NCBI GenBank assembly: GCA_030539035.1
Contig: JAUNSU010000003.1
Span: 10,368 to 74,367 of the forward strand
Source of the DNA: Planctomycetia bacterium
Lineage (GTDB): Bacteria; Planctomycetota; Planctomycetia; Pirellulales; Thermoguttaceae
Length of the DNA: 64,000 nt
Reading direction: 5' to 3'
The translations under genes were made by a program, and so were the position numbers. Shown piece after piece: positions 1 to 64,000 of the stretch (positions are counted from its first letter, which is position 1; every line of letters begins with the position of its first letter). The notes under the pieces were generated by a model, which made no database searches, was not told the DNA's origin, and worked only from the letters and a program-made list of their open reading frames with translations.

Positions 1-110
1 ACCTTGTTTGGATCAATGGATCGATCTGCTGGTTTTTCTGCCGATTGCAAAGATACACCGGCAAACAACTGAAACAAAATAAACATTAAAACAACGATTC
101 TTTTTTTCAT
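1..110 (-). CDS. N-terminus of an exported protein, cut by the window edge
   Basis: An open frame begins with ATG at 110 and runs off the left edge after about 36 codons. It encodes a classic Sec signal peptide: a basic start (MKKR), a hydrophobic core and an Ala-type cleavage region, followed by a hydrophilic stretch. A strong Shine-Dalgarno, AGGAGAGG, lies about 9 bases upstream of the start. The start is only 21 bases beyond the stop of the GH2 gene, so the two are probably one operon and the protein may also act in periplasmic or extracellular glycan breakdown. No domain is visible in this fragment, so the function is unknown. Confidence 0.7.
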   Translation of the reverse strand, partial: MKKRIVVLMFILFQLFAGVSLQSAEKPADRSIDPNK

Positions 111-131
111 CTTTATTTTCCTCTCCTGAAT

Positions 132-3098
132 TTACAACTGCTTCTGAAAATTTTTCAACTGTACAGTATGAGAAGACAGCTGTTCAGTCCAGTTTTCCCG
201 GACCTTCATCGGAATGATCCGCATTTCGCCCGGCGCAAGCCAGAAGAAATTATCGCCTGCGTAAAATTTCGGCGAGGTTTCCTTGAGATCAAACCAGTTG
301 ATCGGCGAGGGAACTGTGCTCTTATTAGAAACCTTCAGCAAATAATCTGTAATGCGATATTGACCGTCTCTTTTGCTCTTCTTTTCAAGGATCTCCAGCG
401 CGATTTCCGCTTTCGGCGCATTCTTTAAAACATCTTTAAGCCAGGGTCCATTCTCCAGTCGGGGCCATTCGCAGATCTCCGAGATATACTTTTGATAAAA
501 TCCGGAATCGTCCGACATCGCGGAAATCGTTCGCGGCCAGTAAACAGTGCGCGAGATCAGATTCTTACCGTTTTTCAGTTCGGCAATAACGAAGAAAAAC
601 CGATTTCGATAATCGTCCGGAACGGTCCAGTCATTAAAATCATTAACGGTTACCGAAGGCGCGGCACTCCATTTTACGGATTTTTCTGCGTGATATTTCT
701 TCGTGAACTGATCGTCCAGAATCGTCAAAGACAATGTGCCGGACCCCTCTTTCGCGTTCGAAAGATTAAGAATCTTTACCGAATTGGGGAACATTTCGCC
801 CTGTTTCCAGAGAATCCGATCAAGATCAAACGCAACATGGATCTGCTCGTAAGTCCGTTTCAGAAAATAGTAGGGCGCAACCGGTTGACCTGTTCCATCG
901 ATCAGCTGCACTCCGGAGATCACCGGCCAGGTACGCGCAAGAACCCAGGGCATCTGAAGAGCGGTTACCGGATAGTTTCCCTGCATTCCTTCGGAAAAGA
1001 TCTGATAGAATTCGCCTGCTCCGAGTTGGGTTCCCAACGCAAGATCATCGAACGAAATCCCTTCGATTTTTGTGATATGAGAAGCGCGGCTGAGCATTCG
1101 CGGAATCCGTCTCGGATAGTATTCCACGAAATGATGAATCGATTCCGGGCAAAGTGTGCGGTATTCATCCAGATACATTTTATCGACGAACTGAAATTCT
1201 TTTGGATCGATCAGACCGTCGATCATCGATCGGGTCGAAGAGATGGAATGAATTCCGCTTTCGGCCAGAGCGGGATATTCTTTGTAATTTTTTTTGTACC
1301 ATGTGGGATCCATGTCGGGATAAGTATGGAAGGATCCTTCATCAGGCGATGTTCGAACGAATTTTCGCGAAGGATCGAAGATCTGGAGGTTTCGTTCGAT
1401 AATTCCAATGGGCGCGGAATTTCCCGGACAGTAAGGATTGAATTCATTTCCTCCGCACCAGACGGCCAGAGACGCTCGATTTCTCAGACGCAGAATCGAG
1501 TTCATGATCTGGGATTCCCAAGGGACCTGTTCCCAAATCCCGATATCGGTATTGCCGATTGGAAAATCCTGCCAGACCATGAGTCCGAATTCATCACAGA
1601 GATCATAAAACTCTTCCGCCTCCTGAAGACCGGCGCCCCAAATCCGAATCAGTTGAATGCCCGCGTCTTTGGCCATATTAAGATACCAGCGATACTTCTC
1701 CTTGGGAAGATCGCAAAGTGCGTCAATCGGAAGCCAGTTGATTCCTTTAATCATGAACTTTTTATCATTGACAACGCATTGCCATTTTCCCCAACGATCG
1801 GCCAGTTTTGGTCCCGGCGTTTCTTCCCAGCGAATGGAACGAATGCCAAACGGAAATTCGATCCGATCCAACGGCTCTCCTTCACGGAACAGCTCAACAC
1901 ATACATTGTAAAGAGGCGGCTTTCCGAGTTGATTCGGATACCAAAGCGCAGGCGTGTCAATCGTTAAATCGGTTCGGAACCAGTTGCGTTCTTCGTAAAG
2001 ATCGAACGGATATTCCTTGACGATCTTTTGGCCTGTCTTATCGGAATTTTGAAAAGTAACGCAGATCTTGAACTCGCCGGACACCTTTGTTCGATTCGGA
2101 TTACGTCTGGAGAAATCAATGAGCTGACGATTCTTCGGCGGATGAAGTTCAAATTCGAAAGAATGTTTATTGGCAAAGATCTCCGTTTCAAAATGAAGAA
2201 GCGCCTTGTCCGATGCGGCTTCTTTTGTTACCAGATAAGGGCGTTCCAGATGAATTTTCGGCATGGCATCGATTCGAACGCCGCGCCAAAGTCCAAAAGA
2301 GAAGAACGGCTTTGCGTTGTCTCCGCCGGAAGTTCCCCAGGGCTTAATCGCTTTACCGAGCTTCGTTCCCTGAATCCACGGTTCCCTTTTTTTGGCAGAA
2401 TCGACGAAAACGAGAAGGATATTGCTGCCCGTCTTGTTTATATATTTGGAAACTTCGAACTCCGGTCCTCCGAACATTCCTTCATGATTCCCCAATTTAG
2501 TCCCGTTGAACCAGACAGTACTGTGATAATCCAGACCGTCGAACGAAAGAAAAAAATAACCGTCCTTCATCATCAGTTCATTTTGGATCTCTTTCGAAAA
2601 CTCAAAGATCTTTTTAAAACACCAGGTCTTGCCATGAATCCAGTCGTAAGTTTTGGAGTTCATACCGTAATAAGGATCGCCCCCTGCACCGGCGTAAAAG
2701 AGAGCTTTTTCAACGGCCATGGGTCTTGTCATTTTCCACCAGATCCCGCCGGCTCCCGTTTTATCTGAAGTTTCGACTGATTTGATAATTCGGTTCGGGG
2801 CTCCGGCGTCCGATTTTTGATCCGGCTTGATCTGAAAACCGGCAAGCGCCTGATCCGCTTCCTCCCATGTCTTCGGCATCTGATCCAGCCATCCGAAGAG
2901 CCAGTCGGAAGAAAGATCCAGATTGCGATATCCCGAACGCGGTGTGATTCGAAAAACGTTTTCCGTCAAGACTTCCGGTTTCTCCGTTTTCGGATTCGGC
3001 TGGTTGATCTTATTTTCCGCGCCGTATGAGCCGGAGCAGAACATCATCATGGTCAGTGCGATCAGTCCAGATAAAAGCAGGCTATTTCTTATGATCAT
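132..3098 (-). CDS. exported glycoside hydrolase family 2 protein, beta-mannosidase-like
   Basis: This 988-residue protein resembles family 2 glycoside hydrolases of the beta-mannosidase branch, which remove terminal beta-mannose or related sugars. It starts with a signal peptide (residues about 1-26). The sugar-binding jelly roll, immunoglobulin-like and TIM-barrel parts follow in the normal order. In the barrel, WCGGNEF places the probable acid/base at Glu552, and AESGIHS places the probable nucleophile at Glu613, the position where beta-mannosidases have an SEFG-like motif. GINWLP and IRIWGAG are further family signatures. A C-terminal beta-rich region follows. The gene has a consensus-like promoter just upstream and is followed within 21 bases by another exported protein gene. 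Substrate is inferred from family only; beta-galactosidase or glucuronidase activity cannot be excluded. Confidence 0.88.
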   Translation of the reverse strand: MIIRNSLLLSGLIALTMMMFCSGSYGAENKINQPNPKTEKPEVLTENVFRITPRSGYRNLDLSSDWLFGWLDQMPKTWEEADQALAGFQIKPDQKSDAGAPNRIIKSVETSDKTGAGGIWWKMTRPMAVEKALFYAGAGGDPYYGMNSKTYDWIHGKTWCFKKIFEFSKEIQNELMMKDGYFFLSFDGLDYHSTVWFNGTKLGNHEGMFGGPEFEVSKYINKTGSNILLVFVDSAKKREPWIQGTKLGKAIKPWGTSGGDNAKPFFSFGLWRGVRIDAMPKIHLERPYLVTKEAASDKALLHFETEIFANKHSFEFELHPPKNRQLIDFSRRNPNRTKVSGEFKICVTFQNSDKTGQKIVKEYPFDLYEERNWFRTDLTIDTPALWYPNQLGKPPLYNVCVELFREGEPLDRIEFPFGIRSIRWEETPGPKLADRWGKWQCVVNDKKFMIKGINWLPIDALCDLPKEKYRWYLNMAKDAGIQLIRIWGAGLQEAEEFYDLCDEFGLMVWQDFPIGNTDIGIWEQVPWESQIMNSILRLRNRASLAVWCGGNEFNPYCPGNSAPIGIIERNLQIFDPSRKFVRTSPDEGSFHTYPDMDPTWYKKNYKEYPALAESGIHSISSTRSMIDGLIDPKEFQFVDKMYLDEYRTLCPESIHHFVEYYPRRIPRMLSRASHITKIEGISFDDLALGTQLGAGEFYQIFSEGMQGNYPVTALQMPWVLARTWPVISGVQLIDGTGQPVAPYYFLKRTYEQIHVAFDLDRILWKQGEMFPNSVKILNLSNAKEGSGTLSLTILDDQFTKKYHAEKSVKWSAAPSVTVNDFNDWTVPDDYRNRFFFVIAELKNGKNLISRTVYWPRTISAMSDDSGFYQKYISEICEWPRLENGPWLKDVLKNAPKAEIALEILEKKSKRDGQYRITDYLLKVSNKSTVPSPINWFDLKETSPKFYAGDNFFWLAPGEMRIIPMKVRENWTEQLSSHTVQLKNFQKQL

Positions 3099-3206
3099 TT
3101 TTAATTATCCTCTTTACATAAATATCAGTATCCGTTCAAGGAAAAATTCGCGGAATATTCCTACGTATTTTCGGATTTTCCATTCAAGATTATACCGTCG
3201 AATCCC

Positions 3207-3235
3207 AGTATACACAAAAACTTTACGGATGTCAA
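3207..3235 (-). promoter_or_regulatory. sigma-70-type promoter for the GH2 operon
   Basis: On the minus strand, TTGACA (3235-3230) and TATACT (3212-3207) are separated by exactly 17 bases. This is a full -35 consensus and a 5/6 -10 box, pointing at the GH2 gene, which would have a leader of about 100 bases. A near copy of this promoter-like stretch occurs at 11234-11261. Confidence 0.7.
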
Positions 3236-3292
3236 ATCGTTTATTAAAAAAAATAAAACCGTGATCGTTTGTGTTTATCCGAAAAGACTCCG

Positions 3293-3365
3293 CAACGATT
3301 TTAAGGAATTTACATCGCTTGGGGCGGCCAAGATGACCGGCCTCCGTATGCGGCTTCGTCACTGG
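3293..3365. repeat. dispersed repeat A, copy 1
   Basis: This stretch closely matches 12383-12455 in the same orientation. The shared core starts with GGGGCGGCCAAGATGACC and continues through a GC-rich part ending GTATGCGGCTTCG. It lies in the 390-base gap between the GH2 gene and the next gene; apart from this repeat and the GH2 promoter, nothing else is visible in that gap. Confidence 0.75.
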
Positions 3366-3488
3366 TTTCTCACTAATCACTGAACACTAATTCTCAGATA
3401 TTGCATTTTGTCAAATCTCGTGTAAAATTATGTTTTTGCGGCGGAATAGCAACTGCCAAACCAATCCCTTATACCCTATAAGATTCAC

Positions 3489-3977
3489 ATGACAAAAGAA
3501 AACAAATTGCGGCTTAAAAAAATCATTTCCGGCGGCCAGACGGGAGTCGATCGCGCCGCTTTGGACATTGCAATGGAAATCGATATCCCTCACGGCGGCT
3601 GGTGTCCACGAGGACGACGTGCGGAGGATGGCGTGATTCCGGACAAATACCAACTTGAGGAAACAGAAACGAAAAAATATCAAACTCGAACGAAAAGAAA
3701 TATTGTCGATTCTGATGGAACCTTGATCATCTTTCGCGAGCAAATGAGTGATGGCACAAAATTCACTCAAACCATTGCCGAACGGCTTGAGAAACCGTTA
3801 TTTATTATCGACGCCAATATGCCCGAAATTCCAATTGAAGAATTTTGGAGCTGGGTTCTTTCAAACAATATCGAAATACTCAACATTGCAGGGCCCCGTT
3901 TGAGCAACGACCCCGAACTTGCCAAGTCTATTCATGAACTTTTACGAACCATTTTTTCAAAAATGCCCGAAAAATAG
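3489..3977 (+). CDS. putative molybdenum carrier / cpYpsA-type SLOG family protein
   Basis: The 162-residue product matches the small Rossmann-like family annotated as putative molybdenum carrier (cpYpsA, related to YpsA, DprA and LOG proteins). The N-terminal SGGQTGVDRAAL is the glycine-rich nucleotide-binding loop of this superfamily, and GGWCPRGRRAEDG is the second family motif; GPR near residue 138 fits the C-terminal motif. The molybdenum name comes from weak structural inference, and the real ligand is not known; nucleotide or sugar-nucleotide binding is at least as likely. No obvious Shine-Dalgarno is present before the ATG. The gene stands alone, on the opposite strand to its neighbours and between two repeat patches, so it may have been acquired together with them. 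Confidence 0.82.
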   Translation: MTKENKLRLKKIISGGQTGVDRAALDIAMEIDIPHGGWCPRGRRAEDGVIPDKYQLEETETKKYQTRTKRNIVDSDGTLIIFREQMSDGTKFTQTIAERLEKPLFIIDANMPEIPIEEFWSWVLSNNIEILNIAGPRLSNDPELAKSIHELLRTIFSKMPEK

Positions 3978-4002
3978 AGATACCGCGGTAAACAAATAAA
4001 TA

Positions 4003-4230
4003 TTTTATCGCGCAGAGTTGGCGGACGCGAAGGGATCTTTTGAAATATCGAACCCGATGAAGTAATGAGTCGGATTTTTTATTTGCCTGTCTGTCCATTA
4101 TTTATTTCTTCTGAAATACTGAAAATTAATAAATTCTACCCATTACTATTTGATAAACTTTTCACTTAACCGAGATTGAATTTTCAATCCTCCCTCAGCG
4201 CCTCTGCGCCTCCGCGCGAAATAAAAAATG
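4003..4230. repeat. dispersed repeat E, copy 1
   Basis: A diverged copy of 52405-52600. Shared landmarks in the same order are a cgcg/cgcaaag-type block, TTGAAATAT, a T-rich part with ATTTATTT.CTT/TG, CTTTTCACTTAAC, a GAGAT.GAA block and a terminal CTCTGCGC-like block. It lies in the 680-base gene-free gap 3978-4659, in which only repeats E and D are recognisable. Confidence 0.55.
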
Positions 4231-4413
4231 CGTGTGTTCGGCCGAAAAATACTGATACCGTGAAAACAAACTAAACAACCTGGAAGAGGGCTTTTACCCG
4301 GGATTTGATCTCTTGTTCGAAAAAGGTTCGAATCCGAGCTTTGCGGCTTCGCGTCTTTGCGTGAAATTATTCCCTTTGAAAAGACGCCTTATTTTCTTTT
4401 GTATTCATATATA

Positions 4414-4560
4414 TGGTTAATCTCCATTTCAGAGTCTGTTCCGATTCAATATTTAGTATCACACGGAGACACGGAGATTTTTTTGATACTTCCGACCCGG
4501 TTAAGTCGATATTATTGATCACGCAAAGCCGCGAAGGCGCAAGGAGTTTTTCGAAATATC
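4414..4560. repeat. dispersed repeat D, copy 1
   Basis: One of three related copies in this window (also 11060-11180 and 52323-52450). Common landmarks in order are TCTGTTCCGATT, a TATCAC(A/C)CGG block, TGATACTTCC, GTTAAG(T/C)C, an AT-rich stretch and ATCACGCAAAG. All three lie in gene-free DNA. Differences between copies are mainly short insertions and substitutions, which suggests old copies of a non-coding element. Confidence 0.7.
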
Positions 4561-4659
4561 AGAACCTGTTCGGAAACCGCAGATTATTTATTTTGCTGGT
4601 TTATGAGAATATTTTGTTTTGCCCGGCTTGTCTCTTTTATCTCGCAGGATCGATGTTAA

Positions 4660-5202
4660 TCAAGCCGTATGAAAATATCCGTCGATCGCGTTAAAGATAT
4701 CGTCGGGAGAAGACATTCGTCCGATCCCGGATCGGCCGCAGCTCAGAAATCCCGATTCCGGTCCAATGATCTGAACACCGTCTTCAATAAGCCGTTTAAC
4801 ATTACGCACAACAGCCGGGTGATTCCACATCGCCGTATTCATTGCGGGAGCGATCAAAACCGGCCCTTCAAATGCAAGATAAATCGTACTCAAAAGATCA
4901 TCGGCAATTCCGTTGGCCGCTTTTCCGATAAAGTTGGCCGTCGCGGGAACCACACAAAAAAGCTCCGCTTTTTGCGAAAGATCAACATGCGGAATCGGAC
5001 GGTCCGAATCCCAAAGAGAGATCCGCACCGGACGGCCGGTAAGCGCTTCAAAAGTACGCGGAGCAACAAGACGCGTTGCGGATTCGGTCATCACAACCGA
5101 TACGTGCGCACCCGCCTGGATTAAATGGCTCGTTAAATACGCCGTCTTATAAACAGCGATTCCTCCTGTTGCGCCGATGAGAATTTCACGATTTTCAATC
5201 AT
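4660..5202 (-). CDS. coaC: phosphopantothenoylcysteine decarboxylase (CoaC-only flavoprotein)
   Basis: This 180-residue flavoprotein corresponds to the decarboxylase half of bacterial CoaBC, which converts 4'-phosphopantothenoylcysteine to 4'-phosphopantetheine in coenzyme A synthesis using FMN. The N-terminal GATGGIA loop fits FMN phosphate binding, His72 (in IPHVDLS) matches the active-site His, PAMN lies at 119-122, and the substrate clamp GFLSCGRSGIGRM carries the essential Cys155. The synthetase (CoaB) half is absent, so CoaB must be a separate gene elsewhere. It is last in the minus-strand run tpiA-secG-yicC-gmk-rpoZ-coaC; the gmk-rpoZ-coa order is common in bacteria and supports the call. 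Confidence 0.92.
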   Translation of the reverse strand: MIENREILIGATGGIAVYKTAYLTSHLIQAGAHVSVVMTESATRLVAPRTFEALTGRPVRISLWDSDRPIPHVDLSQKAELFCVVPATANFIGKAANGIADDLLSTIYLAFEGPVLIAPAMNTAMWNHPAVVRNVKRLIEDGVQIIGPESGFLSCGRSGIGRMSSPDDIFNAIDGYFHTA

Positions 5203-5228
5203 AAAAGATCCGCTTTTTCAAAAACTTT

Positions 5229-5492
5229 TCAGTTCAAGGAATCAAAGCTGGGAGCGGTAAGATCAATCGCCTTCGGGTCCCGTTCCTGGACTTCATTGTT
5301 CATGTCAAGATAAATCTTGTCTTCTATAATTTCCTGGATCACCGTTTGAAGCTTGTCCTTTTTATCTTTGGACTCCACAAAAGATCGGGATCCGCGATTC
5401 AGATAAACCAGTCGTTTCTGAATCAAAGTTGAAAGACGAAAACGTCCGCCCACCTTTTCGATCAATTCTTCTTCTTTCAGTTCTTCAATCAT
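5229..5492 (-). CDS. rpoZ: RNA polymerase omega subunit
   Basis: The 87-residue product fits the omega subunit, a small assembly factor that clamps the beta-prime C-terminus of RNA polymerase. The GRFRLSTLIQKR segment corresponds to the conserved RF.LV..A.KR helix of omega, and KDKLQTVIQEIIEDKI fits its second conserved region. Similarity is modest, and position between gmk and the CoA gene, its usual place, carries much of the assignment. GAGGA lies 7 bases upstream of the ATG. The C-terminal tail is acidic and probably flexible. Confidence 0.8.
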   Translation of the reverse strand: MIEELKEEELIEKVGGRFRLSTLIQKRLVYLNRGSRSFVESKDKKDKLQTVIQEIIEDKIYLDMNNEVQERDPKAIDLTAPSFDSLN

Positions 5493-5599
5493 TCGATGTT
5501 CCTCGCTCTATTTCAAATTTGGCGGATTCTTTTCACAATTTTCCTTTTGCCCGAATCGAATTCGGGAAAGAACCGGAAAATATCCGCGAACTGTCCCAT

Positions 5600-6172
5600 T
5601 CACTTACCCGATGAACCGGAAAGGATCCGGCGAAAATCCTCTTTCGCCTTTTCCAGCTCATCATTGACGATTTTGTATTTGCAAAAATCACTTTCGGCAA
5701 GCTCTTCCAAGGCCCGATCAAGCCGCGAAGAGACTGCGGCGGCGTCTTCGGTTCCCCGTTTCCGCAAGCGATCTTTTAACGTTTCCACATCCGGCGGCAC
5801 GATAAAAATTGTCAACGCGTCCGGATACGATTTCAAAACTTCCCGCATTCCCTTGAGATCGATTTCCAGAACGAGCCAGTCTCCTCGATCAAGGGCATCT
5901 TCCACGGTTTTTTTCAGAGTTCCATACCAATGTCCCCCCTGAAAAACCTGAAAGCATTCGATGAACTCACCGTTTGCCCGCCGATTTTGAAAATCCTCAT
6001 CCTTGAGAAAATGATAATCAACGCCGTCCCGTTCTCCCGGCCGCGGAGATCGAGTCGTTGCCGATACGCTGGGAACAAGCGGAAATTCGCCCGACTGATA
6101 AAAAGAACGAAGAATCGTTCCCTTCCCCACTCCTGATGGTCCCGATACAACGATCAGCTTTCCACGTTCCAT
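5600..6172 (-). CDS. gmk: guanylate kinase
   Basis: Guanylate kinase phosphorylates GMP to GDP with ATP. The P-loop SGPSGVGKGT is close to the N-terminus. The GMP-binding motif TTRSPRPGE.DGVDYHFL, the FIVPPD strand and the LRKRGTED lid all follow in order. I place the start at the ATG at 6172, giving about 190 residues, a normal length. The frame stays open to a GTG at 6223, but that would add 17 residues with no ribosome-binding site. The gene lies 86 bases after yicC, the common bacterial pairing. Confidence 0.95.
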   Translation of the reverse strand: MERGKLIVVSGPSGVGKGTILRSFYQSGEFPLVPSVSATTRSPRPGERDGVDYHFLKDEDFQNRRANGEFIECFQVFQGGHWYGTLKKTVEDALDRGDWLVLEIDLKGMREVLKSYPDALTIFIVPPDVETLKDRLRKRGTEDAAAVSSRLDRALEELAESDFCKYKIVNDELEKAKEDFRRILSGSSGK

Positions 6173-6258
6173 TTTTCGGTCTGCTCTTTTTAAATCGGTC
6201 TGATTCTGTTCTCTGTACCGCACGAATCCGATAAGGGAACCGCTCCGGATTTTTTGAT

Positions 6259-7173
6259 CTACTCGATATTTTGCACCATCTCACGGATCTTTTCAATGAT
6301 CGTTTTCATTAAAACGACATGATTTGTGATCTCGTGCGAATTGGCTTTCGCTCCGGTCGTATTGACTTCGCGGAACATCTCCTGCGTGAGAAAATCAAGC
6401 TTTTTACCGCAGCTCTCTTCCTCTTGAAGCGCAAGATCGAACTGATGAAGGTGCGACCGAAAACGAACGATCTCTTCCGAAATATCCGCTCTGTCTGTGA
6501 ACAGGGCCACTTCCCGAACAAGATCGGCGGGAGATGTCGGCAAATTATTTTCCGACATGATATTTTCGATCCGTTCCGATAATCGGGCGCGGTAATTTTC
6601 GGCAACGCCCGGCGCGAGTTTTTCGATCTCCGTGATCTCATCGGTCAAAAGAGACAAATTCGAACGAAGAGCCTTTTCCATTTGGGCGCCTTCTTCGATC
6701 CTTGTCTTTCGCAAACTGATCAGGGAAAGCTCAAGGTTTTCTTCGATTTTTTGCCAAAGATCGTTTTTATAGGTCTCTTCATCGTCATTTTCCGAAGTCT
6801 CTTCACGAATGATTCCCGGAAGAGCCAAATAATCGGCGATGGATCCGATCGAGGAATTGTTCATCATTCCTTCTTGAGAAAGCTCAAAAAGACACCGATC
6901 CGTCTGCAAAAGATAGCTCTTTAAAAGAGGAATATCGATCTGCGCGGTCGATCGCGGACTCTCTTCCCGAATTTTCAGGGACAGAATAACCGTTCCCCGA
7001 ACGATCCGGTTTTTGAGCCAACTTTCCACCTGAGATTCAAGAAAAGAATAAGACTCCGGTATTCGCAGAGTCGTCTTTAAATATCGATTATTGATCGTTT
7101 TGAGTTCGGAACGAATCGTTAAACCTTTATGAACGGTTTGGGCCTCGCCAAACCCCGTCATGCTCGCTATCAA
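6259..7173 (-). CDS. yicC: YicC/YloC family endoribonuclease
   Basis: The 304-residue product is a full-length YicC/YloC family protein; members have been characterised as endoribonucleases acting on RNA, including small regulatory RNAs. The N-terminal signature SMTGFGEA, the NNRYLKTTLRIPE segment, and the C-terminal GKKLDFLTQEMFREVNT block followed by a terminal K..IEKIREMVQN helix are all diagnostic. It lies directly upstream of gmk, as in most bacteria. There is nothing unusual in its length or motifs. Confidence 0.93.
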   Translation of the reverse strand: MIASMTGFGEAQTVHKGLTIRSELKTINNRYLKTTLRIPESYSFLESQVESWLKNRIVRGTVILSLKIREESPRSTAQIDIPLLKSYLLQTDRCLFELSQEGMMNNSSIGSIADYLALPGIIREETSENDDEETYKNDLWQKIEENLELSLISLRKTRIEEGAQMEKALRSNLSLLTDEITEIEKLAPGVAENYRARLSERIENIMSENNLPTSPADLVREVALFTDRADISEEIVRFRSHLHQFDLALQEEESCGKKLDFLTQEMFREVNTTGAKANSHEITNHVVLMKTIIEKIREMVQNIE

Positions 7174-7231
7174 GATCGGATCTCCTATAAATCAGGAAAT
7201 ATCAAGTCCGAAAATAACCGATTCCATGCAA

Positions 7232-7717
7232 TTATTTTGCCGGAGAAGCCGGGGCGGGCGCCGCAGGAGCTGGTGCTGATGCCGCAGGAGCAGCCGGGGC
7301 CGAAGTTGCCGGTGCCGGGGCAGGTGCGGCAGCAGGAGCTGGCGCAGGTGTCGAAGCAGCAGGGGCAGCGGCGGGAGCGTTCTGATCCGCATTTTTAACC
7401 GGAGCAATTGCGTTCGGGGTCGGATTGACAGGAGCTTGAGCCGTTCTTCGTCCGCTTACCGGAGCGGCATCTTCCGTACTGAGGGAGAGGATGTGTCGTC
7501 CGCCAACGCAAAGTACGAACCAGATGATCGCCGTAATTACGGTGATCTTTACAAAAACATCGCTTGACTTGGTGCCAAACGCACTTTGTCCTCCCATTCC
7601 TCCGAAAGCTCCCACAAGTCCGCCTCCTTTACCGCGCTGGATCAGGATGATCAGGATCATGAAGAAACTTAACAGAATCATGCAGGTGAACAAGACAAAA
7701 TGTAAAAAACCGGCCAT
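7232..7717 (-). CDS. secG: SecG preprotein translocase subunit with Ala/Pro-rich tail
   Basis: SecG is the small accessory subunit of the SecYEG channel. Residues 1-80 show the normal pattern: a first membrane helix, the conserved cytoplasmic loop [15 protein letters not shown] with the GGQSAFG motif, and a second membrane helix. I start at the ATG at 7717 because an upstream ATG would add 22 charged residues before the first helix. After the second helix comes a roughly 75-residue tail made mostly of Ala and Pro, with APAP and PAAP runs, very unlike the membrane part and strongly GC-rich in DNA. Such tails occur on SecG in planctomycetes, but their job is not known. The neighbour tpiA is its usual partner. 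Confidence 0.9.
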
Positions 7718-7839
7718 TGTATTTTCCCGTTTTTGGGTTTGTTTGTTAAAAAAATTAACGATCAAAGGGACGGAATCGCTCAAAAAGATTCCGACCCGAC
7801 TTGATCCTCATTAAATCATATTCAATTGTCCGGAAGGGA

Positions 7840-8601
7840 TTACAAAGCGCGAACCGCTTCGATAATTCCCATGAAATCGTCGACCTTCAAAGAAGCGCCG
7901 CCAACCAGAGCCCCGTCAATATCAGGCTTGGAAAGGAGTTCTTTTGCATTTCCGGCCTTAACGCTTCCGCCGTACTGGATACGAACGACATCGGCAACTT
8001 CCTTACCGTACTTTTCGACGATCAGACCGCGCAAAAAGGCGTGAACTTCTTCCGCTTGATCCGGGGTAGCGACCTTTCCGGTTCCGATAGCCCAAACCGG
8101 TTCGTAAGCGATTACGCATTTTTTCATTTCTTCGGCGGAAACACCGGAGAAAGATCCATCGAATTGACGGCGATTCACGTCGTTGGTAACCCCATTGTCC
8201 CGTTCGGCTTCCAATTCCCCAACACAGACGATTGGGATCAGACCGGCCTTCAAAGCGGCGCGAACCTTCAAATTGATGAATTCACTGGATTCGCCGAGGA
8301 TATGGCGTCGTTCACTATGTCCAAGGATCACGTACTGGCAGCCGACATCGGTCAACATCGCCATTTCCAGTTCGCCGGTAAAAGCACCCGCCTTGGCAAA
8401 ATAGGCATTCTGGGCACCAAGGCCAACATTGGATCCGTTGACAATGGCTCCAACCGGCTGAACATAAAGACTCGGCGGACAAATTGCGATATCCACTTCG
8501 GATACGCCCGCCGCTTTTTCCTTAAGACCCTGCGCCAGCGCTTTGGCCGAGTCAAGCTTCATGTTCATTTTCCAGTTTCCGGCGATTAAAAGACGTCGCA
8601 T
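7840..8601 (-). CDS. tpiA: triosephosphate isomerase
   Basis: This TIM barrel interconverts glyceraldehyde 3-phosphate and dihydroxyacetone phosphate in glycolysis. All catalytic residues are visible: the Lys in GNWKMN, the His in ILGHSERR, the Glu in AYEPVWAIGTG, and the phosphate-binding loops YGGSV and GALVGGASL. The product is 253 residues from the ATG at 8601; an adjacent ATG at 8604 adds one Met. I prefer the inner one because the AAGGGG ribosome-binding site is better spaced. It is first gene of the minus-strand housekeeping run that continues into secG. Confidence 0.97.
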   Translation of the reverse strand: MRRLLIAGNWKMNMKLDSAKALAQGLKEKAAGVSEVDIAICPPSLYVQPVGAIVNGSNVGLGAQNAYFAKAGAFTGELEMAMLTDVGCQYVILGHSERRHILGESSEFINLKVRAALKAGLIPIVCVGELEAERDNGVTNDVNRRQFDGSFSGVSAEEMKKCVIAYEPVWAIGTGKVATPDQAEEVHAFLRGLIVEKYGKEVADVVRIQYGGSVKAGNAKELLSKPDIDGALVGGASLKVDDFMGIIEAVRAL

Positions 8602-8826
8602 CATTCACCCCTTGAATTTTCTTTACTTTATCGAATATTTCCCGAGTGAAAAACCCGTCCGGGGATGCACTCTGGAAACAAAAACACCATTAAACAGAAT
8701 CTCCATTATATCCGAAATAAGACTCATCAACAAGGGGGGATCCCCCTCGGATAATATTCTTTCCCATATATAATAGTCCTGTAGATATTAAACCCCTCTA
8801 TTTCCCGGAATTCGGAGAAAAATACG

Positions 8827-9498
8827 ATGCAGGAAGAAAAACGGACCTTTTATCCCCGTCCCAACGACAAAACGATCGTCGAACTTCGTTCGGTGATCAC
8901 GGATCCGGCCATCGAAGCCGGAGAATACTCCTTTTACAACGATTTTGTGAACGATCCGCGGGATTTTCAAAAAAATAATGTTCTCTATCATTATCCGATC
9001 AATAAGGAAAAACTGATCATCGGGAAGTTCTGTTCCATCGCCTGCGGAGCGAAATTTCTCTTTACAACGAGCAATCATACGGCAAAATCGCTGGCAACCT
9101 ACCCTTTCCCCATCTTTTTCGAGCAATGGGGCCTTCCGGTCGAAAGAATTACGGAAGCCTGGGACAACAAAGGCGATATCGTGATCGGAAACGATGTCTG
9201 GATCGGATACGAAGCGATGATCATGCAGGGGATCACGATCGGCGACGGCGCGATTATCGGAACCAGGGCTCTGGTAACCAAAGACGTCCCTCCTTATACG
9301 ATCGTGGGCGGAATTCCGGCAAAACCGATCCGCAAACGATTTTCCGAAGAGGTAATCGAAGCCCTTTTACAGCTTCGTTGGTGGGACTGGGATTCGGATC
9401 TCATTCGCAAAAATATCGACGCGCTGCAATCCGGCGATATTGAAAAATTGAAATTGACAGTGAACGGAATCCATGAAGACAGCAGAATCCCCCAATAA
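8827..9498 (+). CDS. CatB-related hexapeptide O-acetyltransferase (XAT family)
   Basis: The 223-residue product belongs to the xenobiotic acetyltransferase family of left-handed beta-helix enzymes (CatB, Vat(D)-like). Family marks are IGKFCSIACGAKF, the SNHT segment containing the likely catalytic His, hexapeptide repeats in IVIGNDVWIGYEAMIMQG and IGDGAIIGTRALVTKDVPPY, and the closing VGGIPAKPIRKRF. The C-terminal LRWWDWD helix is also typical. These enzymes acetylate hydroxyls on chloramphenicol or streptogramin A; many chromosomal members act on unknown or cell-surface substrates. The last 26 bases overlap the next gene, a MATE exporter, suggesting coupled translation and a shared detoxification role. 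Substrate is not predictable here. Confidence 0.88.
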   Translation: MQEEKRTFYPRPNDKTIVELRSVITDPAIEAGEYSFYNDFVNDPRDFQKNNVLYHYPINKEKLIIGKFCSIACGAKFLFTTSNHTAKSLATYPFPIFFEQWGLPVERITEAWDNKGDIVIGNDVWIGYEAMIMQGITIGDGAIIGTRALVTKDVPPYTIVGGIPAKPIRKRFSEEVIEALLQLRWWDWDSDLIRKNIDALQSGDIEKLKLTVNGIHEDSRIPQ

Positions 9499-10909
9499 GT
9501 ACGAAATTGATATGTGCCGCGGTCCCCTTTTCGGGAAGATCGTGCTCTTTGCCCTTCCCCTGATGGCGACTTATATCCTTCAGTTGCTTTTCAACGCGGC
9601 GGATCTGATCATTATCGGACATTATGCCCATTACAACGCGATGGCCGCAGTGGGCGCAACGATGAATCTGAACTCCCTGGTTATCAATCTCTTTATCGGA
9701 TTATCGATTGGATCGAACGTCCTTGTTGCGCAATTCTTCGGAGCCAATAATCCGGCAAGTGCCCGAAAGGCCGTTCATACATCAATGGCGATTGCCCTTT
9801 ACGGCGGATTCGGACTCATGATCCTGGGACTTGCGGTCGCAAAACCGCTCCTTATTCTTATGAAGACGCCGGACGAGATCCTTCCTCTTTCGTGCACTTA
9901 TATTTGGATCTGCTTTTGCGCGATACCGTTTATTATGCTTTACAACTTCGGCTGCGCCGTTTTGCGTGCGGTCGGCGATACCCGACGTCCTCTTGTTTTT
10001 CTCGTAATCGCGGGAATCATCAATGTCGTTCTGAATATGTTCTTTGTGATCGTTTGCGGAATGAATGTCGGCGGAGTTGCCTTGGCAACGGCCATTTCCC
10101 ATGGAATCGCGGCGATTCTAATCTTGAGGACCCTGCTGAAGTCAAAAGGATATTGCGCTTTTCGGCTCAAAGAGATCGGAATTGATCGGGCAATGTTCCG
10201 GGAAATTCTGAAGATCGGCGTTCCCGCCGGGCTGCAAAGTTCCTGTTTTGCCATTTCGAACATGATCATTCAGTCGTCGATCAACTCGTTCGGGCCGCTT
10301 GCGATGGCGGGAACAACCGCCGTTCTTGGACTCGAAGGGATCGTTTACGTCGGATCGTTCGCGTTTCATCAAACGGTCATTTCCTTTGTCGCGCAAAATC
10401 TTGGAGGACAGAAGTACAAGCGGATTTTGAGATCGTTTTACGGCTGCTTTTTTTGTGCGGCAGTCGCCTGTTCTGTAATGGGATGGGGATTCTATCTGCT
10501 GGGCCGTCCGATCCTTTCCCTGTTCAATCCGGATCCGGAAGTCATCGCATGGGGACTTTTGCGGATGAAAATTCTGTTTACCACCTATGGATTGTGCGGG
10601 TGCATGGATGTTGCGAGCGGCGGACTCCGCGGGCTGGGCTATTCATTTACCTCGGCCGTGATCTCACTGGTCGGAGCCTGTCTGTTCCGGGTCTGGTGGG
10701 TGATCGCGATATTTCCTCATCATCGAACGATGGAGAATCTTGTACTTTCGTATCCGATTTCCTGGTTTTTTGTTGCCGGTGCTGGCTGTTTGCTTCTTTA
10801 TTTTGTTTATCGAAAACTTTTACAGTCGAACTGCAATATTCCAACTCCTTGGCGCGGAATGAAGCCGGGCGTTCCCCGTGGTCTGCGATATCTTGGAGGA
10901 CCGAAATAA
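9473..10909 (+). CDS. MATE family multidrug exporter
   Basis: The 478-residue membrane protein has the about 12 hydrophobic helices and two-fold pseudo-repeat of the MATE family, which exports cationic or other small molecules in exchange for sodium or protons. The N-terminal GPLFGKIVLFALPLM region and LFNAADLIIIGHY match helix 1-2 of the family, and PAGLQSSCFAISNMIIQSSIN is the matching start of the second half. It begins inside the 3' end of the acetyltransferase gene. The C-terminus extends slightly past the last helix with a basic Pro-rich tail. Substrate is unknown. Confidence 0.93.
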   Translation: MKTAESPNKYEIDMCRGPLFGKIVLFALPLMATYILQLLFNAADLIIIGHYAHYNAMAAVGATMNLNSLVINLFIGLSIGSNVLVAQFFGANNPASARKAVHTSMAIALYGGFGLMILGLAVAKPLLILMKTPDEILPLSCTYIWICFCAIPFIMLYNFGCAVLRAVGDTRRPLVFLVIAGIINVVLNMFFVIVCGMNVGGVALATAISHGIAAILILRTLLKSKGYCAFRLKEIGIDRAMFREILKIGVPAGLQSSCFAISNMIIQSSINSFGPLAMAGTTAVLGLEGIVYVGSFAFHQTVISFVAQNLGGQKYKRILRSFYGCFFCAAVACSVMGWGFYLLGRPILSLFNPDPEVIAWGLLRMKILFTTYGLCGCMDVASGGLRGLGYSFTSAVISLVGACLFRVWWVIAIFPHHRTMENLVLSYPISWFFVAGAGCLLLYFVYRKLLQSNCNIPTPWRGMKPGVPRGLRYLGGPK

Positions 10910-10916
10910 GAGTCTA

Positions 10917-10972
10917 AGTACTTACCCACGCTTACGCGTGGGTTTATGTATGGTGCCAACTCTTCGAGGCTG
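10917..10972. repeat. dispersed repeat C, copy 1
   Basis: Matches 12559-12616 in the same orientation. The core is a GC palindrome, CCCACGCTTACGCGTGGG, preceded by GTACTTAC and followed by GG(T)TTATG.ATGGTGCC and a GC-rich GGCTGGTC block. It begins immediately after the MATE gene stop and could also act as its transcript-end hairpin. Confidence 0.7.
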
Positions 10973-11047
10973 GTCTTGCGGCAGCTTATCCGGACGTTTG
11001 TCGCCTCTCTGTGAAGGCGCCGTGTGATAATGAATAATGAATCGGAA

Positions 11048-11084
11048 CGGGATCTGAAATGGTGATTAACCATTTCAGATCCCG
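11048..11084. repeat. perfect 16-bp inverted repeat
   Basis: The arms at 11048-11063 and 11069-11084 (CGGGATCTGAAATGGT and its exact complement) are separated by five bases. No T-run follows on either strand, so it is not a standard terminator. It sits at the left edge of repeat D copy 2; copy 1 of repeat D has a degenerate version of the right arm at the same place. Confidence 0.85.
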
Positions 11085-11180
11085 CTCTGATTCATTATCA
11101 CACAAAGCCTCGAAGGCACGGAGAATTTTGGATACTTCCAACCTTGTTAAGTCGAAATATTTTAAATTGATCACGCAAAG
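11060..11180. repeat. dispersed repeat D, copy 2
   Basis: Related to 4414-4560 and 52323-52450 with the landmarks TATCACAC, GGATACTTCC, CTTGTTAAGTCGAAATAT, TTTAAATTGATCACGCAAAG. It overlaps the right arm of the perfect inverted repeat at 11048-11084. Confidence 0.7.
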
Positions 11181-11233
11181 ACATTCTCGATCAATATCGG
11201 AATTTCCGCTCATGATTCAAAACAATTGATTGC

Positions 11234-11261
11234 AGTATACAAAAAACTTACTAGAAGTCAA
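11234..11261 (-). promoter_or_regulatory. promoter-like sequence reading into repeat D
   Basis: On the minus strand, TTGACT (11261-11256) and TATACT (11239-11234) are 16 bases apart. The sequence around it, GTATAC.AAAAACTT and then GTCAAA..TTTATT on the plus strand, resembles the GH2 promoter at 3207-3235 over about 40 bases. No gene lies downstream; a transcript would run through repeat D copy 2 toward the end of the MATE gene. Confidence 0.4.
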
Positions 11262-11644
11262 ACAATTTATTGTCAAGAAAAGTCAAAAAAAGTGGAAAAA
11301 AACCGAAAATTTTTTAAAATCCTCGAGATTTGAATAAATGTTCGAATAACGAATGTACGGTGTCCCGGCAATGGGGACATTGATGACACAGGGGACCTTG
11401 GCGACTGGTGAACGGGACAGGGGCCTTTGTCCTCAATATCGCCATTGTCTCCAGTGTCCCCACCGTCCTCATTGATCTCCTTCTCGTCTTATTGCTCGGC
11501 CTTTTCGTATATGCCTTCGCCTTTGGGTTAATGGGTGATTATCTCTGTTAGAAATTTCAACTCGATTTTTGCACTGCGCTTACAGCGCAGCGCAAAAAGA
11601 TCCAAAGCACAGAACGGGGCTCGAAGCGGCGCCTCGCAGCCGAT

Positions 11645-11690
11645 CGCAAGCCCGTAATGGAGTGAGCGAAGCGAACGGAATTAGGGAATC
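11645..11690. repeat. dispersed repeat F, copy 1 (inverted relative to copy 2)
   Basis: The core GCAAGCCCGTAATGGAG, then GAGCGAAGCGAACGGAATTA, is the near-exact reverse complement of 52649-52692. The very high identity over about 44 bases, at two sites 41 kb apart and in opposite orientation, shows a real repeat family. Confidence 0.8.
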
Positions 11691-11760
11691 AACATCGTTC
11701 GGGAGATCGTGGTTCAAATTTTAATCAAATCACAACGTTTTTTAGAGATTCCAACTCCAT

Positions 11761-11952
11761 CACAGAGCGGCGGCGTTGCCGCCGTGGATAAGCGATATTA
11801 CTTAACCTGTTTGGAATTACCAATAATCAGCGCCCCGATAGGGGCAGTGCATTCCAGCCCGGGGCAGAGCACAAACATGAAATGTTTGTGCGGCACCCCG
11901 GGTCAACATGCCGCCAAAAAGCAGCGCGCTGTAAGCGCAGTGCAAAAAGAAC
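11761..11952. repeat. long repeat B, copy 1
   Basis: About 192 bases nearly identical to 12158-12350 in the same orientation. It contains several hairpins: GGCGGCG.TGCCGCC near the start, CAGCGCCCCGATAGGGGC, and CCCGGGGCAGAGC ... GCACCCCGGG enclosing ACAAACATGAAATGTTTGTG. It ends with GCGCTGTAAGCGCAGTGC; an inverted piece of that end also occurs at about 11572-11597. Confidence 0.88.
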
Positions 11953-12157
11953 AACCGGGGATTCCCTAAAATCTTCGTGATTCGAATCACCGCGTTTTTT
12001 AGAGATTCCAACTCTTCGACCACGGCGGCTTCGCCGCCGGGTGCCCAAGATGGGCACCGTCCCAGCGCTCGGGTTCGAACCGTGTTCGGGGATCTTTATT
12101 TTTCTCGGATTCCCCGGTTTAATGGGAGATTGTGTTTTTTATAAACTCCGCGTTTAT

Positions 12158-12350
12158 CACAGAAGCGGCGGCGCTGCCGCCGGGGATAAGCGATATTACT
12201 TAACCCGTTTGGAATTACCAATAATCAGCGCCCCGATAGGGGCAGTGCATTCCAGCCCGGGGCAGAGCACAAACATGAAATGTTTGTGCGGCACCCCGGG
12301 TCAACGGCCCCCAAAAAAACAGCGCGCTGTAAGCGCAGTGCAAAAAGAAC
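12158..12350. repeat. long repeat B, copy 2
   Basis: Second copy of repeat B, about 205 bases after the end of copy 1. The copies differ by scattered substitutions and small indels, mainly in the first hairpin and just before the CAGCGCGCTGTAAGC block. The nested palindromes are conserved in both, which suggests that the folded shape rather than coding potential is kept. Confidence 0.88.
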
Positions 12351-12382
12351 CAAATTTTCTAAAATCATTTTCGTTCGAATCA

Positions 12383-12455
12383 CAACGTCTTTAGGGATTT
12401 ATCATCACTCGGGGCGGCCAAGATGACCGCCCTCCGTATGCGGCTTCGCCGCTGT
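12383..12455. repeat. dispersed repeat A, copy 2
   Basis: Matches 3293-3365 in the same orientation. Landmarks are CAACG, TTTA.GGAATTTA/GGGATTTA, CATC.CT.GGGGCGGCC, AAGATGACCG, CCTCCGTATGCGGCTTCG. Confidence 0.75.
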
Positions 12456-12558
12456 CTTTTCGGTATCGATGTTTTTCTCTGCTTTCCCGGTCTTCTCAAA
12501 AATCATTGTTTTTTCTATATGTTTTTGTGCCGCATCTCCGATGCTCTTGGATCTCGGT

Positions 12559-12616
12559 GTACTTACCCCACGCTTACGCGTGGGGTTATGCATGGTGCCG
12601 CATCTCCGATGCTGGT
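12559..12616. repeat. dispersed repeat C, copy 2
   Basis: Second copy of the element at 10917-10972, with one more base pair in the palindrome (CCCCACGCTTACGCGTGGGG). The two C copies bracket most of the repeat mosaic. Confidence 0.7.
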
Positions 12617-12838
12617 CCAATCAGAGCTGCGGCTTTACCTCCGGGTGGGCCCATCCCAGCGCTTGGATTCCCATCGTGTTCTCAAATCGACACGATGTTT
12701 TGTCTTTTTTCGGCACTGCATTGTCTGTGAGAAGTATGTTCGATTTTGAATAATTTCATCCTATCGATTTAAACTGAATCCGGATAAAATAAAATTGTTT
12801 AGAGAAATATCTTCTACCCCCAAACGGTGGAACCTGGA

Positions 12839-13579
12839 TCAGCGTTTACTGAACAGTGATTTCATTCCCAGTGAAAAAAGAATCCAAACCGCCGTAATCG
12901 CTTCCTTTCGATTGATCTTGGACTCTCCTCGCGTCCGGTCCGTAAAGAGAATCGGGATCTCCGCAAAAGACGCTCCTTTGCGTTTAAGCCGGAAAAGAAA
13001 TTCCTCAAAAAAAGAATAGCCCCGGGACCGAATCGATTTAAAATCAAAATCCTCTAAAAAAGAGATCCGATAGCACCGGAACGATCCGCTGTTGTCCTTC
13101 GTTTTCAATCCGAGCATGAGCCGGGCAAAGAAATTGATCGCTCGACTCATCAGTTTTCGCTTTAAAGACCATCCCTGTATTCCGCCGCCCGATATGTATC
13201 GGGATCCGATCACTATATCAGGCAAAGATCCGTTTACTTCCTTGTTCATTCGATCGATCATCATCGGGATCCGATCCGCCGGATGGCTGAAATCAGCGTC
13301 CATATTTACCGCGAAATCGTATTTGTGATCAATCGCAAATTGAAGCGCCTCAATCACCGCGGATCCCAATCCGTTCTTTCCGGATCGATGAATGCAAAAT
13401 AGACGGGCCTCGGATTTTCTTTTTTCATCGATCCAGTCTCCGGTTCCGTCGGGAGAATGATCGTCGACAACAAGAATATCCGCGCCGGGCAATGTATGAA
13501 TCAGAGAATCCACCAGATCCGGCAGATTCTCCATTTCATTGTACGTTGCGAGAAGAATGATCGTTTTCGGATCAGACAT
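12839..13579 (-). CDS. GT2 glycosyltransferase, polyprenol-phosphate mannosyltransferase-like
   Basis: The 246-residue product fits the dolichol/polyprenol-monophosphate mannosyltransferase branch of family 2: LLATYNEMENLPDLV at the N-terminus, the VVDDHSPDGTG nucleotide-binding turn, the catalytic metal motif NMDADFSHP, the VIGSRYISGG stretch and the late RTRGESKIN motif. It has no C-terminal membrane helices of the longer subgroup. The likely reaction is sugar transfer from a nucleotide sugar to polyprenol phosphate at the inner membrane, providing donors for GT39/GT-C enzymes such as the one at 49885-51669. Its start overlaps the end of the upstream Tat-exported gene by 8 bases. Confidence 0.9.
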   Translation of the reverse strand: MSDPKTIILLATYNEMENLPDLVDSLIHTLPGADILVVDDHSPDGTGDWIDEKRKSEARLFCIHRSGKNGLGSAVIEALQFAIDHKYDFAVNMDADFSHPADRIPMMIDRMNKEVNGSLPDIVIGSRYISGGGIQGWSLKRKLMSRAINFFARLMLGLKTKDNSGSFRCYRISFLEDFDFKSIRSRGYSFFEEFLFRLKRKGASFAEIPILFTDRTRGESKINRKEAITAVWILFSLGMKSLFSKR

Positions 13580-14447
13580 CGCAAAGGCAAACCGCGTCGT
13601 AAAGGGATTTCAATCCGTTTTTCGCGCGGAATTCGTGAGAGACAAATCCCTTGAATCCCGTTTCCAGAATCGCCTTCATGATCGGCGGATAATAAAGTTC
13701 CTGCTGATCATCCAGATCCATTCGGCCCGGACAGCCGGCGGTGTGATAATGTCCGAAAAATTCGTTGTATGTCCGGATCGTATAAATAATATCGCCTTCC
13801 ATTCGCTGCATGTGATAAATATCATAGAGCAGTTTAAAACGCGGACTTCCGACCATTTTGCAAAGTTCGACTCCCCAAAGGGTATTATCGCACATATAAT
13901 CTTTGTGATCTTTGGCGTTCAGAAGTTCCATGTTGATCGTGATCTTGTACTTTTCGGCAAGCGGCATGATCTTCTTCAGAGCGGCGCAGCAGTTTTTCAT
14001 TCCGGTTTCCGGATCAATGTCCCTTCGGTTGCCGGAAAGAGAGATCAGATTCGGGATTCCGAGTTCCGCCGCGATCGGAATATACTTTTCATAAACGGCG
14101 ATGACCTTTTCATGATTTGCCTTATCATTGATCCCATCCGGAATGTTGACTCCCGGCAGGCTTCCCATCGATACTTCCATTCCGTTCTTTTTGACCGCTT
14201 CCCAATCATCGGGCTTAACGAGATCGATTCCCGTAATTCCCATATCTTTGCATGAACGGCAAAGCTCATCCAACGGGATCTTGCCAAAGCACCATCGCGA
14301 TACTCCTTGGCGAATATTCCCTTTAAAGTCTTTTGATTTTACGAATTTCTCCGCATCTTTTCCTTCAGATTGTCCCGGGAGTGCAAAAGCAGTTGCTCCG
14401 AGAAGAGCGGATCCAAGAAGTTGACGGCGCGACCATTGATTTTTCAT
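13572..14447 (-). CDS. Tat-exported TIM barrel, hydroxypyruvate isomerase-like
   Basis: This 291-residue protein carries a twin-arginine signal (SRRQLLGSALLGATAFAL) and then a xylose-isomerase-like TIM barrel resembling hydroxypyruvate isomerases and sugar epimerases. RQGVSRWCFG marks the first strand, and the late segments TINMELLNAKDH, LLYDIYHMQ, GHYHTAG and GFVSHEF carry the metal-binding Glu, Asp, His and Glu pattern of the superfamily. Many planctomycetes export such enzymes, whose substrates are mostly unknown. A strong AAAGGAG precedes the ATG. It is followed, with an 8-base overlap, by the GT2 gene. The exact isomerase activity is not predictable. Confidence 0.85.
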   Translation of the reverse strand: MKNQWSRRQLLGSALLGATAFALPGQSEGKDAEKFVKSKDFKGNIRQGVSRWCFGKIPLDELCRSCKDMGITGIDLVKPDDWEAVKKNGMEVSMGSLPGVNIPDGINDKANHEKVIAVYEKYIPIAAELGIPNLISLSGNRRDIDPETGMKNCCAALKKIMPLAEKYKITINMELLNAKDHKDYMCDNTLWGVELCKMVGSPRFKLLYDIYHMQRMEGDIIYTIRTYNEFFGHYHTAGCPGRMDLDDQQELYYPPIMKAILETGFKGFVSHEFRAKNGLKSLYDAVCLCDV

Positions 14448-14943
14448 TTAATCTCCTTTACTTTAATTACCTATTTTACCTTGTTGGTTCAATTATTCAT
14501 AATTATAAAGGTTTTCTCTCTCAAAAACAACGGGAAAACGGTTTTTTTTTATAAATTCGCATAAAATTTTTCTTGGATGGTAAAATTGGGGTAAAAATAA
14601 AACCTAAAATTGTGTATAATGAACAGGGAAAAGGGTCATTTTGACCTTTCGCCAAAGATTCGCGATGAAAAACCGAACTTCCGGCCTCGCAAACAGATCA
14701 ATATTTCGAAAGAGATGCTGATCCACGTAGGGAATAGAGAATAAACAAAAGGGCGTTCCTAAAAACCCTGTTTTCTGTTCCGGTCCGGTTCAGAAAACAT
14801 CGTAAAGACAAAGAGGATGCGGGCTGGAAGCCCGGGCTCCCGGAAGTATATCGGGCAAAACGGTTTGATCAGGCAAAGGAATCCGGATCAATCGCGGGAG
14901 CCGTGAAGAAAATCGTTCCAGAAGGATCAGGAATAAAACAGCA
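14448..14943. other. gene-free gap with weak hairpin and -10-like site
   Basis: About 500 bases between divergent genes without a credible coding frame. A TATAAT at 14615-14620 points to the nucleoside hydrolase gene but has no clear -35 box. Just downstream, at about 14632-14649, AAAGGGTCA and TGACCTTT can pair with one bulge. Nothing else is recognised. Confidence 0.4.
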
Positions 14944-15897
14944 ATGGTGCAAAAGCTCATATTGGACATCGATCCGGGAATGCAGGACGCGCTTGTGTTG
15001 AGTCTTGCACTTTTCGAGCCGGAGGTGGAAATCGTTGCGTTGACTTCGGTCGGCGGACGTGTTTCTCCTCAGCAATCGGCGCGGAATATTCGCGGAATCG
15101 TCGAACTGCTGGATCCTCCCAAGCTGCCTCGAATGGGGATGGGAGAAGATGCCGATGAAGGTTTTAATTTTGAAACCAACTCTTTCGGCGGAACCGACGG
15201 TCTTGGCGGATTTCAACTTCCGGTCGCGGAGAGAAGAACACCTATCGCGGCAGAAAAAGTGATTTGCGATACCGTTCGGAATCATCCGGGAGAAGTATCC
15301 ATACTCTCGCTGGGTCCTTTAACGAACGTTGCCCGCGCCTTTCGACGGGATCCCGAGATCCCGCGTCTGATGAAACGCCTTTATATAGGCGGCGGAACTT
15401 ACAACTGTCCGGGCGATATTACCCCCTCTGCGGAATTCAATATCTACTCGGATCCCAAAGCCGCCCAATTCGTTTTTCGATCACCCGGCACAAAAACCCT
15501 GATTCCACTGGATCTCGCCGATCAGCTCCGCTTTTCCGTTGAAATCCTCAAGGAATTGCCCTCTTCCGAACAGCCGTTTGGCGCTTTTGTTCAGCATATT
15601 TTCGTTTCCCTGTTCCGTTCTTTCCGGCAGTATTACGGAATGGAAAGTGTATGCTTGCATGAATTAGCGGCCTTTTACGCCGTTTTTATGCCCTCTCTGT
15701 TTGAAACGAAATACGCGGCTTGCGAAGTGGAAATTCTCGGTGTTCTTACCGAAGGAGAAATCGTTTACGATCGCCGGCACCGCACAAACTGGCGGCACAA
15801 TATTGAAGTCTTTCACGCGATTAATGATCCGGCCCTTTTGAGGGAAAAAATGATCAGGGATCTTAATCGTATTGATAAAAGGATAAGAGATCGTTGA
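14944..15897 (+). CDS. nucleoside hydrolase family protein with altered active site
   Basis: The 317-residue product has the fold signatures of inosine-uridine nucleoside hydrolases, which cleave ribonucleosides to base and ribose: DIDPGMQDA at 8-16, SLGPLTNVARAF, YIGGGTY and SAEFNIYSDPKAA. Several normally invariant sites are changed. The motif DxDPGxDD reads Q14-D15 in place of D14-D15, the Asn of VGGNVSP is Arg, and the late His-Asp is His-Glu (LHELAAF). The calcium-ligand Asp10 and Asp15 remain. In characterised enzymes the altered sites contact ribose or calcium, so substrate or activity may differ. A weak AGGAA lies before the ATG. Confidence 0.85.
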   Translation: MVQKLILDIDPGMQDALVLSLALFEPEVEIVALTSVGGRVSPQQSARNIRGIVELLDPPKLPRMGMGEDADEGFNFETNSFGGTDGLGGFQLPVAERRTPIAAEKVICDTVRNHPGEVSILSLGPLTNVARAFRRDPEIPRLMKRLYIGGGTYNCPGDITPSAEFNIYSDPKAAQFVFRSPGTKTLIPLDLADQLRFSVEILKELPSSEQPFGAFVQHIFVSLFRSFRQYYGMESVCLHELAAFYAVFMPSLFETKYAACEVEILGVLTEGEIVYDRRHRTNWRHNIEVFHAINDPALLREKMIRDLNRIDKRIRDR

Positions 15898-15945
15898 TGC
15901 TGGCATCGATAAAAATTTTAATCAACAATTATTACAATTAGCATT

Positions 15946-17790
15946 ATGAAAAATAAATTATTCATCGTTTTGGGGACATTGATGTCCATGATTTTGGCTG
16001 GAGAATACCTGCTCCCTCGCCCTTTTGTTCAGGGTGCCGATCCCGCTCCCGGCCAAACCCGCCTTCAATTTCTGGAATCCGAAAAGAAGGTAAAGGAAAA
16101 AGGTTCCCTTTCCTTGCAGGAAACGGCAGCGCCCGTCAAGAAACCGGTCTTCAGAAAGCAGGAGAAGGAAACCGAGATCCATACCAAACCTTCCGGAATT
16201 GATTCCGCACTTCCCGGCGCTAAAACACCGAGCGCAAAGGTTTCCGCAGTAAAAGTTTCGAATCCTGCTCCGGCAGCAGGAGCTCCGGTATTGCCCCTTC
16301 CTTCCGCAAAACCGGCGAGCGAAAAGTCCGCTGTCCCCAAAGACGTAAAAGAGGTCAAAGGAAACGCTGCCGACTCCAAAAAGAAATACGATCCGATTGC
16401 GGAAAACGGGGAATACTTTGTCGGTTGGGAAAAGCCCCGATTGGCTCTGGTCCTTTCCGGATTGCTTAACGGATATATTGAACCGTGCGGGTGCGCCGGA
16501 ATGGAACGGATGAAAGGCGGTCTGAGCCGCCGCCATTCTTTTATCCGGGACCTTGAAGCGAAAGACTGGCCCATCGCGAGTATCGACGCAGGCCAAGTTG
16601 CCGACGGATTCGGTGTTCAAAAAGAGCTGAAATTCGACATGGCGGTCAACGCCTTCCATTTGATGAATTATCGCGCGATTTCCATTGGAGCCAACGAACT
16701 GAAATTTCCCGCCTATTTTCTTCTTACTTTTACCGCGCCTTCCGGGCTGGGAGAACCGAGTCTTTTCTTCTCGGCGAACGTTGCGGTTTACAGTTTTCAT
16801 CGATTATACACGCTTCCTTATAAAGTGATCGATCAGAACGGAATGCGGATCGGTGTTACCTCGGTCGTCGTTCCGAACGAAGATCTCAGCCATCGGGACG
16901 AAAATATTCTGATCGAAGATCCCGCGCAAAAATTGAAAGAGATCCTTCCCGAACTCAAGGAAGCTCAATGCGATAAATTGATCCTGATCGTTCACGGAAC
17001 GGAAAAGGAAACGATTGATCTTGCGGCGAAATTTCCCGAATTCAGCATTATCATTACATCTGATTCCCCGAGTACGCCGCCCGCCGAATTGAGAAAGATC
17101 AATACGGATCAATATCTCATTGAACTTGGTGAAAAAGGAAAATACACGGCGGTCCTCGGCTTGTACAGCGATCCGGCTCATCCGGTTAAGTATCAGCGGG
17201 TTGCCCTTGATTCCCGATTCGAACAATCCAAAGATGTCCATCTTCTTATGGAAGAATATCAAAAGATACTGAAGACCCTGATCACGGAAAAAGGATACAA
17301 GAACGGACTCGGACTCAGTCTTGTCGAATCTCCTTATCAGGCGGCGCTCGGATCCTATGTCGGATCCGCAAAATGCGAATCCTGTCATGAGGAATCCTAT
17401 CGGATCTGGAGACGGAACAAGCATTCCACTGCATGGAATTCCCTTGTAAAAACCGCCGATCCTCCCCGGGATTTCGATCCGGAGTGCATCAGCTGCCATG
17501 TCGTCGGATGGCATGGAACCGGATACTTCCCCTATGCGGGAGGATTCGAATCGGAAAAGACAACTCCTCATTTGGAAAATGTGGGGTGTGAAAGCTGCCA
17601 TGGGCCCGGATCAAGGCATATCGAAGCGGAGATGGGAAAAGATGAAAATCTTCAGGATCAGATCCGAAAGGGAATGCAGCTCGGGAAAAATGCCAAAAAA
17701 GTCTGTTTTTCCTGCCATGATAACGACAACAGCCCCGAATTTGAGTACGATTCCTATTACAAGATCATCGAACACAAGGAAAATGAGTAA
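15946..17790 (+). CDS. exported tetrahaem cytochrome c with a UshA/SoxB-like metallophosphatase-type domain
   Basis: The 614-residue protein starts with a signal peptide and an Ala/Pro/Lys-rich linker (to about 150). The middle resembles the 5'-nucleotidase-type metallophosphatase fold, with EPCGCAGMERMKGGLSRR near 178-195, ASIDAGQV, AISIGANEL and LIVHGTEKE, though several metal ligands of true enzymes are not obvious. The C-terminus carries four haem c sites: CESCH at 477, CISCH at 514, CESCH at 548 and CFSCH at 587, in a cytochrome c-554-like arrangement with distal His residues. Fusions of this kind are known in planctomycetes; their electron partners are not. It converges on a second haem-binding gene. 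Confidence 0.85.
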   Translation: MKNKLFIVLGTLMSMILAGEYLLPRPFVQGADPAPGQTRLQFLESEKKVKEKGSLSLQETAAPVKKPVFRKQEKETEIHTKPSGIDSALPGAKTPSAKVSAVKVSNPAPAAGAPVLPLPSAKPASEKSAVPKDVKEVKGNAADSKKKYDPIAENGEYFVGWEKPRLALVLSGLLNGYIEPCGCAGMERMKGGLSRRHSFIRDLEAKDWPIASIDAGQVADGFGVQKELKFDMAVNAFHLMNYRAISIGANELKFPAYFLLTFTAPSGLGEPSLFFSANVAVYSFHRLYTLPYKVIDQNGMRIGVTSVVVPNEDLSHRDENILIEDPAQKLKEILPELKEAQCDKLILIVHGTEKETIDLAAKFPEFSIIITSDSPSTPPAELRKINTDQYLIELGEKGKYTAVLGLYSDPAHPVKYQRVALDSRFEQSKDVHLLMEEYQKILKTLITEKGYKNGLGLSLVESPYQAALGSYVGSAKCESCHEESYRIWRRNKHSTAWNSLVKTADPPRDFDPECISCHVVGWHGTGYFPYAGGFESEKTTPHLENVGCESCHGPGSRHIEAEMGKDENLQDQIRKGMQLGKNAKKVCFSCHDNDNSPEFEYDSYYKIIEHKENE

Positions 17791-17891
17791 ATAAACCGAT
17801 ACAAAGGTTTTCTTTTTGCCCGGATGCGGAGAACGCTCCGGGCAGAATATCCTTTTCTCAAAGCTGCCGGCAGCCTTGCCGCGAAATCTGT

Positions 17892-19505
17892 TTACTTGAC
17901 AAATTTCGCTTCTTCCGGAAAGATCAAATTCGCTTCTTTTTTCAAATCCTTAAAAGGAATCGTGATCGGCTCTCGAACAATTTCCGGAACATTGAACGAT
18001 TTCATCAAATGAATGTTCCGCGCCGGATGCTCCTGCGGAAGAAGAAATGGCCGGGAGATCCTGCCCTCGACATCGAAATGCGCAAAATAGAGCCGTGTAT
18101 AGGATCCATCGTCTCTTCGCGAGCTGAACACAAACCATCGGCCGGACGAATCCCATGTATGATAGCTTTCCGACTCTTCACTGTTCACTTCATCAAGAGC
18201 CCGGATCTTGTTGGAGGATAAATCCAGCAAATAAAGATCGCTCTCCCGATGCCAAATCGGAAAGGTCCCGTACTCCGACATGGTAAACATAAGATACCGG
18301 CCGTCCGGCGATACACGGGGATGGACAATGCTTTTGTTCATTCCCGCCGCGTCAATCACTTTTTCCGGCTTCCCGAATTTTCCGGACGCAATATCGAACG
18401 GGATCCGCATCAGATCATATTTGAATTCCTTGTATCGTTCATAAAATTCGGATCGTTCCAGGGAAGAACCATCTTTCTTTTCCGGGGATCCTTCCTCATC
18501 TGAAATCTGAAAAGCCCTGTTTTTATCCTTTAAAACGAGATGAGCACTGCAATAATAAAGATACTTGCCGTCGGGCGACCAGGAAGGAAACGTCTCAAAA
18601 TCCTCGTCTGTTTGCAGAATGGGCCGGATCTCATTCTTTTGCGGATCATAAAGGATCAAATCCGATCGGCTGTCCATTACTTCAATCCGATTTTTTGAAA
18701 TAAGATGAAAGGCCTGAAAAGTACTGTTTACCGAAAACGCGATCAGATTGGCGCTCGGATGCCAGGCGGGATACGTACAGGCGGAAAAAAGCTCATTCGG
18801 CTTCAGATCGACCTTGTGCGCTTTTCCATTTTCAACCAGAACCGTTCCCGCATGTTTGTTCCTTGTATGAAAAAGGAAGCGTTTTGTTTCCCGATTTTGG
18901 AAAGAATGGCAGTTGACGCACATCTGTTCGGTCATCGCCGTATTCCGCACAAAAGCCTCTTCACGAAAGGACTCCACGCAGCGCTGATTTAAAGTGATCT
19001 CCCGAAAAAATTCATAGCCCGGCTCGATCAGCCGATAGACGATCCAGGGATCAATCGGATCCGATGAAATTTTATTGATGATCGTTTTATATTGCGTTTT
19101 TCCTTTTTCGGACAGGGAAACCGTATCGATCTTCAGAGGTTTTCCCGCATTTTCGGCAAGAAGTTTTTTCCATTCCTTTTCCGGGATCCGCACTGTTTTT
19201 CCTTCACAAAAGATCGGATCTCCTTTTTCGGAGGAAAGCCGGGTAATGAATCGGGTACCGGAATCTCCTTCCCGAATTTCATAATTGATCGGAGCAATAT
19301 TACAGGGGATCTCAATGTCCCGGTAATCGGGCCAAATCGACAGACATTTTTCCGTCTGCTCCAGATCCTTCGCGTTGAAAAGTTCCGGATCCGGTTTTTC
19401 TTTTCCGATATGGAAGAAAAAAGCCAATGCCAAAAGGATCAGGATCAAGCCAATTCCAACCGCGGTCAAAGATAAACGGGAAGGCCGTTTTTTATTTTTG
19501 TTCAT
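17892..19505 (-). CDS. membrane-anchored TolB-like beta-propeller with one haem c site
   Basis: The 537-residue product has a single N-terminal membrane helix (about residues 11-32). Its middle carries one CVNCH haem c motif at Cys196, with a possible distal ligand His further on. From about residue 240 there are WD40/PD40-type repeats: YPAWHPSANLIAFS, FPSWSPDGKYLYY, PRVSPDGRYLMFT and TWDSSGRWFVFSS, typical of TolB-like propellers. It is probably periplasmic. It overlaps ispF by 4 bases (ATGA), so it is translated with it, although no link of function is obvious. It lies tail to tail with the tetrahaem protein; joint work in electron transfer is only a suggestion. Confidence 0.83.
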   Translation of the reverse strand: MNKNKKRPSRLSLTAVGIGLILILLALAFFFHIGKEKPDPELFNAKDLEQTEKCLSIWPDYRDIEIPCNIAPINYEIREGDSGTRFITRLSSEKGDPIFCEGKTVRIPEKEWKKLLAENAGKPLKIDTVSLSEKGKTQYKTIINKISSDPIDPWIVYRLIEPGYEFFREITLNQRCVESFREEAFVRNTAMTEQMCVNCHSFQNRETKRFLFHTRNKHAGTVLVENGKAHKVDLKPNELFSACTYPAWHPSANLIAFSVNSTFQAFHLISKNRIEVMDSRSDLILYDPQKNEIRPILQTDEDFETFPSWSPDGKYLYYCSAHLVLKDKNRAFQISDEEGSPEKKDGSSLERSEFYERYKEFKYDLMRIPFDIASGKFGKPEKVIDAAGMNKSIVHPRVSPDGRYLMFTMSEYGTFPIWHRESDLYLLDLSSNKIRALDEVNSEESESYHTWDSSGRWFVFSSRRDDGSYTRLYFAHFDVEGRISRPFLLPQEHPARNIHLMKSFNVPEIVREPITIPFKDLKKEANLIFPEEAKFVK

Positions 19506-20008
19506 GATGTTGTTCCCGTTCCTTTCAAATTTTTTTCGATCAATACAATCGCTTCCGCGGAAATCGCCTCTTCCCGTCCGATGATTCCGATCTTCTCTCC
19601 GGTTTTTGCTTTGATATTGATCCGATCCGGATCCAGCTGCAAAAGATCGGCGAGCCGCTGCCGGATCTTTGGACGATGATCCCCCAACTTGGGTTTTTCG
19701 GCAAATAAGATCGTATCGAGGTTAAGGATCCGGAATCCGCGATCGTTCAGGAGTCGAACCGCTTCCAGAAGGAACTCTGCGGAATCCCGATTCTTATTTT
19801 TGGGATCGGTGTCCGGAAAGATCTGTCCGATATCTCCCAATCCGGCGGCGCCAAGCAGAGCATCGACAATCGCATGGATCAGAACATCCGCGTCGGAATG
19901 TCCGTCCAGTCCCCGATCAAAAGGGATGTCAATACCGCCCAGCCGCAAAGATCTTCCCTCGACAAGGCGATGGGTATCATGTCCTATTCCCGTCCGAAGA
20001 TCGATCAT
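19502..20008 (-). CDS. ispF: 2-C-methyl-D-erythritol 2,4-cyclodiphosphate synthase
   Basis: IspF closes CDP-ME-2-phosphate to the cyclodiphosphate in the MEP isoprenoid pathway. The zinc and substrate motifs are all there: GIGHDTHRL, GHSDADVLIHAIVDALLGA, DIGQIFPDTD, and KAKTGEKIGIIGREEAI at the C-terminus. I place the start at the ATG at 20008, which has an ideal GGAGGAGAA site; the frame is open further upstream but the extra 16 residues are not family-like. It begins inside the end of the SpoU gene and ends in a 4-base overlap with the propeller gene, so the set uvrC-spoU-ispF-propeller looks like one transcript. Confidence 0.96.
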   Translation of the reverse strand: MIDLRTGIGHDTHRLVEGRSLRLGGIDIPFDRGLDGHSDADVLIHAIVDALLGAAGLGDIGQIFPDTDPKNKNRDSAEFLLEAVRLLNDRGFRILNLDTILFAEKPKLGDHRPKIRQRLADLLQLDPDRINIKAKTGEKIGIIGREEAISAEAIVLIEKNLKGTGTTS

Positions 20009-20834
20009 GGATTCTCCTCCGATTAAATTCATATAAAAAAATGCCGACAGAAACACCGAGATTCAAAGAATCGACATCCGGCCGTATTGGAATTATGATT
20101 TTTTTATCGCAAAAGTCAATAAGATCCCTGGAAAGCCCTGAGTATTCATTTCCAAAAAGAAACGCGGCTTCATTCGGCCAACGATCGATATCGGGAAGAA
20201 GTACCGAATCCGGATCAAGAACAGTCGCGTAAAAAGGAAGTGAATATTCTTTGCGAATCTCTTTCATCTCATCGAACAAGTGATCCGCACACCAGATCGG
20301 AAGCTGAAGAATCCCGCCCATGGAGACCCGGAGCGCTCTTCTTGAAAAAGGATCACAACAGGATTCCCCGAGGACGACACCGGCGGCATCCAAAGCGGCC
20401 GCCGCCCGAAAGGCCAATCCCAGATTATCCGGCTTCGTCGCATCCGGAAGAACGACCCAGGCGGATCCTTGCCGGCTTCTGTCTGTTTTTTTCCAAGTGT
20501 CCATTCCGTCAAAAAAAGTTTTCAGACAGGGCCGTTTTCCCAAGGCCAAAATTCCCTGATAAAATTCAAAACCGACGATCTGATCAATCATGATTTTTCG
20601 ATCCGCAACGAAAACCGGGATTTTTTCATCAACGAGATCAAAGATCTCCCGATTTTGCAGATTCTCTTCCGCCGTCAAGATGGATTCCACTTCATAAGGA
20701 GACCGGAGCAAACGCTCGACGACCAGCTTTCCTTCCGCGATAAAGATCGATTCTCCCCGTAATGTCCGTTCCCGAAGATTGCAATAAGGGGCAAGACGGT
20801 GATCCGTAAAATCCGATATCGGTATTCTGGACAT
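19977..20834 (-). CDS. SpoU (TrmH) family RNA 2'-O-methyltransferase
   Basis: From the ATG at 20834 the product has about 285 residues. The N-terminus resembles the RNA-binding substrate domain of RlmB/TrmH-type enzymes, with FIAEGKLVVERLL. The C-terminal knot domain has the three SpoU motifs: LPDATKPDNLGLAFRAAAA, AAFLFGNEYSGLSRDL, and IPIRPDVDSLNLGVSVGI. These use SAM to methylate a ribose 2'-OH in rRNA or tRNA; the exact target cannot be told. The start is one base past the uvrC stop, with GGAGA upstream, so translation is probably coupled. The frame extends upstream, but that part overlaps uvrC and is not family-like. Confidence 0.9.
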   Translation of the reverse strand: MSRIPISDFTDHRLAPYCNLRERTLRGESIFIAEGKLVVERLLRSPYEVESILTAEENLQNREIFDLVDEKIPVFVADRKIMIDQIVGFEFYQGILALGKRPCLKTFFDGMDTWKKTDRSRQGSAWVVLPDATKPDNLGLAFRAAAALDAAGVVLGESCCDPFSRRALRVSMGGILQLPIWCADHLFDEMKEIRKEYSLPFYATVLDPDSVLLPDIDRWPNEAAFLFGNEYSGLSRDLIDFCDKKIIIPIRPDVDSLNLGVSVGIFLYEFNRRRIHDRSSDGNRT

Positions 20835-20835
20835 C

Positions 20836-22266
20836 TCATGAATCTCCGAACGTTGATTTTTTTCGTAATAAATGGTGATAATGCTGCGCAAACCGATGGG
20901 ACTCATCCCGCACATACTGCAATAAACGAAGGGCAAAGGAATGCCGGCTCAAGCGAATCGGCTCCTCTTGATCGGGAAGAAAGATCTCTTCATCCCTTTT
21001 CGCAAGCGACAGAATTACCTTTGGCTTTACTTTTGCGGTTTCCAGAGCGCGGCAAGCGGCGTGAAGCTGTCCTTTTCCTCCGTCAATAAGAAGAATGTCC
21101 GGAGGAGGATTATTCGGATCTTCAATCGCAAATCGCCGGGCCACCACTTCCGCGATCGACGCGAAATCGTCAATTCCCGATACGGATCGGATCTTATAGC
21201 GCCGATATCCGTTTTTGAACGGCAGTCCATCCTGGAATCGGACGAGAGAAGCAACGGTATCTTCTCCTCCGAGATGGGCGATATCCACTCCTTCGATCAA
21301 TCTCGGGATCTCCTCCAGCTTTAAGAGCTTTTTTAACGCAAGGACCCCGCGGCGGGGATCAATCTGAAAGGCTTCCGGCTGAACATCGCGTTCAAGATTT
21401 CCCCGTTCCTTGAGTTTTTCAAGAGATTGGATCTGATCCCTTAATTCTGCGGCGCGTTCATATCGCCGCTCTTCCGCCGCGTCTTTCATTTCATTATGAA
21501 GATCGCGTAATACTTTCTTCCGATCTCCGTTCAAAAATTCCTTTAATCGCCGAATATTTCTTCGATAAATTTCCCGCGGGATCCCGAAGTGGCAAGGAGC
21601 GCTGCATTGACCGATCGACGCGAGAATACAGGGCCGATAGCATTCCCAGCGATCATCCCCCTCCTTGATATTCAAAGTACAAGTACGAAATTTAAATATT
21701 TTTTGCAAAACCTGGAGTGTTCCCCTTAATAAGGAAGCACTCGGAAAAGGTCCAAAAAGAAGTGTTCCCGACTCCTTGGGAGTCCTTGTGATCATTACAC
21801 GAGGATAATCTTCCCGATTGGTGATCTGCAAGTAAGGAAAGGTTTTGTCGTCTTTTAAGTCCCGATTGAATTTTGGCTGAATATCCTTGATCAGCCGAGC
21901 TTCCATAAGAATCGCTTCCACTTCGCTTTCGGCTTCGATAAAATCGATATCCCGGATTTCATTAACGATCGGGGCAGTTCGGGGATCCTCCAGCGCACCA
22001 TGATGAAAATAGCTTCCCGCCCGATTTCTCAAGTTCTTTGCTTTTCCGATATAAATGACCCGTTCCGCACCGTCTTTCATCAAATAGACCCCCGGCTTCT
22101 TGGGAAAAGTCCGCACCTTCTCCGCGGCGCGCCGGTAGTTCCTTACGATCTCTTCCAGCTCAGCACTCAAAAACGATCCGGCCGACTTTTTCTCCACCGT
22201 CCGAAATCCGTCCGGAAGTTCAAACCCTTCCTCCACTTTGTGCGATTCCTGTTTCTTTCGATCCAC
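20836..22266 (-). CDS. uvrC: UvrC-type excinuclease subunit, lacking the C-terminal helix-hairpin-helix
   Basis: UvrC makes the two cuts in UvrABC nucleotide excision repair. The GIY-YIG nuclease is clear (GVYLMKDGAERVIYIGKAKNLRNR-type segment), followed by the Cys-rich linker region (CTLNIKEGDDRWECYRPC), a UVR coiled coil (AAEERRYERAAELRDQI) and the RNase H-like domain with GVDIAHLGG, DDFASI and LLIDGGKGQL. The protein stops right after the RDESHRFAQHYH helix, so the tandem helix-hairpin-helix of about 55 residues found in typical UvrC is absent. I choose the GTG at 22266 because AAGGAG lies 9 bases upstream; the frame is open to 22545 but overlaps the divergent gene. Confidence 0.88.
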   Translation of the reverse strand: MDRKKQESHKVEEGFELPDGFRTVEKKSAGSFLSAELEEIVRNYRRAAEKVRTFPKKPGVYLMKDGAERVIYIGKAKNLRNRAGSYFHHGALEDPRTAPIVNEIRDIDFIEAESEVEAILMEARLIKDIQPKFNRDLKDDKTFPYLQITNREDYPRVMITRTPKESGTLLFGPFPSASLLRGTLQVLQKIFKFRTCTLNIKEGDDRWECYRPCILASIGQCSAPCHFGIPREIYRRNIRRLKEFLNGDRKKVLRDLHNEMKDAAEERRYERAAELRDQIQSLEKLKERGNLERDVQPEAFQIDPRRGVLALKKLLKLEEIPRLIEGVDIAHLGGEDTVASLVRFQDGLPFKNGYRRYKIRSVSGIDDFASIAEVVARRFAIEDPNNPPPDILLIDGGKGQLHAACRALETAKVKPKVILSLAKRDEEIFLPDQEEPIRLSRHSFALRLLQYVRDESHRFAQHYHHLLRKKSTFGDS

Positions 22267-22446
22267 TTCCCCATTCTCCTTGCATTCAGAGATCATTATA
22301 ATGATTTTCTTAAACATGAACAGTCCGCAATCTCTTCGTTGACTCTTGATTTCACGGATTTTTTGTGATATCGTCTTGGAGAACGGACTCTTTGTATCCG
22401 ATCTGTTTCCGTAATAAACCTTCCTCTTACCCGGAGCCGAATATCC

Positions 22447-23409
22447 ATGAACAAAATACCTGAAAAAAAACAAATTTTTCCTGAATTGGCAAAAATAAAA
22501 GCCCTTGTCCAAAAAACGAGGAATTTTATTCAAATGGCCTCTCAAAATTTACCCATTTTGGATTCCGATACCCTTTCGTCGAACGATCCCCTGTTCGACG
22601 AAGAAAACCCGCCGGAAATCTGGAATTTCAACGAATCCAAGATCAAAGCGGAAGCTCTTGCAAAGATCGAGAAAGACGCAAAAGTAAAAATACAGGAACA
22701 AAAAAGAGATGAAAATAAACAGGATAGAGAAAATGATATCCTGTTTAAAGCCCAAAAGGCGGCCAAAGAAAAAGAGACAAATCAACCGGTACAAACCGAC
22801 TCCGCTCCTGATACTCTGGACAGCATTGAAAGCGCTCGCACTGCAGACTGGACAAATCCGGAATCATCAGAAGGAGCCCCTGAAAATAATCATTATTCCC
22901 AACTGCGGACCAGAATAGAAAATCTTGAGTCCTTACCGGATCATCTTCCCTTAAAAGTTTCTTCTTTTGAGGACCAGGAAAGAGAATTCTCCGAAAATTT
23001 GAATCCAATCATAGAGCAAGGGAACGAAAAAAGGAATTATCCGCAATTGCTTTCGCGAATTGAAAAAATGGAATCCTTTTCCGATCACCACTCCTTAAAA
23101 ACATCATTCGTCGAAGAATCAGAAGAAGATCTCTCAAAAGATCTTAATCCGATCACTGAAAAACAGGCTGATGAAAAAATACAATCCGCAAATGCACTTT
23201 GGACATCTGAAAAAAGAGTTAATAATCAAATGATTCTGAACGAGGTCTCCGCCTTGTATAATGCGCCTTCGCCCGGTGAAGATCAAATTCTCAAAAAACT
23301 GGAAGAGATCGACAAAGATCTTGGTTCCGTCGATAAAGCGCTTGAAGATCTCTCGTCCAAAATCGAAGAAGACTCCAGCGCGTCAATTACAATTGCCTTC
23401 GAAGAATGA
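22447..23409 (+). CDS. hypothetical acidic, charge-rich protein with an internal repeat
   Basis: I do not recognise this 320-residue protein. It has no signal peptide or membrane helix, is very rich in Glu, Lys and Asp, and has long stretches likely to form coiled coil or to be disordered. Two consecutive segments, roughly residues 156-205 and 206-253, are copies of one about 48-residue unit: both have a QL..RIE..ES..DH..LK pattern, then an acidic stretch, then a LNPI.E motif. The C-terminal third is predicted helical with regular Leu spacing. It is divergent from uvrC, with a GGAG-type site before the ATG. A role in cell structure or as a scaffold is possible, but nothing in the sequence proves it. 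Confidence 0.65.
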   Translation: MNKIPEKKQIFPELAKIKALVQKTRNFIQMASQNLPILDSDTLSSNDPLFDEENPPEIWNFNESKIKAEALAKIEKDAKVKIQEQKRDENKQDRENDILFKAQKAAKEKETNQPVQTDSAPDTLDSIESARTADWTNPESSEGAPENNHYSQLRTRIENLESLPDHLPLKVSSFEDQEREFSENLNPIIEQGNEKRNYPQLLSRIEKMESFSDHHSLKTSFVEESEEDLSKDLNPITEKQADEKIQSANALWTSEKRVNNQMILNEVSALYNAPSPGEDQILKKLEEIDKDLGSVDKALEDLSSKIEEDSSASITIAFEE

Positions 23410-23424
23410 AAATTTAGCCGTTTC

Positions 23425-23452
23425 TTGAAAAATTTCCCTAAAATGATATAAT
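23425..23452 (+). promoter_or_regulatory. sigma-70-type promoter upstream of rsmG
   Basis: TTGAAA (23425-23430) and TATAAT (23447-23452) are separated by 16 bases. The -10 box is a perfect match and the -35 differs at one base. A transcript would start near 23459 and give rsmG a leader of about 80 bases. Confidence 0.65.
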
Positions 23453-23538
23453 AAATATTGTGGGATTGAAGAATCCTGATATAAATGATGTGTACATTGT
23501 TTTTTCTCTCCTTTTACAAGAAACGGATAAAAATTTTT

Positions 23539-24432
23539 ATGGAACAGATGAATGAGATGTCGCTGTCCGACATTTTAAAAAAATATGAGATTAAAATTTC
23601 CCCCAAAAAAATCGAATTATTGGAAAAGTACTGCTCTCTTCTTTGGGAAAAAAATGCCCATCTGAATTTGACCCGACATACAGATTATGAAAAATTTGTC
23701 TCCAGGGATCTTATCGATACATTGCATCTTGCGGATCTTCTTCAAAAGGGAGAACACATTCTCGATGTAGGAACCGGAGGAGGGATACCGGGGATTCCCC
23801 TTGCGATTTTGCGGCCGGATCTGAACGTGGAACTTTGCGATTCTACCGGGAAAAAAGCGGAAGCCGTTGGAAATATGCTCCTCGAACTCGGATTGGAAAC
23901 GAATATCTGGTATGCGAAAGCGGAAGAACTCCTGAAAGTCCATCGTTTTCATACTCTCGTAGTTCGCGGCGTATCCAAAATGCCCAAATTACTCCAAATG
24001 TTTTCGACTTCCTGGTTTGCTTTTGATCGTCTTCTGATGATCAAAGGACAACATTGGGTGGACGAACGGGGCGAATCCCGGCACTTGGGGCTGCTCCGGA
24101 CAATTGCCCTGCGCAAGCTCGATGAATACATGAATCCCGGCGCAGACTTTCCAAGCGTAATCCTCCAATGCTGCCAAAAAAGCCGCTTTGAGGAAATCAA
24201 ACGCCGCGATGAAATGCGCTTGGAAGGAAAACCGATCGAAATTCCCGTTGAAAATATCGGGGTCGACAATAAACCGCGAGAAAAGAAAAAACCGATCAAA
24301 TTCCGATCTTCCGAAAAGAAACCGGTCGAGAAAAAGCGCTTTTCGGATCCGGAAAAAAAAGGAAAGGGCTGGGTGCATAAAGAAGGCTCCCTTAAACGCC
24401 CGGGAAAAAAACCTTCCCGCGGCGGAAAATAA
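23539..24432 (+). CDS. rsmG: 16S rRNA (guanine-527-N7)-methyltransferase with basic tail
   Basis: RsmG methylates G527 of 16S rRNA with SAM. The NLTRHTDYEKFVSRDLIDTL segment and the SAM loop ILDVGTGGGIPGIPLAILRP are diagnostic, followed by VRGVSKMPKLL and LLMIKGQ. The core ends near residue 210. A further roughly 85 residues, rich in Lys, Arg, Pro and Glu (KPREKKKPIKF, EKKPVEKKRF and similar), form an extension not found in most RsmG and probably disordered; it could help in RNA binding. I place the start at the ATG at 23539; ATGs 3 and 6 codons later are possible, and none has a strong ribosome-binding site. An upstream promoter is visible. Confidence 0.9.
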   Translation: MEQMNEMSLSDILKKYEIKISPKKIELLEKYCSLLWEKNAHLNLTRHTDYEKFVSRDLIDTLHLADLLQKGEHILDVGTGGGIPGIPLAILRPDLNVELCDSTGKKAEAVGNMLLELGLETNIWYAKAEELLKVHRFHTLVVRGVSKMPKLLQMFSTSWFAFDRLLMIKGQHWVDERGESRHLGLLRTIALRKLDEYMNPGADFPSVILQCCQKSRFEEIKRRDEMRLEGKPIEIPVENIGVDNKPREKKKPIKFRSSEKKPVEKKRFSDPEKKGKGWVHKEGSLKRPGKKPSRGGK

Positions 24433-24478
24433 TCAATCCCTTTTTTTCATATCCATTTCTTAGACAGGAAAATTTAAA

Positions 24479-26278
24479 ATGAATTTCACCTTGATTCGTG
24501 CGATCGCGCTGTTGCCGTTTTTATTTTATTTTGCCGGATGCTCTCCTCAAAAAGATACTCCGGCGAATCCGCAAACAGAAGAAAACGCGATCATCAATTC
24601 TTTTGCGGACGATACGATCCGGCTTATCCCGGAAGAAAAATTGAGCGAGCTGGGAAGTAAAAATAATCTTCCCACAGAATGGATCCTCCCCAACGCCCAC
24701 TTTGGGCAAATTACCCGTCCGATCCGATTCATGAAGTATCCCGATTCCAAAGATGTTCTTCGTTTTCTGGAATCCTACGGTTCTCCGATCCCTTTTTTAA
24801 ATGAGTTCGGAGATACGGAGCTTCTCCTTCTCAGTTCGAAAACGATTTTGGTCTCCTTGATCAACAATCAAACCAATCAAGATATTGATAAACCGATGCC
24901 TTTCCCCATTCAATCCATTCTGATGAAGAAATCCAAACCGATCGATCAGGAAGCGTTTAAAGCAAAATTGTTCGATGGATTAGGTTCCAAAAAGTCGAAA
25001 AAAACAAAATTGGGGGGATTCGATATTTTCCTGATGCCGACGGAATTGGCTCTTCCGCTTGATGAACAGGGCAAACAAAGTGCCCGAATCAAGGACTTTA
25101 CCTTGGGACTCTGCTTTCCCGCTCCGGATACTGTCGTTTTTCTTGTTGCTCCGCAAAAAGAGCTGGAATCGTTCTTCTCTCCCCTTTCGGGCGACAAACG
25201 GGGAGTGGTTGCCGGCCGACTCGGACATCTTGATTCCAGTAAAATCGACTTTGCGTTCTTCTATGATTACGAACATCCGTCCGGAATGTTCACGCAATCT
25301 TTTTTACCGCAAAAATTGGCGCAGCAAATTGCTCAAAACGCAAATACCCTTCTGTTTACGATTGATACCCAGGCACCAAACGGCCAGCCCGTTTTCCAAA
25401 TGGATATCTCTGGAAAATCCATGGAGGGACTCAATACAGTGAATACTGAGCTTTCCGCAGCTCTGATGGATCTTGTTCAACAGGCCTCCAATCAGGAAAA
25501 GCAGACTCCCGACAAGGCCGTCGTTCCCTCTTTTTTGAAGGAAATCGGCTCCGTTGTCAAAAAGATCAAGCTTGATAAAAATGAAAAAGATCTTGTATTG
25601 ACCGCGATCCTCCCGAACAGCCCGGAAGTCCCCCAATTTTTCACCTCCTTCTTCAAGGAGATGAACAAGTCTCTGGATGAAATGCAGAAAGTCCGGCAAT
25701 TTGAAGTAATGCGCAATCAGCTTGCCCGATTGGGGCAATACTTTTCCGCGTACTTCAGCAAAAACAACGCTTATCCCCCGATCGCCATCAAAGACGCCAA
25801 GGGAACTCCGCTGCTGAGCTGGCGAGTTGCTCTCCTTCCCGCGCTTGGTCCGCAGGGAGAGGAACTTTACAAGCAGTTTAAGCTGGACGAACCCTGGAAT
25901 GGTCCGAACAATATTAAGCTGCTGGAAAAAATGCCCGCCATTTATCAATCGATCAATCCGGGCCAGCCTTCTTCGAAAACCACTTTCCAGATCTTTTCTT
26001 CTCCCAATACACCCTTCGGGAAAAAACCGGTTGGATTGGCGATCAAGGATCTCGATAATCCTGGAAAAACCTTGATGATTGTCTCCACTCTTCCGGAAAA
26101 AGCCGTTGAATGGACCAAGCCGGAATCATTGGAATACAAAAAAGAGAATCTGAAAGGTCTTTTCGGCGAATATGTTCTTGGAGTTCCCTTTATGGGCAAT
26201 CCATTACTCGTTCAAATCGGAAAATCAGAAAAGGATCTCCAGCTCGCCGATCAATGGATCACGGGATCAGAAAAGTAG
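24479..26278 (+). CDS. lipoprotein with a DUF1559-like C-terminus
   Basis: The 599-residue product has a lipoprotein signal: a hydrophobic core and the lipobox FAGC with the acylated Cys near residue 21. The middle is a large beta-rich region without a family I can name. From about residue 405, NQLARLGQYFSAYFSKNNAYPP, then LLSWRVALLPALGPQGEELYKQF and DEPWNGPNNIKLL, match the central part of planctomycete DUF1559 proteins, but here without the prepilin N-terminus. Related proteins are common in this phylum and of unknown role. AGGAAA lies upstream of the ATG, and a good terminator follows the gene. Confidence 0.75.
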   Translation: MNFTLIRAIALLPFLFYFAGCSPQKDTPANPQTEENAIINSFADDTIRLIPEEKLSELGSKNNLPTEWILPNAHFGQITRPIRFMKYPDSKDVLRFLESYGSPIPFLNEFGDTELLLLSSKTILVSLINNQTNQDIDKPMPFPIQSILMKKSKPIDQEAFKAKLFDGLGSKKSKKTKLGGFDIFLMPTELALPLDEQGKQSARIKDFTLGLCFPAPDTVVFLVAPQKELESFFSPLSGDKRGVVAGRLGHLDSSKIDFAFFYDYEHPSGMFTQSFLPQKLAQQIAQNANTLLFTIDTQAPNGQPVFQMDISGKSMEGLNTVNTELSAALMDLVQQASNQEKQTPDKAVVPSFLKEIGSVVKKIKLDKNEKDLVLTAILPNSPEVPQFFTSFFKEMNKSLDEMQKVRQFEVMRNQLARLGQYFSAYFSKNNAYPPIAIKDAKGTPLLSWRVALLPALGPQGEELYKQFKLDEPWNGPNNIKLLEKMPAIYQSINPGQPSSKTTFQIFSSPNTPFGKKPVGLAIKDLDNPGKTLMIVSTLPEKAVEWTKPESLEYKKENLKGLFGEYVLGVPFMGNPLLVQIGKSEKDLQLADQWITGSEK

Positions 26279-26296
26279 TACTGTTTACCTATTTTA

Positions 26297-26327
26297 CCCC
26301 TTCTATCTTTTTTGGAGGGGGTTTTTT
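26297..26327 (+). terminator. Rho-independent terminator after the lipoprotein gene
   Basis: CCCCTTC (26297-26303) pairs with GGAGGGG (26314-26320) with one G-U pair, and is followed directly by a run of six T. It lies 19 bases past the stop. Confidence 0.72.
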
Positions 26328-26570
26328 CGTTTCTTGTTTTCTCTTTTTCAAAAATTCCCTTTTTTTAAAGAATTGGTCTTTACTCATTAAGGGAAAAAAG
26401 TCAAAATACGCGAGTTGTGTCGAAATGTCGACTTTTGTCCGATTGAAAATTGGACCGAATAACAGTGTTTTCTTTTTCTTTCGCCCTGAATCCTTACAAT
26501 TTCGATATTTAAGGATCTGATCGAAAGGTAAAACGAAAGACACTTATAGAACCTACCTGGGAGAAAAAAA

Positions 26571-27236
26571 GTGAAAAATTTCTGTCGTTTGTCTATTGTC
26601 TCTATTGTTGTATCGCTGTTTGTAATGATCAATACGGCTCAAGCTCAACAGGTTTCTCTTTTAATCGGAATTGTCGATCTTCCGAGCGTTTTGCAGAAAC
26701 ATCCGATCATTGTTGATCAGGTCTCTTTAATTCAGCAATCTTTCCAAAAAGAAAAGCTGGAGTTTACCCGCTTTGAACAGGATTGCCAAAAAAGGGTAGC
26801 CGCTCTTGCTCAGGAACATAAAATTGGAACGCCGGAATATGAAGCGGCCATCTCTCCGATCCGGGAAGAACTTCGTCAAAAGGAACGGGGGTTTCTGGAA
26901 AAACAGCAGAAAATCCAGGCCGAAGCAACCAAACTTCAATTCAAGGCCGTTCAGGATGTAAGAACAGCGATTGAAACAGTTGCCGCCCAAAAAGGGATCA
27001 TTACCGTTCTTCAAAAATTTAAGGTCAATCGCAAAAATGTTTCCGAAGAGATCGCCGCACTCCAGGAAATGGACAATCTGGTCGTTTGGAACCGGCCGGA
27101 ATGCGAAATCACTCAGGACGTAATCGCCGTTCTCGCTCAAATGGTTGGAACCCCGAAAGGAAATCCGCTGGGTGCGATCTCCAATCAGGCGCAGCCGCAG
27201 GCTCAGCCGGGAACTCTTGCTCCAAACGCAAGATAA
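26571..27236 (+). CDS. OmpH/Skp family periplasmic chaperone
   Basis: The 221-residue product starts with GTG (GGGAG seven bases upstream), has a signal peptide ending in QAQA (residues about 1-25), and then the OmpH/Skp pattern: IGIVDLPSVLQKHP, corresponding to the conserved strand of the Skp body, followed by a long charged helical coiled coil (about 55-130) and the closing segment with ALQEMDNLVVW. Skp binds unfolded outer-membrane proteins in the periplasm. A short Gln/Pro-rich tail follows. In many Gram-negative bacteria ompH lies close to lpx genes, and here lpxC is next, so the two together point to outer-membrane building. Confidence 0.85.
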   Translation: MKNFCRLSIVSIVVSLFVMINTAQAQQVSLLIGIVDLPSVLQKHPIIVDQVSLIQQSFQKEKLEFTRFEQDCQKRVAALAQEHKIGTPEYEAAISPIREELRQKERGFLEKQQKIQAEATKLQFKAVQDVRTAIETVAAQKGIITVLQKFKVNRKNVSEEIAALQEMDNLVVWNRPECEITQDVIAVLAQMVGTPKGNPLGAISNQAQPQAQPGTLAPNAR

Positions 27237-27361
27237 TCCTGCCCCGGATTTCGTCGGATATTCCTGATCATTCGCTCTTCCCGCTTCAAATGGAAGAGCG
27301 GGGAATATCTCCCGAAATGGATCTGCCGTATTAAATTATAAAGTTCTGGACGGTCGCTTTG

Positions 27362-28225
27362 ATGAGAAAACAAAATACGATTGCCAATAGTGTTTATGTG
27401 GACGGTTTCGGATTCTGGAGCGGACAGGATGTTCGCATGGAATTTCAGCCCGCCCCGGAAAATTCCGGAATCCGTTTCTTTCGATCGGATCTCCCGGATT
27501 CGCTTCCCATCCCCGCTCTTGTCGAATTTCGTATCGACAAACCTCGACAAACCAGTTTGCGGCGCGGCGATGCGCAGGTCGATATGATCGAACATGTAAT
27601 GTCCGCCCTTAAAGGACTTCAAATCGACAATTGCGATATTCGAATCAATGGAAGTGAAATTCCCGGCTTCGACGGGTCGGGGACTCCCTTTTTCAATGCT
27701 TTAATGCAGGCGGGGATCGCTCCGCAAAAAGCGCAGCAACCTTATCGGATCATCGACTTCACCGATTCAATCGGATCGAATGATACTTTCATCGAAGTTC
27801 GGCCCGCATTGAATAATGAGGTTGTTTTCGGCTATTCACTCCTTTACGATTCCGTTCCGAATGGAGAAAAGCATCCCATCGCGGATCAATCCTTTTCCTT
27901 TGAGCTTACCCCGGATTCTTTCGAAAAAGAAATTATGCGCTGCCGCACGTTCCTTCTTTTGAAAGAAGCGGAATATCTCCTTTCAAAAGGACTTTGCACC
28001 AGGGTTTCCGCAAACGATGTTCTCGTCTTCGGCGATGAAGGGCCTGTTGAAAATACTCTGCTCTTCGAAAATGAATGCGCAAGACATAAAACGCTTGATA
28101 TGATCGGCGATTTCGCTTTGGCCGGGTGCGATTGGATCGGTAATTTTCATGCACACAAAACCGGGCACCTTCAAAATGCCCAAGCTGTTCTGGAGCTTTG
28201 CAAAAGAACCAAATTAAACCTTTAA
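27362..28225 (+). CDS. lpxC: UDP-3-O-acyl-N-acetylglucosamine deacetylase
   Basis: LpxC does the committed step of lipid A synthesis, a zinc-dependent deacetylation. The zinc motif MIEHVMSAL supplies one His, and RHKTLDMIGDFALAG supplies the second His and Asp; FHAHKTGH contains the catalytic His near the C-terminus. GSEIPGFDGSGTPF and RCRTFLLLKEAEYL fit the family too. The length of 287 residues is normal. The ATG at 27362 is preceded by an in-frame TTG one codon earlier. Presence of the gene argues that the organism makes lipid A. It lies between ompH and a Gfo/Idh-type oxidoreductase with short gaps. Confidence 0.93.
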   Translation: MRKQNTIANSVYVDGFGFWSGQDVRMEFQPAPENSGIRFFRSDLPDSLPIPALVEFRIDKPRQTSLRRGDAQVDMIEHVMSALKGLQIDNCDIRINGSEIPGFDGSGTPFFNALMQAGIAPQKAQQPYRIIDFTDSIGSNDTFIEVRPALNNEVVFGYSLLYDSVPNGEKHPIADQSFSFELTPDSFEKEIMRCRTFLLLKEAEYLLSKGLCTRVSANDVLVFGDEGPVENTLLFENECARHKTLDMIGDFALAGCDWIGNFHAHKTGHLQNAQAVLELCKRTKLNL

Positions 28226-28241
28226 ATGATAATTGATTTTC

Positions 28242-29270
28242 ATGGATAAAATTAAAATTGGAGTAGTGGGAGCCGGACGGCTCGGAGGTTTTCACGCATC
28301 AAAAATCGCGGCAAGCAACGATGCTGTCCTCGCGGGAATCGCGGATCCGATTCCCCAGAACAGAGATAAACTTGCTCAAAATTATTCTGTTCCGGCCTTT
28401 GAACATCCGGAAGATCTTCTTCCCCTTACGGACGCCGTTGTAATTGCCGCTCCGTCCACTCTGCATTTTGAGACGGGAAAATTCTTTGCGGAACACGGAA
28501 AACATATCTTGATGGAAAAACCTCTCTGCACCAACTCCAACGATGCAAGAGATCTGCTTGATATCGCGGAAGAAAATAATATCGTTTTTCAGGCGGGACA
28601 TGTTGAACAATATAATCCGGCCTGGATCTCCGCTCTTCCTCATCTCAAATCTATTCAGGAAGGGGAAAAAGTTCTGGTTGACGCGCGGCGAACAAGCGGA
28701 TACACCTTTCGATCCACGGATATCGGTGTTGTCCTGGATCTTATGATACACGATATCGAATTGATCCTCTCCATTTTGGGAAACGATATCGCAATGATCG
28801 ATGCAAGCGGATTCAGCCAAATCGGCGGCTTCGAAGATATCGCTTATGCGCAAATCCTTTTTCAAAACGGATCGGTTGCTCGACTCACCGCTTCCCGTGT
28901 AGAACAGTCTCCTTCACGAATCATGGATATCCGATTCAAGGAAAAAAGCCTTCAGATCGATTTCCAGTCGCGTATTACCCGATGTATTACCGCAGACAGT
29001 GATATTCAAAATGGATCGTTCGCTCCTGATAAGGTCAATATGGTTCAAATGGCCCCGAATATCAGTTCCTTTATGAACGATCACTACAAGATCGAAGAGC
29101 TGGTTAATGATCCGGTCGATGCTCTTTCACTTGAAATGGATAATTTCTGCTCCGCAATCCTTCGGAATACCCCATCACGCGTTCCCGGCAAACGGGCAGC
29201 GGAAGCGGTCGAAATTGCGGAAGAAATCATTCGATCCATTCAGGAAGAGGAGGAAGAGGAAGATTTTTAA
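28242..29270 (+). CDS. Gfo/Idh/MocA family NAD(P)-dependent oxidoreductase
   Basis: The 342-residue protein has the Rossmann start IKIGVVGAGRLGGFH, the family motif EKPLCTNSNDARDLL with its Lys, and VEQYNPAW, then the C-terminal alpha/beta domain with the DLMIHDIELIL helix carrying the conserved His. It lies 16 bases after lpxC. In some bacteria a dehydrogenase of this family (GnnA) oxidises the 3-OH of UDP-GlcNAc so that an amino sugar form of lipid A can be made; its position here makes that a fair hypothesis, but no GnnB-type aminotransferase is in view. I use the ATG at 28242; TTG at 28233 is possible. A terminator follows. Confidence 0.88.
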   Translation: MDKIKIGVVGAGRLGGFHASKIAASNDAVLAGIADPIPQNRDKLAQNYSVPAFEHPEDLLPLTDAVVIAAPSTLHFETGKFFAEHGKHILMEKPLCTNSNDARDLLDIAEENNIVFQAGHVEQYNPAWISALPHLKSIQEGEKVLVDARRTSGYTFRSTDIGVVLDLMIHDIELILSILGNDIAMIDASGFSQIGGFEDIAYAQILFQNGSVARLTASRVEQSPSRIMDIRFKEKSLQIDFQSRITRCITADSDIQNGSFAPDKVNMVQMAPNISSFMNDHYKIEELVNDPVDALSLEMDNFCSAILRNTPSRVPGKRAAEAVEIAEEIIRSIQEEEEEEDF

Positions 29271-29376
29271 TCGTAATCAAAGGATCTCATGATTTCGATC
29301 CGGCCAAAATCCGGAATTTCTCTGAATTCTTTTTGAAAATTGGCATTGCGTTTGTCAAAAAAAATCATTATACTTT

Positions 29377-29413
29377 CGCCGATTGCGATCATTTTTCGTA
29401 ATCGGCGTTTTTT
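29377..29413 (+). terminator. Rho-independent terminator after the lpxC operon
   Basis: CGCCGATTGCG (29377-29387) pairs with CGTAATCGGCG (29397-29407), 11 pairs with a single G-U, followed by six T. It is about 105 bases past the Gfo/Idh stop. Confidence 0.87.
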
Positions 29414-29512
29414 ACGGGCAAAAAAGTAAATCAAATACTTGCCGCAAAGGCGCTTCCCGTGTTGTATACTGTTATTTTTGAATTTTATCGCTTTGAATTA
29501 CGGTGAGAACGC

Positions 29513-31672
29513 ATGAAATCGTCTTTATATCCAGAGATTCAAAAAATATTTTTTACGATCCTCCTGTTCCTTTTCGTTTTTGGAACAAGCGAATTTTCCA
29601 GCGCGCAGGAGGTCCGTAATACCAATATTATTTCGTTTTCCATTCCGGTCGGAGTCGACAAGGCATTTCTTCATTCCGGGCCGGGCGAAAATTATTATTC
29701 AACAGGAGAACTTGCCCGCGGTGAGAATGTGGATATCTTCATGAGAAATCCGGATGGATGGTGCGCAATTCGGCCTCCCAAAGGAAGCTTTTCCTGGATC
29801 AACGCACGATTTATTCAATCGGTCTCCGGTGAGATCGGATTGATTCGAAGTGAAGACAGTGAAAAAGAAATTCCCGTTCGGGTCGGCGCGGAATCCGTAA
29901 TGAAAAGTTCTGTAATTCAGGTTGGTTTAAAAGGAGGACGAAAAGTCCGAATTCTTGGAGAGAGTACTGTTCCCGGCGGATCCCGATGGTATAAGATCGC
30001 CCCTCCCGCCGGAGAATTTCGCTGGATCCATGAAAAAATGCTTTATCAGGACAATACGATTCAGCGGCTTCCTTCCCAATTGACACTCGCTCGAAAAAAT
30101 TTGGCAACCCTTTCCAAAGATGAATTACAGGAGTATCCTCAACAGAATACTCCCTCGCAAAATCAGGCTGTGCGATCACCGGTCGCGCAAAAATTCGCAA
30201 ATCAAAACCCGGCAGCGCAGAATACTGCGAATCAAAATCCCGGATCGGAAAATTCGATTCCGCAAAATCTCGCGGCTCAAAGTTCTGCTCCGAAAGCAGA
30301 CTATCCGATTATTGCCGATCGCGTCAAAGATCTGCCCGGGCGTCCGGATACTCCAAAATCCGATTCCAGTCCGATCGGAAAGAATCTGAACCCGGATTAC
30401 AAAATTCCTTACCAGGAACCGCAGACACTCGCGGACGGCTTTTATCTTGAAGTATCCCGACTGGACCACGATTTATACAACGCCATTAATCAAGGAGCGG
30501 CTCCGGATGTTTACGCCCGTTTGAGTGAACGATGTGAAGTTCTCTTTAAGGCTGCTCAGGATGATCAGCAGCGAACGGCAGTTAAAAACGTTTTTGACAC
30601 TGTTGAACAGTTAAAAAATGAAAAAAATATTACGACATCCATTCCCAACACAGCAAATATGGGGAATCCCTATCAGAACCCCAACTTTCCGGCAAATCCG
30701 TACTCAATGCAGACACCGTATAATGGAAATAATCCGTATAATGGAGCCAACGCATATGGGGGAGGAGTTCCTTATAATGGAAATGCGGTTCCCTCGATGA
30801 ATCCGCCGGCAAAAAAAACGACGCAGACATTTTCCAAAGGATCACGCCTGAAAAATATGCAGTTCGCTTTCTCAAAAGATCAATCTCCGTTTAAACGGGA
30901 AACGGGAAATTCAGGGAGAATATCCAATACTTCCCGAGATGCCCAGAACAGATCAATCTTTACTCAACCTTCCGGACCAACCCTCGTTCCGCCGCCGGAT
31001 TATGTTCCTTTACCGATCTCCGTTCCAACAACGCAAACGCCGGTAAATGCGGTACCATTACAAAAAAGCAATGAAGCCGGACAGGAAAAAGATCCTTCTT
31101 TTTTGGCTTCAAAAAAAGAAAATAAATTCTCGGTCAATCAAGATATTCATGTTGGCCGTCCGGATTCCGCTGAAAAGATCCGGCCTGTCAATGTTGTCCT
31201 TGATGAAAAAGATGCAAATCCGATTTCTGTAATAAAAAATCCTTCCGGCAAACCAATGGATATTGCAAATTGGACGCCTCCGGATCAATACAAAAAAAAG
31301 GGAGCCGATCCTTCCCAAATAAGAAGAACGGCTCCCAATACAGCTTTCGGCAATAAAAACAACGCAATTTCGTATGGAAACTCCAATCAAAGTATTGTTC
31401 CTGTTGCCGTTCAGCAGCCATCCGGGGCCAACAATGCCTTCGATGCGGTTGGACGCTTGGGATATTTTCCGAATCATCCGGAAGGATATCCCGCTTATGC
31501 TCTGGTCGACTCCGAAATGAATATTCTCTGCTTTGTCGAAGCGGAATCGGGCAAAAAGCTCGATCGATTCGTCGGAAAAATGATCGGAGTAAAAGGCCGG
31601 CGAGGATGGTTCCAAAGAGGATCAGAAGGAAAAATGCTGATCACCGCAAAATCCATTTTTACTTTGAAATAG
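29513..31672 (+). CDS. exported protein with bacterial SH3 domains and a low-complexity middle
   Basis: The 719-residue protein has a signal peptide ending near SSAQ (residue 32). Two SH3b-like domains follow: one at about 40-105 with LHSGPGENYYSTGELARGENVDI and GWCAIRPP, and one at about 110-185. Then comes a long region rich in Gln, Asn and Pro with direct repeats: QNPA/QNT units near 220-265 and YNG/NPYNGNNPYNG units near 400-430. The C-terminal 85 residues (GRLGYFPNHPEGYPAYALVD onward) look like a separate folded beta domain. Proteins with this plan are found in planctomycetes and may bind cell-wall glycans or proteins; no enzyme motif is seen. Confidence 0.8.
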   Translation: MKSSLYPEIQKIFFTILLFLFVFGTSEFSSAQEVRNTNIISFSIPVGVDKAFLHSGPGENYYSTGELARGENVDIFMRNPDGWCAIRPPKGSFSWINARFIQSVSGEIGLIRSEDSEKEIPVRVGAESVMKSSVIQVGLKGGRKVRILGESTVPGGSRWYKIAPPAGEFRWIHEKMLYQDNTIQRLPSQLTLARKNLATLSKDELQEYPQQNTPSQNQAVRSPVAQKFANQNPAAQNTANQNPGSENSIPQNLAAQSSAPKADYPIIADRVKDLPGRPDTPKSDSSPIGKNLNPDYKIPYQEPQTLADGFYLEVSRLDHDLYNAINQGAAPDVYARLSERCEVLFKAAQDDQQRTAVKNVFDTVEQLKNEKNITTSIPNTANMGNPYQNPNFPANPYSMQTPYNGNNPYNGANAYGGGVPYNGNAVPSMNPPAKKTTQTFSKGSRLKNMQFAFSKDQSPFKRETGNSGRISNTSRDAQNRSIFTQPSGPTLVPPPDYVPLPISVPTTQTPVNAVPLQKSNEAGQEKDPSFLASKKENKFSVNQDIHVGRPDSAEKIRPVNVVLDEKDANPISVIKNPSGKPMDIANWTPPDQYKKKGADPSQIRRTAPNTAFGNKNNAISYGNSNQSIVPVAVQQPSGANNAFDAVGRLGYFPNHPEGYPAYALVDSEMNILCFVEAESGKKLDRFVGKMIGVKGRRGWFQRGSEGKMLITAKSIFTLK

Positions 31673-31689
31673 ATCCTCTTTATTTCAAG

Positions 31690-31724
31690 CCGTTCACCAT
31701 TTTTCATTTATTTCCGGTGAACGG
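31690..31724. terminator. hairpin between convergent genes
   Basis: CCGTTCACC (31690-31698) and GGTGAACGG (31716-31724) form a perfect 9-pair stem. No T-run follows on either strand. It lies between the convergent SH3 protein and small-protein genes and overlaps the last codons of the latter. Confidence 0.45.
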
Positions 31725-31989
31725 TATCATCAATCGACTCGTTCTCTTCCGGACAGGAAGGTTCTTCGACCGATGGTTTATCTTCACAAACAGGGTCTGC
31801 TTCTTCCATTCGGGTCTTTTCCTCTTCCAGCTCCGTTCTGGTGCCGGAAGAATTTTCTTCGTCGGGCGGCAAATGATTTTGGGAATCTTTATACGACTCC
31901 GCGATAATATCGATGTGTTTTTCGATTACCGACCGGTTAAAAAAGATCCAGCAAAATGTTCTTTTGATATATATCCAGATTTTACTCAT
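31708..31989 (-). CDS. hypothetical small acidic protein at the end of the phage-like island
   Basis: This 93-residue product is not recognised. The first 20 residues are hydrophobic and aromatic with a few basic residues, perhaps a short membrane anchor; the remainder is strongly acidic, with runs of Glu. The ATG follows a GAAAGGATCA leader that is identical to those before two other genes of the island (33973 and 41215), and it is the last gene on the minus strand after the protease gene, 151 bases away. That suggests it belongs to the same transcript. No function can be given. Confidence 0.55.
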   Translation of the reverse strand: MSKIWIYIKRTFCWIFFNRSVIEKHIDIIAESYKDSQNHLPPDEENSSGTRTELEEEKTRMEEADPVCEDKPSVEEPSCPEENESIDDTVHRK

Positions 31990-32140
31990 TGAAAATTGAT
32001 CCTTTCTCTTTCAAAAAATCAACGTTTGGAAAATTTAAAATACAATTCGTACACACAACATTTACGAAAAGCCCTTTTTGCAAAAACAAAAAGACTTTTG
32101 ATCTGCGGACATAATGGGAACAAATGATCGGTTCAATTCC

Positions 32141-33973
32141 TCAGGAAGATTTCGAAGATTTCCCGGAATATCGAATTTCCAGGGGAAAAGGAACTGTCGA
32201 TATCATCGTGATCATTTTTCGGACACCGCAAACCGCCCAGTACAAAAGATACCAAACGGCGGCGATGATCAGAACCGCCCGCCAAAAGACTCTTTGAAGA
32301 TAAAGCGTCAATTGTTTTTGAAGTCCATTACGAACCTCTTCAATCTTCGCTTTTATAAGTGCTTCTCCTTTTTTTACGAGATCGGCTGTAATATCGTCGA
32401 TACGTTTTTTGATCTTCTCTTCCGCCTTGCCGGACAGACCGTTGAGTCGTTCCTGAATTCCGGAAGAAAGATCGTCCAACGACTTTTTGAATAAAACCGT
32501 GTTGTCCTCTTTCTCTTTTTTGTCCTTGGCAAAGATTCCGGAACGGCTTTCGGAATCCTTCTTTTTTTCCGGACTGCGAGCAGATCCTTCCTCGGATCCG
32601 AAAGATTTATCTTCGATCTTCGGTTCTTTCGGATTTCTGTAAGCATCCAATAAGGGAGAAATATCACCGTTGGGCATTTTCCCCAGAGAAGGTGTCTCCG
32701 AATCCCTGTTTTTCCGATTATCGGACGAACCGTTTTTCTCCCTTCTTTCCCGTTGCGAATCGAGAAAATCTCGAATCGATCCGGATTCTTTTCGCTTAAG
32801 ATCTATACTGAGAAATCTCGCAAAGCTCGTCCGAATTCTTTCTTCAAGATCAGGAACATTTGTAAAGCGTTCAAGTTCTTTCCAGGTTTCCCCTTCCAGA
32901 GAGAAGAGAATAAAAGTTGGATATTCCTCAATATGCAAATCTCTGATCCGATTTTGAATCGCGGGCGAATCGACCGGGATCACATGGATCGGGTATCCTT
33001 CCTTTTTCAAATTTTCAAGGATCGGAATTGCGTTTTTGCATGGAACACATCCGTTGACTGTATAGGCGGCAAAAGCCAACGTTCGCTTTGTTTCCGCGAC
33101 GGGTCGAAAATAGGCATCTGCATCCATGATTGCCAATCGGCGCACATTCATCGGGGAATTATCTTCTTCTCCGTTCCGATCCGGGCAATCCCTTTCATCA
33201 CTTATTTTATTAACCCAAACCGCGGAAGGCGGAACATTATCAATATTTCCCGCCGGCTTTCTTCCATCGGCCGCATAATATAAAAGAGCGATCGGAATTG
33301 CACCGCCTCGCATGTTTTCCTCACTCAGGCGGTTTTCATCACCAACTCTCCAGGTGAGCAAACCGGAGATGCAAAGATTCCCGTCGATTTTTTGAACAAT
33401 GGCCGATCCGCTCTGTCCGCTTTTGGGGGCGGGAAGAAATTGCGCCGTATTTCCATAATAAGAATCGACCATTCCTTTCCAGGCCATTGCCCATCTTCCT
33501 TCACTGCATCCGGAAGAAAGAATGGTCTTATTTTTTTCCGGAACCGTTCCTTGCGGACCAAGTGGAACAAAAGGAGGATCATACGGCGCGAGATCTTCTT
33601 CCAATACGGTAATGATCGCAAAATCAAAAGGCGCTTTTTCATCATACCATACATTTTCCACTTTGCCACTGCATTCATAAAGTGATCCGTTTCCAAAGAA
33701 ATGCAATTTAATTTCATCCGCGCCCTGAACGACATGCCAATTGGTAAGGATCCAATATTTTCCTTCCGTTTTCAGGCAAACGGTTCCTGTTCCTATCGAT
33801 CCGAGCCGGCTTCCCTTTTTCGACGCGTGAACCCGGCAGGATGCGTAATGAACATCTTCCATATTGCGGGCTTGCCGGCATTCTGCAATCGCCTTGATAC
33901 AGTAATTTTCAGGGAAGCTGAAAAATACCGCAAACAGTACCGGCATAAAAAGAATTTTTAAATTTTTTGACAT
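32141..33973 (-). CDS. exported trypsin-like protease fused to a thioredoxin-like domain
   Basis: This 610-residue protein has a signal peptide (about 1-30), then a trypsin-like serine protease domain with a complete triad by motif: His80 in TNWHVV, Asp117 in FDFAII and Ser188 in GQSGSA. From about residue 295 a thioredoxin-like domain follows with Cys309-Val-Pro-Cys312 and the later IEEYPTFILF, which has the cis-Pro. Then comes a charged, Lys/Glu/Ser-rich region and one membrane helix at about 570-590 near the C-terminus. It starts 16 bases after the 603-residue gene, with the AAAGGATCA leader, so it is in the tail-like operon; an exported protease is unusual there. It may process or anchor a particle, or be a toxic effector or an unrelated recruit. 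Confidence 0.82.
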   Translation of the reverse strand: MSKNLKILFMPVLFAVFFSFPENYCIKAIAECRQARNMEDVHYASCRVHASKKGSRLGSIGTGTVCLKTEGKYWILTNWHVVQGADEIKLHFFGNGSLYECSGKVENVWYDEKAPFDFAIITVLEEDLAPYDPPFVPLGPQGTVPEKNKTILSSGCSEGRWAMAWKGMVDSYYGNTAQFLPAPKSGQSGSAIVQKIDGNLCISGLLTWRVGDENRLSEENMRGGAIPIALLYYAADGRKPAGNIDNVPPSAVWVNKISDERDCPDRNGEEDNSPMNVRRLAIMDADAYFRPVAETKRTLAFAAYTVNGCVPCKNAIPILENLKKEGYPIHVIPVDSPAIQNRIRDLHIEEYPTFILFSLEGETWKELERFTNVPDLEERIRTSFARFLSIDLKRKESGSIRDFLDSQRERREKNGSSDNRKNRDSETPSLGKMPNGDISPLLDAYRNPKEPKIEDKSFGSEEGSARSPEKKKDSESRSGIFAKDKKEKEDNTVLFKKSLDDLSSGIQERLNGLSGKAEEKIKKRIDDITADLVKKGEALIKAKIEEVRNGLQKQLTLYLQRVFWRAVLIIAAVWYLLYWAVCGVRKMITMISTVPFPLEIRYSGKSSKSS

Positions 33974-33989
33974 TGATCTTGATCCTTTC

Positions 33990-35801
33990 TTATTTTAATT
34001 CATTTTTTTGATAATTTTGGCAATATTGCGAATTGCAATATTTGCTTCTTACAAGAATAATCCCTGAATCTGTAAGGAAATTTCCCTCCGAATCTTCCGG
34101 CCAGCGCATCGAAGAAGAATAGATCCCGAGCGACGGACCGTTCGGATGAGAACACTCAATCGCAGTACAGGAAACATTACTGATCCACTGATCGCCGGTA
34201 TCATGTGCGTATTGACAATTTTCGTTCAAAAGATCATTGACCGTTAACGTTTGCACCGGCTCTTCCGGGGATATCTGTTCGATATTGAGCGTATTTGCAT
34301 TCATTACCGCAGGGGCGCTTGCAAGCGCGGTTTGATTTCCGTAAGTCCTGCCTTGATTGACCCCTCCGTAATCATGTCCGATTATCGCGGTTACCAACAT
34401 TAATTTCCCAGGAGCGGTGCAAATATTATCCATACATTCATGGAGCCATTCAAAAACTTCTTCTCTTGATGGAACATACATCCAATCCGTAATTACATTT
34501 GTAAAAATATCGACCAAACAGACATTTTCACAGACTTCATCGACTCCAACGGCTGCTCGGACAACAATCGGGGAGCTGAAGGCAAATTGATCACTGTTTG
34601 CGTAAGCAACAAGAGGGATCATGTTTCCAGGATATCCATTAATGGGACCGGGCGGAAAGGAGGAAGGATATTCTTCATTAAATGCAAATTGCATTTCAAA
34701 CTCTTTATACAATTTTTTGACGATGTAAGGATTTTGAAAAATACTGTTCGGACTGTCTCGCATCATCTCTTCCCGATGCATCGCAAGAATATCGGGAACA
34801 AGGGAATATTGAGCTGTAATATTGTTCGACAGAGTATATCGAATATAATTGTGTCCATAGGGGATATAATATTGCTCTTCCTTTTCTGTACGCGATTCCA
34901 AAAGCGTTCCGCTGCAAGACTGTCCGCTGTACAGAATGCAATCTTGTCTCCATGGAGTAGAAGAAGGAAAAACCTCTGTAAACCCGTCTTCCCATTCATG
35001 CGCGTATGTGCTGGAGGGATCATACACGATACCAGCACTGCAGCTTGTGAGCAATGGATCTTTATTTCCATTTCGATCTTGATAATTCCAAAAAGAAGTA
35101 ACCCAGGCTGCCGGGATTATGGCTAAATCGGTTTTTGGAGTATTAATGAGGAGATTTCCGTCTTCATCAGCACAAAGAGTGATCATCGCAATAAGATATG
35201 TGCTGTTTGCGGGATCGCTGCCTGAAGGAAAATTATCCCGGCACAGATTGCCAAGCATGTAAACGGATATATTATAATCGTAGAGATTATTATCGGCTGC
35301 CGGGCGCTGGAGAATAATAACGGCATAAATGATCGGTTCAAGGTACCGTTTGGGACCGGAATTTCTGATATGATCGCGCACCAGGTTAATACATTTTTGG
35401 AATTCGATCCCGTCGCAAGGACCATTTTCATCAACAAGGGTCCCGCGCCACCAGTAGTTTCCTGTTCCATCTAAAATTGATTGATAGGAATTATATCCGC
35501 ATTCATAAATGGTGATCATGGAAGATCCGCGGCCGAAAGTAATAACCCATCCGGGAAAATTGGCCGGTTCCATATGATATCGGTCTTTTCCGTTTACGAC
35601 GCCATCATAAAAAATCGGCATCCAATAGATCCCATCCGTTTGCGCCTTGATTTCTGCAAATCGTTCGGCATCGTAAGGTCCGAAATAAAGAATGGCGGAA
35701 GTTTGCGGCGGACATCGAAAGATACCGGAATCAGTGCATTCCGAACATTCTCTTTTTTTGCAGCAGCAGCCTGCATCCCATCTCGAATATTTTTTTGCCA
35801 T
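33990..35801 (-). CDS. hypothetical 603-residue Cys-rich protein in the tail-like operon
   Basis: I do not recognise this protein. It starts at the ATG at 35801, directly after the stop of the preceding gene, with a clear GGAGG. No signal peptide is seen. The first 45 residues hold a Cys cluster (GCCCKKRECSEC, then one more Cys) that could bind metal. The body is rich in aromatic and Gly/Asn/Ser residues and is probably beta-structured, as in tail fibres and adhesins, with further Cys pairs near the C-terminus (CNSQYCQNY). Its position after the tail-like genes and its size would fit a fibre, receptor-binding or baseplate protein. That is inference from context only. Confidence 0.65.
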   Translation of the reverse strand: MAKKYSRWDAGCCCKKRECSECTDSGIFRCPPQTSAILYFGPYDAERFAEIKAQTDGIYWMPIFYDGVVNGKDRYHMEPANFPGWVITFGRGSSMITIYECGYNSYQSILDGTGNYWWRGTLVDENGPCDGIEFQKCINLVRDHIRNSGPKRYLEPIIYAVIILQRPAADNNLYDYNISVYMLGNLCRDNFPSGSDPANSTYLIAMITLCADEDGNLLINTPKTDLAIIPAAWVTSFWNYQDRNGNKDPLLTSCSAGIVYDPSSTYAHEWEDGFTEVFPSSTPWRQDCILYSGQSCSGTLLESRTEKEEQYYIPYGHNYIRYTLSNNITAQYSLVPDILAMHREEMMRDSPNSIFQNPYIVKKLYKEFEMQFAFNEEYPSSFPPGPINGYPGNMIPLVAYANSDQFAFSSPIVVRAAVGVDEVCENVCLVDIFTNVITDWMYVPSREEVFEWLHECMDNICTAPGKLMLVTAIIGHDYGGVNQGRTYGNQTALASAPAVMNANTLNIEQISPEEPVQTLTVNDLLNENCQYAHDTGDQWISNVSCTAIECSHPNGPSLGIYSSSMRWPEDSEGNFLTDSGIILVRSKYCNSQYCQNYQKNELK

Positions 35802-35802
35802 T

Positions 35803-36123
35803 TTAATCCTCCGGACATTGCGCGGCGATGATCTCCCAATCACCGCTGTCTCTGTTTTTCTGGATAATCACAAGAGTTCCGGCAGACAGGGTTTCCGACC
35901 CGAGCAAAGGTGCTGTGCACGAATAGGAGATGGCACCTACCTCAACATTCCCGGGCGAATTTGCCGATACCGTACTTGCAACGGATCCGATCAAATGTCC
36001 GGAATTCTCTATTACAGCTCCCCGAGAGATTCGGCGGCGATGAATTTGATGATCCAGTTCGGGATCCGTTCCGCGAAGAACGATTTCCCTGCATATTTTT
36101 CCTGTAAAATGAATTTTAAGCAT
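35803..36123 (-). CDS. hypothetical 106-residue protein in the tail-like operon
   Basis: A small predicted beta-rich protein without recognised family. It starts with ATG at 36123, sharing bases with the stop of the previous gene (TAATG), and its own stop lies inside the ribosome-binding site region of the next gene, so it is translationally coupled on both sides. Segments such as GAVIENSGHLIGSV and SAGTLVIIQKNRDSGDWEI suggest a beta-sandwich or barrel. In tailed phages small proteins at this place may be tail-tip or fibre-associated parts, but nothing here proves that. Confidence 0.6.
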   Translation of the reverse strand: MLKIHFTGKICREIVLRGTDPELDHQIHRRRISRGAVIENSGHLIGSVASTVSANSPGNVEVGAISYSCTAPLLGSETLSAGTLVIIQKNRDSGDWEIIAAQCPED

Positions 36124-37103
36124 TAGTACACCTGCGGCAATCCCAGAATTTGAAAATCAACCGGTTCATACATGCATCCCCGAAGATTGACAGGAGATTG
36201 TATTCCGCCGCTGTTAAAAGGACTGATCCCCGTTCCTGAACTGTTAAGATAAAGAACTTCGGAAACCTCCTCCCCGTCTTTTGCCCCGCTGGTCAAGTAT
36301 TGACTGTAAGTTCCGAAAGAATTACCATCATCCCAGCTCCAAAGCCGGCGTAATCCTCCGGCAGTAAGAATATGCGTTCCCAAATTCGGAATATCGCGGT
36401 TAAAGCTCTCCGGATCGGCAAGAAGCTGGATATTGACCTGAAAATACTGCCAGCGCAAAGTCCCGTTTTTTGTATAATCCTTTTTCCTTTTCATTTCGAT
36501 ATTGTGAAGCAGAACCGTTCGGGGAGGAAAAATCATTCCGGTAATACTGACTTCACTGATATTGGTTTTATAGACATACATCCAGCTCGCGTTGACATCG
36601 ATCGACTGCAAATTATAAGTGAAGGCGATTTTGGATAATCCTCTTGTAATTGTTCCTTCAAAAGGGACACCGGCCGTATTTGTGAAGTCCCTTGCGGCAT
36701 CAATTCCATCCGGCCAAAAATACTTTGCGTCCTCCTTTTGCGTTGCCGACGAGATCTGAAAATTGCTTACGCGATATTTCCAGGGAGGAGTATCCTCCGT
36801 AAGAGGCTGCCCATCCAGATCGGTATCGAAGTCGAGCATTGAAGTACACCGGTATTCGACGGTGAGATCGGTTTTTCCGTCTCCCCGCGGTTTGGAGAGG
36901 CGCTTGACATCACAACTCTGGAGCCGCCAAATCGGATTATAATTCACGATTGATCCGGGCAAAGGCAAATATCGGATAAAGGTAAACATATCGTCGGTAT
37001 TCTGCAAGCGATAAGTTTCCTCAAATCTGCATATTTTTGCTCCGTCCTTTTCCACTGCGCCGCCCAGAATTTTCTTTCCAAGCAATTCGTAATTGACAGA
37101 CAT
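36123..37103 (-). CDS. hypothetical 326-residue protein, possible tail or baseplate part
   Basis: Not recognised by motif. The product has no signal peptide, no coiled coil and few Cys, and appears to be an alpha/beta or mostly beta soluble protein with many aromatic residues (SWMYVYKTNISEV, FPPRTVLLHNIEMKRK). AAGGAA precedes the ATG. It takes the place directly after the tail chaperone frameshift gene, where a tailed phage normally has its tape-measure protein, but it is too short and lacks the helical repeats expected of one. A distal-tail or baseplate role is possible. It ends in a one-base-shared stop-start with the next gene. Confidence 0.65.
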   Translation of the reverse strand: MSVNYELLGKKILGGAVEKDGAKICRFEETYRLQNTDDMFTFIRYLPLPGSIVNYNPIWRLQSCDVKRLSKPRGDGKTDLTVEYRCTSMLDFDTDLDGQPLTEDTPPWKYRVSNFQISSATQKEDAKYFWPDGIDAARDFTNTAGVPFEGTITRGLSKIAFTYNLQSIDVNASWMYVYKTNISEVSITGMIFPPRTVLLHNIEMKRKKDYTKNGTLRWQYFQVNIQLLADPESFNRDIPNLGTHILTAGGLRRLWSWDDGNSFGTYSQYLTSGAKDGEEVSEVLYLNSSGTGISPFNSGGIQSPVNLRGCMYEPVDFQILGLPQVY

Positions 37104-37106
37104 ATT

Positions 37107-37409
37107 TTATTTTCCTTTTTCTTTTTTACTGTAGACAGACTGTAAAATGGAAAACAGCATTTCATTTTTTCTGTTCATATCTTTTTCTCCATCTTCTTCA
37201 TAAGAGAACTTTTTTGTCTTTTTGAGTCGAAGCCCGCCCTGGAGCAATTCCTTTTCCAGATCGGCGGGAACAGATCGTCCTTTCAGAAGAATCTGCAGCA
37301 GAAGATAAACGCCAAGAGAACGAATATAATCCGATCGGTCCGGATAAAAAGCGCCTTCCATTTCCAGTTCACGAAAGGCGTATTCTTCGATCAGATCCCG
37401 AGGGGTCAA
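37107..37409 (-). CDS. tail-chaperone extension, probably made by -1 frameshifting
   Basis: Read on its own, this frame begins with TTG at 37409 and has no ribosome-binding site, so it is unlikely to be started separately. It is in the -1 frame relative to the upstream gene (37457-37813). That frame is open back to a TGA near 37499, and a nine-A run at 37485-37493 lies in the overlap. A -1 slip there would give one protein of about 235 residues: 109 from the first frame, 26 from the linking stretch and 100 here. The linking stretch (VLIRFYCQRFGLDP and onward) is protein-like. This matches the G/GT-type tail chaperone pairs of tailed phages. Confidence 0.72.
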   Translation of the reverse strand: MTPRDLIEEYAFRELEMEGAFYPDRSDYIRSLGVYLLLQILLKGRSVPADLEKELLQGGLRLKKTKKFSYEEDGEKDMNRKNEMLFSILQSVYSKKEKGK

Positions 37410-37456
37410 ATGGACCGTTTTCGGATCCAGTCCGAATCGCTGGCAATAAAAGCGGA

Positions 37457-37813
37457 TCAGGACAGAGTATCTGTCGTTTTGAAATTTTTTTTTGCGCTTT
37501 CATATTCTTTTTTTTCAAGCCGTTGAATTTCTTCCGACAGATCAATAATTTTATTAATGATCTCAATCGCAGCGGAGAGATTTTCGCGCAATAAACGGAA
37601 GGCGCATTCCGCACCGAGAGGGGTACTGGTCTCTCCATCCAGAAGACAGACCGAAAGAATGTGCACGAATTTCTTTTCCGTCTCCGGAATATCCTGAAGC
37701 CGAATAAGATCGATCCCGTCCAGTCTGCGTATTTTATAATCTTCCTTTCCGACTTGAATTACAAAAGTATTTTCTTCAACTGTTCTGCTCATGAAGTTTT
37801 TAAGTGAAAACAT
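37457..37813 (-). CDS. phage tail assembly chaperone-like protein (G-type)
   Basis: This 118-residue, mostly helical protein lies directly after the tail-tube-like gene, the normal position of the tail assembly chaperone. The segment EDYKIRRLDGIDLIRLQDI followed by helices with LSVCLLDGETSTPLG fits the small chaperones that coat the tape-measure protein. The gene ends with a Lys-rich stretch encoded by eight- and nine-A runs, and its stop is crossed by the -1 open frame described for 37107-37409. AAAAAGGAA lies before the ATG. Family assignment rests on position, size and the frameshift signal rather than clear sequence identity. Confidence 0.7.
   Translation of the reverse strand: MFSLKNFMSRTVEENTFVIQVGKEDYKIRRLDGIDLIRLQDIPETEKKFVHILSVCLLDGETSTPLGAECAFRLLRENLSAAIEIINKIIDLSEEIQRLEKKEYESAKKNFKTTDTLS
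37485..37493 (-). promoter_or_regulatory. nine-A slippery run for -1 frameshifting
   Basis: On the minus strand the chaperone frame reads GCA AAA AAA AAT TTC, a run of nine A. The -1 frame is closed upstream by TGA at about 37499 and the zero frame is closed at 37457, so a productive slip must happen within about 40 bases, and this is the only good slippery site in that window. Confidence 0.72.
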
Positions 37814-37884
37814 TTTTATTCCTTTTTGTTTAAGATTTTTTGTGTTTTGAAACAGAAATATCTGATAATCAATTAATCAATTTA

Positions 37885-38340
37885 TCAGGCGGTCGGCATA
37901 TTTTCCTGAGGACCTCCTTCCGGCTGCAGTTTGATGATCGTCGTGCTTGCGCCGTTGTTGCCTGTTTTTACATTTTCGATTCCGCATATCGTGCATTGCG
38001 GAACGGTCAATGAGGCTGCAGTTCCGCCGACCGGTGTATAGGCAAAGGTCGCGCTGCCCGATGTTCCGCTGATAAATGCCGAAAGCAATGAGCTGTATAC
38101 AAGAGACAGATCAGTTTCAATCGTCAATTGAATCGGTTCAAAGCCGTCGGGTTTTCCGACAACCGTTCTTGCGGTCTTTTCGAGGGTATTGTCTGTCGAA
38201 ATGGTCCAGGTCGGCGCATCTTTCACTGTCGGAAGTTCCTTCGCTGTACAATCGAAAGTGATCCCGTTCCAGGTAACCCGAAGCAAATTCATATTGCGAA
38301 TTTTGGACGATGATCCGCTGTTGTTCACAATTTCCGTCAT
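37885..38340 (-). CDS. phage tail tube-like protein
   Basis: The 151-residue product has the size and composition of siphophage tail-tube (lambda V- or SPP1-like) proteins: a Thr/Ser/Gly-rich, beta-dominated chain with few Lys and one central segment, IQLTIETDLSLVYSSLLSAF, followed by GTSGSATFAYTPVGG, and a closing strand TTIIKLQPEGG. No signal peptide is seen. GGAG lies before the ATG, 12 bases past the stop of the tail-completion-like gene. Order (completion, tube, chaperone) is exactly that of tailed phages, which carries much of the evidence. Confidence 0.65.
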   Translation of the reverse strand: MTEIVNNSGSSSKIRNMNLLRVTWNGITFDCTAKELPTVKDAPTWTISTDNTLEKTARTVVGKPDGFEPIQLTIETDLSLVYSSLLSAFISGTSGSATFAYTPVGGTAASLTVPQCTICGIENVKTGNNGASTTIIKLQPEGGPQENMPTA

Positions 38341-38351
38341 TTGATTTCTCC

Positions 38352-38777
38352 TTATTCATAAAGGTCAATGATGATATCAACGGAAGCCTTGCAAGCATCC
38401 TGCAAGGCCTCTCCCTGATGCTGTTCAATGGATCGAACATAAATATTTTGCCCGTTGGGCAAAGAGAATCCCGACCGTTCCGGAAGACGTTCCGACCATG
38501 ATCCCGCAATCGCACTGCAAATCTCATAAAGACGGTCTGTTCCGCTGTTCATCGGAACGGACACTGTATGCCGAACCGCAAGCCGGATCGTTCGCTGCGT
38601 TTCCGTATGCATTGCCGTCGTTTGAACAATGATCGACAATTCTATCAGAAGCCGATTTTCCACTTCCTCTTTAAATTGATTGGGCATGAGGATATTCTCG
38701 GACACGATCTCCGGATAATTCTCTCCCAATGCAAGAAGATTTTGGCGAAAACGGGCAAGTACGTTTTTCAGATTCAT
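38352..38777 (-). CDS. phage tail-completion / neck-like protein
   Basis: This 141-residue product is first in the minus-strand operon and precedes the tube-like gene, the position of the tail-completion or neck protein (SPP1 gp17-like) in siphophages. It has an N-terminal helix and a mixed alpha/beta body with RLLIELSIIVQTTAMHTETQR and a C-terminal helix (ALQDACKASVDIIIDLYE). I cannot name a domain from sequence alone. A strong AAAGGAGAG stands before the ATG. Upstream is the 529-base divergent control region. Confidence 0.6.
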   Translation of the reverse strand: MNLKNVLARFRQNLLALGENYPEIVSENILMPNQFKEEVENRLLIELSIIVQTTAMHTETQRTIRLAVRHTVSVPMNSGTDRLYEICSAIAGSWSERLPERSGFSLPNGQNIYVRSIEQHQGEALQDACKASVDIIIDLYE

Positions 38778-39306
38778 GATCTCTCCTTTCCTTGATGGGG
38801 GTTCTTGCCGGCCGCAACCGGCGCCGGAAAGATATCAGATCCAATGCGTAAAATCAAGCGGCAGAATTATCAAAAGAAAAAACTTGTGATCCAAAATGAT
38901 AATTGCGGTCGATTGGAGTCAATCGGGATCCATGGATTATCGAAATATTTTCGATTAACAAAAGAACGTTGCCGCGCATCTTTTTGATTTCAACAAAAAA
39001 ACAAGCTCGCGAACAGCCAAACAGGGAATTCGCATTACTGTTCCCATTCCGGATATTTTCATTTTTTTTCTTTCCTTGCATACATTCTGTTTAACACGGA
39101 TTAACCTGATTCCCGCCGATCCGTTTTTTCTGCCGCTTGTTTTTCGGAAAAAGATCTATATCATCACGTCCATCGGAGAGACACAATCTTTCGTCCCTGC
39201 GGAAATCCGAATCAAAATACAAATGCAGTAAATGATCTCCGATCCGGGACGAATGATTTGTCCTTTCATATTTCGCAAACTTTAATTATTGGAAAAGGAC
39301 TGTCTT
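38778..39306. other. divergent control region of the phage-like island
   Basis: About 530 bases separate the minus-strand tail-like genes from the plus-strand head-like genes. No frame here has protein-like composition with a ribosome-binding site. The right end contains a promoter-like site (39258-39286). No repressor gene, attachment-site repeat or integrase is visible. A tape-measure, portal or terminase gene is not present in fragment form either. Confidence 0.6.
39258..39286 (+). promoter_or_regulatory. possible promoter for the head-like genes
   Basis: TTGTCC (39258-39263) and TTTAAT (39281-39286) are 17 bases apart. The -10 matches at five of six bases and the -35 at four. A transcript would begin about 14 bases before the scaffold-like ATG, leaving just enough room for its AAAGGA site. 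Confidence 0.45.
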
Positions 39307-40011
39307 ATGAATTTGTTCGACAAATTTGACACGAAGGAACAGTTGCTTTCTTTGATCGATCAAGCAATTGTCCAAGATGAAAATCAGAAGTTTTATCTTT
39401 CGGATTTCAACGGGGAATTCGAAAAAATGAAGCAGGATCTTATGAAAATGGAAGAGCTGAAATCCAATATGCTCTCACTTGAAAAAAAGAACCTGGAGCT
39501 TGAACAAACAGCAGAAACCCAAAAAAAGACCATTGAGGAGCTGAGTCAACTGAATCCGCTTGAACTTCAGGAAACGATCAAAAAGCTGGCGACTGAAAAA
39601 GCGCAGTGGTCTGTTGCTCTGGAAAAGATGGAAAAGGAAATGGGTCCGCTGAAAGAAGAACTGGAAATGTATCACCGAAAGGAAATCGACTCAAAAATCC
39701 AGGAAGCTCTTTTGCAGGCGGCCAAGGATCTGGGGATTCGACAAGAAGCTTTTCGGGATGTTGTACGTTTGGCTCCGCTTCTTTTTATCGACGAGCAGGG
39801 TAAGATCTGCACCGAAGACGGACTTACCGTTAAGCAACTCGTGGAAAAAGAAAAGAAGCTTTCGCCCCATTGGGATCCGATCTCGGTCGGCGGCGGAAGC
39901 CGATCGGTTGCGGCTGTTTTTCCGGCCAATATCAGCGGTCTGCGATTCGAAGAAGCGCGATCTCATCGGGATATCAGCGGTATGATCATAAACGCACCCA
40001 TTATTGAATAG
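39307..40011 (+). CDS. capsid scaffold-like protein
   Basis: From the ATG at 39307 (AAAGGA upstream) the product has 234 residues. Residues about 30-125 form a long charged coiled coil with regular Leu spacing (LSLEKKNLELEQTAETQKK and onward), and the C-terminus is compact with a Gly/Ser-rich stretch (SVGGGSRSVAAVFP). This plan, together with its place directly upstream of the major capsid gene with a 13-base gap, fits a scaffolding protein that guides capsid assembly. No protease domain is seen. Identity to known scaffolds cannot be judged by eye. Confidence 0.72.
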   Translation: MNLFDKFDTKEQLLSLIDQAIVQDENQKFYLSDFNGEFEKMKQDLMKMEELKSNMLSLEKKNLELEQTAETQKKTIEELSQLNPLELQETIKKLATEKAQWSVALEKMEKEMGPLKEELEMYHRKEIDSKIQEALLQAAKDLGIRQEAFRDVVRLAPLLFIDEQGKICTEDGLTVKQLVEKEKKLSPHWDPISVGGGSRSVAAVFPANISGLRFEEARSHRDISGMIINAPIIE

Positions 40012-40024
40012 AAGAGGTAAATTA

Positions 40025-41179
40025 ATGACAGCAATCAACAGCTTTGAATGGAATAATCTTAAACGGGATTTCTCTGAAGTTCTTTCGACTTTGGTCTCCA
40101 ATACACCCGGCTTTATTAACCTTTTTCCTTTGAAAGGAAAATCGACACAGACCAAACACGAATGGCTCGAAGATCAAATCAAGCCGAAGCAGATCGCTTA
40201 TTCGGCGTATGATGCGGACTCGGTTCCAGGCACCTTTACGGTGAGTAATTCCGCGGGATGGGAACTCAATGATTACGTGAAAATTTTCGGCAATCCCGCG
40301 ATTTTCAAGATCATTTCGACTTCGAGCACTTCGATCGCCGTTTCTCTTGTTGCGTCGAACGGCGGATTTACCGCACTTTCCGGATCCGGATCTCCTTCCG
40401 CCGATGCGGGAATTCTCTGCTTTGTTTCCCGGCCCATGAACGAAGGAAGTTCTGCCGGAATTGATGTTCATCGGCAATCGTCGACCGAATTCAATTATTC
40501 TCAAATTCTGCGGCGCGATATCACCTTGACAGCGACCTCGACTGCCGTTCAAACGCTTGGAATGGAAAATGCTCTTCCTTATCAGGAAGAAGAAGCGATG
40601 CGGCAAATCGTATACGAAATAAATCTGATCTCGCTTTTCGGAGTACGGCAGCAGCGGACCGCGTCAACGCTTGGAACCGCCGGCGGTCTTTATTATTACG
40701 GAACGCAGACCGGCGGATTGTGCGATGATTATTCTGTTTCTCCTGTCCCGCTTTCGACGAATATCATCAACAAAGCGGCGCAAAAAATCGTGGAAGCGGG
40801 CGGAACGCCTTCGGTGATCCTTTGCGGAACCGGACAGGCAAGAATGATCTCGCGTCTTTACACAAATACCTTGAACATTCAAAGGGCCGATCAGGTTCGA
40901 GGTTCCTATGTTTCCCAAATCGTGAATGAATCGACCGGAGGTCTTATGCAGGTTTTCGCTGAACCCAATATGATCGATTCCGATATTTGGGTAATCGATC
41001 CGAGCGGATTCGGACTTGTTTGGCTCCGCGATCTTGTCTCTTCGGATTCCACCTCTCCCAATCAGGATGGATTCAGCCGAAAGCTGATCGGCGAATTTTC
41101 TCTTGAATTCAAAAATGCGAAGCAAAAACTTTGCCGGGTTCAGGGATTGCAGCCGTCCGCAGCCGCTCTTAACACTTGA
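40025..41179 (+). CDS. phage major capsid protein, SU10/DUF5309-like
   Basis: The 384-residue product resembles the SU10-type major capsid proteins (DUF5309), which have an HK97-like fold. Supporting segments are RDFSEVLSTLVSNTPGFINLFP at the start, TKHEWLEDQI and QTLGMENALPYQEEEAMRQIVYEINLISLFG, then a ILCGTGQARMISRLY helix and VWLRDLVSSDSTSPNQDGFS, with EFSLEFKNAKQKLCRVQGL at the end. This is the best-supported phage gene in the island. It starts at the ATG at 40025 with AGAGG upstream. An intact, full-length shell gene without packaging genes nearby is the central oddity of the region. Confidence 0.85.
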   Translation: MTAINSFEWNNLKRDFSEVLSTLVSNTPGFINLFPLKGKSTQTKHEWLEDQIKPKQIAYSAYDADSVPGTFTVSNSAGWELNDYVKIFGNPAIFKIISTSSTSIAVSLVASNGGFTALSGSGSPSADAGILCFVSRPMNEGSSAGIDVHRQSSTEFNYSQILRRDITLTATSTAVQTLGMENALPYQEEEAMRQIVYEINLISLFGVRQQRTASTLGTAGGLYYYGTQTGGLCDDYSVSPVPLSTNIINKAAQKIVEAGGTPSVILCGTGQARMISRLYTNTLNIQRADQVRGSYVSQIVNESTGGLMQVFAEPNMIDSDIWVIDPSGFGLVWLRDLVSSDSTSPNQDGFSRKLIGEFSLEFKNAKQKLCRVQGLQPSAAALNT

Positions 41180-41214
41180 TCGAATCATTGATCAGCACAG
41201 AAAGGATCATTCTC

Positions 41215-41424
41215 ATGAAAATCATTTCCAGGGAAACGGATCACCTGTATAAAAGGATTGTATACGAAGCCGGCGGTGAGCGAAAAATTCTTGTTTTTCC
41301 CTGTTCCGGTTCTTTTGAAGAACAGGAAAATCGGCTTTTAATAAATAAAGCAAATAATCGGGATCCGATTACCGCAGATCCTGTTCCAAATACAAAAACG
41401 ACAAGAAAGAAAACGGTAAAATAA
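41215..41424 (+). CDS. hypothetical small protein after the capsid gene
   Basis: A 69-residue product starting at the ATG at 41215, with the GAAAGGATCA leader also present before two minus-strand island genes. It is basic at the C-terminus (TRKKTVK) and has a short beta-like core (KRIVYEAGGERKILVFPC). Not recognised. Small genes at this place in phages may encode capsid decoration or head-completion proteins, which would fit but is not shown. A strong terminator follows immediately. Confidence 0.55.
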   Translation: MKIISRETDHLYKRIVYEAGGERKILVFPCSGSFEEQENRLLINKANNRDPITADPVPNTKTTRKKTVK

Positions 41425-41428
41425 TTTT

Positions 41429-41493
41429 CGATCGATCGCGCGAAAACAGAATTCTGAGTGATTCAGAATACGAATCGCGCGATCGATTTTTTT
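41429..41493 (+). terminator. strong Rho-independent terminator inside the head-gene cluster
   Basis: ATCGATCGCGCGA (41431-41443) and its complement TCGCGCGATCGAT (41475-41487) form a perfect 13-pair stem, capped by a second stem of about 7 pairs around TTCTGA/TCAGAA (41451-41469) and followed by seven T. It divides the scaffold and capsid genes from the connector genes. Confidence 0.88.
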
Positions 41494-41558
41494 GGATCTC
41501 CGTTCCATGATCAGAACGGAATTTCGAATATCATTCAATTTATCAAGGAGAAAAATTC

Positions 41559-41996
41559 ATGAACTGGATCACACTGGAAGAGGCCAATCTTTACTTTTCG
41601 GAGCGGCCCTGGTCGAATCATTGGGACAGTGCCGAAATCGCAATAAAAACAAAATGCCTGATCTGGTCGGAAAAACTTTTCAAATGTTCATTCCTTTGGT
41701 CAACCAGTGCTTTTACCGTTGGACAAAACGGGAATGAGATCCCGCACGATCAAATTAAAGCGGCTCTGTGCGAACAGGCAAACTGGCTGTTGACCCATTC
41801 GATTGAATCAGGATCGGACGATATTCCCGCTGCCATTGAATCGTTCAGCGTAGGAAGCCTGTCCGCCCGATTCAATAATAAGGAAAAGGAAAAATGGATC
41901 AGTTCCCTTGCCGTTCAACTGATCGGAAAATTGGGATCCCCCATCCGCGCGAACAGTGAAAACGGGTCCATTGAATCAAGCCTGCTCGAAGGATAG
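41559..41996 (+). CDS. DnaT-like phage head-tail connector
   Basis: The 145-residue product fits the DnaT-like/gp6-type connector family: MNWITLEEANLYFSERPW at the start, the helix AEIAIKTKCLIWSEKLF, the segment GNEIPHDQIKAALCEQANWLL, and the late SVGSLSARFNN. In phages these adaptors sit between portal and tail. AAGGAG precedes the ATG. It lies 66 bases past the terminator, and 13 bases before the next gene. The name DnaT-like reflects a distant family match and does not imply DNA replication. Confidence 0.77.
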   Translation: MNWITLEEANLYFSERPWSNHWDSAEIAIKTKCLIWSEKLFKCSFLWSTSAFTVGQNGNEIPHDQIKAALCEQANWLLTHSIESGSDDIPAAIESFSVGSLSARFNNKEKEKWISSLAVQLIGKLGSPIRANSENGSIESSLLEG

Positions 41997-42009
41997 AAAG
42001 GAAAACAAA

Positions 42010-42405
42010 ATGGGAATACTGGAATCACTTTTTGAAGGATCCGACAGCATTGTCTCCAGGGCTTTTCAGTTTTTCGGAACAACGGCAACTCTTTATTACC
42101 GGGAAGAGAATGCCGGATCCCCGTCAGGATCAGGTTCACCGGAAGGAGAGATCGGGAATGATACCGCAGTCGATGTTCTCTTTATTCCGGAAAAAATCAG
42201 TGAATCAGATCTTGTACGCGAAAACGGGCTCGGATCGAAAAGATCCGTTCTTTCAGGAATAATCCGGACAACAGGATTGCCGCGTGTTCCGAGATCGCAT
42301 ATCGACTCAATTCATTATCGGAATATCCGATACCGGATCACGGAAGTCCATCAGGAGCTGATCGGCGATACAGGAACAATTGTTTCCATTACCGCGATAC
42401 GGTAA
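42010..42405 (+). CDS. phage head-tail joining-like protein
   Basis: From the ATG at 42010 (AAAGGA upstream) the product has 131 residues. The C-terminal half, with VDVLFIPEKISESDLVRENG, then SHIDSIHYRNIRYRITEVHQE and TGTIVSITAIR, resembles small beta-barrel head-tail joining proteins (SPP1 gp16-like). Its place directly after the connector is the usual one. The frame is open further upstream but would overlap the previous gene. A bidirectional terminator lies downstream. Confidence 0.68.
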   Translation: MGILESLFEGSDSIVSRAFQFFGTTATLYYREENAGSPSGSGSPEGEIGNDTAVDVLFIPEKISESDLVRENGLGSKRSVLSGIIRTTGLPRVPRSHIDSIHYRNIRYRITEVHQELIGDTGTIVSITAIR

Positions 42406-42460
42406 ATTTTAAAAGAGGGGTCCCCCGATCTTCTTATTGGATCATCTCTTCAACTTAAAA

Positions 42461-42496
42461 AAAAGATCGTTCCGAGCAAATCGGAGCGATCTTTTT
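42461..42496. terminator. bidirectional Rho-independent terminator
   Basis: AAAGATCG.TCCGA and TCGGA.CGATCTTT pair over about 13 positions with one mismatch, around a GCAAA loop; the A-run on one side and T-run on the other allow use on both strands. It lies between the convergent head-tail joining and 42522-43028 genes and marks the right edge of the phage-like island. Confidence 0.85.
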
Positions 42497-42521
42497 GCGT
42501 AATCCGAATACAACGATTTCA

Positions 42522-43028
42522 TCAAAAATCAGAAGATCCTTGACGCAGCAGCCCGCGAAAATCGGAAGCATCCATATCGAGATTATCAAGGAAAGAACAG
42601 GTCATCGCTTCAAAGACCTCCGCGTTCGATTCACTTTCGGGAACGAGAGCCATTCGGTCCGTTGTTTGATGAAAGACAATATACGTTCTGTTTCCTTCTT
42701 CAAATCCGTAAACAATGGCCGTACTTGTCAAATCGAGATAAAAGAAATTCATTTCGTATCCGGAAAGGACTCGTTTGCCAAAATACTTTTTGATCGGAGC
42801 TTCTTCAATTTTTTCGTATTCTCCGGTCATTATGCTCAGAATATTTTTCGCCGCCTTGTCCGGTTCTACCCCTTCGGGATACATTGCGAGCATCCAGAAC
42901 GATTCGTCGGGAGCCGTAATCAGGATCACTTCCGCTTCTTCTTCAAGGTTGTCCTCCTGAACGGTCCAGGAGACGGGATAGAAAATACGAACCCCTTTAT
43001 TATCATACACGGAAACTTCGGCGGCCAT
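42522..43028 (-). CDS. hypothetical 168-residue soluble protein
   Basis: Not recognised with confidence. The protein has no signal peptide or membrane helix. Its pattern of GVRIFYPVSWTVQ, an ILITAPDESFWMLAMYPEG strand pair, and RTYIVFHQTTDRM resembles the PsbP/DUF1795-like fold seen in many bacterial stress or envelope proteins, but this is a weak judgement. It is upstream-divergent to nothing phage-like, ends at the bidirectional terminator, and probably belongs to the host side of the boundary. AAAGAG is the only ribosome-binding-like site. Confidence 0.6.
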   Translation of the reverse strand: MAAEVSVYDNKGVRIFYPVSWTVQEDNLEEEAEVILITAPDESFWMLAMYPEGVEPDKAAKNILSIMTGEYEKIEEAPIKKYFGKRVLSGYEMNFFYLDLTSTAIVYGFEEGNRTYIVFHQTTDRMALVPESESNAEVFEAMTCSFLDNLDMDASDFRGLLRQGSSDF

Positions 43029-43115
43029 CGGTAATCTCTTTCTTCAGTTTGCGGGAAATATGGAATGAACAGTATTTCCCTTTACGGTAAAATAAATACA
43101 TTGTTTTCAGGCGGA

Positions 43116-44726
43116 TCAATAATCGCCGCAGATGCAAACATTGAATCCAAGTGCTTCGGCCATTGCCGCCTTGACAGCAACCGCCTGATCCGCTTTCTTT
43201 TCGGAAGACGCATAAGCGACCTGGATATGATTCGCTTTATGCCGGGCCATAAATTGGTCCCGACTGATATTCGGAAAGACCGCATGAACGATCGGCCAAT
43301 TATCCGCACAAAGGCTCAAGCGTCGTTTGGTCTCTTTTTCCGGCAGCGCAATCACGGTTGCCCGTCCAAGATCCATACAGAGCTTTCCTTTTTCAACAAA
43401 TGTTCTGGACCAGATGATCGGACCCGGCTTGCATACACCCATCAGAGTCGATCCTCCGTAAGGGAAATACATCGGGGACTGTCGAAATCCCTGCGATCCT
43501 TTCCAGCCGTCGACAAAATGCGCGGGCGGAGCCGCTCCGCTGATCTGAAAGACCCATACAAATTTATCGGTCGTTCCGGATTCATCGAAATCTCCCCAGC
43601 GAACATCATGCAATGTCGTTTCTGCCGGTTCTCCCAGTGCGGACATCACCCGATTATCGAGCAGACCGTCGAGGGCCGCGCATTCATCCACTTCATTGAA
43701 ATGGACGACCGGTTTTCCGTCGAAAAGGATCTCTTTGCCGTTCACGGAACAAACAGGAGGACGGTCGGCATTATTGAGCATTCCTTCAACAAGATCGCTC
43801 GCAGGAAGAACATCCTTCAAGCCCTGCTGATACTGAATGCCGATCATCGAACACCCAAAGCGATCGGCCATTCGGACCGCCGCAATATACATCTTGCATT
43901 GAGTCAAGACCTGATCTTTTGTGAGATCCTTTTTCTCATCTTTGCCGTAATGAAATTTCATTCCCTTTCGAACCATCCAGTCAAGAACCTTTTTCGCTTC
44001 CTTGTCCGGGATTTGGGTCGTTTCATAATAAAGGGCCGATTGACTGAGCCGTTCCTTGAAAATACCGAGCGGGAAAAGAAATTCATCGGGAACAATCGCG
44101 TTGTACATTCCCATACACCCTTCATCGAAGATTCCCATGATCGCCTTTTTCGATCGAAGTTCCCCGGCAAGTTTCTTTCCGAGTGCCCGATCCGATGCCT
44201 TGATCTTTTTAATCGAGGAAAGGGGATGAACATGATCCGTTTTATGCTTGATCTTACCCGTCTTCAACCAGGTATTCAAATTCTTCAGGAACCAATCATC
44301 AGTAAAATCAACACTCCAAAGCGTTGAAAAAGCTTTTCCCGCCTTGGTAAGAGAGGCGTTCAAATTCAGCATTCCGACCAGGCCGGGCCAAGTGCCCGAC
44401 CAGTTGGCAACGGTTAAAATCGGACCTTGATGGTTGAGCAGACCGGGAAAAACATGGTTTGTATATTGCCAAACAGATTCCGCAACAATGATCGGGATCG
44501 ACGGATCCAGTTGGGAAAAAACCTGAAGCCCTTCCTTTTGTGAGGAAATGAATCCGTGTTTTTCATCTTCATTGTAAATATGCGCGCGAATCACTTCGAC
44601 TCCCATCTTTGCAAGCGCAGAGATCAGCGCCTTTTCCATTTTGTCCTGTTCCGGCCAGCAAAGCTGGTTTGCGCTCAATCGTAAATCACCGCTCGCCGCA
44701 AGATACACCTTTTTCGGACTGCTCAT
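43116..44726 (-). CDS. L-fucose/L-arabinose isomerase-like protein
   Basis: The 536-residue product fits the fucose isomerase-like superfamily that interconverts aldoses and ketoses with a divalent metal. The N-terminal Rossmann-like part has [12 protein letters not shown] and [16 protein letters not shown]; the C-terminal part shows the family run [22 protein letters not shown], and [13 protein letters not shown], which carry candidate acidic metal ligands. HDVRWGD is also typical. No signal peptide is seen, so it acts in the cytoplasm, perhaps on fucose or another hexose freed from host or algal glycans. AAGGAGAG precedes the ATG, and a promoter-like site lies about 140 bases upstream. Confidence 0.82.
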
Positions 44727-44865
44727 ACAAGTCTCTCCTTAAAAATAGAAGTAAAAAGAAATCGCCGATCCCTTTTACCTCCGTAGAAAAAAGATCGGCC
44801 TTTCCGCTTCATCGAATTACGCAAATCACAAAATTCGACGCAAATCTGAAATACTTACATTGGAT

Positions 44866-44894
44866 ATTATACAGAGAGAGAGACGGGAATACAA
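44866..44894 (-). promoter_or_regulatory. promoter-like site with overlapping hairpin
   Basis: On the minus strand TATAAT (44871-44866) is perfect; a weak -35 TTGTAT (44894-44889) lies 17 bases upstream. The spacer is a GA/CT tract that forms part of a long hairpin (arms about 44876-44887 and 44896-44910). The hairpin may end transcripts of the upstream SPOR-like gene, so promoter and terminator overlap here. Confidence 0.42.
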
Positions 44895-44963
44895 TCCCCG
44901 CCTCTCTCTCAATAAAAAACTTTTTCGTTTATCACGATTTTTAGTCGAACTTCGTTCCCCGGA

Positions 44964-46748
44964 TCAATAGGTCGGAGCTGTATTCCGATTGGCCGTTCTC
45001 AAAGGCTCCTGATTCGGATTGGATCCCTGCATGGGATACCCTTGCCCGGATACTCCCTGGACGGGCATCGCCTGAACCGAAGGCTGTGAATATCCCGTCT
45101 GCGGATTCCGGTAAGCGGACGGGGCATTTCCGTATTGAGAACCATTCTGGGCATTCATATATCCTTGCGGAGGAACCATCGTGTTCCTCTGATTCATGTA
45201 TCCCTGCTGAGGTGCCGGTGCATAGGACTGCTGGACCATGGGAGCCTGTTGGGGCAGCATTGTATTTCCCTGATTTGCGTATCCCTGCGGGGGAAGCGGA
45301 GCGTATGCCTGCGGATTCATTTGCCCCTGCGGAACGGGCATCGGCTGCATTCCGGAAGGATTGATTGCCGGATATCCATTGTTTACCGGATTCCTTTGTC
45401 CCTGCATAGAGATTTGGGGAACACCATTCGGATTTCTGTTTTCGGGAGCGACCATTCCCTGATTTTGCACCATCGGCACCGCATGCTGCTGGAGCGTCTG
45501 GTTCAGATCGGCGCCTTCCGGCAGAACAAATTCCGTTTCTTTTTTCTTGATATTTTTACTGAAATTTCTTCGGGTATCATTTCCAACGAGATTTTCTTCC
45601 GTTTTATGTGTTTTGACCTGCTGTCTTTCCTGTTCCTGTTTTCGCTTGGCTTGGAACGCCTTTTTAAAGTTTTCCGGACGCTGAGGAACCGCAATGATCA
45701 CAGGCTGGAGATCGAACGGGATCTGCATTCTCTCTTTTTTGCCGAGGGAAGAAGAGATATCAACGGTTACCGTATACGCGTTGTAAGCGCCGTTGCTTCC
45801 CTGGAGGTGTCCGCGGTACTGTTCGATCAGTTTATTGATCTCCGGATTGATCTCGATACATCCATCCGGTCGATTTGTTCCATAAGATTCAAAGCTGCCA
45901 ATGGTGACGAAGCTCGACTCACGATCATGAAATTCCCACGCTTCCACTCCTTTTTTGCGAAGAGCTTCACAAAGCGCGGCCGCTTTTATGCCAGCCGTTT
46001 GCAATTTACTGCCAAGTTCCCGTTCCTTATCCGAACTTTTTTGAACCGACCAGTCTCCGGAAAAGGTCGCAACACGCAAGGTATACATTTTTGAATTGTT
46101 CAGAAGGGAGTATTTACTGTCGGAATTGATCTTTTCGAGGAAAGTATCGACAACGCCTTTCTGATTGTAATACTCTTTCGGGATCAGAGGATTCGGAACG
46201 ATGATCGCGCCGCCAAGCGGACCGTATCCTGCGTATTCCTTGTTCTTTTTCGCAAGAGCCGCAAAACGTTCGGTCGTCGCAATGCAAACAGGATCCTTGC
46301 TCAGGCAATCCGGACGGCTGCGGCGGATCGTCAATAAGGTTTTTTGCAGTCCCAAATCGTTAATATCAGGAAAACTTCCAACCAGAACGGCGTACTCCGG
46401 CTGCTGCGCTGTTTGATATTTATATTTTTTGATACTCCGATTCCGTTCGGCCAATTCTTCAAGATCCGATTCACCCGGCTCATATTTGTATAAGTAAGCG
46501 GACAGTTTATATTTCTTTCGAAATTCCTGAACAAGATCGCTCGCGTTTTTCTTACCTTCTTCGCCCCGCGGGATCCGGATCATGATAAACCAAAGACCAT
46601 CCGATTCCTGGAGCATGTATTCCTTATTCGGATCCGCCTCGACTTTTCGAACCGATTGAAAGAAATTGAACGCTCCCGCCGATCGAGGAAAAACAAGGAT
46701 CAGTCCCAGCAAAAAAATAAACAGACAATAAATGGCGATTTTTTTCAT
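44964..46748 (-). CDS. exported SPOR-like protein with Gln/Pro/Asn-rich tail
   Basis: The 594-residue protein has a signal peptide (about 1-26). Two stretches resemble SPOR-type peptidoglycan-binding folds: around residue 50-135 with FIMIRIPRG, ASDLVQEFRKKYKLSAYLYK and EYAVLVGSFPDINDL, and around 215-300 with TLRVATFSGDW, LCEALRKKGVEAWEF and FVTIGSFES. The spacing of strand-helix-strand plus a VGSF/IGSF end strand is typical, but the match is not decisive. The last about 200 residues are a low-complexity repeat of Gln, Pro, Met, Asn and Tyr (NPQAYAPLPPQGYANQ-type units). It may be a cell-envelope or division-site protein. Confidence 0.72.
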   Translation of the reverse strand: MKKIAIYCLFIFLLGLILVFPRSAGAFNFFQSVRKVEADPNKEYMLQESDGLWFIMIRIPRGEEGKKNASDLVQEFRKKYKLSAYLYKYEPGESDLEELAERNRSIKKYKYQTAQQPEYAVLVGSFPDINDLGLQKTLLTIRRSRPDCLSKDPVCIATTERFAALAKKNKEYAGYGPLGGAIIVPNPLIPKEYYNQKGVVDTFLEKINSDSKYSLLNNSKMYTLRVATFSGDWSVQKSSDKERELGSKLQTAGIKAAALCEALRKKGVEAWEFHDRESSFVTIGSFESYGTNRPDGCIEINPEINKLIEQYRGHLQGSNGAYNAYTVTVDISSSLGKKERMQIPFDLQPVIIAVPQRPENFKKAFQAKRKQEQERQQVKTHKTEENLVGNDTRRNFSKNIKKKETEFVLPEGADLNQTLQQHAVPMVQNQGMVAPENRNPNGVPQISMQGQRNPVNNGYPAINPSGMQPMPVPQGQMNPQAYAPLPPQGYANQGNTMLPQQAPMVQQSYAPAPQQGYMNQRNTMVPPQGYMNAQNGSQYGNAPSAYRNPQTGYSQPSVQAMPVQGVSGQGYPMQGSNPNQEPLRTANRNTAPTY

Positions 46749-46932
46749 GATACCCTGATTTATTACAAAGGATTAATATCAAACAAAGGGACCGGACAGA
46801 ATCCGGACTAATCATTATATCGGTTGTATCGATTATATCCTTTAAATAAACAGAGAGAAACTGGGAAAACTTTTCCGATCCTAAAAGAAGAAAGGTCGAT
46901 ATATTACTCAAATTACCTATTTTTATATATGT

Positions 46933-48165
46933 TTATAGGATCCATCCGCCGCCAAGCAGACGGGAACCCCAATAGCAGACCAGCGCCTGTCCGGAAGCGA
47001 CTCCAAAGCAGGGGGTATCCGGGACCGCAAAGATCTCGCCGGAATCGTTGACGCGGACTGTTGCCGGCGTAGAGCGATTTCGATATCGGATCTTGATCTC
47101 ACATCGGAATTCCTGATTTCGCGGAATCTCAAGATGCCAATTGGAATCTTTGGCGAGGATCTCCTTTCGGGCAAGTTCGGAATAAGGACCAAGAACAACC
47201 TCTTTTTTGACCGGATCAATTTTTTGGACAAAGATCCGTTCTCCGAATCCGATCCCCAATCCTTTTCTTTGTCCGATCGTATATCGTTCATATCCGCGAT
47301 GTTCTCCCATGATCTTTCCGTCCAGGGAAACAAAATTTCCTTGAGTCGAAGAATGATTTCCATGCCGCTGAAGGAAATCCGTATGTTTTCCGTCTTCGAC
47401 AAAGCAGATCTCCTGGCTGTCTCTTTTATTTGCGTTAAAAAAATGCAAAGATTCCGCTTGTGCACGAACATCATCTTTCGCAAGAGATCCGAGCGGAAAA
47501 CAGAGGCGGGAAAGAATCTCCTTTCGCAAACCAAAAAGGACATAAGATTGATCTTTCGCGGAATCACCCATCTCGATCAGGGGATAATCTTCCGGGAGCG
47601 ATGCAAGCCAATCGGGAACGGATCCGTCCATTTGATTCGCAAGCCAATCCGATTGAATCGAACATTTCGCGTAATGTCCTGTTGCAAAAAGATCCGCGCC
47701 GAGGAATCTTGAGAGATCGAACAGCTTTCCGAACTTCAATGTCCGATTGCACCAAGTGCAGGGATTGGGAGTCTTCCCCTCATAGTATTCTGTAATGAAC
47801 CGGTCCACAATCGATTGAAAGGAATCGCCCGCATCATAAAGATAAAAAGGGATATTCAGATGAACGGCAATTTCGAGAGCGTCCCGGGCATCGCGCGGAA
47901 GAGAAAAAGAAAATTCCCGAAAAAAAGACTCGCCGTCTCTTACGGAAAGATCGAGAAACGATCCGTTCGGTAAAAGACGGACAAAATGAATGTCGATCTT
48001 CTCCTTGCAGGAATTCAGAAAGGAAAAAGATTCCTCGTAAGAGAGAACCGGCTGGTAAGAATGGCGCAAAAATATCCCGACCGCTTCGTGATGATTCCGA
48101 AGAAGGATCGAGGCGGATATTGTACTGTCCACCCCTCCGGACAAAGCGATAAATATACGGGACAT
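46933..48165 (-). CDS. mnmA: tRNA-specific 2-thiouridylase
   Basis: MnmA adds sulfur to U34 of Glu, Gln and Lys tRNAs. The ATP pyrophosphatase loop SGGVDS is at 9-14; catalytic cysteines are likely Cys136 or Cys139 (PNPCTWCNRTLKFG) and Cys254 (QEICFVED). GHYAKC, DQSYVLFGL and the KR.SQEICF region follow in normal order, and the beta-barrel tail closes with GQALVCYW. Residues 35-95 are an insert-like region, longer than in E. coli MnmA and not family-like. The gene lies 17 bases after efp on the same strand, so both are translation-related and likely cotranscribed. Confidence 0.93.
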   Translation of the reverse strand: MSRIFIALSGGVDSTISASILLRNHHEAVGIFLRHSYQPVLSYEESFSFLNSCKEKIDIHFVRLLPNGSFLDLSVRDGESFFREFSFSLPRDARDALEIAVHLNIPFYLYDAGDSFQSIVDRFITEYYEGKTPNPCTWCNRTLKFGKLFDLSRFLGADLFATGHYAKCSIQSDWLANQMDGSVPDWLASLPEDYPLIEMGDSAKDQSYVLFGLRKEILSRLCFPLGSLAKDDVRAQAESLHFFNANKRDSQEICFVEDGKHTDFLQRHGNHSSTQGNFVSLDGKIMGEHRGYERYTIGQRKGLGIGFGERIFVQKIDPVKKEVVLGPYSELARKEILAKDSNWHLEIPRNQEFRCEIKIRYRNRSTPATVRVNDSGEIFAVPDTPCFGVASGQALVCYWGSRLLGGGWIL

Positions 48166-48182
48166 GAATTTTTTAAATCAAA

Positions 48183-48749
48183 TTATTTAACCCGTTCGAT
48201 GTATTCTCCCGTTCGGGTATCGACTTTGATCATTTCTTCATTCTCCACAAAGTTCGGAACGAGAATTTCCGCTCCGGTTTCCAGTTTTGCGGGCTTGGTA
48301 ACGTTGGTTGCCGTATTTCCGCGAACAGCCGGTTCCGTGTAAACGACCTTCAGAATCACATGATTCGGAGGAGTGATTCCGATCGGAGCATTATTGAACA
48401 GGAGCATTTTGCAGGCCATTTCGGGGAGCAGATACTTCCATGCTTCGTCGAGCGTCTCTTTGGGGAGCTCATACTGCTCGAACGTTTCCTGTTCCATGAA
48501 GTAGTAAGTACCGCCCATTTCGTAGAGGAAAGTGGTGTCGGTTTCATGGATATCGGCGGCTTCGAGTTCATCGCCGCTCTTATAGGTTCGGTCCAGAACC
48601 GTTCCACGGGTAAGATCGCGCAATTTGCATTTATAGAGAGCCTGGCCCTTTCCCGGCTTGACAAAATTGCACTCGATCATAATATAAGGGTTTCCATCGA
48701 TCTGAACTTTCAGACCTTTACGAAAATCGCTCGTGTTGTAATTGGCCAC
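48183..48749 (-). CDS. efp: translation elongation factor P
   Basis: EF-P rescues ribosomes stalled at polyproline stretches. The 188-residue protein has the three-barrel plan: N-terminal KOW-like domain with KPGKGQALYKCKLRDL, then the middle domain and C-terminal OB domain ending in KVDTRTGEYIERV, which matches the EF-P signature. Lys34, the site lysylated by EpmA in E. coli, is conserved at the same number. It starts with GTG with GAGGG upstream. The adjacent divergent epmB gene suggests that Lys34 is beta-lysylated here. Substrates probably include the Pro-rich proteins of this window. Confidence 0.96.
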   Translation of the reverse strand: MANYNTSDFRKGLKVQIDGNPYIMIECNFVKPGKGQALYKCKLRDLTRGTVLDRTYKSGDELEAADIHETDTTFLYEMGGTYYFMEQETFEQYELPKETLDEAWKYLLPEMACKMLLFNNAPIGITPPNHVILKVVYTEPAVRGNTATNVTKPAKLETGAEILVPNFVENEEMIKVDTRTGEYIERVK

Positions 48750-48787
48750 TGTTTTCCCTCATCAAACTTGAAAGATGATTCCTGCTG

Positions 48788-49888
48788 GTGAACATACATA
48801 AACAAAAAAAACGGGACTTGATCCCGACAGGCGGACCGATCGATCCGGCGGAGAAAAAGAACTTCTTTTTTTCCGGCGAGAGTGATCTGTATTACCCTTT
48901 TTTCCCATCGGATTTCATTACGGATCCCTTTGAATTATGCGCTTTGCTCGATCTTCCGCGATCGCTGGCCGCATCGGCATTATCCGCCGCCGGCCGCTTT
49001 CCTATGAAAATTCCCCGATCCCTTCTTAACCGAATGGAAAAAGGGGATCCCAACGATCCGATCCTGATCCAATTCCTTCCGCGAAAAGAGGAAACTCTTT
49101 TTCATCCCGGATTTTCTCCGGATCCGCTGGAAGAAAAAAAGACCGCCGATCAAAATTGCATTTTGCAAAAATATCAGGGACGGGCCCTTATCCTCACAAC
49201 CGACCGATGCGCCGCTTCTTGCCGGTACTGTTTTCGCCGATGTCTTCCCAAAGGGAAATCGCTGGCCGCTCTTTCCCGCTCGGTGAATTCCGCTCAAATT
49301 CTTCAATCGATCCATGATAAAGACGACCTCAAAGAGATCATTTTAAGCGGAGGCGATCCCTGTTCGCTCTCGGATCAAGCGCTGAAAATTCTTTTTCATT
49401 ATATCAAAACAATTCCGTCTGTTAATAGGGTACGAATTCACTCCCGGCTCCCGATTTTAGTCCCTTCCCGGATCAATTCTTCATTTTGCGATCTTTTTCG
49501 CGAAAATTTTTCTTCAGAAAAAAATTTCACTTTTTCTGTCGTATTTCAGATCAACCATCCCAACGAGATCAATTCGGAAGTTCGATCCCGTCTGAAAGAT
49601 CTTCATAAAACGGGAATTCTGATGATGAGCCAATCCGTTCTCCTGAAAGGGATCAACGATTCACCGGATATTCTCGCCGAATTATTCGAAAAACTGATCG
49701 ATATTCCCGTTGTTCCCTATTATCTGCATCAGCTCGATCGCGTGGAAGGTGCGGCGGAATTCGAGGTTTCCACCCAAAAAGGATTAAAAATCATGGAAGA
49801 TCTGAAAAAATTACTGCCCGGATACGCTGTTCCGCGATATGTTCGGGAAATCCCGGGGGAACCTTGTAAAAAGGAGATCCGCGAATGA
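48788..49888 (+). CDS. epmB: EF-P (R)-beta-lysine modification 2,3-aminomutase-like radical SAM protein
   Basis: This 366-residue radical SAM enzyme belongs to the lysine 2,3-aminomutase/EpmB (YjeK) family, which makes (R)-beta-lysine for EF-P. The iron-sulfur cluster cysteines are Cys141, Cys145 and Cys148 in DRCAASCRYCFRRC. IILSGGDPCSLSD and RIHSRLPILVPSRI are family motifs, and PYYLHQLDRVEGAAEFEV near the end fits the PLP-enzyme pattern, although the PLP lysine was not assigned. It starts with GTG, divergent from efp, strongly supporting the EF-P link. No EpmA ligase is in the window. The stop overlaps the next start by 4 bases. Confidence 0.92.
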   Translation: MNIHKQKKRDLIPTGGPIDPAEKKNFFFSGESDLYYPFFPSDFITDPFELCALLDLPRSLAASALSAAGRFPMKIPRSLLNRMEKGDPNDPILIQFLPRKEETLFHPGFSPDPLEEKKTADQNCILQKYQGRALILTTDRCAASCRYCFRRCLPKGKSLAALSRSVNSAQILQSIHDKDDLKEIILSGGDPCSLSDQALKILFHYIKTIPSVNRVRIHSRLPILVPSRINSSFCDLFRENFSSEKNFTFSVVFQINHPNEINSEVRSRLKDLHKTGILMMSQSVLLKGINDSPDILAELFEKLIDIPVVPYYLHQLDRVEGAAEFEVSTQKGLKIMEDLKKLLPGYAVPRYVREIPGEPCKKEIRE

Positions 49889-51669
49889 ATACGCAAAAAA
49901 TCGATCCCATTCCTTCTGATTCCGCCGATTTAAAAAAAGAATCTTCAATATTCAGGAGATCCGGAAATACCGTCTTTTGGGGGATCTTGGGACCGGCAAG
50001 CGTATTCCTTTTTACCTTTTGCCTCCTCTTTTGGGGAGCGAACCGCCTTCCTCTTACCTGGGATGAAGGAGATTCGTTCGATCGGGCCGATAAAATTCTC
50101 GCCTGGTTCGATCTCCTTGCTGAACCGGCCGGACAGGATCCATTTTCTCCCTCTGTTCTTCAGGAATATTGGCCGAATACGGTCTATCTGGAAGGACATC
50201 CGGCCGGATACTCCTTTTTGATCGCAATGGGAAAGAATTTTGCTTCATTATTCGGAAATTTCTTTACGAAAGCTGATCCTTACCGATTTGCGCCTATTTT
50301 TTTCTTTGCGCTGGCGATGGGGATCGTTTATCGCAAGATCGGACAATATTTCGGATCCGGTGCGGGTATTGCGGCGGTGGGCGCGATTCTTTTGATCCCG
50401 CGTCTGTTCGCGCACGCCCAGATCGGCGCTTGCGATTCCCTTCTGATCTCCTTTTGGATCTTTGTTTGGGCCTTTTTCGATTCCGCACTCAAGAATTTTT
50501 CCGGATCCATTTTCTGGGGAATCCTGCTCGGAATGGCCCTTTCCATCAAATTTACCGCTTGGCTCGTTCCGATTCCTTTTCTTTGCGTTCTTTTTACCGG
50601 CCTGTTCCTGGGCCTGGATCGAAAAACGTTCTGCCGAATTCTGCTGATTTCCTTTCCTCTTTCCCTGATCGTCTTTTATTTGATGAATCCTCCGATTTGG
50701 TTCGATCCGATAGGCGGCCTGAAGACTTTCCTTTATCTGAACCTTCATCGAAATGAAAATTTCAATATCGGGATCTGGTTTTTAAAGGGATACTGCGATC
50801 TGAATCATCCTCTTCCCTGGTATAATGCGTTTTTCTGGATTCTGATCACCGTTCCTTCCGGGATTCTGTTCCTGTTTTTTTACTCACTGCTTCGAATTCC
50901 GTTCAAAGGAGGGGAAAAGATCGGATTTAAACAGGAAGAAAGGAAAGGAACGAGGATCACTTCTCGCGGAATGTTCTTTCTTATCCTGTTGAATTTTCTC
51001 CTTTTACCGATCATACGTTCCTTTCCCGGGGTTCCCGTTCACGACGGAATCCGGCTCTTTATTCCGGCATTCGCGTTTTTGGGAATGATGGCGGGAGTCG
51101 GCGCTTCGGAATGCTGGACCTCTTTTCCATCCCGATCGGCTAAATCGCTGCTCTTGCGAATCGGCCTGTTTTCAATACTGATCGTATCGTTTTTTAACCT
51201 ATTTTGGTATTCGCCGCATTGGCTCTCCTACTGCAACATTCTGATCGGAGGTCCCAAAGGGGCGCGAAGTGCCGGAATGGAGATCACGTATTACTGGGAT
51301 GGCCTGGATGAGGAAACACGATTGAAATTGAGACCGGAAAATGAGGAGAAGATCCCGGTTTCCAAGGTCTTATTCAGTGCTTTTTCCCAAAAAACGCTGG
51401 ACCGATATCGGAAATGGGGCGATTTCCCGATGGAAGTTCGAACAGTTTCCGCAGGGGGGACCCTTTCCGACCCCGAAAATTATCGATATTATGTTCTTCA
51501 GCTTCGGGAAAGCGGATTATCGCCTGCGGATTTTCTGATTATGAGGAAGGCGAAACCGGTTTTTCGCAAGGAAATTCGATCTGGCGGGATTGGTCCCTGG
51601 GACCTTTCCGGGGTATATCTGATCGAAATTTACGATTTTTCCGATTTAATCCGGATTTCAAAAGAATAA
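49885..51669 (+). CDS. GT39/ArnT-like membrane glycosyltransferase
   Basis: The 594-residue membrane protein shows about 10-12 helices. The first periplasmic loop after helix 1 contains LPLTWDEGDSFDRA with the DE pair seen in GT-C enzymes of the PMT/ArnT type, followed by GHPAGYSFLIAMG. These enzymes use polyprenol-phosphate sugars to modify lipids or proteins at the outer face of the inner membrane, so the GT2 enzyme at 12839-13579 could supply its donor. The last about 130 residues are soluble and periplasmic. Start and previous stop overlap as ATGA, a tight coupling with epmB, though the functions differ. Confidence 0.82.
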   Translation: MNTQKIDPIPSDSADLKKESSIFRRSGNTVFWGILGPASVFLFTFCLLFWGANRLPLTWDEGDSFDRADKILAWFDLLAEPAGQDPFSPSVLQEYWPNTVYLEGHPAGYSFLIAMGKNFASLFGNFFTKADPYRFAPIFFFALAMGIVYRKIGQYFGSGAGIAAVGAILLIPRLFAHAQIGACDSLLISFWIFVWAFFDSALKNFSGSIFWGILLGMALSIKFTAWLVPIPFLCVLFTGLFLGLDRKTFCRILLISFPLSLIVFYLMNPPIWFDPIGGLKTFLYLNLHRNENFNIGIWFLKGYCDLNHPLPWYNAFFWILITVPSGILFLFFYSLLRIPFKGGEKIGFKQEERKGTRITSRGMFFLILLNFLLLPIIRSFPGVPVHDGIRLFIPAFAFLGMMAGVGASECWTSFPSRSAKSLLLRIGLFSILIVSFFNLFWYSPHWLSYCNILIGGPKGARSAGMEITYYWDGLDEETRLKLRPENEEKIPVSKVLFSAFSQKTLDRYRKWGDFPMEVRTVSAGGTLSDPENYRYYVLQLRESGLSPADFLIMRKAKPVFRKEIRSGGIGPWDLSGVYLIEIYDFSDLIRISKE

Positions 51670-51730
51670 TCCGGGTCGGGGGCCTTGCAGGAATCAAGGT
51701 ATCGCATATAATTCAAATTTCCTAAACTGT

Positions 51731-51754
51731 CTTTCCCTGCATATAGGGGGAAAG
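51731..51754. repeat. hairpin before rpmB
   Basis: CTTTCCC (51731-51737) and GGGAAAG (51748-51754) form a 7-pair stem about 60 bases past the GT39 gene. There is no T-run. It could end the upstream transcript or lie in the rpmB leader. Confidence 0.35.
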
Positions 51755-51817
51755 CTTGGCGCCAGTCAAGAAAACGATTATCGAATCATTTTATGTTAAT
51801 TGAATGAGGAATGAAAA

Positions 51818-52090
51818 ATGTCCCGAGTTTGTGAAATTTGCGGAAAAGGCCAGATCGTTGGAAATCACGTTACCACACGAGGACGTGCGAAGTATTTAAA
51901 GGGTGTTGGAACCAAGGTAACCGGAATTTCCCGTCGTCTTTTCCAACCGAACCTGCAAAATGTCCGTATCACCACGGAAAATGGAACCTCCAAAACGGTC
52001 CGCGTTTGTACTCAGTGCATTCGATCCGGCGCGATTACGAAGAGAATCCATTCGAAGCCTTTCAAAATGGTTGAAAAGGTCGAAAAATAG
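51818..52090 (+). CDS. rpmB: 50S ribosomal protein L28
   Basis: L28 is a small 50S subunit protein. The 90-residue product has the family pattern SRVCEICGKG at the N-terminus, GNHVTTRGRAK, RRLFQPNLQNVRI, and VRVCTQCIRSGAITK at the C-terminal end. Two CxxC pairs (Cys5/Cys8 and the later CTQC) make it a zinc-binding type. AATGAGGAA lies before the ATG. It stands alone without rpmG next to it. Confidence 0.95.
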   Translation: MSRVCEICGKGQIVGNHVTTRGRAKYLKGVGTKVTGISRRLFQPNLQNVRITTENGTSKTVRVCTQCIRSGAITKRIHSKPFKMVEKVEK

Positions 52091-52322
52091 TATTTTCATT
52101 ACCGTTTCCGTACGGATGAAAAGTCAAATATCCCTGTTTGAATCTTCTGAAAGACGGAACCGGTCAAGTGTGTTGCCGTTGGCTGGCCGCATGCGCCCGG
52201 ATCCGTTCGGTAAAAATCTGCGGTAAAAAAGGATCCGGGGCAGCTGGGACGAATGAGAAAGCTGGACTATGTGATCCGCTTTCATCTGTGATTTCTGAAC
52301 AGATTCCAGACCCGGTGGCAAT

Positions 52323-52450
52323 GTGTCTGTTCCGATTTATTATTTGGTATCACCCGGAGAATCTTTTGATACTTCCGGCCTTGTTAAGCCAAAATATTTT
52401 AAAATTATCACGCAAAGCCGCAAGGTCGCAAAGAGTCTATTGAAATATCT
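52323..52450. repeat. dispersed repeat D, copy 3
   Basis: Third copy of repeat D (see 4414-4560 and 11060-11180), with TCTGTTCCGATT, TATCACCCGGAGA, TTGATACTTCC, TTGTTAAGCC, AATATTTTAAAATTATCACG in order. It lies in the 750-base gene-free gap 52091-52839, which holds D, E and F copies and nothing else recognised. Confidence 0.7.
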
Positions 52451-52600
52451 TACATTGTGAAGCAATAAGTCGAAAATATTTATTTGCTTGTTTTGTCCGA
52501 TATTTGATATTTCTTTTGAATATGAAATCGAATAGAATCAAACCTTTTCACTTAACAGAGATCGAAATTGATTCGGCCCTCTGCGCGAAAAAAATAACGC
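52405..52600. repeat. dispersed repeat E, copy 2
   Basis: Diverged copy of 4003-4230 in the same orientation, running on directly from repeat D. Shared parts include TATTGAAATATC, the T-rich ATTTATTTGC.TGT block, CTTTTCACTTAAC.GAGAT and a CTCTGCGCG block. At 4.0-4.6 kb the order is E then D, whereas here D precedes E. Confidence 0.55.
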
Positions 52601-52648
52601 TGGATATCTTGCGTGAATATTCGATCCGGCAAAATTTATTCCCGGATC

Positions 52649-52692
52649 ATTCCCTAATTCCGTTCGCTTCGCTCTCTCCATTACGGGCTTGC
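52649..52692. repeat. dispersed repeat F, copy 2
   Basis: Near-exact reverse complement of 11645-11690 (ATTCCCTAATTCCGTTCGCT, then TCGCTCTCTCCATTACGGGC). Same family at two distant sites in opposite orientation. Confidence 0.8.
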
Positions 52693-52839
52693 GGCAATAT
52701 CTCGTATCTTTGTTTTCTCCGCTTCCCCGGCCTTCACAAAAAACAAAAATTCCTCAATGGTCCATCCGTGGTTTCAAAAAGGAGCCTGAACGAACCGATC
52801 TTCTCTCTTCGAAAAACAAACTAAAAAATGATCCGCGGT

Positions 52840-54315
52840 TTACGCTCCCGGTTTGAAGTTCGGAAGGAATGCCCCGAATTCTTTTAATTTTTTCTGCAAT
52901 TCGACGATATCGATTTTATGGACGGATTGATTCTTTTGAACGGCAAGAACCGCGGCCATTCCCGCCGCCTGTCCGGTAATAAAACAGGCGGGCATTACCC
53001 GTACGGATCCGTGAACCAGATGATCTGAACTGATACAGCGGCCGGCAACCAGAAGATTATCGAATCCCTTCGGGGTGAGCGTTCGATAAGGGATCCCATA
53101 GCTTTCGCCTTTTTTGTATTTGTACTCTTTATCAAATTCCTTGCGATGCTGTTCGTAAGTATCCGCGCCTGTCTTTTTGGGGTGAATATCGATCGGATAG
53201 GCGTATCGGCCGATTTCGTCGTCGAAAATCGCACGATTTTTATAATCGTCGATTGAGAGAATATAATCACCGACGATCCGGCGTGTTTCCCGTATTCCGA
53301 GAAGCGATCCGGTATCAAGAAGCTGAACATTCTGAAATCCTTCGATGTATTCCCGATAATAGCGCGTATACTCTTTCATACTCTTTCGTCCCCAGAGGAG
53401 AGCTTTGGTCATTGATTTCTCATCGGTTCCATCAACATCGAAAACATGTCCGATATTTCCTCCGGCAAAGGAATCGCCCAACGGGTGCATTCCCGTCAAA
53501 TGTTCATCCTGAATGGTAAAGACACCGGCGGCGAACGCTTCTTTCAGCCGAAAACCATCCGGCTGCGGCATCTTGGGCCGATTCTTCTTCCAGCGATCAA
53601 AATCGATTCCTCCCCAAAGGGTACAAAGGGAGCCGGGCATCATATTTCCTTCCGGATCGCCTTTGCGGGATTCGGCGCCGGCCCAGGTTGCGAGATCACC
53701 GTTTCCGGTCGCGTCGATATATGTTTTTGCGCGGACCGCAAAATTTCCGCTCGGCGAAGCGCAGACAACATAATCGATATGTCCGTTTGTTGTATGAACG
53801 GCGATCAGCTGGGTATAAAAAGTAAAGTTCGTATCGACTCGTGTAAGGAGATAATCGTAAGTTCGCTTTAAGGCTTCGATATCGGTTGCAGGTCCTTTGA
53901 GAGATTTTTCTTTTTGGAGAACATCCAGAACACGGCGTCCGAATCCTCCGCAGAGGAAATTGACACCATCGGAGACCTGCATAAAGACGGGCACTCGGCC
54001 CGCTGTGCCCATTCCGCCGAGGCAGGTATGTCCTTCAGCGAGGAAAACGGACGCGCCAAGGGATCGGGCCGCAAAGGCCGCCGCTGTTCCCGCAGGACCG
54101 CCGCCGGCAATAAACAGGTCAACATCATATCGAACCGGGAGCTTCTGCTCAAACACAATTTCTTCCGCCTTGCCGTTTTTCACTTTCTCTTTTTCTCCTT
54201 GGGTTTCTTGCGCCCCGATCTGATTTTCCTCCGATAAAAGGGTTCCCGTCGCAAGGGCACCCGCCGCAAGTCCGGTGATCTTCATCCAGTCTCTTCTTCC
54301 CATATCCGAGTTCAT
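52840..54315 (-). CDS. Tat-exported FAD-dependent oxidoreductase
   Basis: The 491-residue product begins with a twin-arginine signal (GRRDWMKITGLAAGALATG). The FAD domain follows: DLFIAGGGPAGTAAAFAARSL and LGGMGTAGRV, then TYIDATGNGDLATWAGAE, all typical of the FAD-dependent oxidoreductase family PF12831. GYILSIDDYKN-like and LLVAGRCISSDHLVHGSVRV near the end close the FAD site. Such proteins are very common in planctomycetes next to sulfatases and glycoside hydrolases, mostly with unknown substrate. AAGGAG precedes the ATG. It is a single gene facing the repeat patch on its 3' side. Confidence 0.88.
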   Translation of the reverse strand: MNSDMGRRDWMKITGLAAGALATGTLLSEENQIGAQETQGEKEKVKNGKAEEIVFEQKLPVRYDVDLFIAGGGPAGTAAAFAARSLGASVFLAEGHTCLGGMGTAGRVPVFMQVSDGVNFLCGGFGRRVLDVLQKEKSLKGPATDIEALKRTYDYLLTRVDTNFTFYTQLIAVHTTNGHIDYVVCASPSGNFAVRAKTYIDATGNGDLATWAGAESRKGDPEGNMMPGSLCTLWGGIDFDRWKKNRPKMPQPDGFRLKEAFAAGVFTIQDEHLTGMHPLGDSFAGGNIGHVFDVDGTDEKSMTKALLWGRKSMKEYTRYYREYIEGFQNVQLLDTGSLLGIRETRRIVGDYILSIDDYKNRAIFDDEIGRYAYPIDIHPKKTGADTYEQHRKEFDKEYKYKKGESYGIPYRTLTPKGFDNLLVAGRCISSDHLVHGSVRVMPACFITGQAAGMAAVLAVQKNQSVHKIDIVELQKKLKEFGAFLPNFKPGA

Positions 54316-54425
54316 AATTTTGCTCCTTTTTGAATATCGATAGTAAATAATGATTGAGTTCTTCGCCTATTTTATCGAAAAGTAAAGGAAATTTCAAGTC
54401 CATTGGGGAAAACTTTGCATCAGGC

Positions 54426-54454
54426 TTGACAAAATTGAAATATTAGTGTATAGT
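54426..54454 (+). promoter_or_regulatory. sigma-70-type promoter of the AbiE-like operon
   Basis: TTGACA (54426-54431) and TATAGT (54449-54454) are separated by exactly 17 bases; the -35 is perfect and the -10 matches at five of six. It drives the antitoxin-toxin pair with a leader of about 25 bases. Confidence 0.78.
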
Positions 54455-54478
54455 AAGTACTGAAAAACAGGACATACT
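54452..54478. promoter_or_regulatory. probable operator overlapping the -10 box
   Basis: AGTAAGTACTG (54452-54462) and CAGGACATACT (54468-54478) form an imperfect inverted repeat with 9 of 11 pairs and a 5-base spacer. It begins inside the -10 box and covers the start of transcription. Characterised AbiEi antitoxins repress their own promoter by binding inverted repeats, so this is the likely site. Confidence 0.6.
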
Positions 54479-54486
54479 GGTGATTT

Positions 54487-55104
54487 ATGAGACATTCATT
54501 AAGACAATTGATCCCATCCGATGTTTTCGACTATGTACAATTAACAAGTGCTCTTAACGGATATGCCAATATTCGCGGTAAAATAGGGCGTTTGATTGCA
54601 TCCGGCGAAATCATTCGGATTAAGAAGGGATTTTATACTTTTCCCGACTATCTGCGCAGAGCGCCGCTGAATTCCTGCATGATCGCCAATATGCTTTATG
54701 GTCCCAGCTATGTCAGCTGCGATTACGCCTTGTCTTTTTACAACATAATTCCGGAACGCGTTGAACTGATTACCTCGCTGACATTGGGCCGTCCTCGCCA
54801 GTTTAATACTCCGGTCGGGAATTATCTTTATTACCAGCATCATGGAATGGATTATTCCATTGGAATCGAACCTTATGATGTAAATGGATACGGTTTTTTA
54901 ATCGCGTCCCGGGAAAAGGCAATTTATGATAAAGCACTTATCGACAAAAGATTTACCGGACAGGAAATTGAAACCTATCTCTTGGACGATCTTCGAATGG
55001 AAGAAGAATCTTTACAGAACCTGAATAAGTCCGTTCTTCAGGAATTAATGAATGCGGCGCGCGGAAAAATGATTCCGCTGGTCAAATTTTTGTTGGAGCA
55101 GTAA
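54487..55104 (+). CDS. AbiEi-type antitoxin / transcriptional regulator
   Basis: The 205-residue product has the plan of AbiEi antitoxins: an N-terminal winged helix (residues about 1-55, with LQLTSALNGYANIRGKIGRL-like and IIRIKKGFYTFP) followed by the C-terminal antitoxin domain with SYVSCDYALSFYNIIPERV, the family segment GRPRQFNTPVGNYLYYQH and IASREKAIYDKALID. Its role is to repress the operon and to block the toxin encoded 2 bases downstream. The system is classed as type IV, where toxin and antitoxin need not bind each other. Confidence 0.87.
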   Translation: MRHSLRQLIPSDVFDYVQLTSALNGYANIRGKIGRLIASGEIIRIKKGFYTFPDYLRRAPLNSCMIANMLYGPSYVSCDYALSFYNIIPERVELITSLTLGRPRQFNTPVGNYLYYQHHGMDYSIGIEPYDVNGYGFLIASREKAIYDKALIDKRFTGQEIETYLLDDLRMEEESLQNLNKSVLQELMNAARGKMIPLVKFLLEQ

Positions 55105-55106
55105 AT

Positions 55107-55976
55107 ATGAACACAACCATCCGGCAAATGCTCGAACAATACGAATGCCGCAGCGAGAACGATTATGTCAATGCAATTCGGGAAATCATGCAGGAACTCG
55201 CCTTACAGGGGCTTTGGCGAAGCAAGTTTTTCGAACGGGCCGCCTTTTACGGCGGAACGGCTTTGCGTATTCTTTACGGTTTAAATCGCGGTTCGGAAGA
55301 CCTTGATTTTTCACTTCTTCTTCCTTGTCCCGAATTTCGACTGGCAGTATATGCCGATGCCTTGAAAAAAGAACTGAATGCGTTTGGATTTACCGTTGAA
55401 TTTGCGGCCAAAGAAAAAAGCCGTGAAAGCAATATTGATTCGGCCTTTTTAAAGGCCAATACAAAAACACTGCTGATTTCCATTGGACTTCCTGATTCTT
55501 TTACGAACAAGATTCATTCCAGAAAAGAATTAAAAATCAAACTTGAGATCGACATTGATCCGCCCTCGGGATTTCAAACGGAAGTAAAAACGGTGCTGCG
55601 TCCGATCCCGCATACAGTTCGGGCATATACATTACCTGATCTGCTGGCGGGCAAACTTCATGCCGTACTCTGCCGAAAATGGCGAAACCGGACAAAAGGA
55701 CGGGACTGGTATGATATGATCTGGTATGCCGGACACCATCCGTATGTTGACTTAAATCATCTGGAAATAAGGATGCGTCAATCGGGCGATTACACCGACG
55801 AAAAACCTTTGACGATAAAGTGTCTGCACGAGTTTCTTCTGTCCGCCGTTGAGAATATCGATCCGGAAATGCTCAAGGCGGACGTTCGGCCTTTTATCAG
55901 GGATCAACAGGAGCTTGATCTATGGAATAAAGATTTTTTCCGGCAAATCATCCGGGAATTTTTGCCGGAAGGATAA
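55107..55976 (+). CDS. AbiEii/AbiGii-type nucleotidyltransferase toxin
   Basis: The 289-residue protein has the nucleotidyltransferase core of AbiEii toxins: AFYGGTALRILYGLNRGSEDLDFSLL, with the GG...R and the acidic D-L-D motif, then IKLEIDIDPPSG supplying the third acidic residue, and TLPDLLAGKLHAVLCRKWRNRTKGRDWYD with the conserved Lys and Asp. Known members can inactivate tRNA by adding nucleotides or use GTP. The start is 2 bases past the antitoxin stop, so the pair is tightly coupled. All key residues appear intact, so the system may be active; phage defence is likely but not shown. Confidence 0.88.
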   Translation: MNTTIRQMLEQYECRSENDYVNAIREIMQELALQGLWRSKFFERAAFYGGTALRILYGLNRGSEDLDFSLLLPCPEFRLAVYADALKKELNAFGFTVEFAAKEKSRESNIDSAFLKANTKTLLISIGLPDSFTNKIHSRKELKIKLEIDIDPPSGFQTEVKTVLRPIPHTVRAYTLPDLLAGKLHAVLCRKWRNRTKGRDWYDMIWYAGHHPYVDLNHLEIRMRQSGDYTDEKPLTIKCLHEFLLSAVENIDPEMLKADVRPFIRDQQELDLWNKDFFRQIIREFLPEG

Positions 55977-56019
55977 AATACAGGCTTACTGATCAGACTT
56001 TGATCTCCCGAAAATTTCT

Positions 56020-58899
56020 CTAAGGTAATTTATGTTCCTCTGCGGTCTTAAAATAAACGATATAGGGGAGTATTTTTTCCGTAGAGGCTTCGAATCGAAC
56101 GACACCGTTATTTTCCGAGATCTTTTGTATCTTTCCGTTCTGCTCTATACGATCGACTTTCTGATTCAAGATATTTGAATCCAAAAGAATTTCAAACGGT
56201 TTCATCGCGGGAAGAGGCAAAATTTTGAGACTGTTTTTTTCAGGAGTGATGACCAGTGCACCTCCGGTTGTGATTCCTTTCCAGGTAAAGGGAATTTTAT
56301 TGCCCTGAGCACGAGAGACGGCTTGCGGATCATCTTCCGGCCGAAATCGTTTTTCGGGCGGATTATAAAAACGCCTCGCATTGGAATAATTTCGGCCATT
56401 CATATAAATCGAGTCCTTTTCCTGAGCAACTTCGACAACCGATTCGGGATGCTGCGGATCACGAAAGATTCCTGAAATGAGATCCTTCCGGCGGCTTCGG
56501 ACAAGAAAACCGTATTTGGGAAGAATAAATTGATTGTCGACCCGCCAATCCTGATCGGATCGATTGACATACACCACTGTTCCATCAGACCAGTAGATCG
56601 TTTGACGCCGTAATTCTTCTTCGTTTTCATTGATCCGGTCAAATTTCACCTCTTCGATTTCTTTGTCGGCCAATCTTCTCGAGATCGGATGGAGCAAGTA
56701 ATAAATCGGAATGGCGGCAGAATCAATCCAGGCGGCATCAACCATGGGATCCAATCCCCCGAGAACCATGATCGAAAGATAATCATCGCTTAGAAGTCCA
56801 TGAGCATCCCAGCTTCGGACATTAGGAAAGAAACAGAGATATCCCGCCCCATGCCGTGAAAAATTCGTATGGTTGACCGCGGCAAACCACGGAGTTCTCG
56901 CCCAGCGTTTACAAGGAAACCAAGCCGTTCCAGGAACGGTTTTTTGATTGAGATCAATCCATTGTACATCCGCGCCGGAAAGAGATCCGATCAAAAAATC
57001 ATCGCCTGCCTCGCTTACCGTGATTCCCATCCGAAGTTTACGGGGATCTTGCGGATCCTTCTGAGCATATCCTTTTGAAATCGTTTCAAAAAAATCTTTC
57101 CAACAGACAAGATTTACTCTTTTTGGAAAGAATTCACCCTTTTTTGAATAAAAGGAGCGAATATTTCCGCAAGCCAATACATCGACAAAACTGGCATTCA
57201 TCCCGGGAACATTTTGAATTCCCTTTTGGATATTGCGATCAAGAAAGGGGCGCACAAGATCCGGCCGCCATCGATAACTTTGCGCGATCCCCGGATTGCA
57301 CCAGGCGGGCAAAGGATTTCCTTTTGAGTCGAAAGAAACGAGATCATAAGAAAATTCATCGGCATCCGGATAGAGATCGGAATAATTATCGTGGAGACCG
57401 AAGGGAACTCCATATTGGACACAAAGATCACAAAGATCGTTCAGATCCGAGAGCGTTCCGACTTTGGGATCGATCTTTACCGTATCCTCTCCCCATATAT
57501 CGGGAAGCCGAAGATCGTATCCCCATCGCTGCCAGTGATGAAAGAGGAACAAAGAGTCTGTCGCTCCGTATTCGAACGCTTTCTTCAGACGCGGAAGAAT
57601 ATCTTTCAGCCGCCCATACCATACATCGAAAACGAATCTGCCCCGTTTTTCGACGGTACCCGGCCCCGGCGGAGAGATCCAGGTACATTTCTTTCGAAAT
57701 TCCGTGCATAAAGGATATACACCTTTGGATCCGAACAAAAAAGCGATCTTGCCCGCATCAGGCACTTCGAACGAATAGAGTCCCTGATCCGGATCAACTT
57801 TGAAATACTCCGGAGGAAACGACGATCCCATCAGCAAAGAAAAACCATTTTCGAATTCCAGTCCGACATGCCGTGCGGAAAGATAATGACCGCCTCCGGC
57901 AAGGAACAATCTTGCCTTCGGGTTTTCAACAACGTATCCGTGTCCGTAAAACAATCTTTTCAAGGGGGAATCGAACGGTTTGATTTCCAGTTTTCCGATC
58001 GTTTTCGGATTACTTTCTTCCGGTGCCTCAATAATAAAAAGATCGTTCTCGATTCGGGCAATCAAAGTGATCTCGATCTCTTTTGCATTGATCAGGGGAA
58101 AATATTGACATGTCAATATTTTTTTATTTCGATTCCAGGAGATTTTTGGCGGATAAGCAAAACGGAGTTGAGCAGATTCCAAATCAAGATCTCCAGATCC
58201 AATCCGAACACCTGAAAAGGAAACACGGAGACCTGCCGCGGTATCGGCCAAAGTGATCTTTGCATCAAGTAATCCGTTTTCACCGCTTTCAACAAGGACT
58301 TTTCGACCGCGTGAAAGAGGAAAATAGAAACGCTGATCTCTCTTGTCGTTTTTGGAGATCAGAATACCATGAATATCAGAGGACGGCACTCCAGAAGATT
58401 TTTTTACGGGATGGTTCGAAGATCCTTGATCGGATAACCGTGTTTCCAAAACGCGTATCGCCTGTAATTGATACTGTTTTTCCTTGAATTCGAATTGCGC
58501 CAACGCATACAGCGGATAATGGGCATTGGGAAAAGCTCCCTTTTCAAGGCGAAAACTGACAATTTCCTTATATTCCGCCGAAGGGGAAAGAACGATTCTT
58601 CGTTTAACAAGATCTTTTGCCGGTTTTCCTTTCACAATCAGAGAGATCGATTCGATCGAACGAAAGGAAAGATCAATGGAAATGGGCAGATCCGCATCAT
58701 TTTTAATTCTGCAAACGATGGAATAAATTGAATCCGTTTTTTCGAGAAACGGCATTGAATCAAATGCGATTGAAACAGGATGGGATGCATGTGAACTCAT
58801 CGCGAAAGGAAGCGGTAATCTTTTGTCCGCTTGTCCAAAGAGATCATCAGTATATATAAACACAAACAAACAGATCAGGAAGAACAAATATTTATTCAT
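56020..58899 (-). CDS. exported large protein with a glycosidase-like (DUF5696-like) TIM barrel
   Basis: From the ATG at 58899 the protein has 959 residues and a signal peptide (MNKYLFFLICLFVFIYTDDL start). The N-terminal half is beta-rich. From about residue 435, LFLFHHWQRWGYDLRLPDIWGE, then LCVQYGVPFGLHDNYSDLYPD, ASFVDVLACGN and MGITVSEAGDDFLIG follow the strands of a clan-D-like or DUF5696-type TIM barrel; the acidic residues in DVLACG and SEAGDD would be the candidate catalytic pair. A beta-domain closes the chain. A TTG six codons upstream is possible. It is probably an extracellular carbohydrase, but the substrate is unknown. Confidence 0.7.
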   Translation of the reverse strand: MNKYLFFLICLFVFIYTDDLFGQADKRLPLPFAMSSHASHPVSIAFDSMPFLEKTDSIYSIVCRIKNDADLPISIDLSFRSIESISLIVKGKPAKDLVKRRIVLSPSAEYKEIVSFRLEKGAFPNAHYPLYALAQFEFKEKQYQLQAIRVLETRLSDQGSSNHPVKKSSGVPSSDIHGILISKNDKRDQRFYFPLSRGRKVLVESGENGLLDAKITLADTAAGLRVSFSGVRIGSGDLDLESAQLRFAYPPKISWNRNKKILTCQYFPLINAKEIEITLIARIENDLFIIEAPEESNPKTIGKLEIKPFDSPLKRLFYGHGYVVENPKARLFLAGGGHYLSARHVGLEFENGFSLLMGSSFPPEYFKVDPDQGLYSFEVPDAGKIAFLFGSKGVYPLCTEFRKKCTWISPPGPGTVEKRGRFVFDVWYGRLKDILPRLKKAFEYGATDSLFLFHHWQRWGYDLRLPDIWGEDTVKIDPKVGTLSDLNDLCDLCVQYGVPFGLHDNYSDLYPDADEFSYDLVSFDSKGNPLPAWCNPGIAQSYRWRPDLVRPFLDRNIQKGIQNVPGMNASFVDVLACGNIRSFYSKKGEFFPKRVNLVCWKDFFETISKGYAQKDPQDPRKLRMGITVSEAGDDFLIGSLSGADVQWIDLNQKTVPGTAWFPCKRWARTPWFAAVNHTNFSRHGAGYLCFFPNVRSWDAHGLLSDDYLSIMVLGGLDPMVDAAWIDSAAIPIYYLLHPISRRLADKEIEEVKFDRINENEEELRRQTIYWSDGTVVYVNRSDQDWRVDNQFILPKYGFLVRSRRKDLISGIFRDPQHPESVVEVAQEKDSIYMNGRNYSNARRFYNPPEKRFRPEDDPQAVSRAQGNKIPFTWKGITTGGALVITPEKNSLKILPLPAMKPFEILLDSNILNQKVDRIEQNGKIQKISENNGVVRFEASTEKILPYIVYFKTAEEHKLP

Positions 58900-59015
58900 T
58901 TTCGATTTTAACTGCAAGTAAAGATTAAAGATCGAAGAAGTGTCCTTTACTCTTTATAAAGAACACATCTTTGCGAACAGAAAGATCCTCTGAAAAAAGA
59001 ACAGCAAGACGGCGT

Positions 59016-60212
59016 TTAGTTCAGTGCGGACTGTTCTCCGCCTTTAATCGAGCCGAGAGCCCCCCAGACACCGTAAGGACTTCGTCCCTTGGTATCAGAC
59101 GATCCATCGGGAAAGGAACTGATTCCCTGAACATCAATGGATTCCGGAATAAAATGGACAGTTCCATCTGCATAAAGAGCATTAACCCCGCCGGAATGAT
59201 AGCTGGAAGCACTGAAGTATCCCTGTCGATTGTATCGCTCTCCGAAAGTAAGATTTGTACTGGAAGCGCAACTCGGAGAATTTGGCGGGAGAATCGTTTG
59301 AAAAACAACGCTCATATTATCTCCGGATCCGTGAAACCAGCCGCGAACGGTTTCATGAGGATTACAAGCTGCAATAAATTCTTCAGGTGCATCTGCGTTT
59401 CCGATCATCGCAACACACCAGCTCGGCGGAACATACATCGAATGAGTAAAGCCTGCAACGCCGCCCTTGATTCGATTATCATATTTTTTACGGCCGACAA
59501 CTGTCTCTGAAACCGCGATTGTATTGGATGTTCCATCAAGAATATCGTTGAAGGCATTACATTGAACTCCGATGTAATCACCAGTTCCAATGATGTATCC
59601 GCTTCCGCCCGGGAAGAATCCCCGATCCTTAATTGACGAACTGGAAAAATATCGGGCGTCTCCCATAGATCCGCAATAGCTCGACGCTTGCCCTCCCCGA
59701 TACCCACCCTCCGCTGCGGGCAATTCATAAAGAAAAAGCGGCTGGACCGCCGCCGCATCAGACGGACAAGCCATTCCCGAATACAGCTGTTGAAATGTTG
59801 ATGTATATCCTTCCCGAGGATCCGCCGACCAATTTGAATTCAAAACGGCTTCGAATCGCGCCGCCTGTTCCATAAAAGGATACATCGCGACATGAAAACT
59901 GCAATAGCCTGTTGCCCCGCAGTTGGTTCCATCCGTATTTTTTGTTTTTCCTGTTCGCAACGGAGGAAAATATGTATTGGAATCGTGGTAGTTGTGAAGA
60001 CCGATCCCGATCTGTTTGAGATTATTTGTACACTGCATTCGCCGGGCCGCTTCCCGGGCCGCCTGCACTGCCGGAAGCAGTAATCCGATCAAGATCCCGA
60101 TGATCGCGATCACGACCAGCAATTCCACAAGGGTAAAGCCCTTTTTTCGAGAAAGAAAGGCCGGAAAATTGTTCTTCGCGGCACATGTTCCAATTGAATT
60201 TCCTGCTCTCAT
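59016..60212 (-). CDS. DUF1559 prepilin-like protein
   Basis: The 398-residue product has a basic leader, the type IV prepilin cleavage site KKGFTLVELLVVIAIIGILI, and the hallmark LLPAVQAAREAARRMQC, NLKQIGIGLHNYHD and FPP segments of planctomycete DUF1559 proteins. The C-terminus ends with the typical ALYADGTVHFIPESID display-like motif. These are a greatly expanded family in the phylum and are thought to be secreted pseudopilin-like proteins; their exact work is unknown. AGGAG precedes the ATG. It is 34 bases after the FecR/LamG gene, so it may be under its control. Confidence 0.93.
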   Translation of the reverse strand: MRAGNSIGTCAAKNNFPAFLSRKKGFTLVELLVVIAIIGILIGLLLPAVQAAREAARRMQCTNNLKQIGIGLHNYHDSNTYFPPLRTGKTKNTDGTNCGATGYCSFHVAMYPFMEQAARFEAVLNSNWSADPREGYTSTFQQLYSGMACPSDAAAVQPLFLYELPAAEGGYRGGQASSYCGSMGDARYFSSSSIKDRGFFPGGSGYIIGTGDYIGVQCNAFNDILDGTSNTIAVSETVVGRKKYDNRIKGGVAGFTHSMYVPPSWCVAMIGNADAPEEFIAACNPHETVRGWFHGSGDNMSVVFQTILPPNSPSCASSTNLTFGERYNRQGYFSASSYHSGGVNALYADGTVHFIPESIDVQGISSFPDGSSDTKGRSPYGVWGALGSIKGGEQSALN

Positions 60213-60246
60213 TTTTTACTCCTGATTTCAAATTTGTAATTGGATT

Positions 60247-61971
60247 TTATTCCAGATTTTTGATTTCCTCTGCGTTCAATGCCCGTTTGTAAATGGAGAT
60301 CTGTCCAAAAGCTCCCTGAAAATAGCGCAGATTTTCTGTTCGCGTCCGCGCTCCGTTCCGGATGATCTGATTTCCGCCCATCAGGCTTCCCGGCTCCAAA
60401 ATGATCGGATCATTCCAGGGAAGCGAGGTTTTCAGCTCACCGTCCAGATAATGGGATACGGTCTTTTTATCCGGATCAAGAACAACGGCTAAATTGACCC
60501 AGGTATTCCATAATCTCTTTGAAAGGATCCGATCCGTATGAAAAGCAAGACGGTTTCCATCCGATCCATTGATAAAGAACTGAACAGTTCCTTCGTTGGA
60601 GATCTGCCATAAAATAGTCCCCGGCTTTTCGTAAAGCTGTTCCGACGCGATCAGTACATTCGATACATGATCGAGGCGATCGATCCGAACCGATGCGAAG
60701 AGCGTAATGGCCCGTTCTTTGCCCGGAAGTGTCCAGGAAAAAAGATCACGGGAATTCTCGAACTGAATCGCCTTGAAATTCCCAATGGCCCCTTCTGCCG
60801 CGGAACCTCCGGCAATGTTCCCGAAAGGAATACTTTCCGCTCCGGCAAGTGCGGAATTCTTCACTCTTGAATTCTGAACATCGTTAAAATCGAATCGGAC
60901 CAAAAGATCGGGATCCCGATTCCACTGAACAGCTTTTTCCGTATGAATCGATGTAAGATGCGCTGTCCATTTTTTTAATCCTGATTGAAATTGATCATTC
61001 GAAAGAAAACGATCCGGGATCCAGGCGATACGCTGCGCTTTTCCGGGAAGATCAATCTGGAAAAAATCCTTTTCTTTCAACGATTCGATCTTTTCTCCGT
61101 TTTTATTCAGATCAACATTTCCTTTGAGAACACCGACGAGTGCTTCCTTTTGATTGACTTCGACGGAAAATTCAGTTCCCCGGTCAAGTACAGAGAGGAA
61201 GGGTGTCGCCAGTTCGAATCCTTCTCCTTCTTTCGGAACATGGACCGTCGCTTTTCCACTGCGGCAGATCGTCTTCATCGGATGATCGAGAGTAAAATCG
61301 ACCGGGCCGGCCAGTATGATCCTTACCTGATTGGACATTCGAATCTTGACCATTCCGGATTGAAGCGCGATATTTCCGGCTTCAAGGCCCTGTCCCCGTT
61401 TGAAGACAGGAGATCCCTTTGCCCAAACAGGAGCAACGATCTCTTCGATCTGCGCAATCGCGTTGAAGTTCTCGTCGGAAAAATTCTGTTTCTTTTCCCA
61501 ATGATGAGAAAGAGAGAGTCCGACAACCAGACCGACCAGTATCATCAGCTGAATCGCGAAAAAAAGATTGCTTCTTTTGGAATACTTCCTGGGCAGAACG
61601 GTTGCTGTTGGATTATGCCGATTGTTTTTATTGAAAAAGAAAAAAGATTTTTTGGGTTCAGGCAATTCTTTTTCTTTCGATAATACCGGACTTGGGATCG
61701 GAATTGCGTTTTTTTCGTATGCGACCAATTCTTCCAGTGTTTTGATCGGATCATTCGCGTCGAAGGAATCGTCTTCGACAATTTTGACCGCTTCCCGTTC
61801 TTTATTCAGCTCCTGAAGAAGGAGATCGAGATGAATATTATTGTAAAGCGATCGGCCCAAACGGGAATCACTTTTAAGAAGGGCAAGGAGCTCTTCGGCC
61901 TGATCCGCCTGAAGTTCATTGTGAAGAAACAGATCGATCAGGATTTCCGCGCCGTTTTTTTCATTCGACAT
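60247..61971 (-). CDS. FecR-type anti-sigma protein with LamG-like C-terminus
   Basis: The 574-residue protein has a cytoplasmic N-terminus (about 1-140) with the anti-sigma-like segment LIDLFLHNELQADQAEELLALL and a Lys-rich stretch, one membrane helix at about 148-170, a FecR domain at about 195-310 (LQSGMVKIRMS, ILAGPVDFTL, RSGKATVHVPKEGEGFELATP, LDRGTEFSVEV and VLKGNVDL), and a LamG-like jelly roll at about 395-560. The plan is typical of planctomycetes. It overlaps the sigma factor gene by 11 bases, consistent with control of that factor. The LamG domain may bind sugar or proteins outside the membrane. Confidence 0.9.
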   Translation of the reverse strand: MSNEKNGAEILIDLFLHNELQADQAEELLALLKSDSRLGRSLYNNIHLDLLLQELNKEREAVKIVEDDSFDANDPIKTLEELVAYEKNAIPIPSPVLSKEKELPEPKKSFFFFNKNNRHNPTATVLPRKYSKRSNLFFAIQLMILVGLVVGLSLSHHWEKKQNFSDENFNAIAQIEEIVAPVWAKGSPVFKRGQGLEAGNIALQSGMVKIRMSNQVRIILAGPVDFTLDHPMKTICRSGKATVHVPKEGEGFELATPFLSVLDRGTEFSVEVNQKEALVGVLKGNVDLNKNGEKIESLKEKDFFQIDLPGKAQRIAWIPDRFLSNDQFQSGLKKWTAHLTSIHTEKAVQWNRDPDLLVRFDFNDVQNSRVKNSALAGAESIPFGNIAGGSAAEGAIGNFKAIQFENSRDLFSWTLPGKERAITLFASVRIDRLDHVSNVLIASEQLYEKPGTILWQISNEGTVQFFINGSDGNRLAFHTDRILSKRLWNTWVNLAVVLDPDKKTVSHYLDGELKTSLPWNDPIILEPGSLMGGNQIIRNGARTRTENLRYFQGAFGQISIYKRALNAEEIKNLE

Positions 61972-62512
61972 CGAGATCTCCTTTTGCGAGGGTGTTTTGA
62001 ATACAATTTTTCAGGACGTCCCGAATTCGGCTCATCATTTTTCGAAGGGTCCCCGGCTTGATCCGGGATTTTTCCGCCAGATGATCCAGAGTGATCTTTC
62101 CGAAATAATAGGATTCGATCAGAGATCGGTATTTGGGAGCAAGTTTTTTCATACAGATCCGCAAAGCGAGCAGTTCCTGTTCCAGATCGGGAAAATCGGA
62201 TTCGGCTTCTTCCTCCGCGTTTTTTCGTGCGATTTCCGAGATCTCCTGAAGAACAGACGGAAGATTCTTGAGATGATCGCGCCAAAAACGCATTGCGATA
62301 TTCCGCGTGATCTGTTTTAAAAGCGGTCGCAAATCGCGGTTGAAGTCCCATTGATTCGCATGCTCGACAAAGGTAATAAAGACTTCGTTGGCAATATCGC
62401 CCAAAAGAGAAGACGACGGGGCCGTCCGGAAAGCAACGATTCGCACAAGATTCTGCTGCTCCAGAAATATTTTCGATGCTTTTTTTCGTAATTCTTCGTC
62501 GATCTGCGGCAT
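61961..62512 (-). CDS. ECF RNA polymerase sigma factor
   Basis: The 183-residue product is an extracytoplasmic-function sigma factor of the Planctomycetes/Rhodopirellula type. Region 2 is seen in GDIANEVFITFVEHANQWDFNRDLRPLLKQI and ITRNIAMRFWRD, and region 4 in LAPKYRSLIESYYFGKITLDHLAEKSRIKPGTLRKMMSRIRDVL, a helix-turn-helix. GGGAG lies before the ATG. It overlaps the FecR/LamG gene by 11 bases, forming a sigma-anti-sigma pair that probably senses an envelope or polysaccharide signal and may regulate the DUF1559 gene. Confidence 0.9.
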   Translation of the reverse strand: MPQIDEELRKKASKIFLEQQNLVRIVAFRTAPSSSLLGDIANEVFITFVEHANQWDFNRDLRPLLKQITRNIAMRFWRDHLKNLPSVLQEISEIARKNAEEEAESDFPDLEQELLALRICMKKLAPKYRSLIESYYFGKITLDHLAEKSRIKPGTLRKMMSRIRDVLKNCIQNTLAKGDLDVE

Positions 62513-62678
62513 TTTGGATTCTCCCTTTATGTGTATTCACAGAAAAACGGAATTTGAGGCATAAAAAATCGGATTATTTTCAAAAAAACTTTCTTTTTCG
62601 AAAAAAAGAGGGGAAATTCGACTATTTAAAGACTTTATCCCCAATTACAACACTCATACTGTAAAAATATTTTTGTTT

Positions 62679-62803
62679 GGAACCACGGATGACACGGATA
62701 AACACGGATGAAATCGATATAAGATTCGGGGCTGATATTTTTGATGAAAACGTGTTTTTATCAATAAAATTATCCGTGAAAATCCGTGAAATCCGTGGTT
62801 TCA
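62679..62803. repeat. inverted cacggat-type repeat
   Basis: The left arm (62679-62713), GGAACCACGGATGACACGGA and onward, and the right arm (62771-62803), TATCCGTGAAAATCCGTGAA and onward, are imperfect reverse complements around a 57-base AT-rich centre. Each arm also carries internal direct repeats of a CACGGAT unit. Elements of this kind are widespread in environmental bacterial genomes; their origin is unclear. The 610-base gap 62513-63122 contains no other recognised feature. Confidence 0.75.
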
Positions 62804-63122
62804 AAATCGGTTATTTACAGTTTGAGTACAACATTTTCATGAAATTACTCAACCTCCTTTTGATCGGCAGAAAAAATAATGCCGAAAATCTTGAATCAAG
62901 ATCCGATCCGGGAAAAATTGCTCCCGTCCCCTTCCCCTTACGGCAATCATCAGGGAATAATCCTTTGGAAATGTTCAATTTTGGATATTGGATAATATTG
63001 AACAGATTTTTCCTTGTTTCTCGGAGAGATCTTTAATATAATGGATCTTTGTAAAACGGAGTACCCATTCCGTCGATTTAAATGGAATGAATGATAAAAA
63101 ATCTTTTTTAGGAGATCCAAAG

Positions 63123-64000
63123 ATGAAACGCAGAGACTTTCTCAATACAGGGCTTGCTCTTGGGGCGACAGGCCTTTGTTCTACCATTCTTGCGGGTGAA
63201 GCGCCGAGTATCAGCGCGCCGAAAGGATTCAAGAAAATCCGAATCGCTCAAATTGGGGTTCTTCATGAACACGCATCCGGAAAAATGAACAGTATGAAAC
63301 AGCTTCCGGAATACTTTGAAATCCTTGGAATCGCCGCCGAGAACCCGGAAGCGGAGAAAAAACATCGGAACGCGAAGATCTATAAAGATCTCAAATGGAT
63401 GTCCAAAGAAGAACTGTTCGCGCTGCCCGGCCTGGAAGCGGTCGCGGTAGAAACAGAAATGACCGATCTCCTTCCCACTGCGGTTCAATGCGCGGAACGG
63501 GGACTCCATATGCACCTCGACAAGCCGTTGGGACAGGAACTTTCCGAGTGCAAAAAAATGCTTGATGTCTGCAAAAAACATAAAGTGATCGTACAGCCGG
63601 GATATATGTTCCGAACGAATCAGGCGTTCCGACTTGCGCTCAAAGCCGTTAAAAACGGGTGGTTGGGCGAAATCTTCGATGTCCGTGCGAACATGGATCG
63701 GAGCGATTTTTCGCCCGGCTTCCGGAAATGGCTCGCGACCTATCGCGGAGGAGGAATGTACGACTTCGGATCCCATCTGGTCGATTTCGTGGTTGAACTG
63801 CTCGGCGCGCCGAAAAAGATCGATGTTTTTGAAAAGCCGGATCCGAAAGACGGACTCAGCGATAATACGCTTTCCGTTCTTTCCTATGATCGGGCCCTTG
63901 TCCAGTTGAGGGTCAATCAGAAGAATCCTTACGCTTTCAAAAAACGATCTCTCACCATTACAGGAACGAAGGGGCGATTCGAACTTGATCCGCTCGAATG
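63123..64000 (+). CDS. Tat-exported Gfo/Idh/MocA oxidoreductase, cut by the window edge
   Basis: The frame starts at 63123, with TAGGAG upstream, and runs off the right end after 292 codons. A twin-arginine signal (KRRDFLNTGLALGATGLCSTIL) precedes a Rossmann domain that begins with IRIAQIGVLHEHASG, where the usual GxGxxG loop is altered to IGVLHEHA. HLDKPLGQELSECKKML carries the conserved Lys motif, then QPGYMFR, and GGMYDFGSHLVDFVVELLG carries the family His. Exported members of this family are numerous in planctomycetes, with unknown substrate and perhaps a tightly bound cofactor. Confidence 0.85.
   Translation, partial: MKRRDFLNTGLALGATGLCSTILAGEAPSISAPKGFKKIRIAQIGVLHEHASGKMNSMKQLPEYFEILGIAAENPEAEKKHRNAKIYKDLKWMSKEELFALPGLEAVAVETEMTDLLPTAVQCAERGLHMHLDKPLGQELSECKKMLDVCKKHKVIVQPGYMFRTNQAFRLALKAVKNGWLGEIFDVRANMDRSDFSPGFRKWLATYRGGGMYDFGSHLVDFVVELLGAPKKIDVFEKPDPKDGLSDNTLSVLSYDRALVQLRVNQKNPYAFKKRSLTITGTKGRFELDPLE

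Follow-up and report, generated by a model that had tools for sequence, protein, structure and literature searches.

In phage lambda, the gene that follows the tail tube gene encodes the tail assembly chaperone G and, through a -1 slip near the 3' end of G, the fusion GT, in which T forms the C-terminal part and is read in the -1 frame (PMC5009743). In the lambda model, G associates with the tape measure protein and T with the tube protein, and the ratio of the two products is determined by the low rate of slipping (PMC5009743). The G-GT frameshift is described as conserved among long-tailed phages in a passage of PMC5009743 that cites Xu, Hendrix and Duda 2004. A different use of tailed-phage genes is seen in RcGTA and other GTAs, whose caudovirus-derived head, tail and packaging genes are fixed at several host loci, five in the case of RcGTA (PMC9662315). 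GTAs are recognised there by kinship to caudoviruses, endogenization that is often multi-locus, vertical inheritance, packaging of host DNA, failure to package the element in full, and delivery. PMC9662315 names no planctomycete GTA, and a literature search, with subscription journals mostly outside its reach, found none.

Here, we analyse a window, that is, a stretch of 64,000 nt, from a member of the planctomycete family Thermoguttaceae, represented by a 4.2 Mb MAG (G000) of 250 contigs that is 93% complete. Judging from the sequence, positions 37813-37107 of the minus strand very probably encode a tail assembly chaperone of the G-GT type, expressed through programmed -1 ribosomal frameshifting. 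The gene resembles its counterparts in lambda and other long-tailed phages in its place after the tube gene, in the position of the slip, in the C-terminal, -1 frame T and in the chaperone fold of G. It differs in the slip site, here A_AAA_AAA or A_AAA_AAT where its relatives mostly have A_AAA_AAC or A_AAA_AAA, and in that no tape measure gene comes after GT in this genome. The wider setting is like that of RcGTA and other GTAs in having head, tail and packaging genes of caudovirus descent at several host loci; unlike RcGTA, it belongs to a different phylum, has an SU10-type major capsid protein (MCP) and is known from its genes alone. The frameshift is in kind an ordinary G-GT case with a well-known mechanism; its scattered setting is the more unusual and the more interesting part.

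Slip site and identity of G

All frames were recomputed on both strands of the window (Table 1). The zero-frame ORF comprises 118 codons and a TGA at 37459-37457, and the -1 frame, closed by a TGA at 37500-37502, is thereafter open as far as a TAA at 37107-37109. The original prediction had a 118-codon gene ending near the A9 run and closing at 37457, and a -1 frame open to 37107, all of which we reproduced; the stop that closes the -1 frame, which it put at about 37499, lies at the position given above. The two ORFs overlap by 43 nt (37499-37457) with the A9 inside, in agreement with a predicted productive stretch of some 40 bases. Across the site the zero frame reads GAA AGC GCA AAA AAA AAT TTC. 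A slip at A_AAA_AAA or at A_AAA_AAT would give a fusion of exactly 235 residues either way, the two differing by one residue, and this agrees with the length of about 235 that had been forecast. A second in-phase run, an A8 at 37508-37515, is present in G; a -1 slip there runs into the TGA at 37500-37502 and would give a protein of almost G length, so that the A9 alone is productive. The RNA 3' of the slip site folds better than shuffled sequences (z = -3.3 for 85 nt, z = -1.7 for 65 nt), and the 6-bp hairpin after the heptamer is a suggestive candidate stimulator, with a signal that depends on the length of RNA folded.

Table 1 Features of the predicted G-GT gene and the surrounding structural cassette in the window.
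Feature	Position	Strand	Basis or remark
Trypsin-thioredoxin fusion protein	32141..33973	-	Pfam; recurs beside these elements in relatives
p617, Cys-rich	33990..35843	-	494-aa Cys-rich ORF at same position in G003
p106, small protein	35803..36123	-	Conserved after p326
p326, tail structural protein straight after GT	36123..37103	-	Comes after tape measure gene in prophage-like relatives
T, -1 frame extension, 130 open codons	37107..37499	-	G+T = GT, 235 aa (predicted); homologues in 22 family genomes
G, tail assembly chaperone (predicted), zero frame, 118 aa	37457..37813	-	ATG behind AAGGA; aligned with 5 homologues
Possible stimulatory hairpin	37461..37475	-	6-bp stem, 8-11 nt 3' of heptamer
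A9 slippery run, predicted -1 shift site	37485..37493	-	In-phase A_AAA_AAA and A_AAA_AAT
Tail tube (major tail protein), 151 aa	37885..38340	-	PHROG 10528, weak (E 0.019); homologue directly before G in relatives
p141, tail terminator/completion protein (inferred by position)	38352..38777	-	Synteny
Probable scaffolding protein	39289..40011	+	Position before MCP; homologues in L010 and L012
Major capsid protein, SU10_MCP family	40004..41179	+	Pfam E 7e-44; PHROG 1328 E 3e-36
p82, small conserved protein	41176..41424	+	Relatives
Head-tail adaptor	41559..41996	+	PHROG 541 E 4e-5
p149, head-tail connector region protein	41956..42405	+	Relatives

Family searches gave no Pfam family for G or T, no PHROG for T and nothing solid among the PHROGs for G. 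The AlphaFold model of G (pLDDT 84.5) had as its first PDB match the HK97 tail assembly chaperone 2ob9 (probability 0.99, TM about 0.5), at an E of 0.05 and 13% identity that mean fold likeness only. Against viral structure models it matched several named tail assembly chaperones. TM values for the fold evidence as a whole were modest, about 0.5-0.6. The chaperone-like fold of the model and the tube gene in front together make a firm case for G as a predicted chaperone. The gene had been expected to lie between tube and tape measure genes; the tube side of this claim stands, on a weak PHROG match to a major tail protein and on synteny, and the tape measure side does not hold in G000, G001 and G003, where p326 follows GT, but does for orthologues of the gene in prophage-like relatives.

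In the proposed mechanism, most ribosomes would read G to its TGA, and a minority would slip back one base at the A9 and continue into T to make GT. As in lambda, G would bind the tape measure protein, the tube subunit would be recruited by the T portion of GT, and the slip rate would thereby set the G:GT ratio. We infer that the slip occurs, and likewise its efficiency and role; both G and GT would then be produced.

Conservation in relatives and mechanism of the slip

A six-sequence T profile, run over 119 genomes of the family Thermoguttaceae, matched 23 loci in 22 genomes and in 5 of 40 genera (the genus tally takes only the better genomes). The same arrangement recurs at every one of the 23 loci: T is read in frame -1 relative to G in frame 0, and their overlap contains an in-phase slippery heptamer. 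The comparison with homologues proposed in the original prediction, directed at the A run and the open -1 frame, thus found both kept throughout. The heptamer is A_AAA_AAC at 12 loci, A_AAA_AAA at 10 and A_AAT_TTT at one (G001), and it falls at codon 107-117 in 19 of the 23. The commonest of these is also that of the g-t gene of HCTV-2 (PMC5009743), a haloarchaeal virus that we liken to these loci by its heptamer alone. Slippery runs are retained at 57-68% G+C in many of the loci, and the gene order tube-G-GT is kept among relatives.

In-phase X_XXY_YYZ heptamers occurred at only 4 of 2491 upstream codon positions of the same G genes, against 23 of 23 overlaps, and chance is therefore not the explanation. 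The loci are all related by descent and hence not independent, with the pairs L051/L052 and L054/L055 nearly identical. When codons were shuffled synonymously, keeping the encoded Lys-Lys/Asn and local codon use, the heptamer appeared in 18-87% of draws per locus, which is weak evidence for any single locus, since coding for Lys-Lys/Asn is in itself conducive to A runs. The evidential force consequently lies in the frame relation and the position across loci and not in one heptamer.

Two other routes to a T product were weighed against ribosomal slippage. In the first, RNA polymerase would gain or lose an A within the A9, and normal ribosomes would continue into T; we consider this very unlikely. 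An A9 is found in the window and at the nine other A_AAA_AAA loci, all of the latter in the genus g21, but at the remaining 13 loci the A run measures only 4-8 (A6 in three) and the in-phase ribosomal heptamer is nevertheless kept, and the G001 site is A_AAT_TTT. Runs of 4-8 A are poor substrates for polymerase slippage, and these 13 loci thus point to a common mechanism that is ribosomal rather than transcriptional. Polymerase slippage may add to the ribosomal slip at the A9; it cannot be the mechanism for the whole family. The second route, translation of T on its own without fusion, by reinitiation or coupling at TTG 37409 or upstream, is slightly less likely still: the zero-frame stop lies 3 nt or less from the heptamer at eight loci, bringing termination and -1 entry close together, but elsewhere it is up to 96 nt downstream, the heptamer is in phase at every locus, the T frame has no ATG, GTG or TTG before 37409, and the conserved T motif YCxRFGLDP is encoded upstream of that codon. 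The original prediction had likewise seen TTG as the only start of the downstream frame and had named a separately translated gene as evidence against the fusion; similarity of the T protein to its genus and family homologues begins at a distance of 2-4 residues from the slip, before this only possible separate start.

Structural cassette and tape measure genes

The G-GT gene with its programmed -1 ribosomal frameshift, as we read it, belongs to a phage structural cassette at 32.1-42.4 kb of the window, in which the plus strand carries the head genes and the minus strand the tail genes, and all its ORFs are intact. Ordinary genes flank the cassette (lpxC and an oxidoreductase gene; a fucose isomerase-like gene and trmU), and the window encodes DUF1559 proteins of the kind typical for planctomycetes. 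No integrase, terminase, portal or tape measure gene was recognised around the cassette within the window, and the contiguous packaging, head, tail and integration genes of an ordinary prophage are not found there. A promoter and terminator scan of the window was uninformative. No relatives of p326 were found in viral_contigs, and fold matches to it were discarded, as its low-confidence model makes such hits meaningless. Trypsin-like and thioredoxin fusions occur at differing ends of phage-derived elements, namely in the window, at L012:496-2937, at L017:4583-7144 and at L010:17153-17998, the last abutting a portal fragment.

The position directly after GT is taken by p326 in G000 and in two congeners, G001 and G003, and no tape measure gene is present there. 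Prophage-like relatives have a tape measure gene after GT, mostly beginning MSDxVxTLALxV and encoding 1026 aa in G023 and 834 aa in G011 (also present in G094, G118 and G126). The corresponding gene of G002 is truncated to 274 aa and lies beside a Cas9-like locus. Directly behind it is a Cas2/Cas1/Cas9-like cluster (L010:846-5777, contig C1 of G002; named by eye from the sequence), with the Cas9-like gene in three ORFs of 242, 106 and 809 aa.

A tape measure profile gave nothing clear in G000, G001 or G003, and sequence searches and a DNA pattern with 3 mismatches were all empty in the 93% complete G000, a result that may reflect divergence or the roughly 7% of missing sequence. In G001, which did not contribute to the profile, a weak match (E 0.05) corresponds to the beginning of an ORF of 274 aa that lies on another contig; this ORF came top of 2129 frames in a second test (E 0.018). 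A 350-aa partner in G003 was reached only through the G001 ORF (E 0.005), and its E in the second test was 6.1. The two ORFs have similar starts and ends, and they may be shortened, relocated tape measure genes, for which they are weak candidates. At the usual 0.15 nm per residue, tape measures of these lengths would correspond to tails of roughly 40-55 nm.

The g21 genomes (L057-L062, L064, L065, L067, L068) hold a second group of tube-G-GT cassettes with no recognisable tape measure gene behind. The next gene there is either of host type (pyrE-like in L068) or an ORF rich in Arg, about 450-490 aa long. This group is possibly a second dispersed element.

Packaging genes and the nature of the element

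Pfam searches for the portal and TerL (PF04860, PF03354) were empty in G000, and the absence that they implied was overturned by a lineage-specific portal query from the G023 prophage. This query matched in every member of the genus, in G000 on contig C84 only, and the Pfam blanks were thus false negatives. The C84 match belongs to an intact TerS-TerL-portal cassette (about C84:32843-36376) amid host genes identified by sequence as nuo, a uvrD-like helicase gene and leuB. Both cassettes of G000 have host genes on both sides. In G001 and G003, TerS-TerL-portal adjoins recA and a KaiC-like gene, and the gene order is the same in both. The KaiC-like ATPase gene and recA lie directly beside the packaging genes at L040:14965-16969 and L043:3967-6059, and co-regulation with DNA damage through this neighbourhood is possible. 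The shared recA site implies that the packaging genes have been there since the common ancestor of the two species, unless inserted independently, and have stayed intact.

In all, the loci are on C240 and C84 in G000, on C67, C73 and C44 in G001 (candidate C31) and on C389 and C223 in G003 (candidate C440); G003 also has a prophage copy (C517), used as a comparison. The G001 tube gene is on a further contig, apart from its cassette. The capsid-tail cassettes of G001 and of the window lie at different places on the chromosome, and the TerL-portal genes of G001 and G003 are thus the only ones for which a shared site is shown. G001 also carries a truncated second portal gene by a minor head protein-like ORF (L045:5209-5844, contig C70), a probable remnant of another prophage.

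In the portal tree, G000, G001 and the C223 copy of G003 group together (98/97), separately from every prophage copy. The same three species form a clade in the TerL tree (91/93), whose sister is the G003 prophage (99/98). Identity between the three species is 60-69% for TerL, portal, MCP and tube, which have no stops and whose synonymous sites are saturated (pS 0.76-0.83, pN 0.21-0.29), and 32-40% for G and T.

With G-GT in a structural cassette and TerS, TerL and portal elsewhere among host genes, the set looks, on balance, less like a prophage than like a GTA-like particle system that is dispersed and inherited vertically. The main rival for the setting is a decaying prophage remnant in which the frameshift would be an unused relic, and we judge it unlikely. 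Decay would fit the lack of a recognised integrase, terminase, portal or tape measure gene beside G-GT, and it explains the cassette sites that differ between species and the fragments in G002 (truncated tape measure gene and portal fragment) and G001 (second portal). However, it does not explain the intact cassette ORFs, the portal and TerL clade apart from prophages or the recA site common to two species, and the identity retained by TerL, portal, MCP and tube despite saturated synonymous sites also argues against it.

A fuller version of the GTA-like reading is more tentative and falls a little short of an even chance. Under it, a genus of Thermoguttaceae would have a domesticated GTA with genes over two to four chromosomal loci, including a packaging cassette (beside recA in two species), a capsid-tail cassette with the conserved G-GT frameshift, a tube gene that in one species lies elsewhere, and a tape measure gene that has been shortened and moved (the 274- and 350-aa candidates), and the frameshift ratio would have been selected for short-tailed, host-serving particles. 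Among the features by which GTAs are recognised, we found kinship to caudoviruses (MCP, TerL, TerS, portal and adaptor) and, by sequence, endogenization at multiple loci. Vertical inheritance of the element is suggested by the three-congener clades and by the recA site of G001 and G003, with the capsid-tail site not shared. Since kinship and multi-locus endogenization are the only ones found, we call the element GTA-like by anatomy and do not file it as a GTA.

The frameshift adds a planctomycete branch to a textbook case of recoding. If the GTA-like reading is true, Planctomycetota would have a GTA, a tailed phage would have been domesticated independently once more, and a recoding signal would have been kept though the tape measure gene that it serves has left the locus. 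As several species of one genus carry the element, its vertical inheritance is directly testable.
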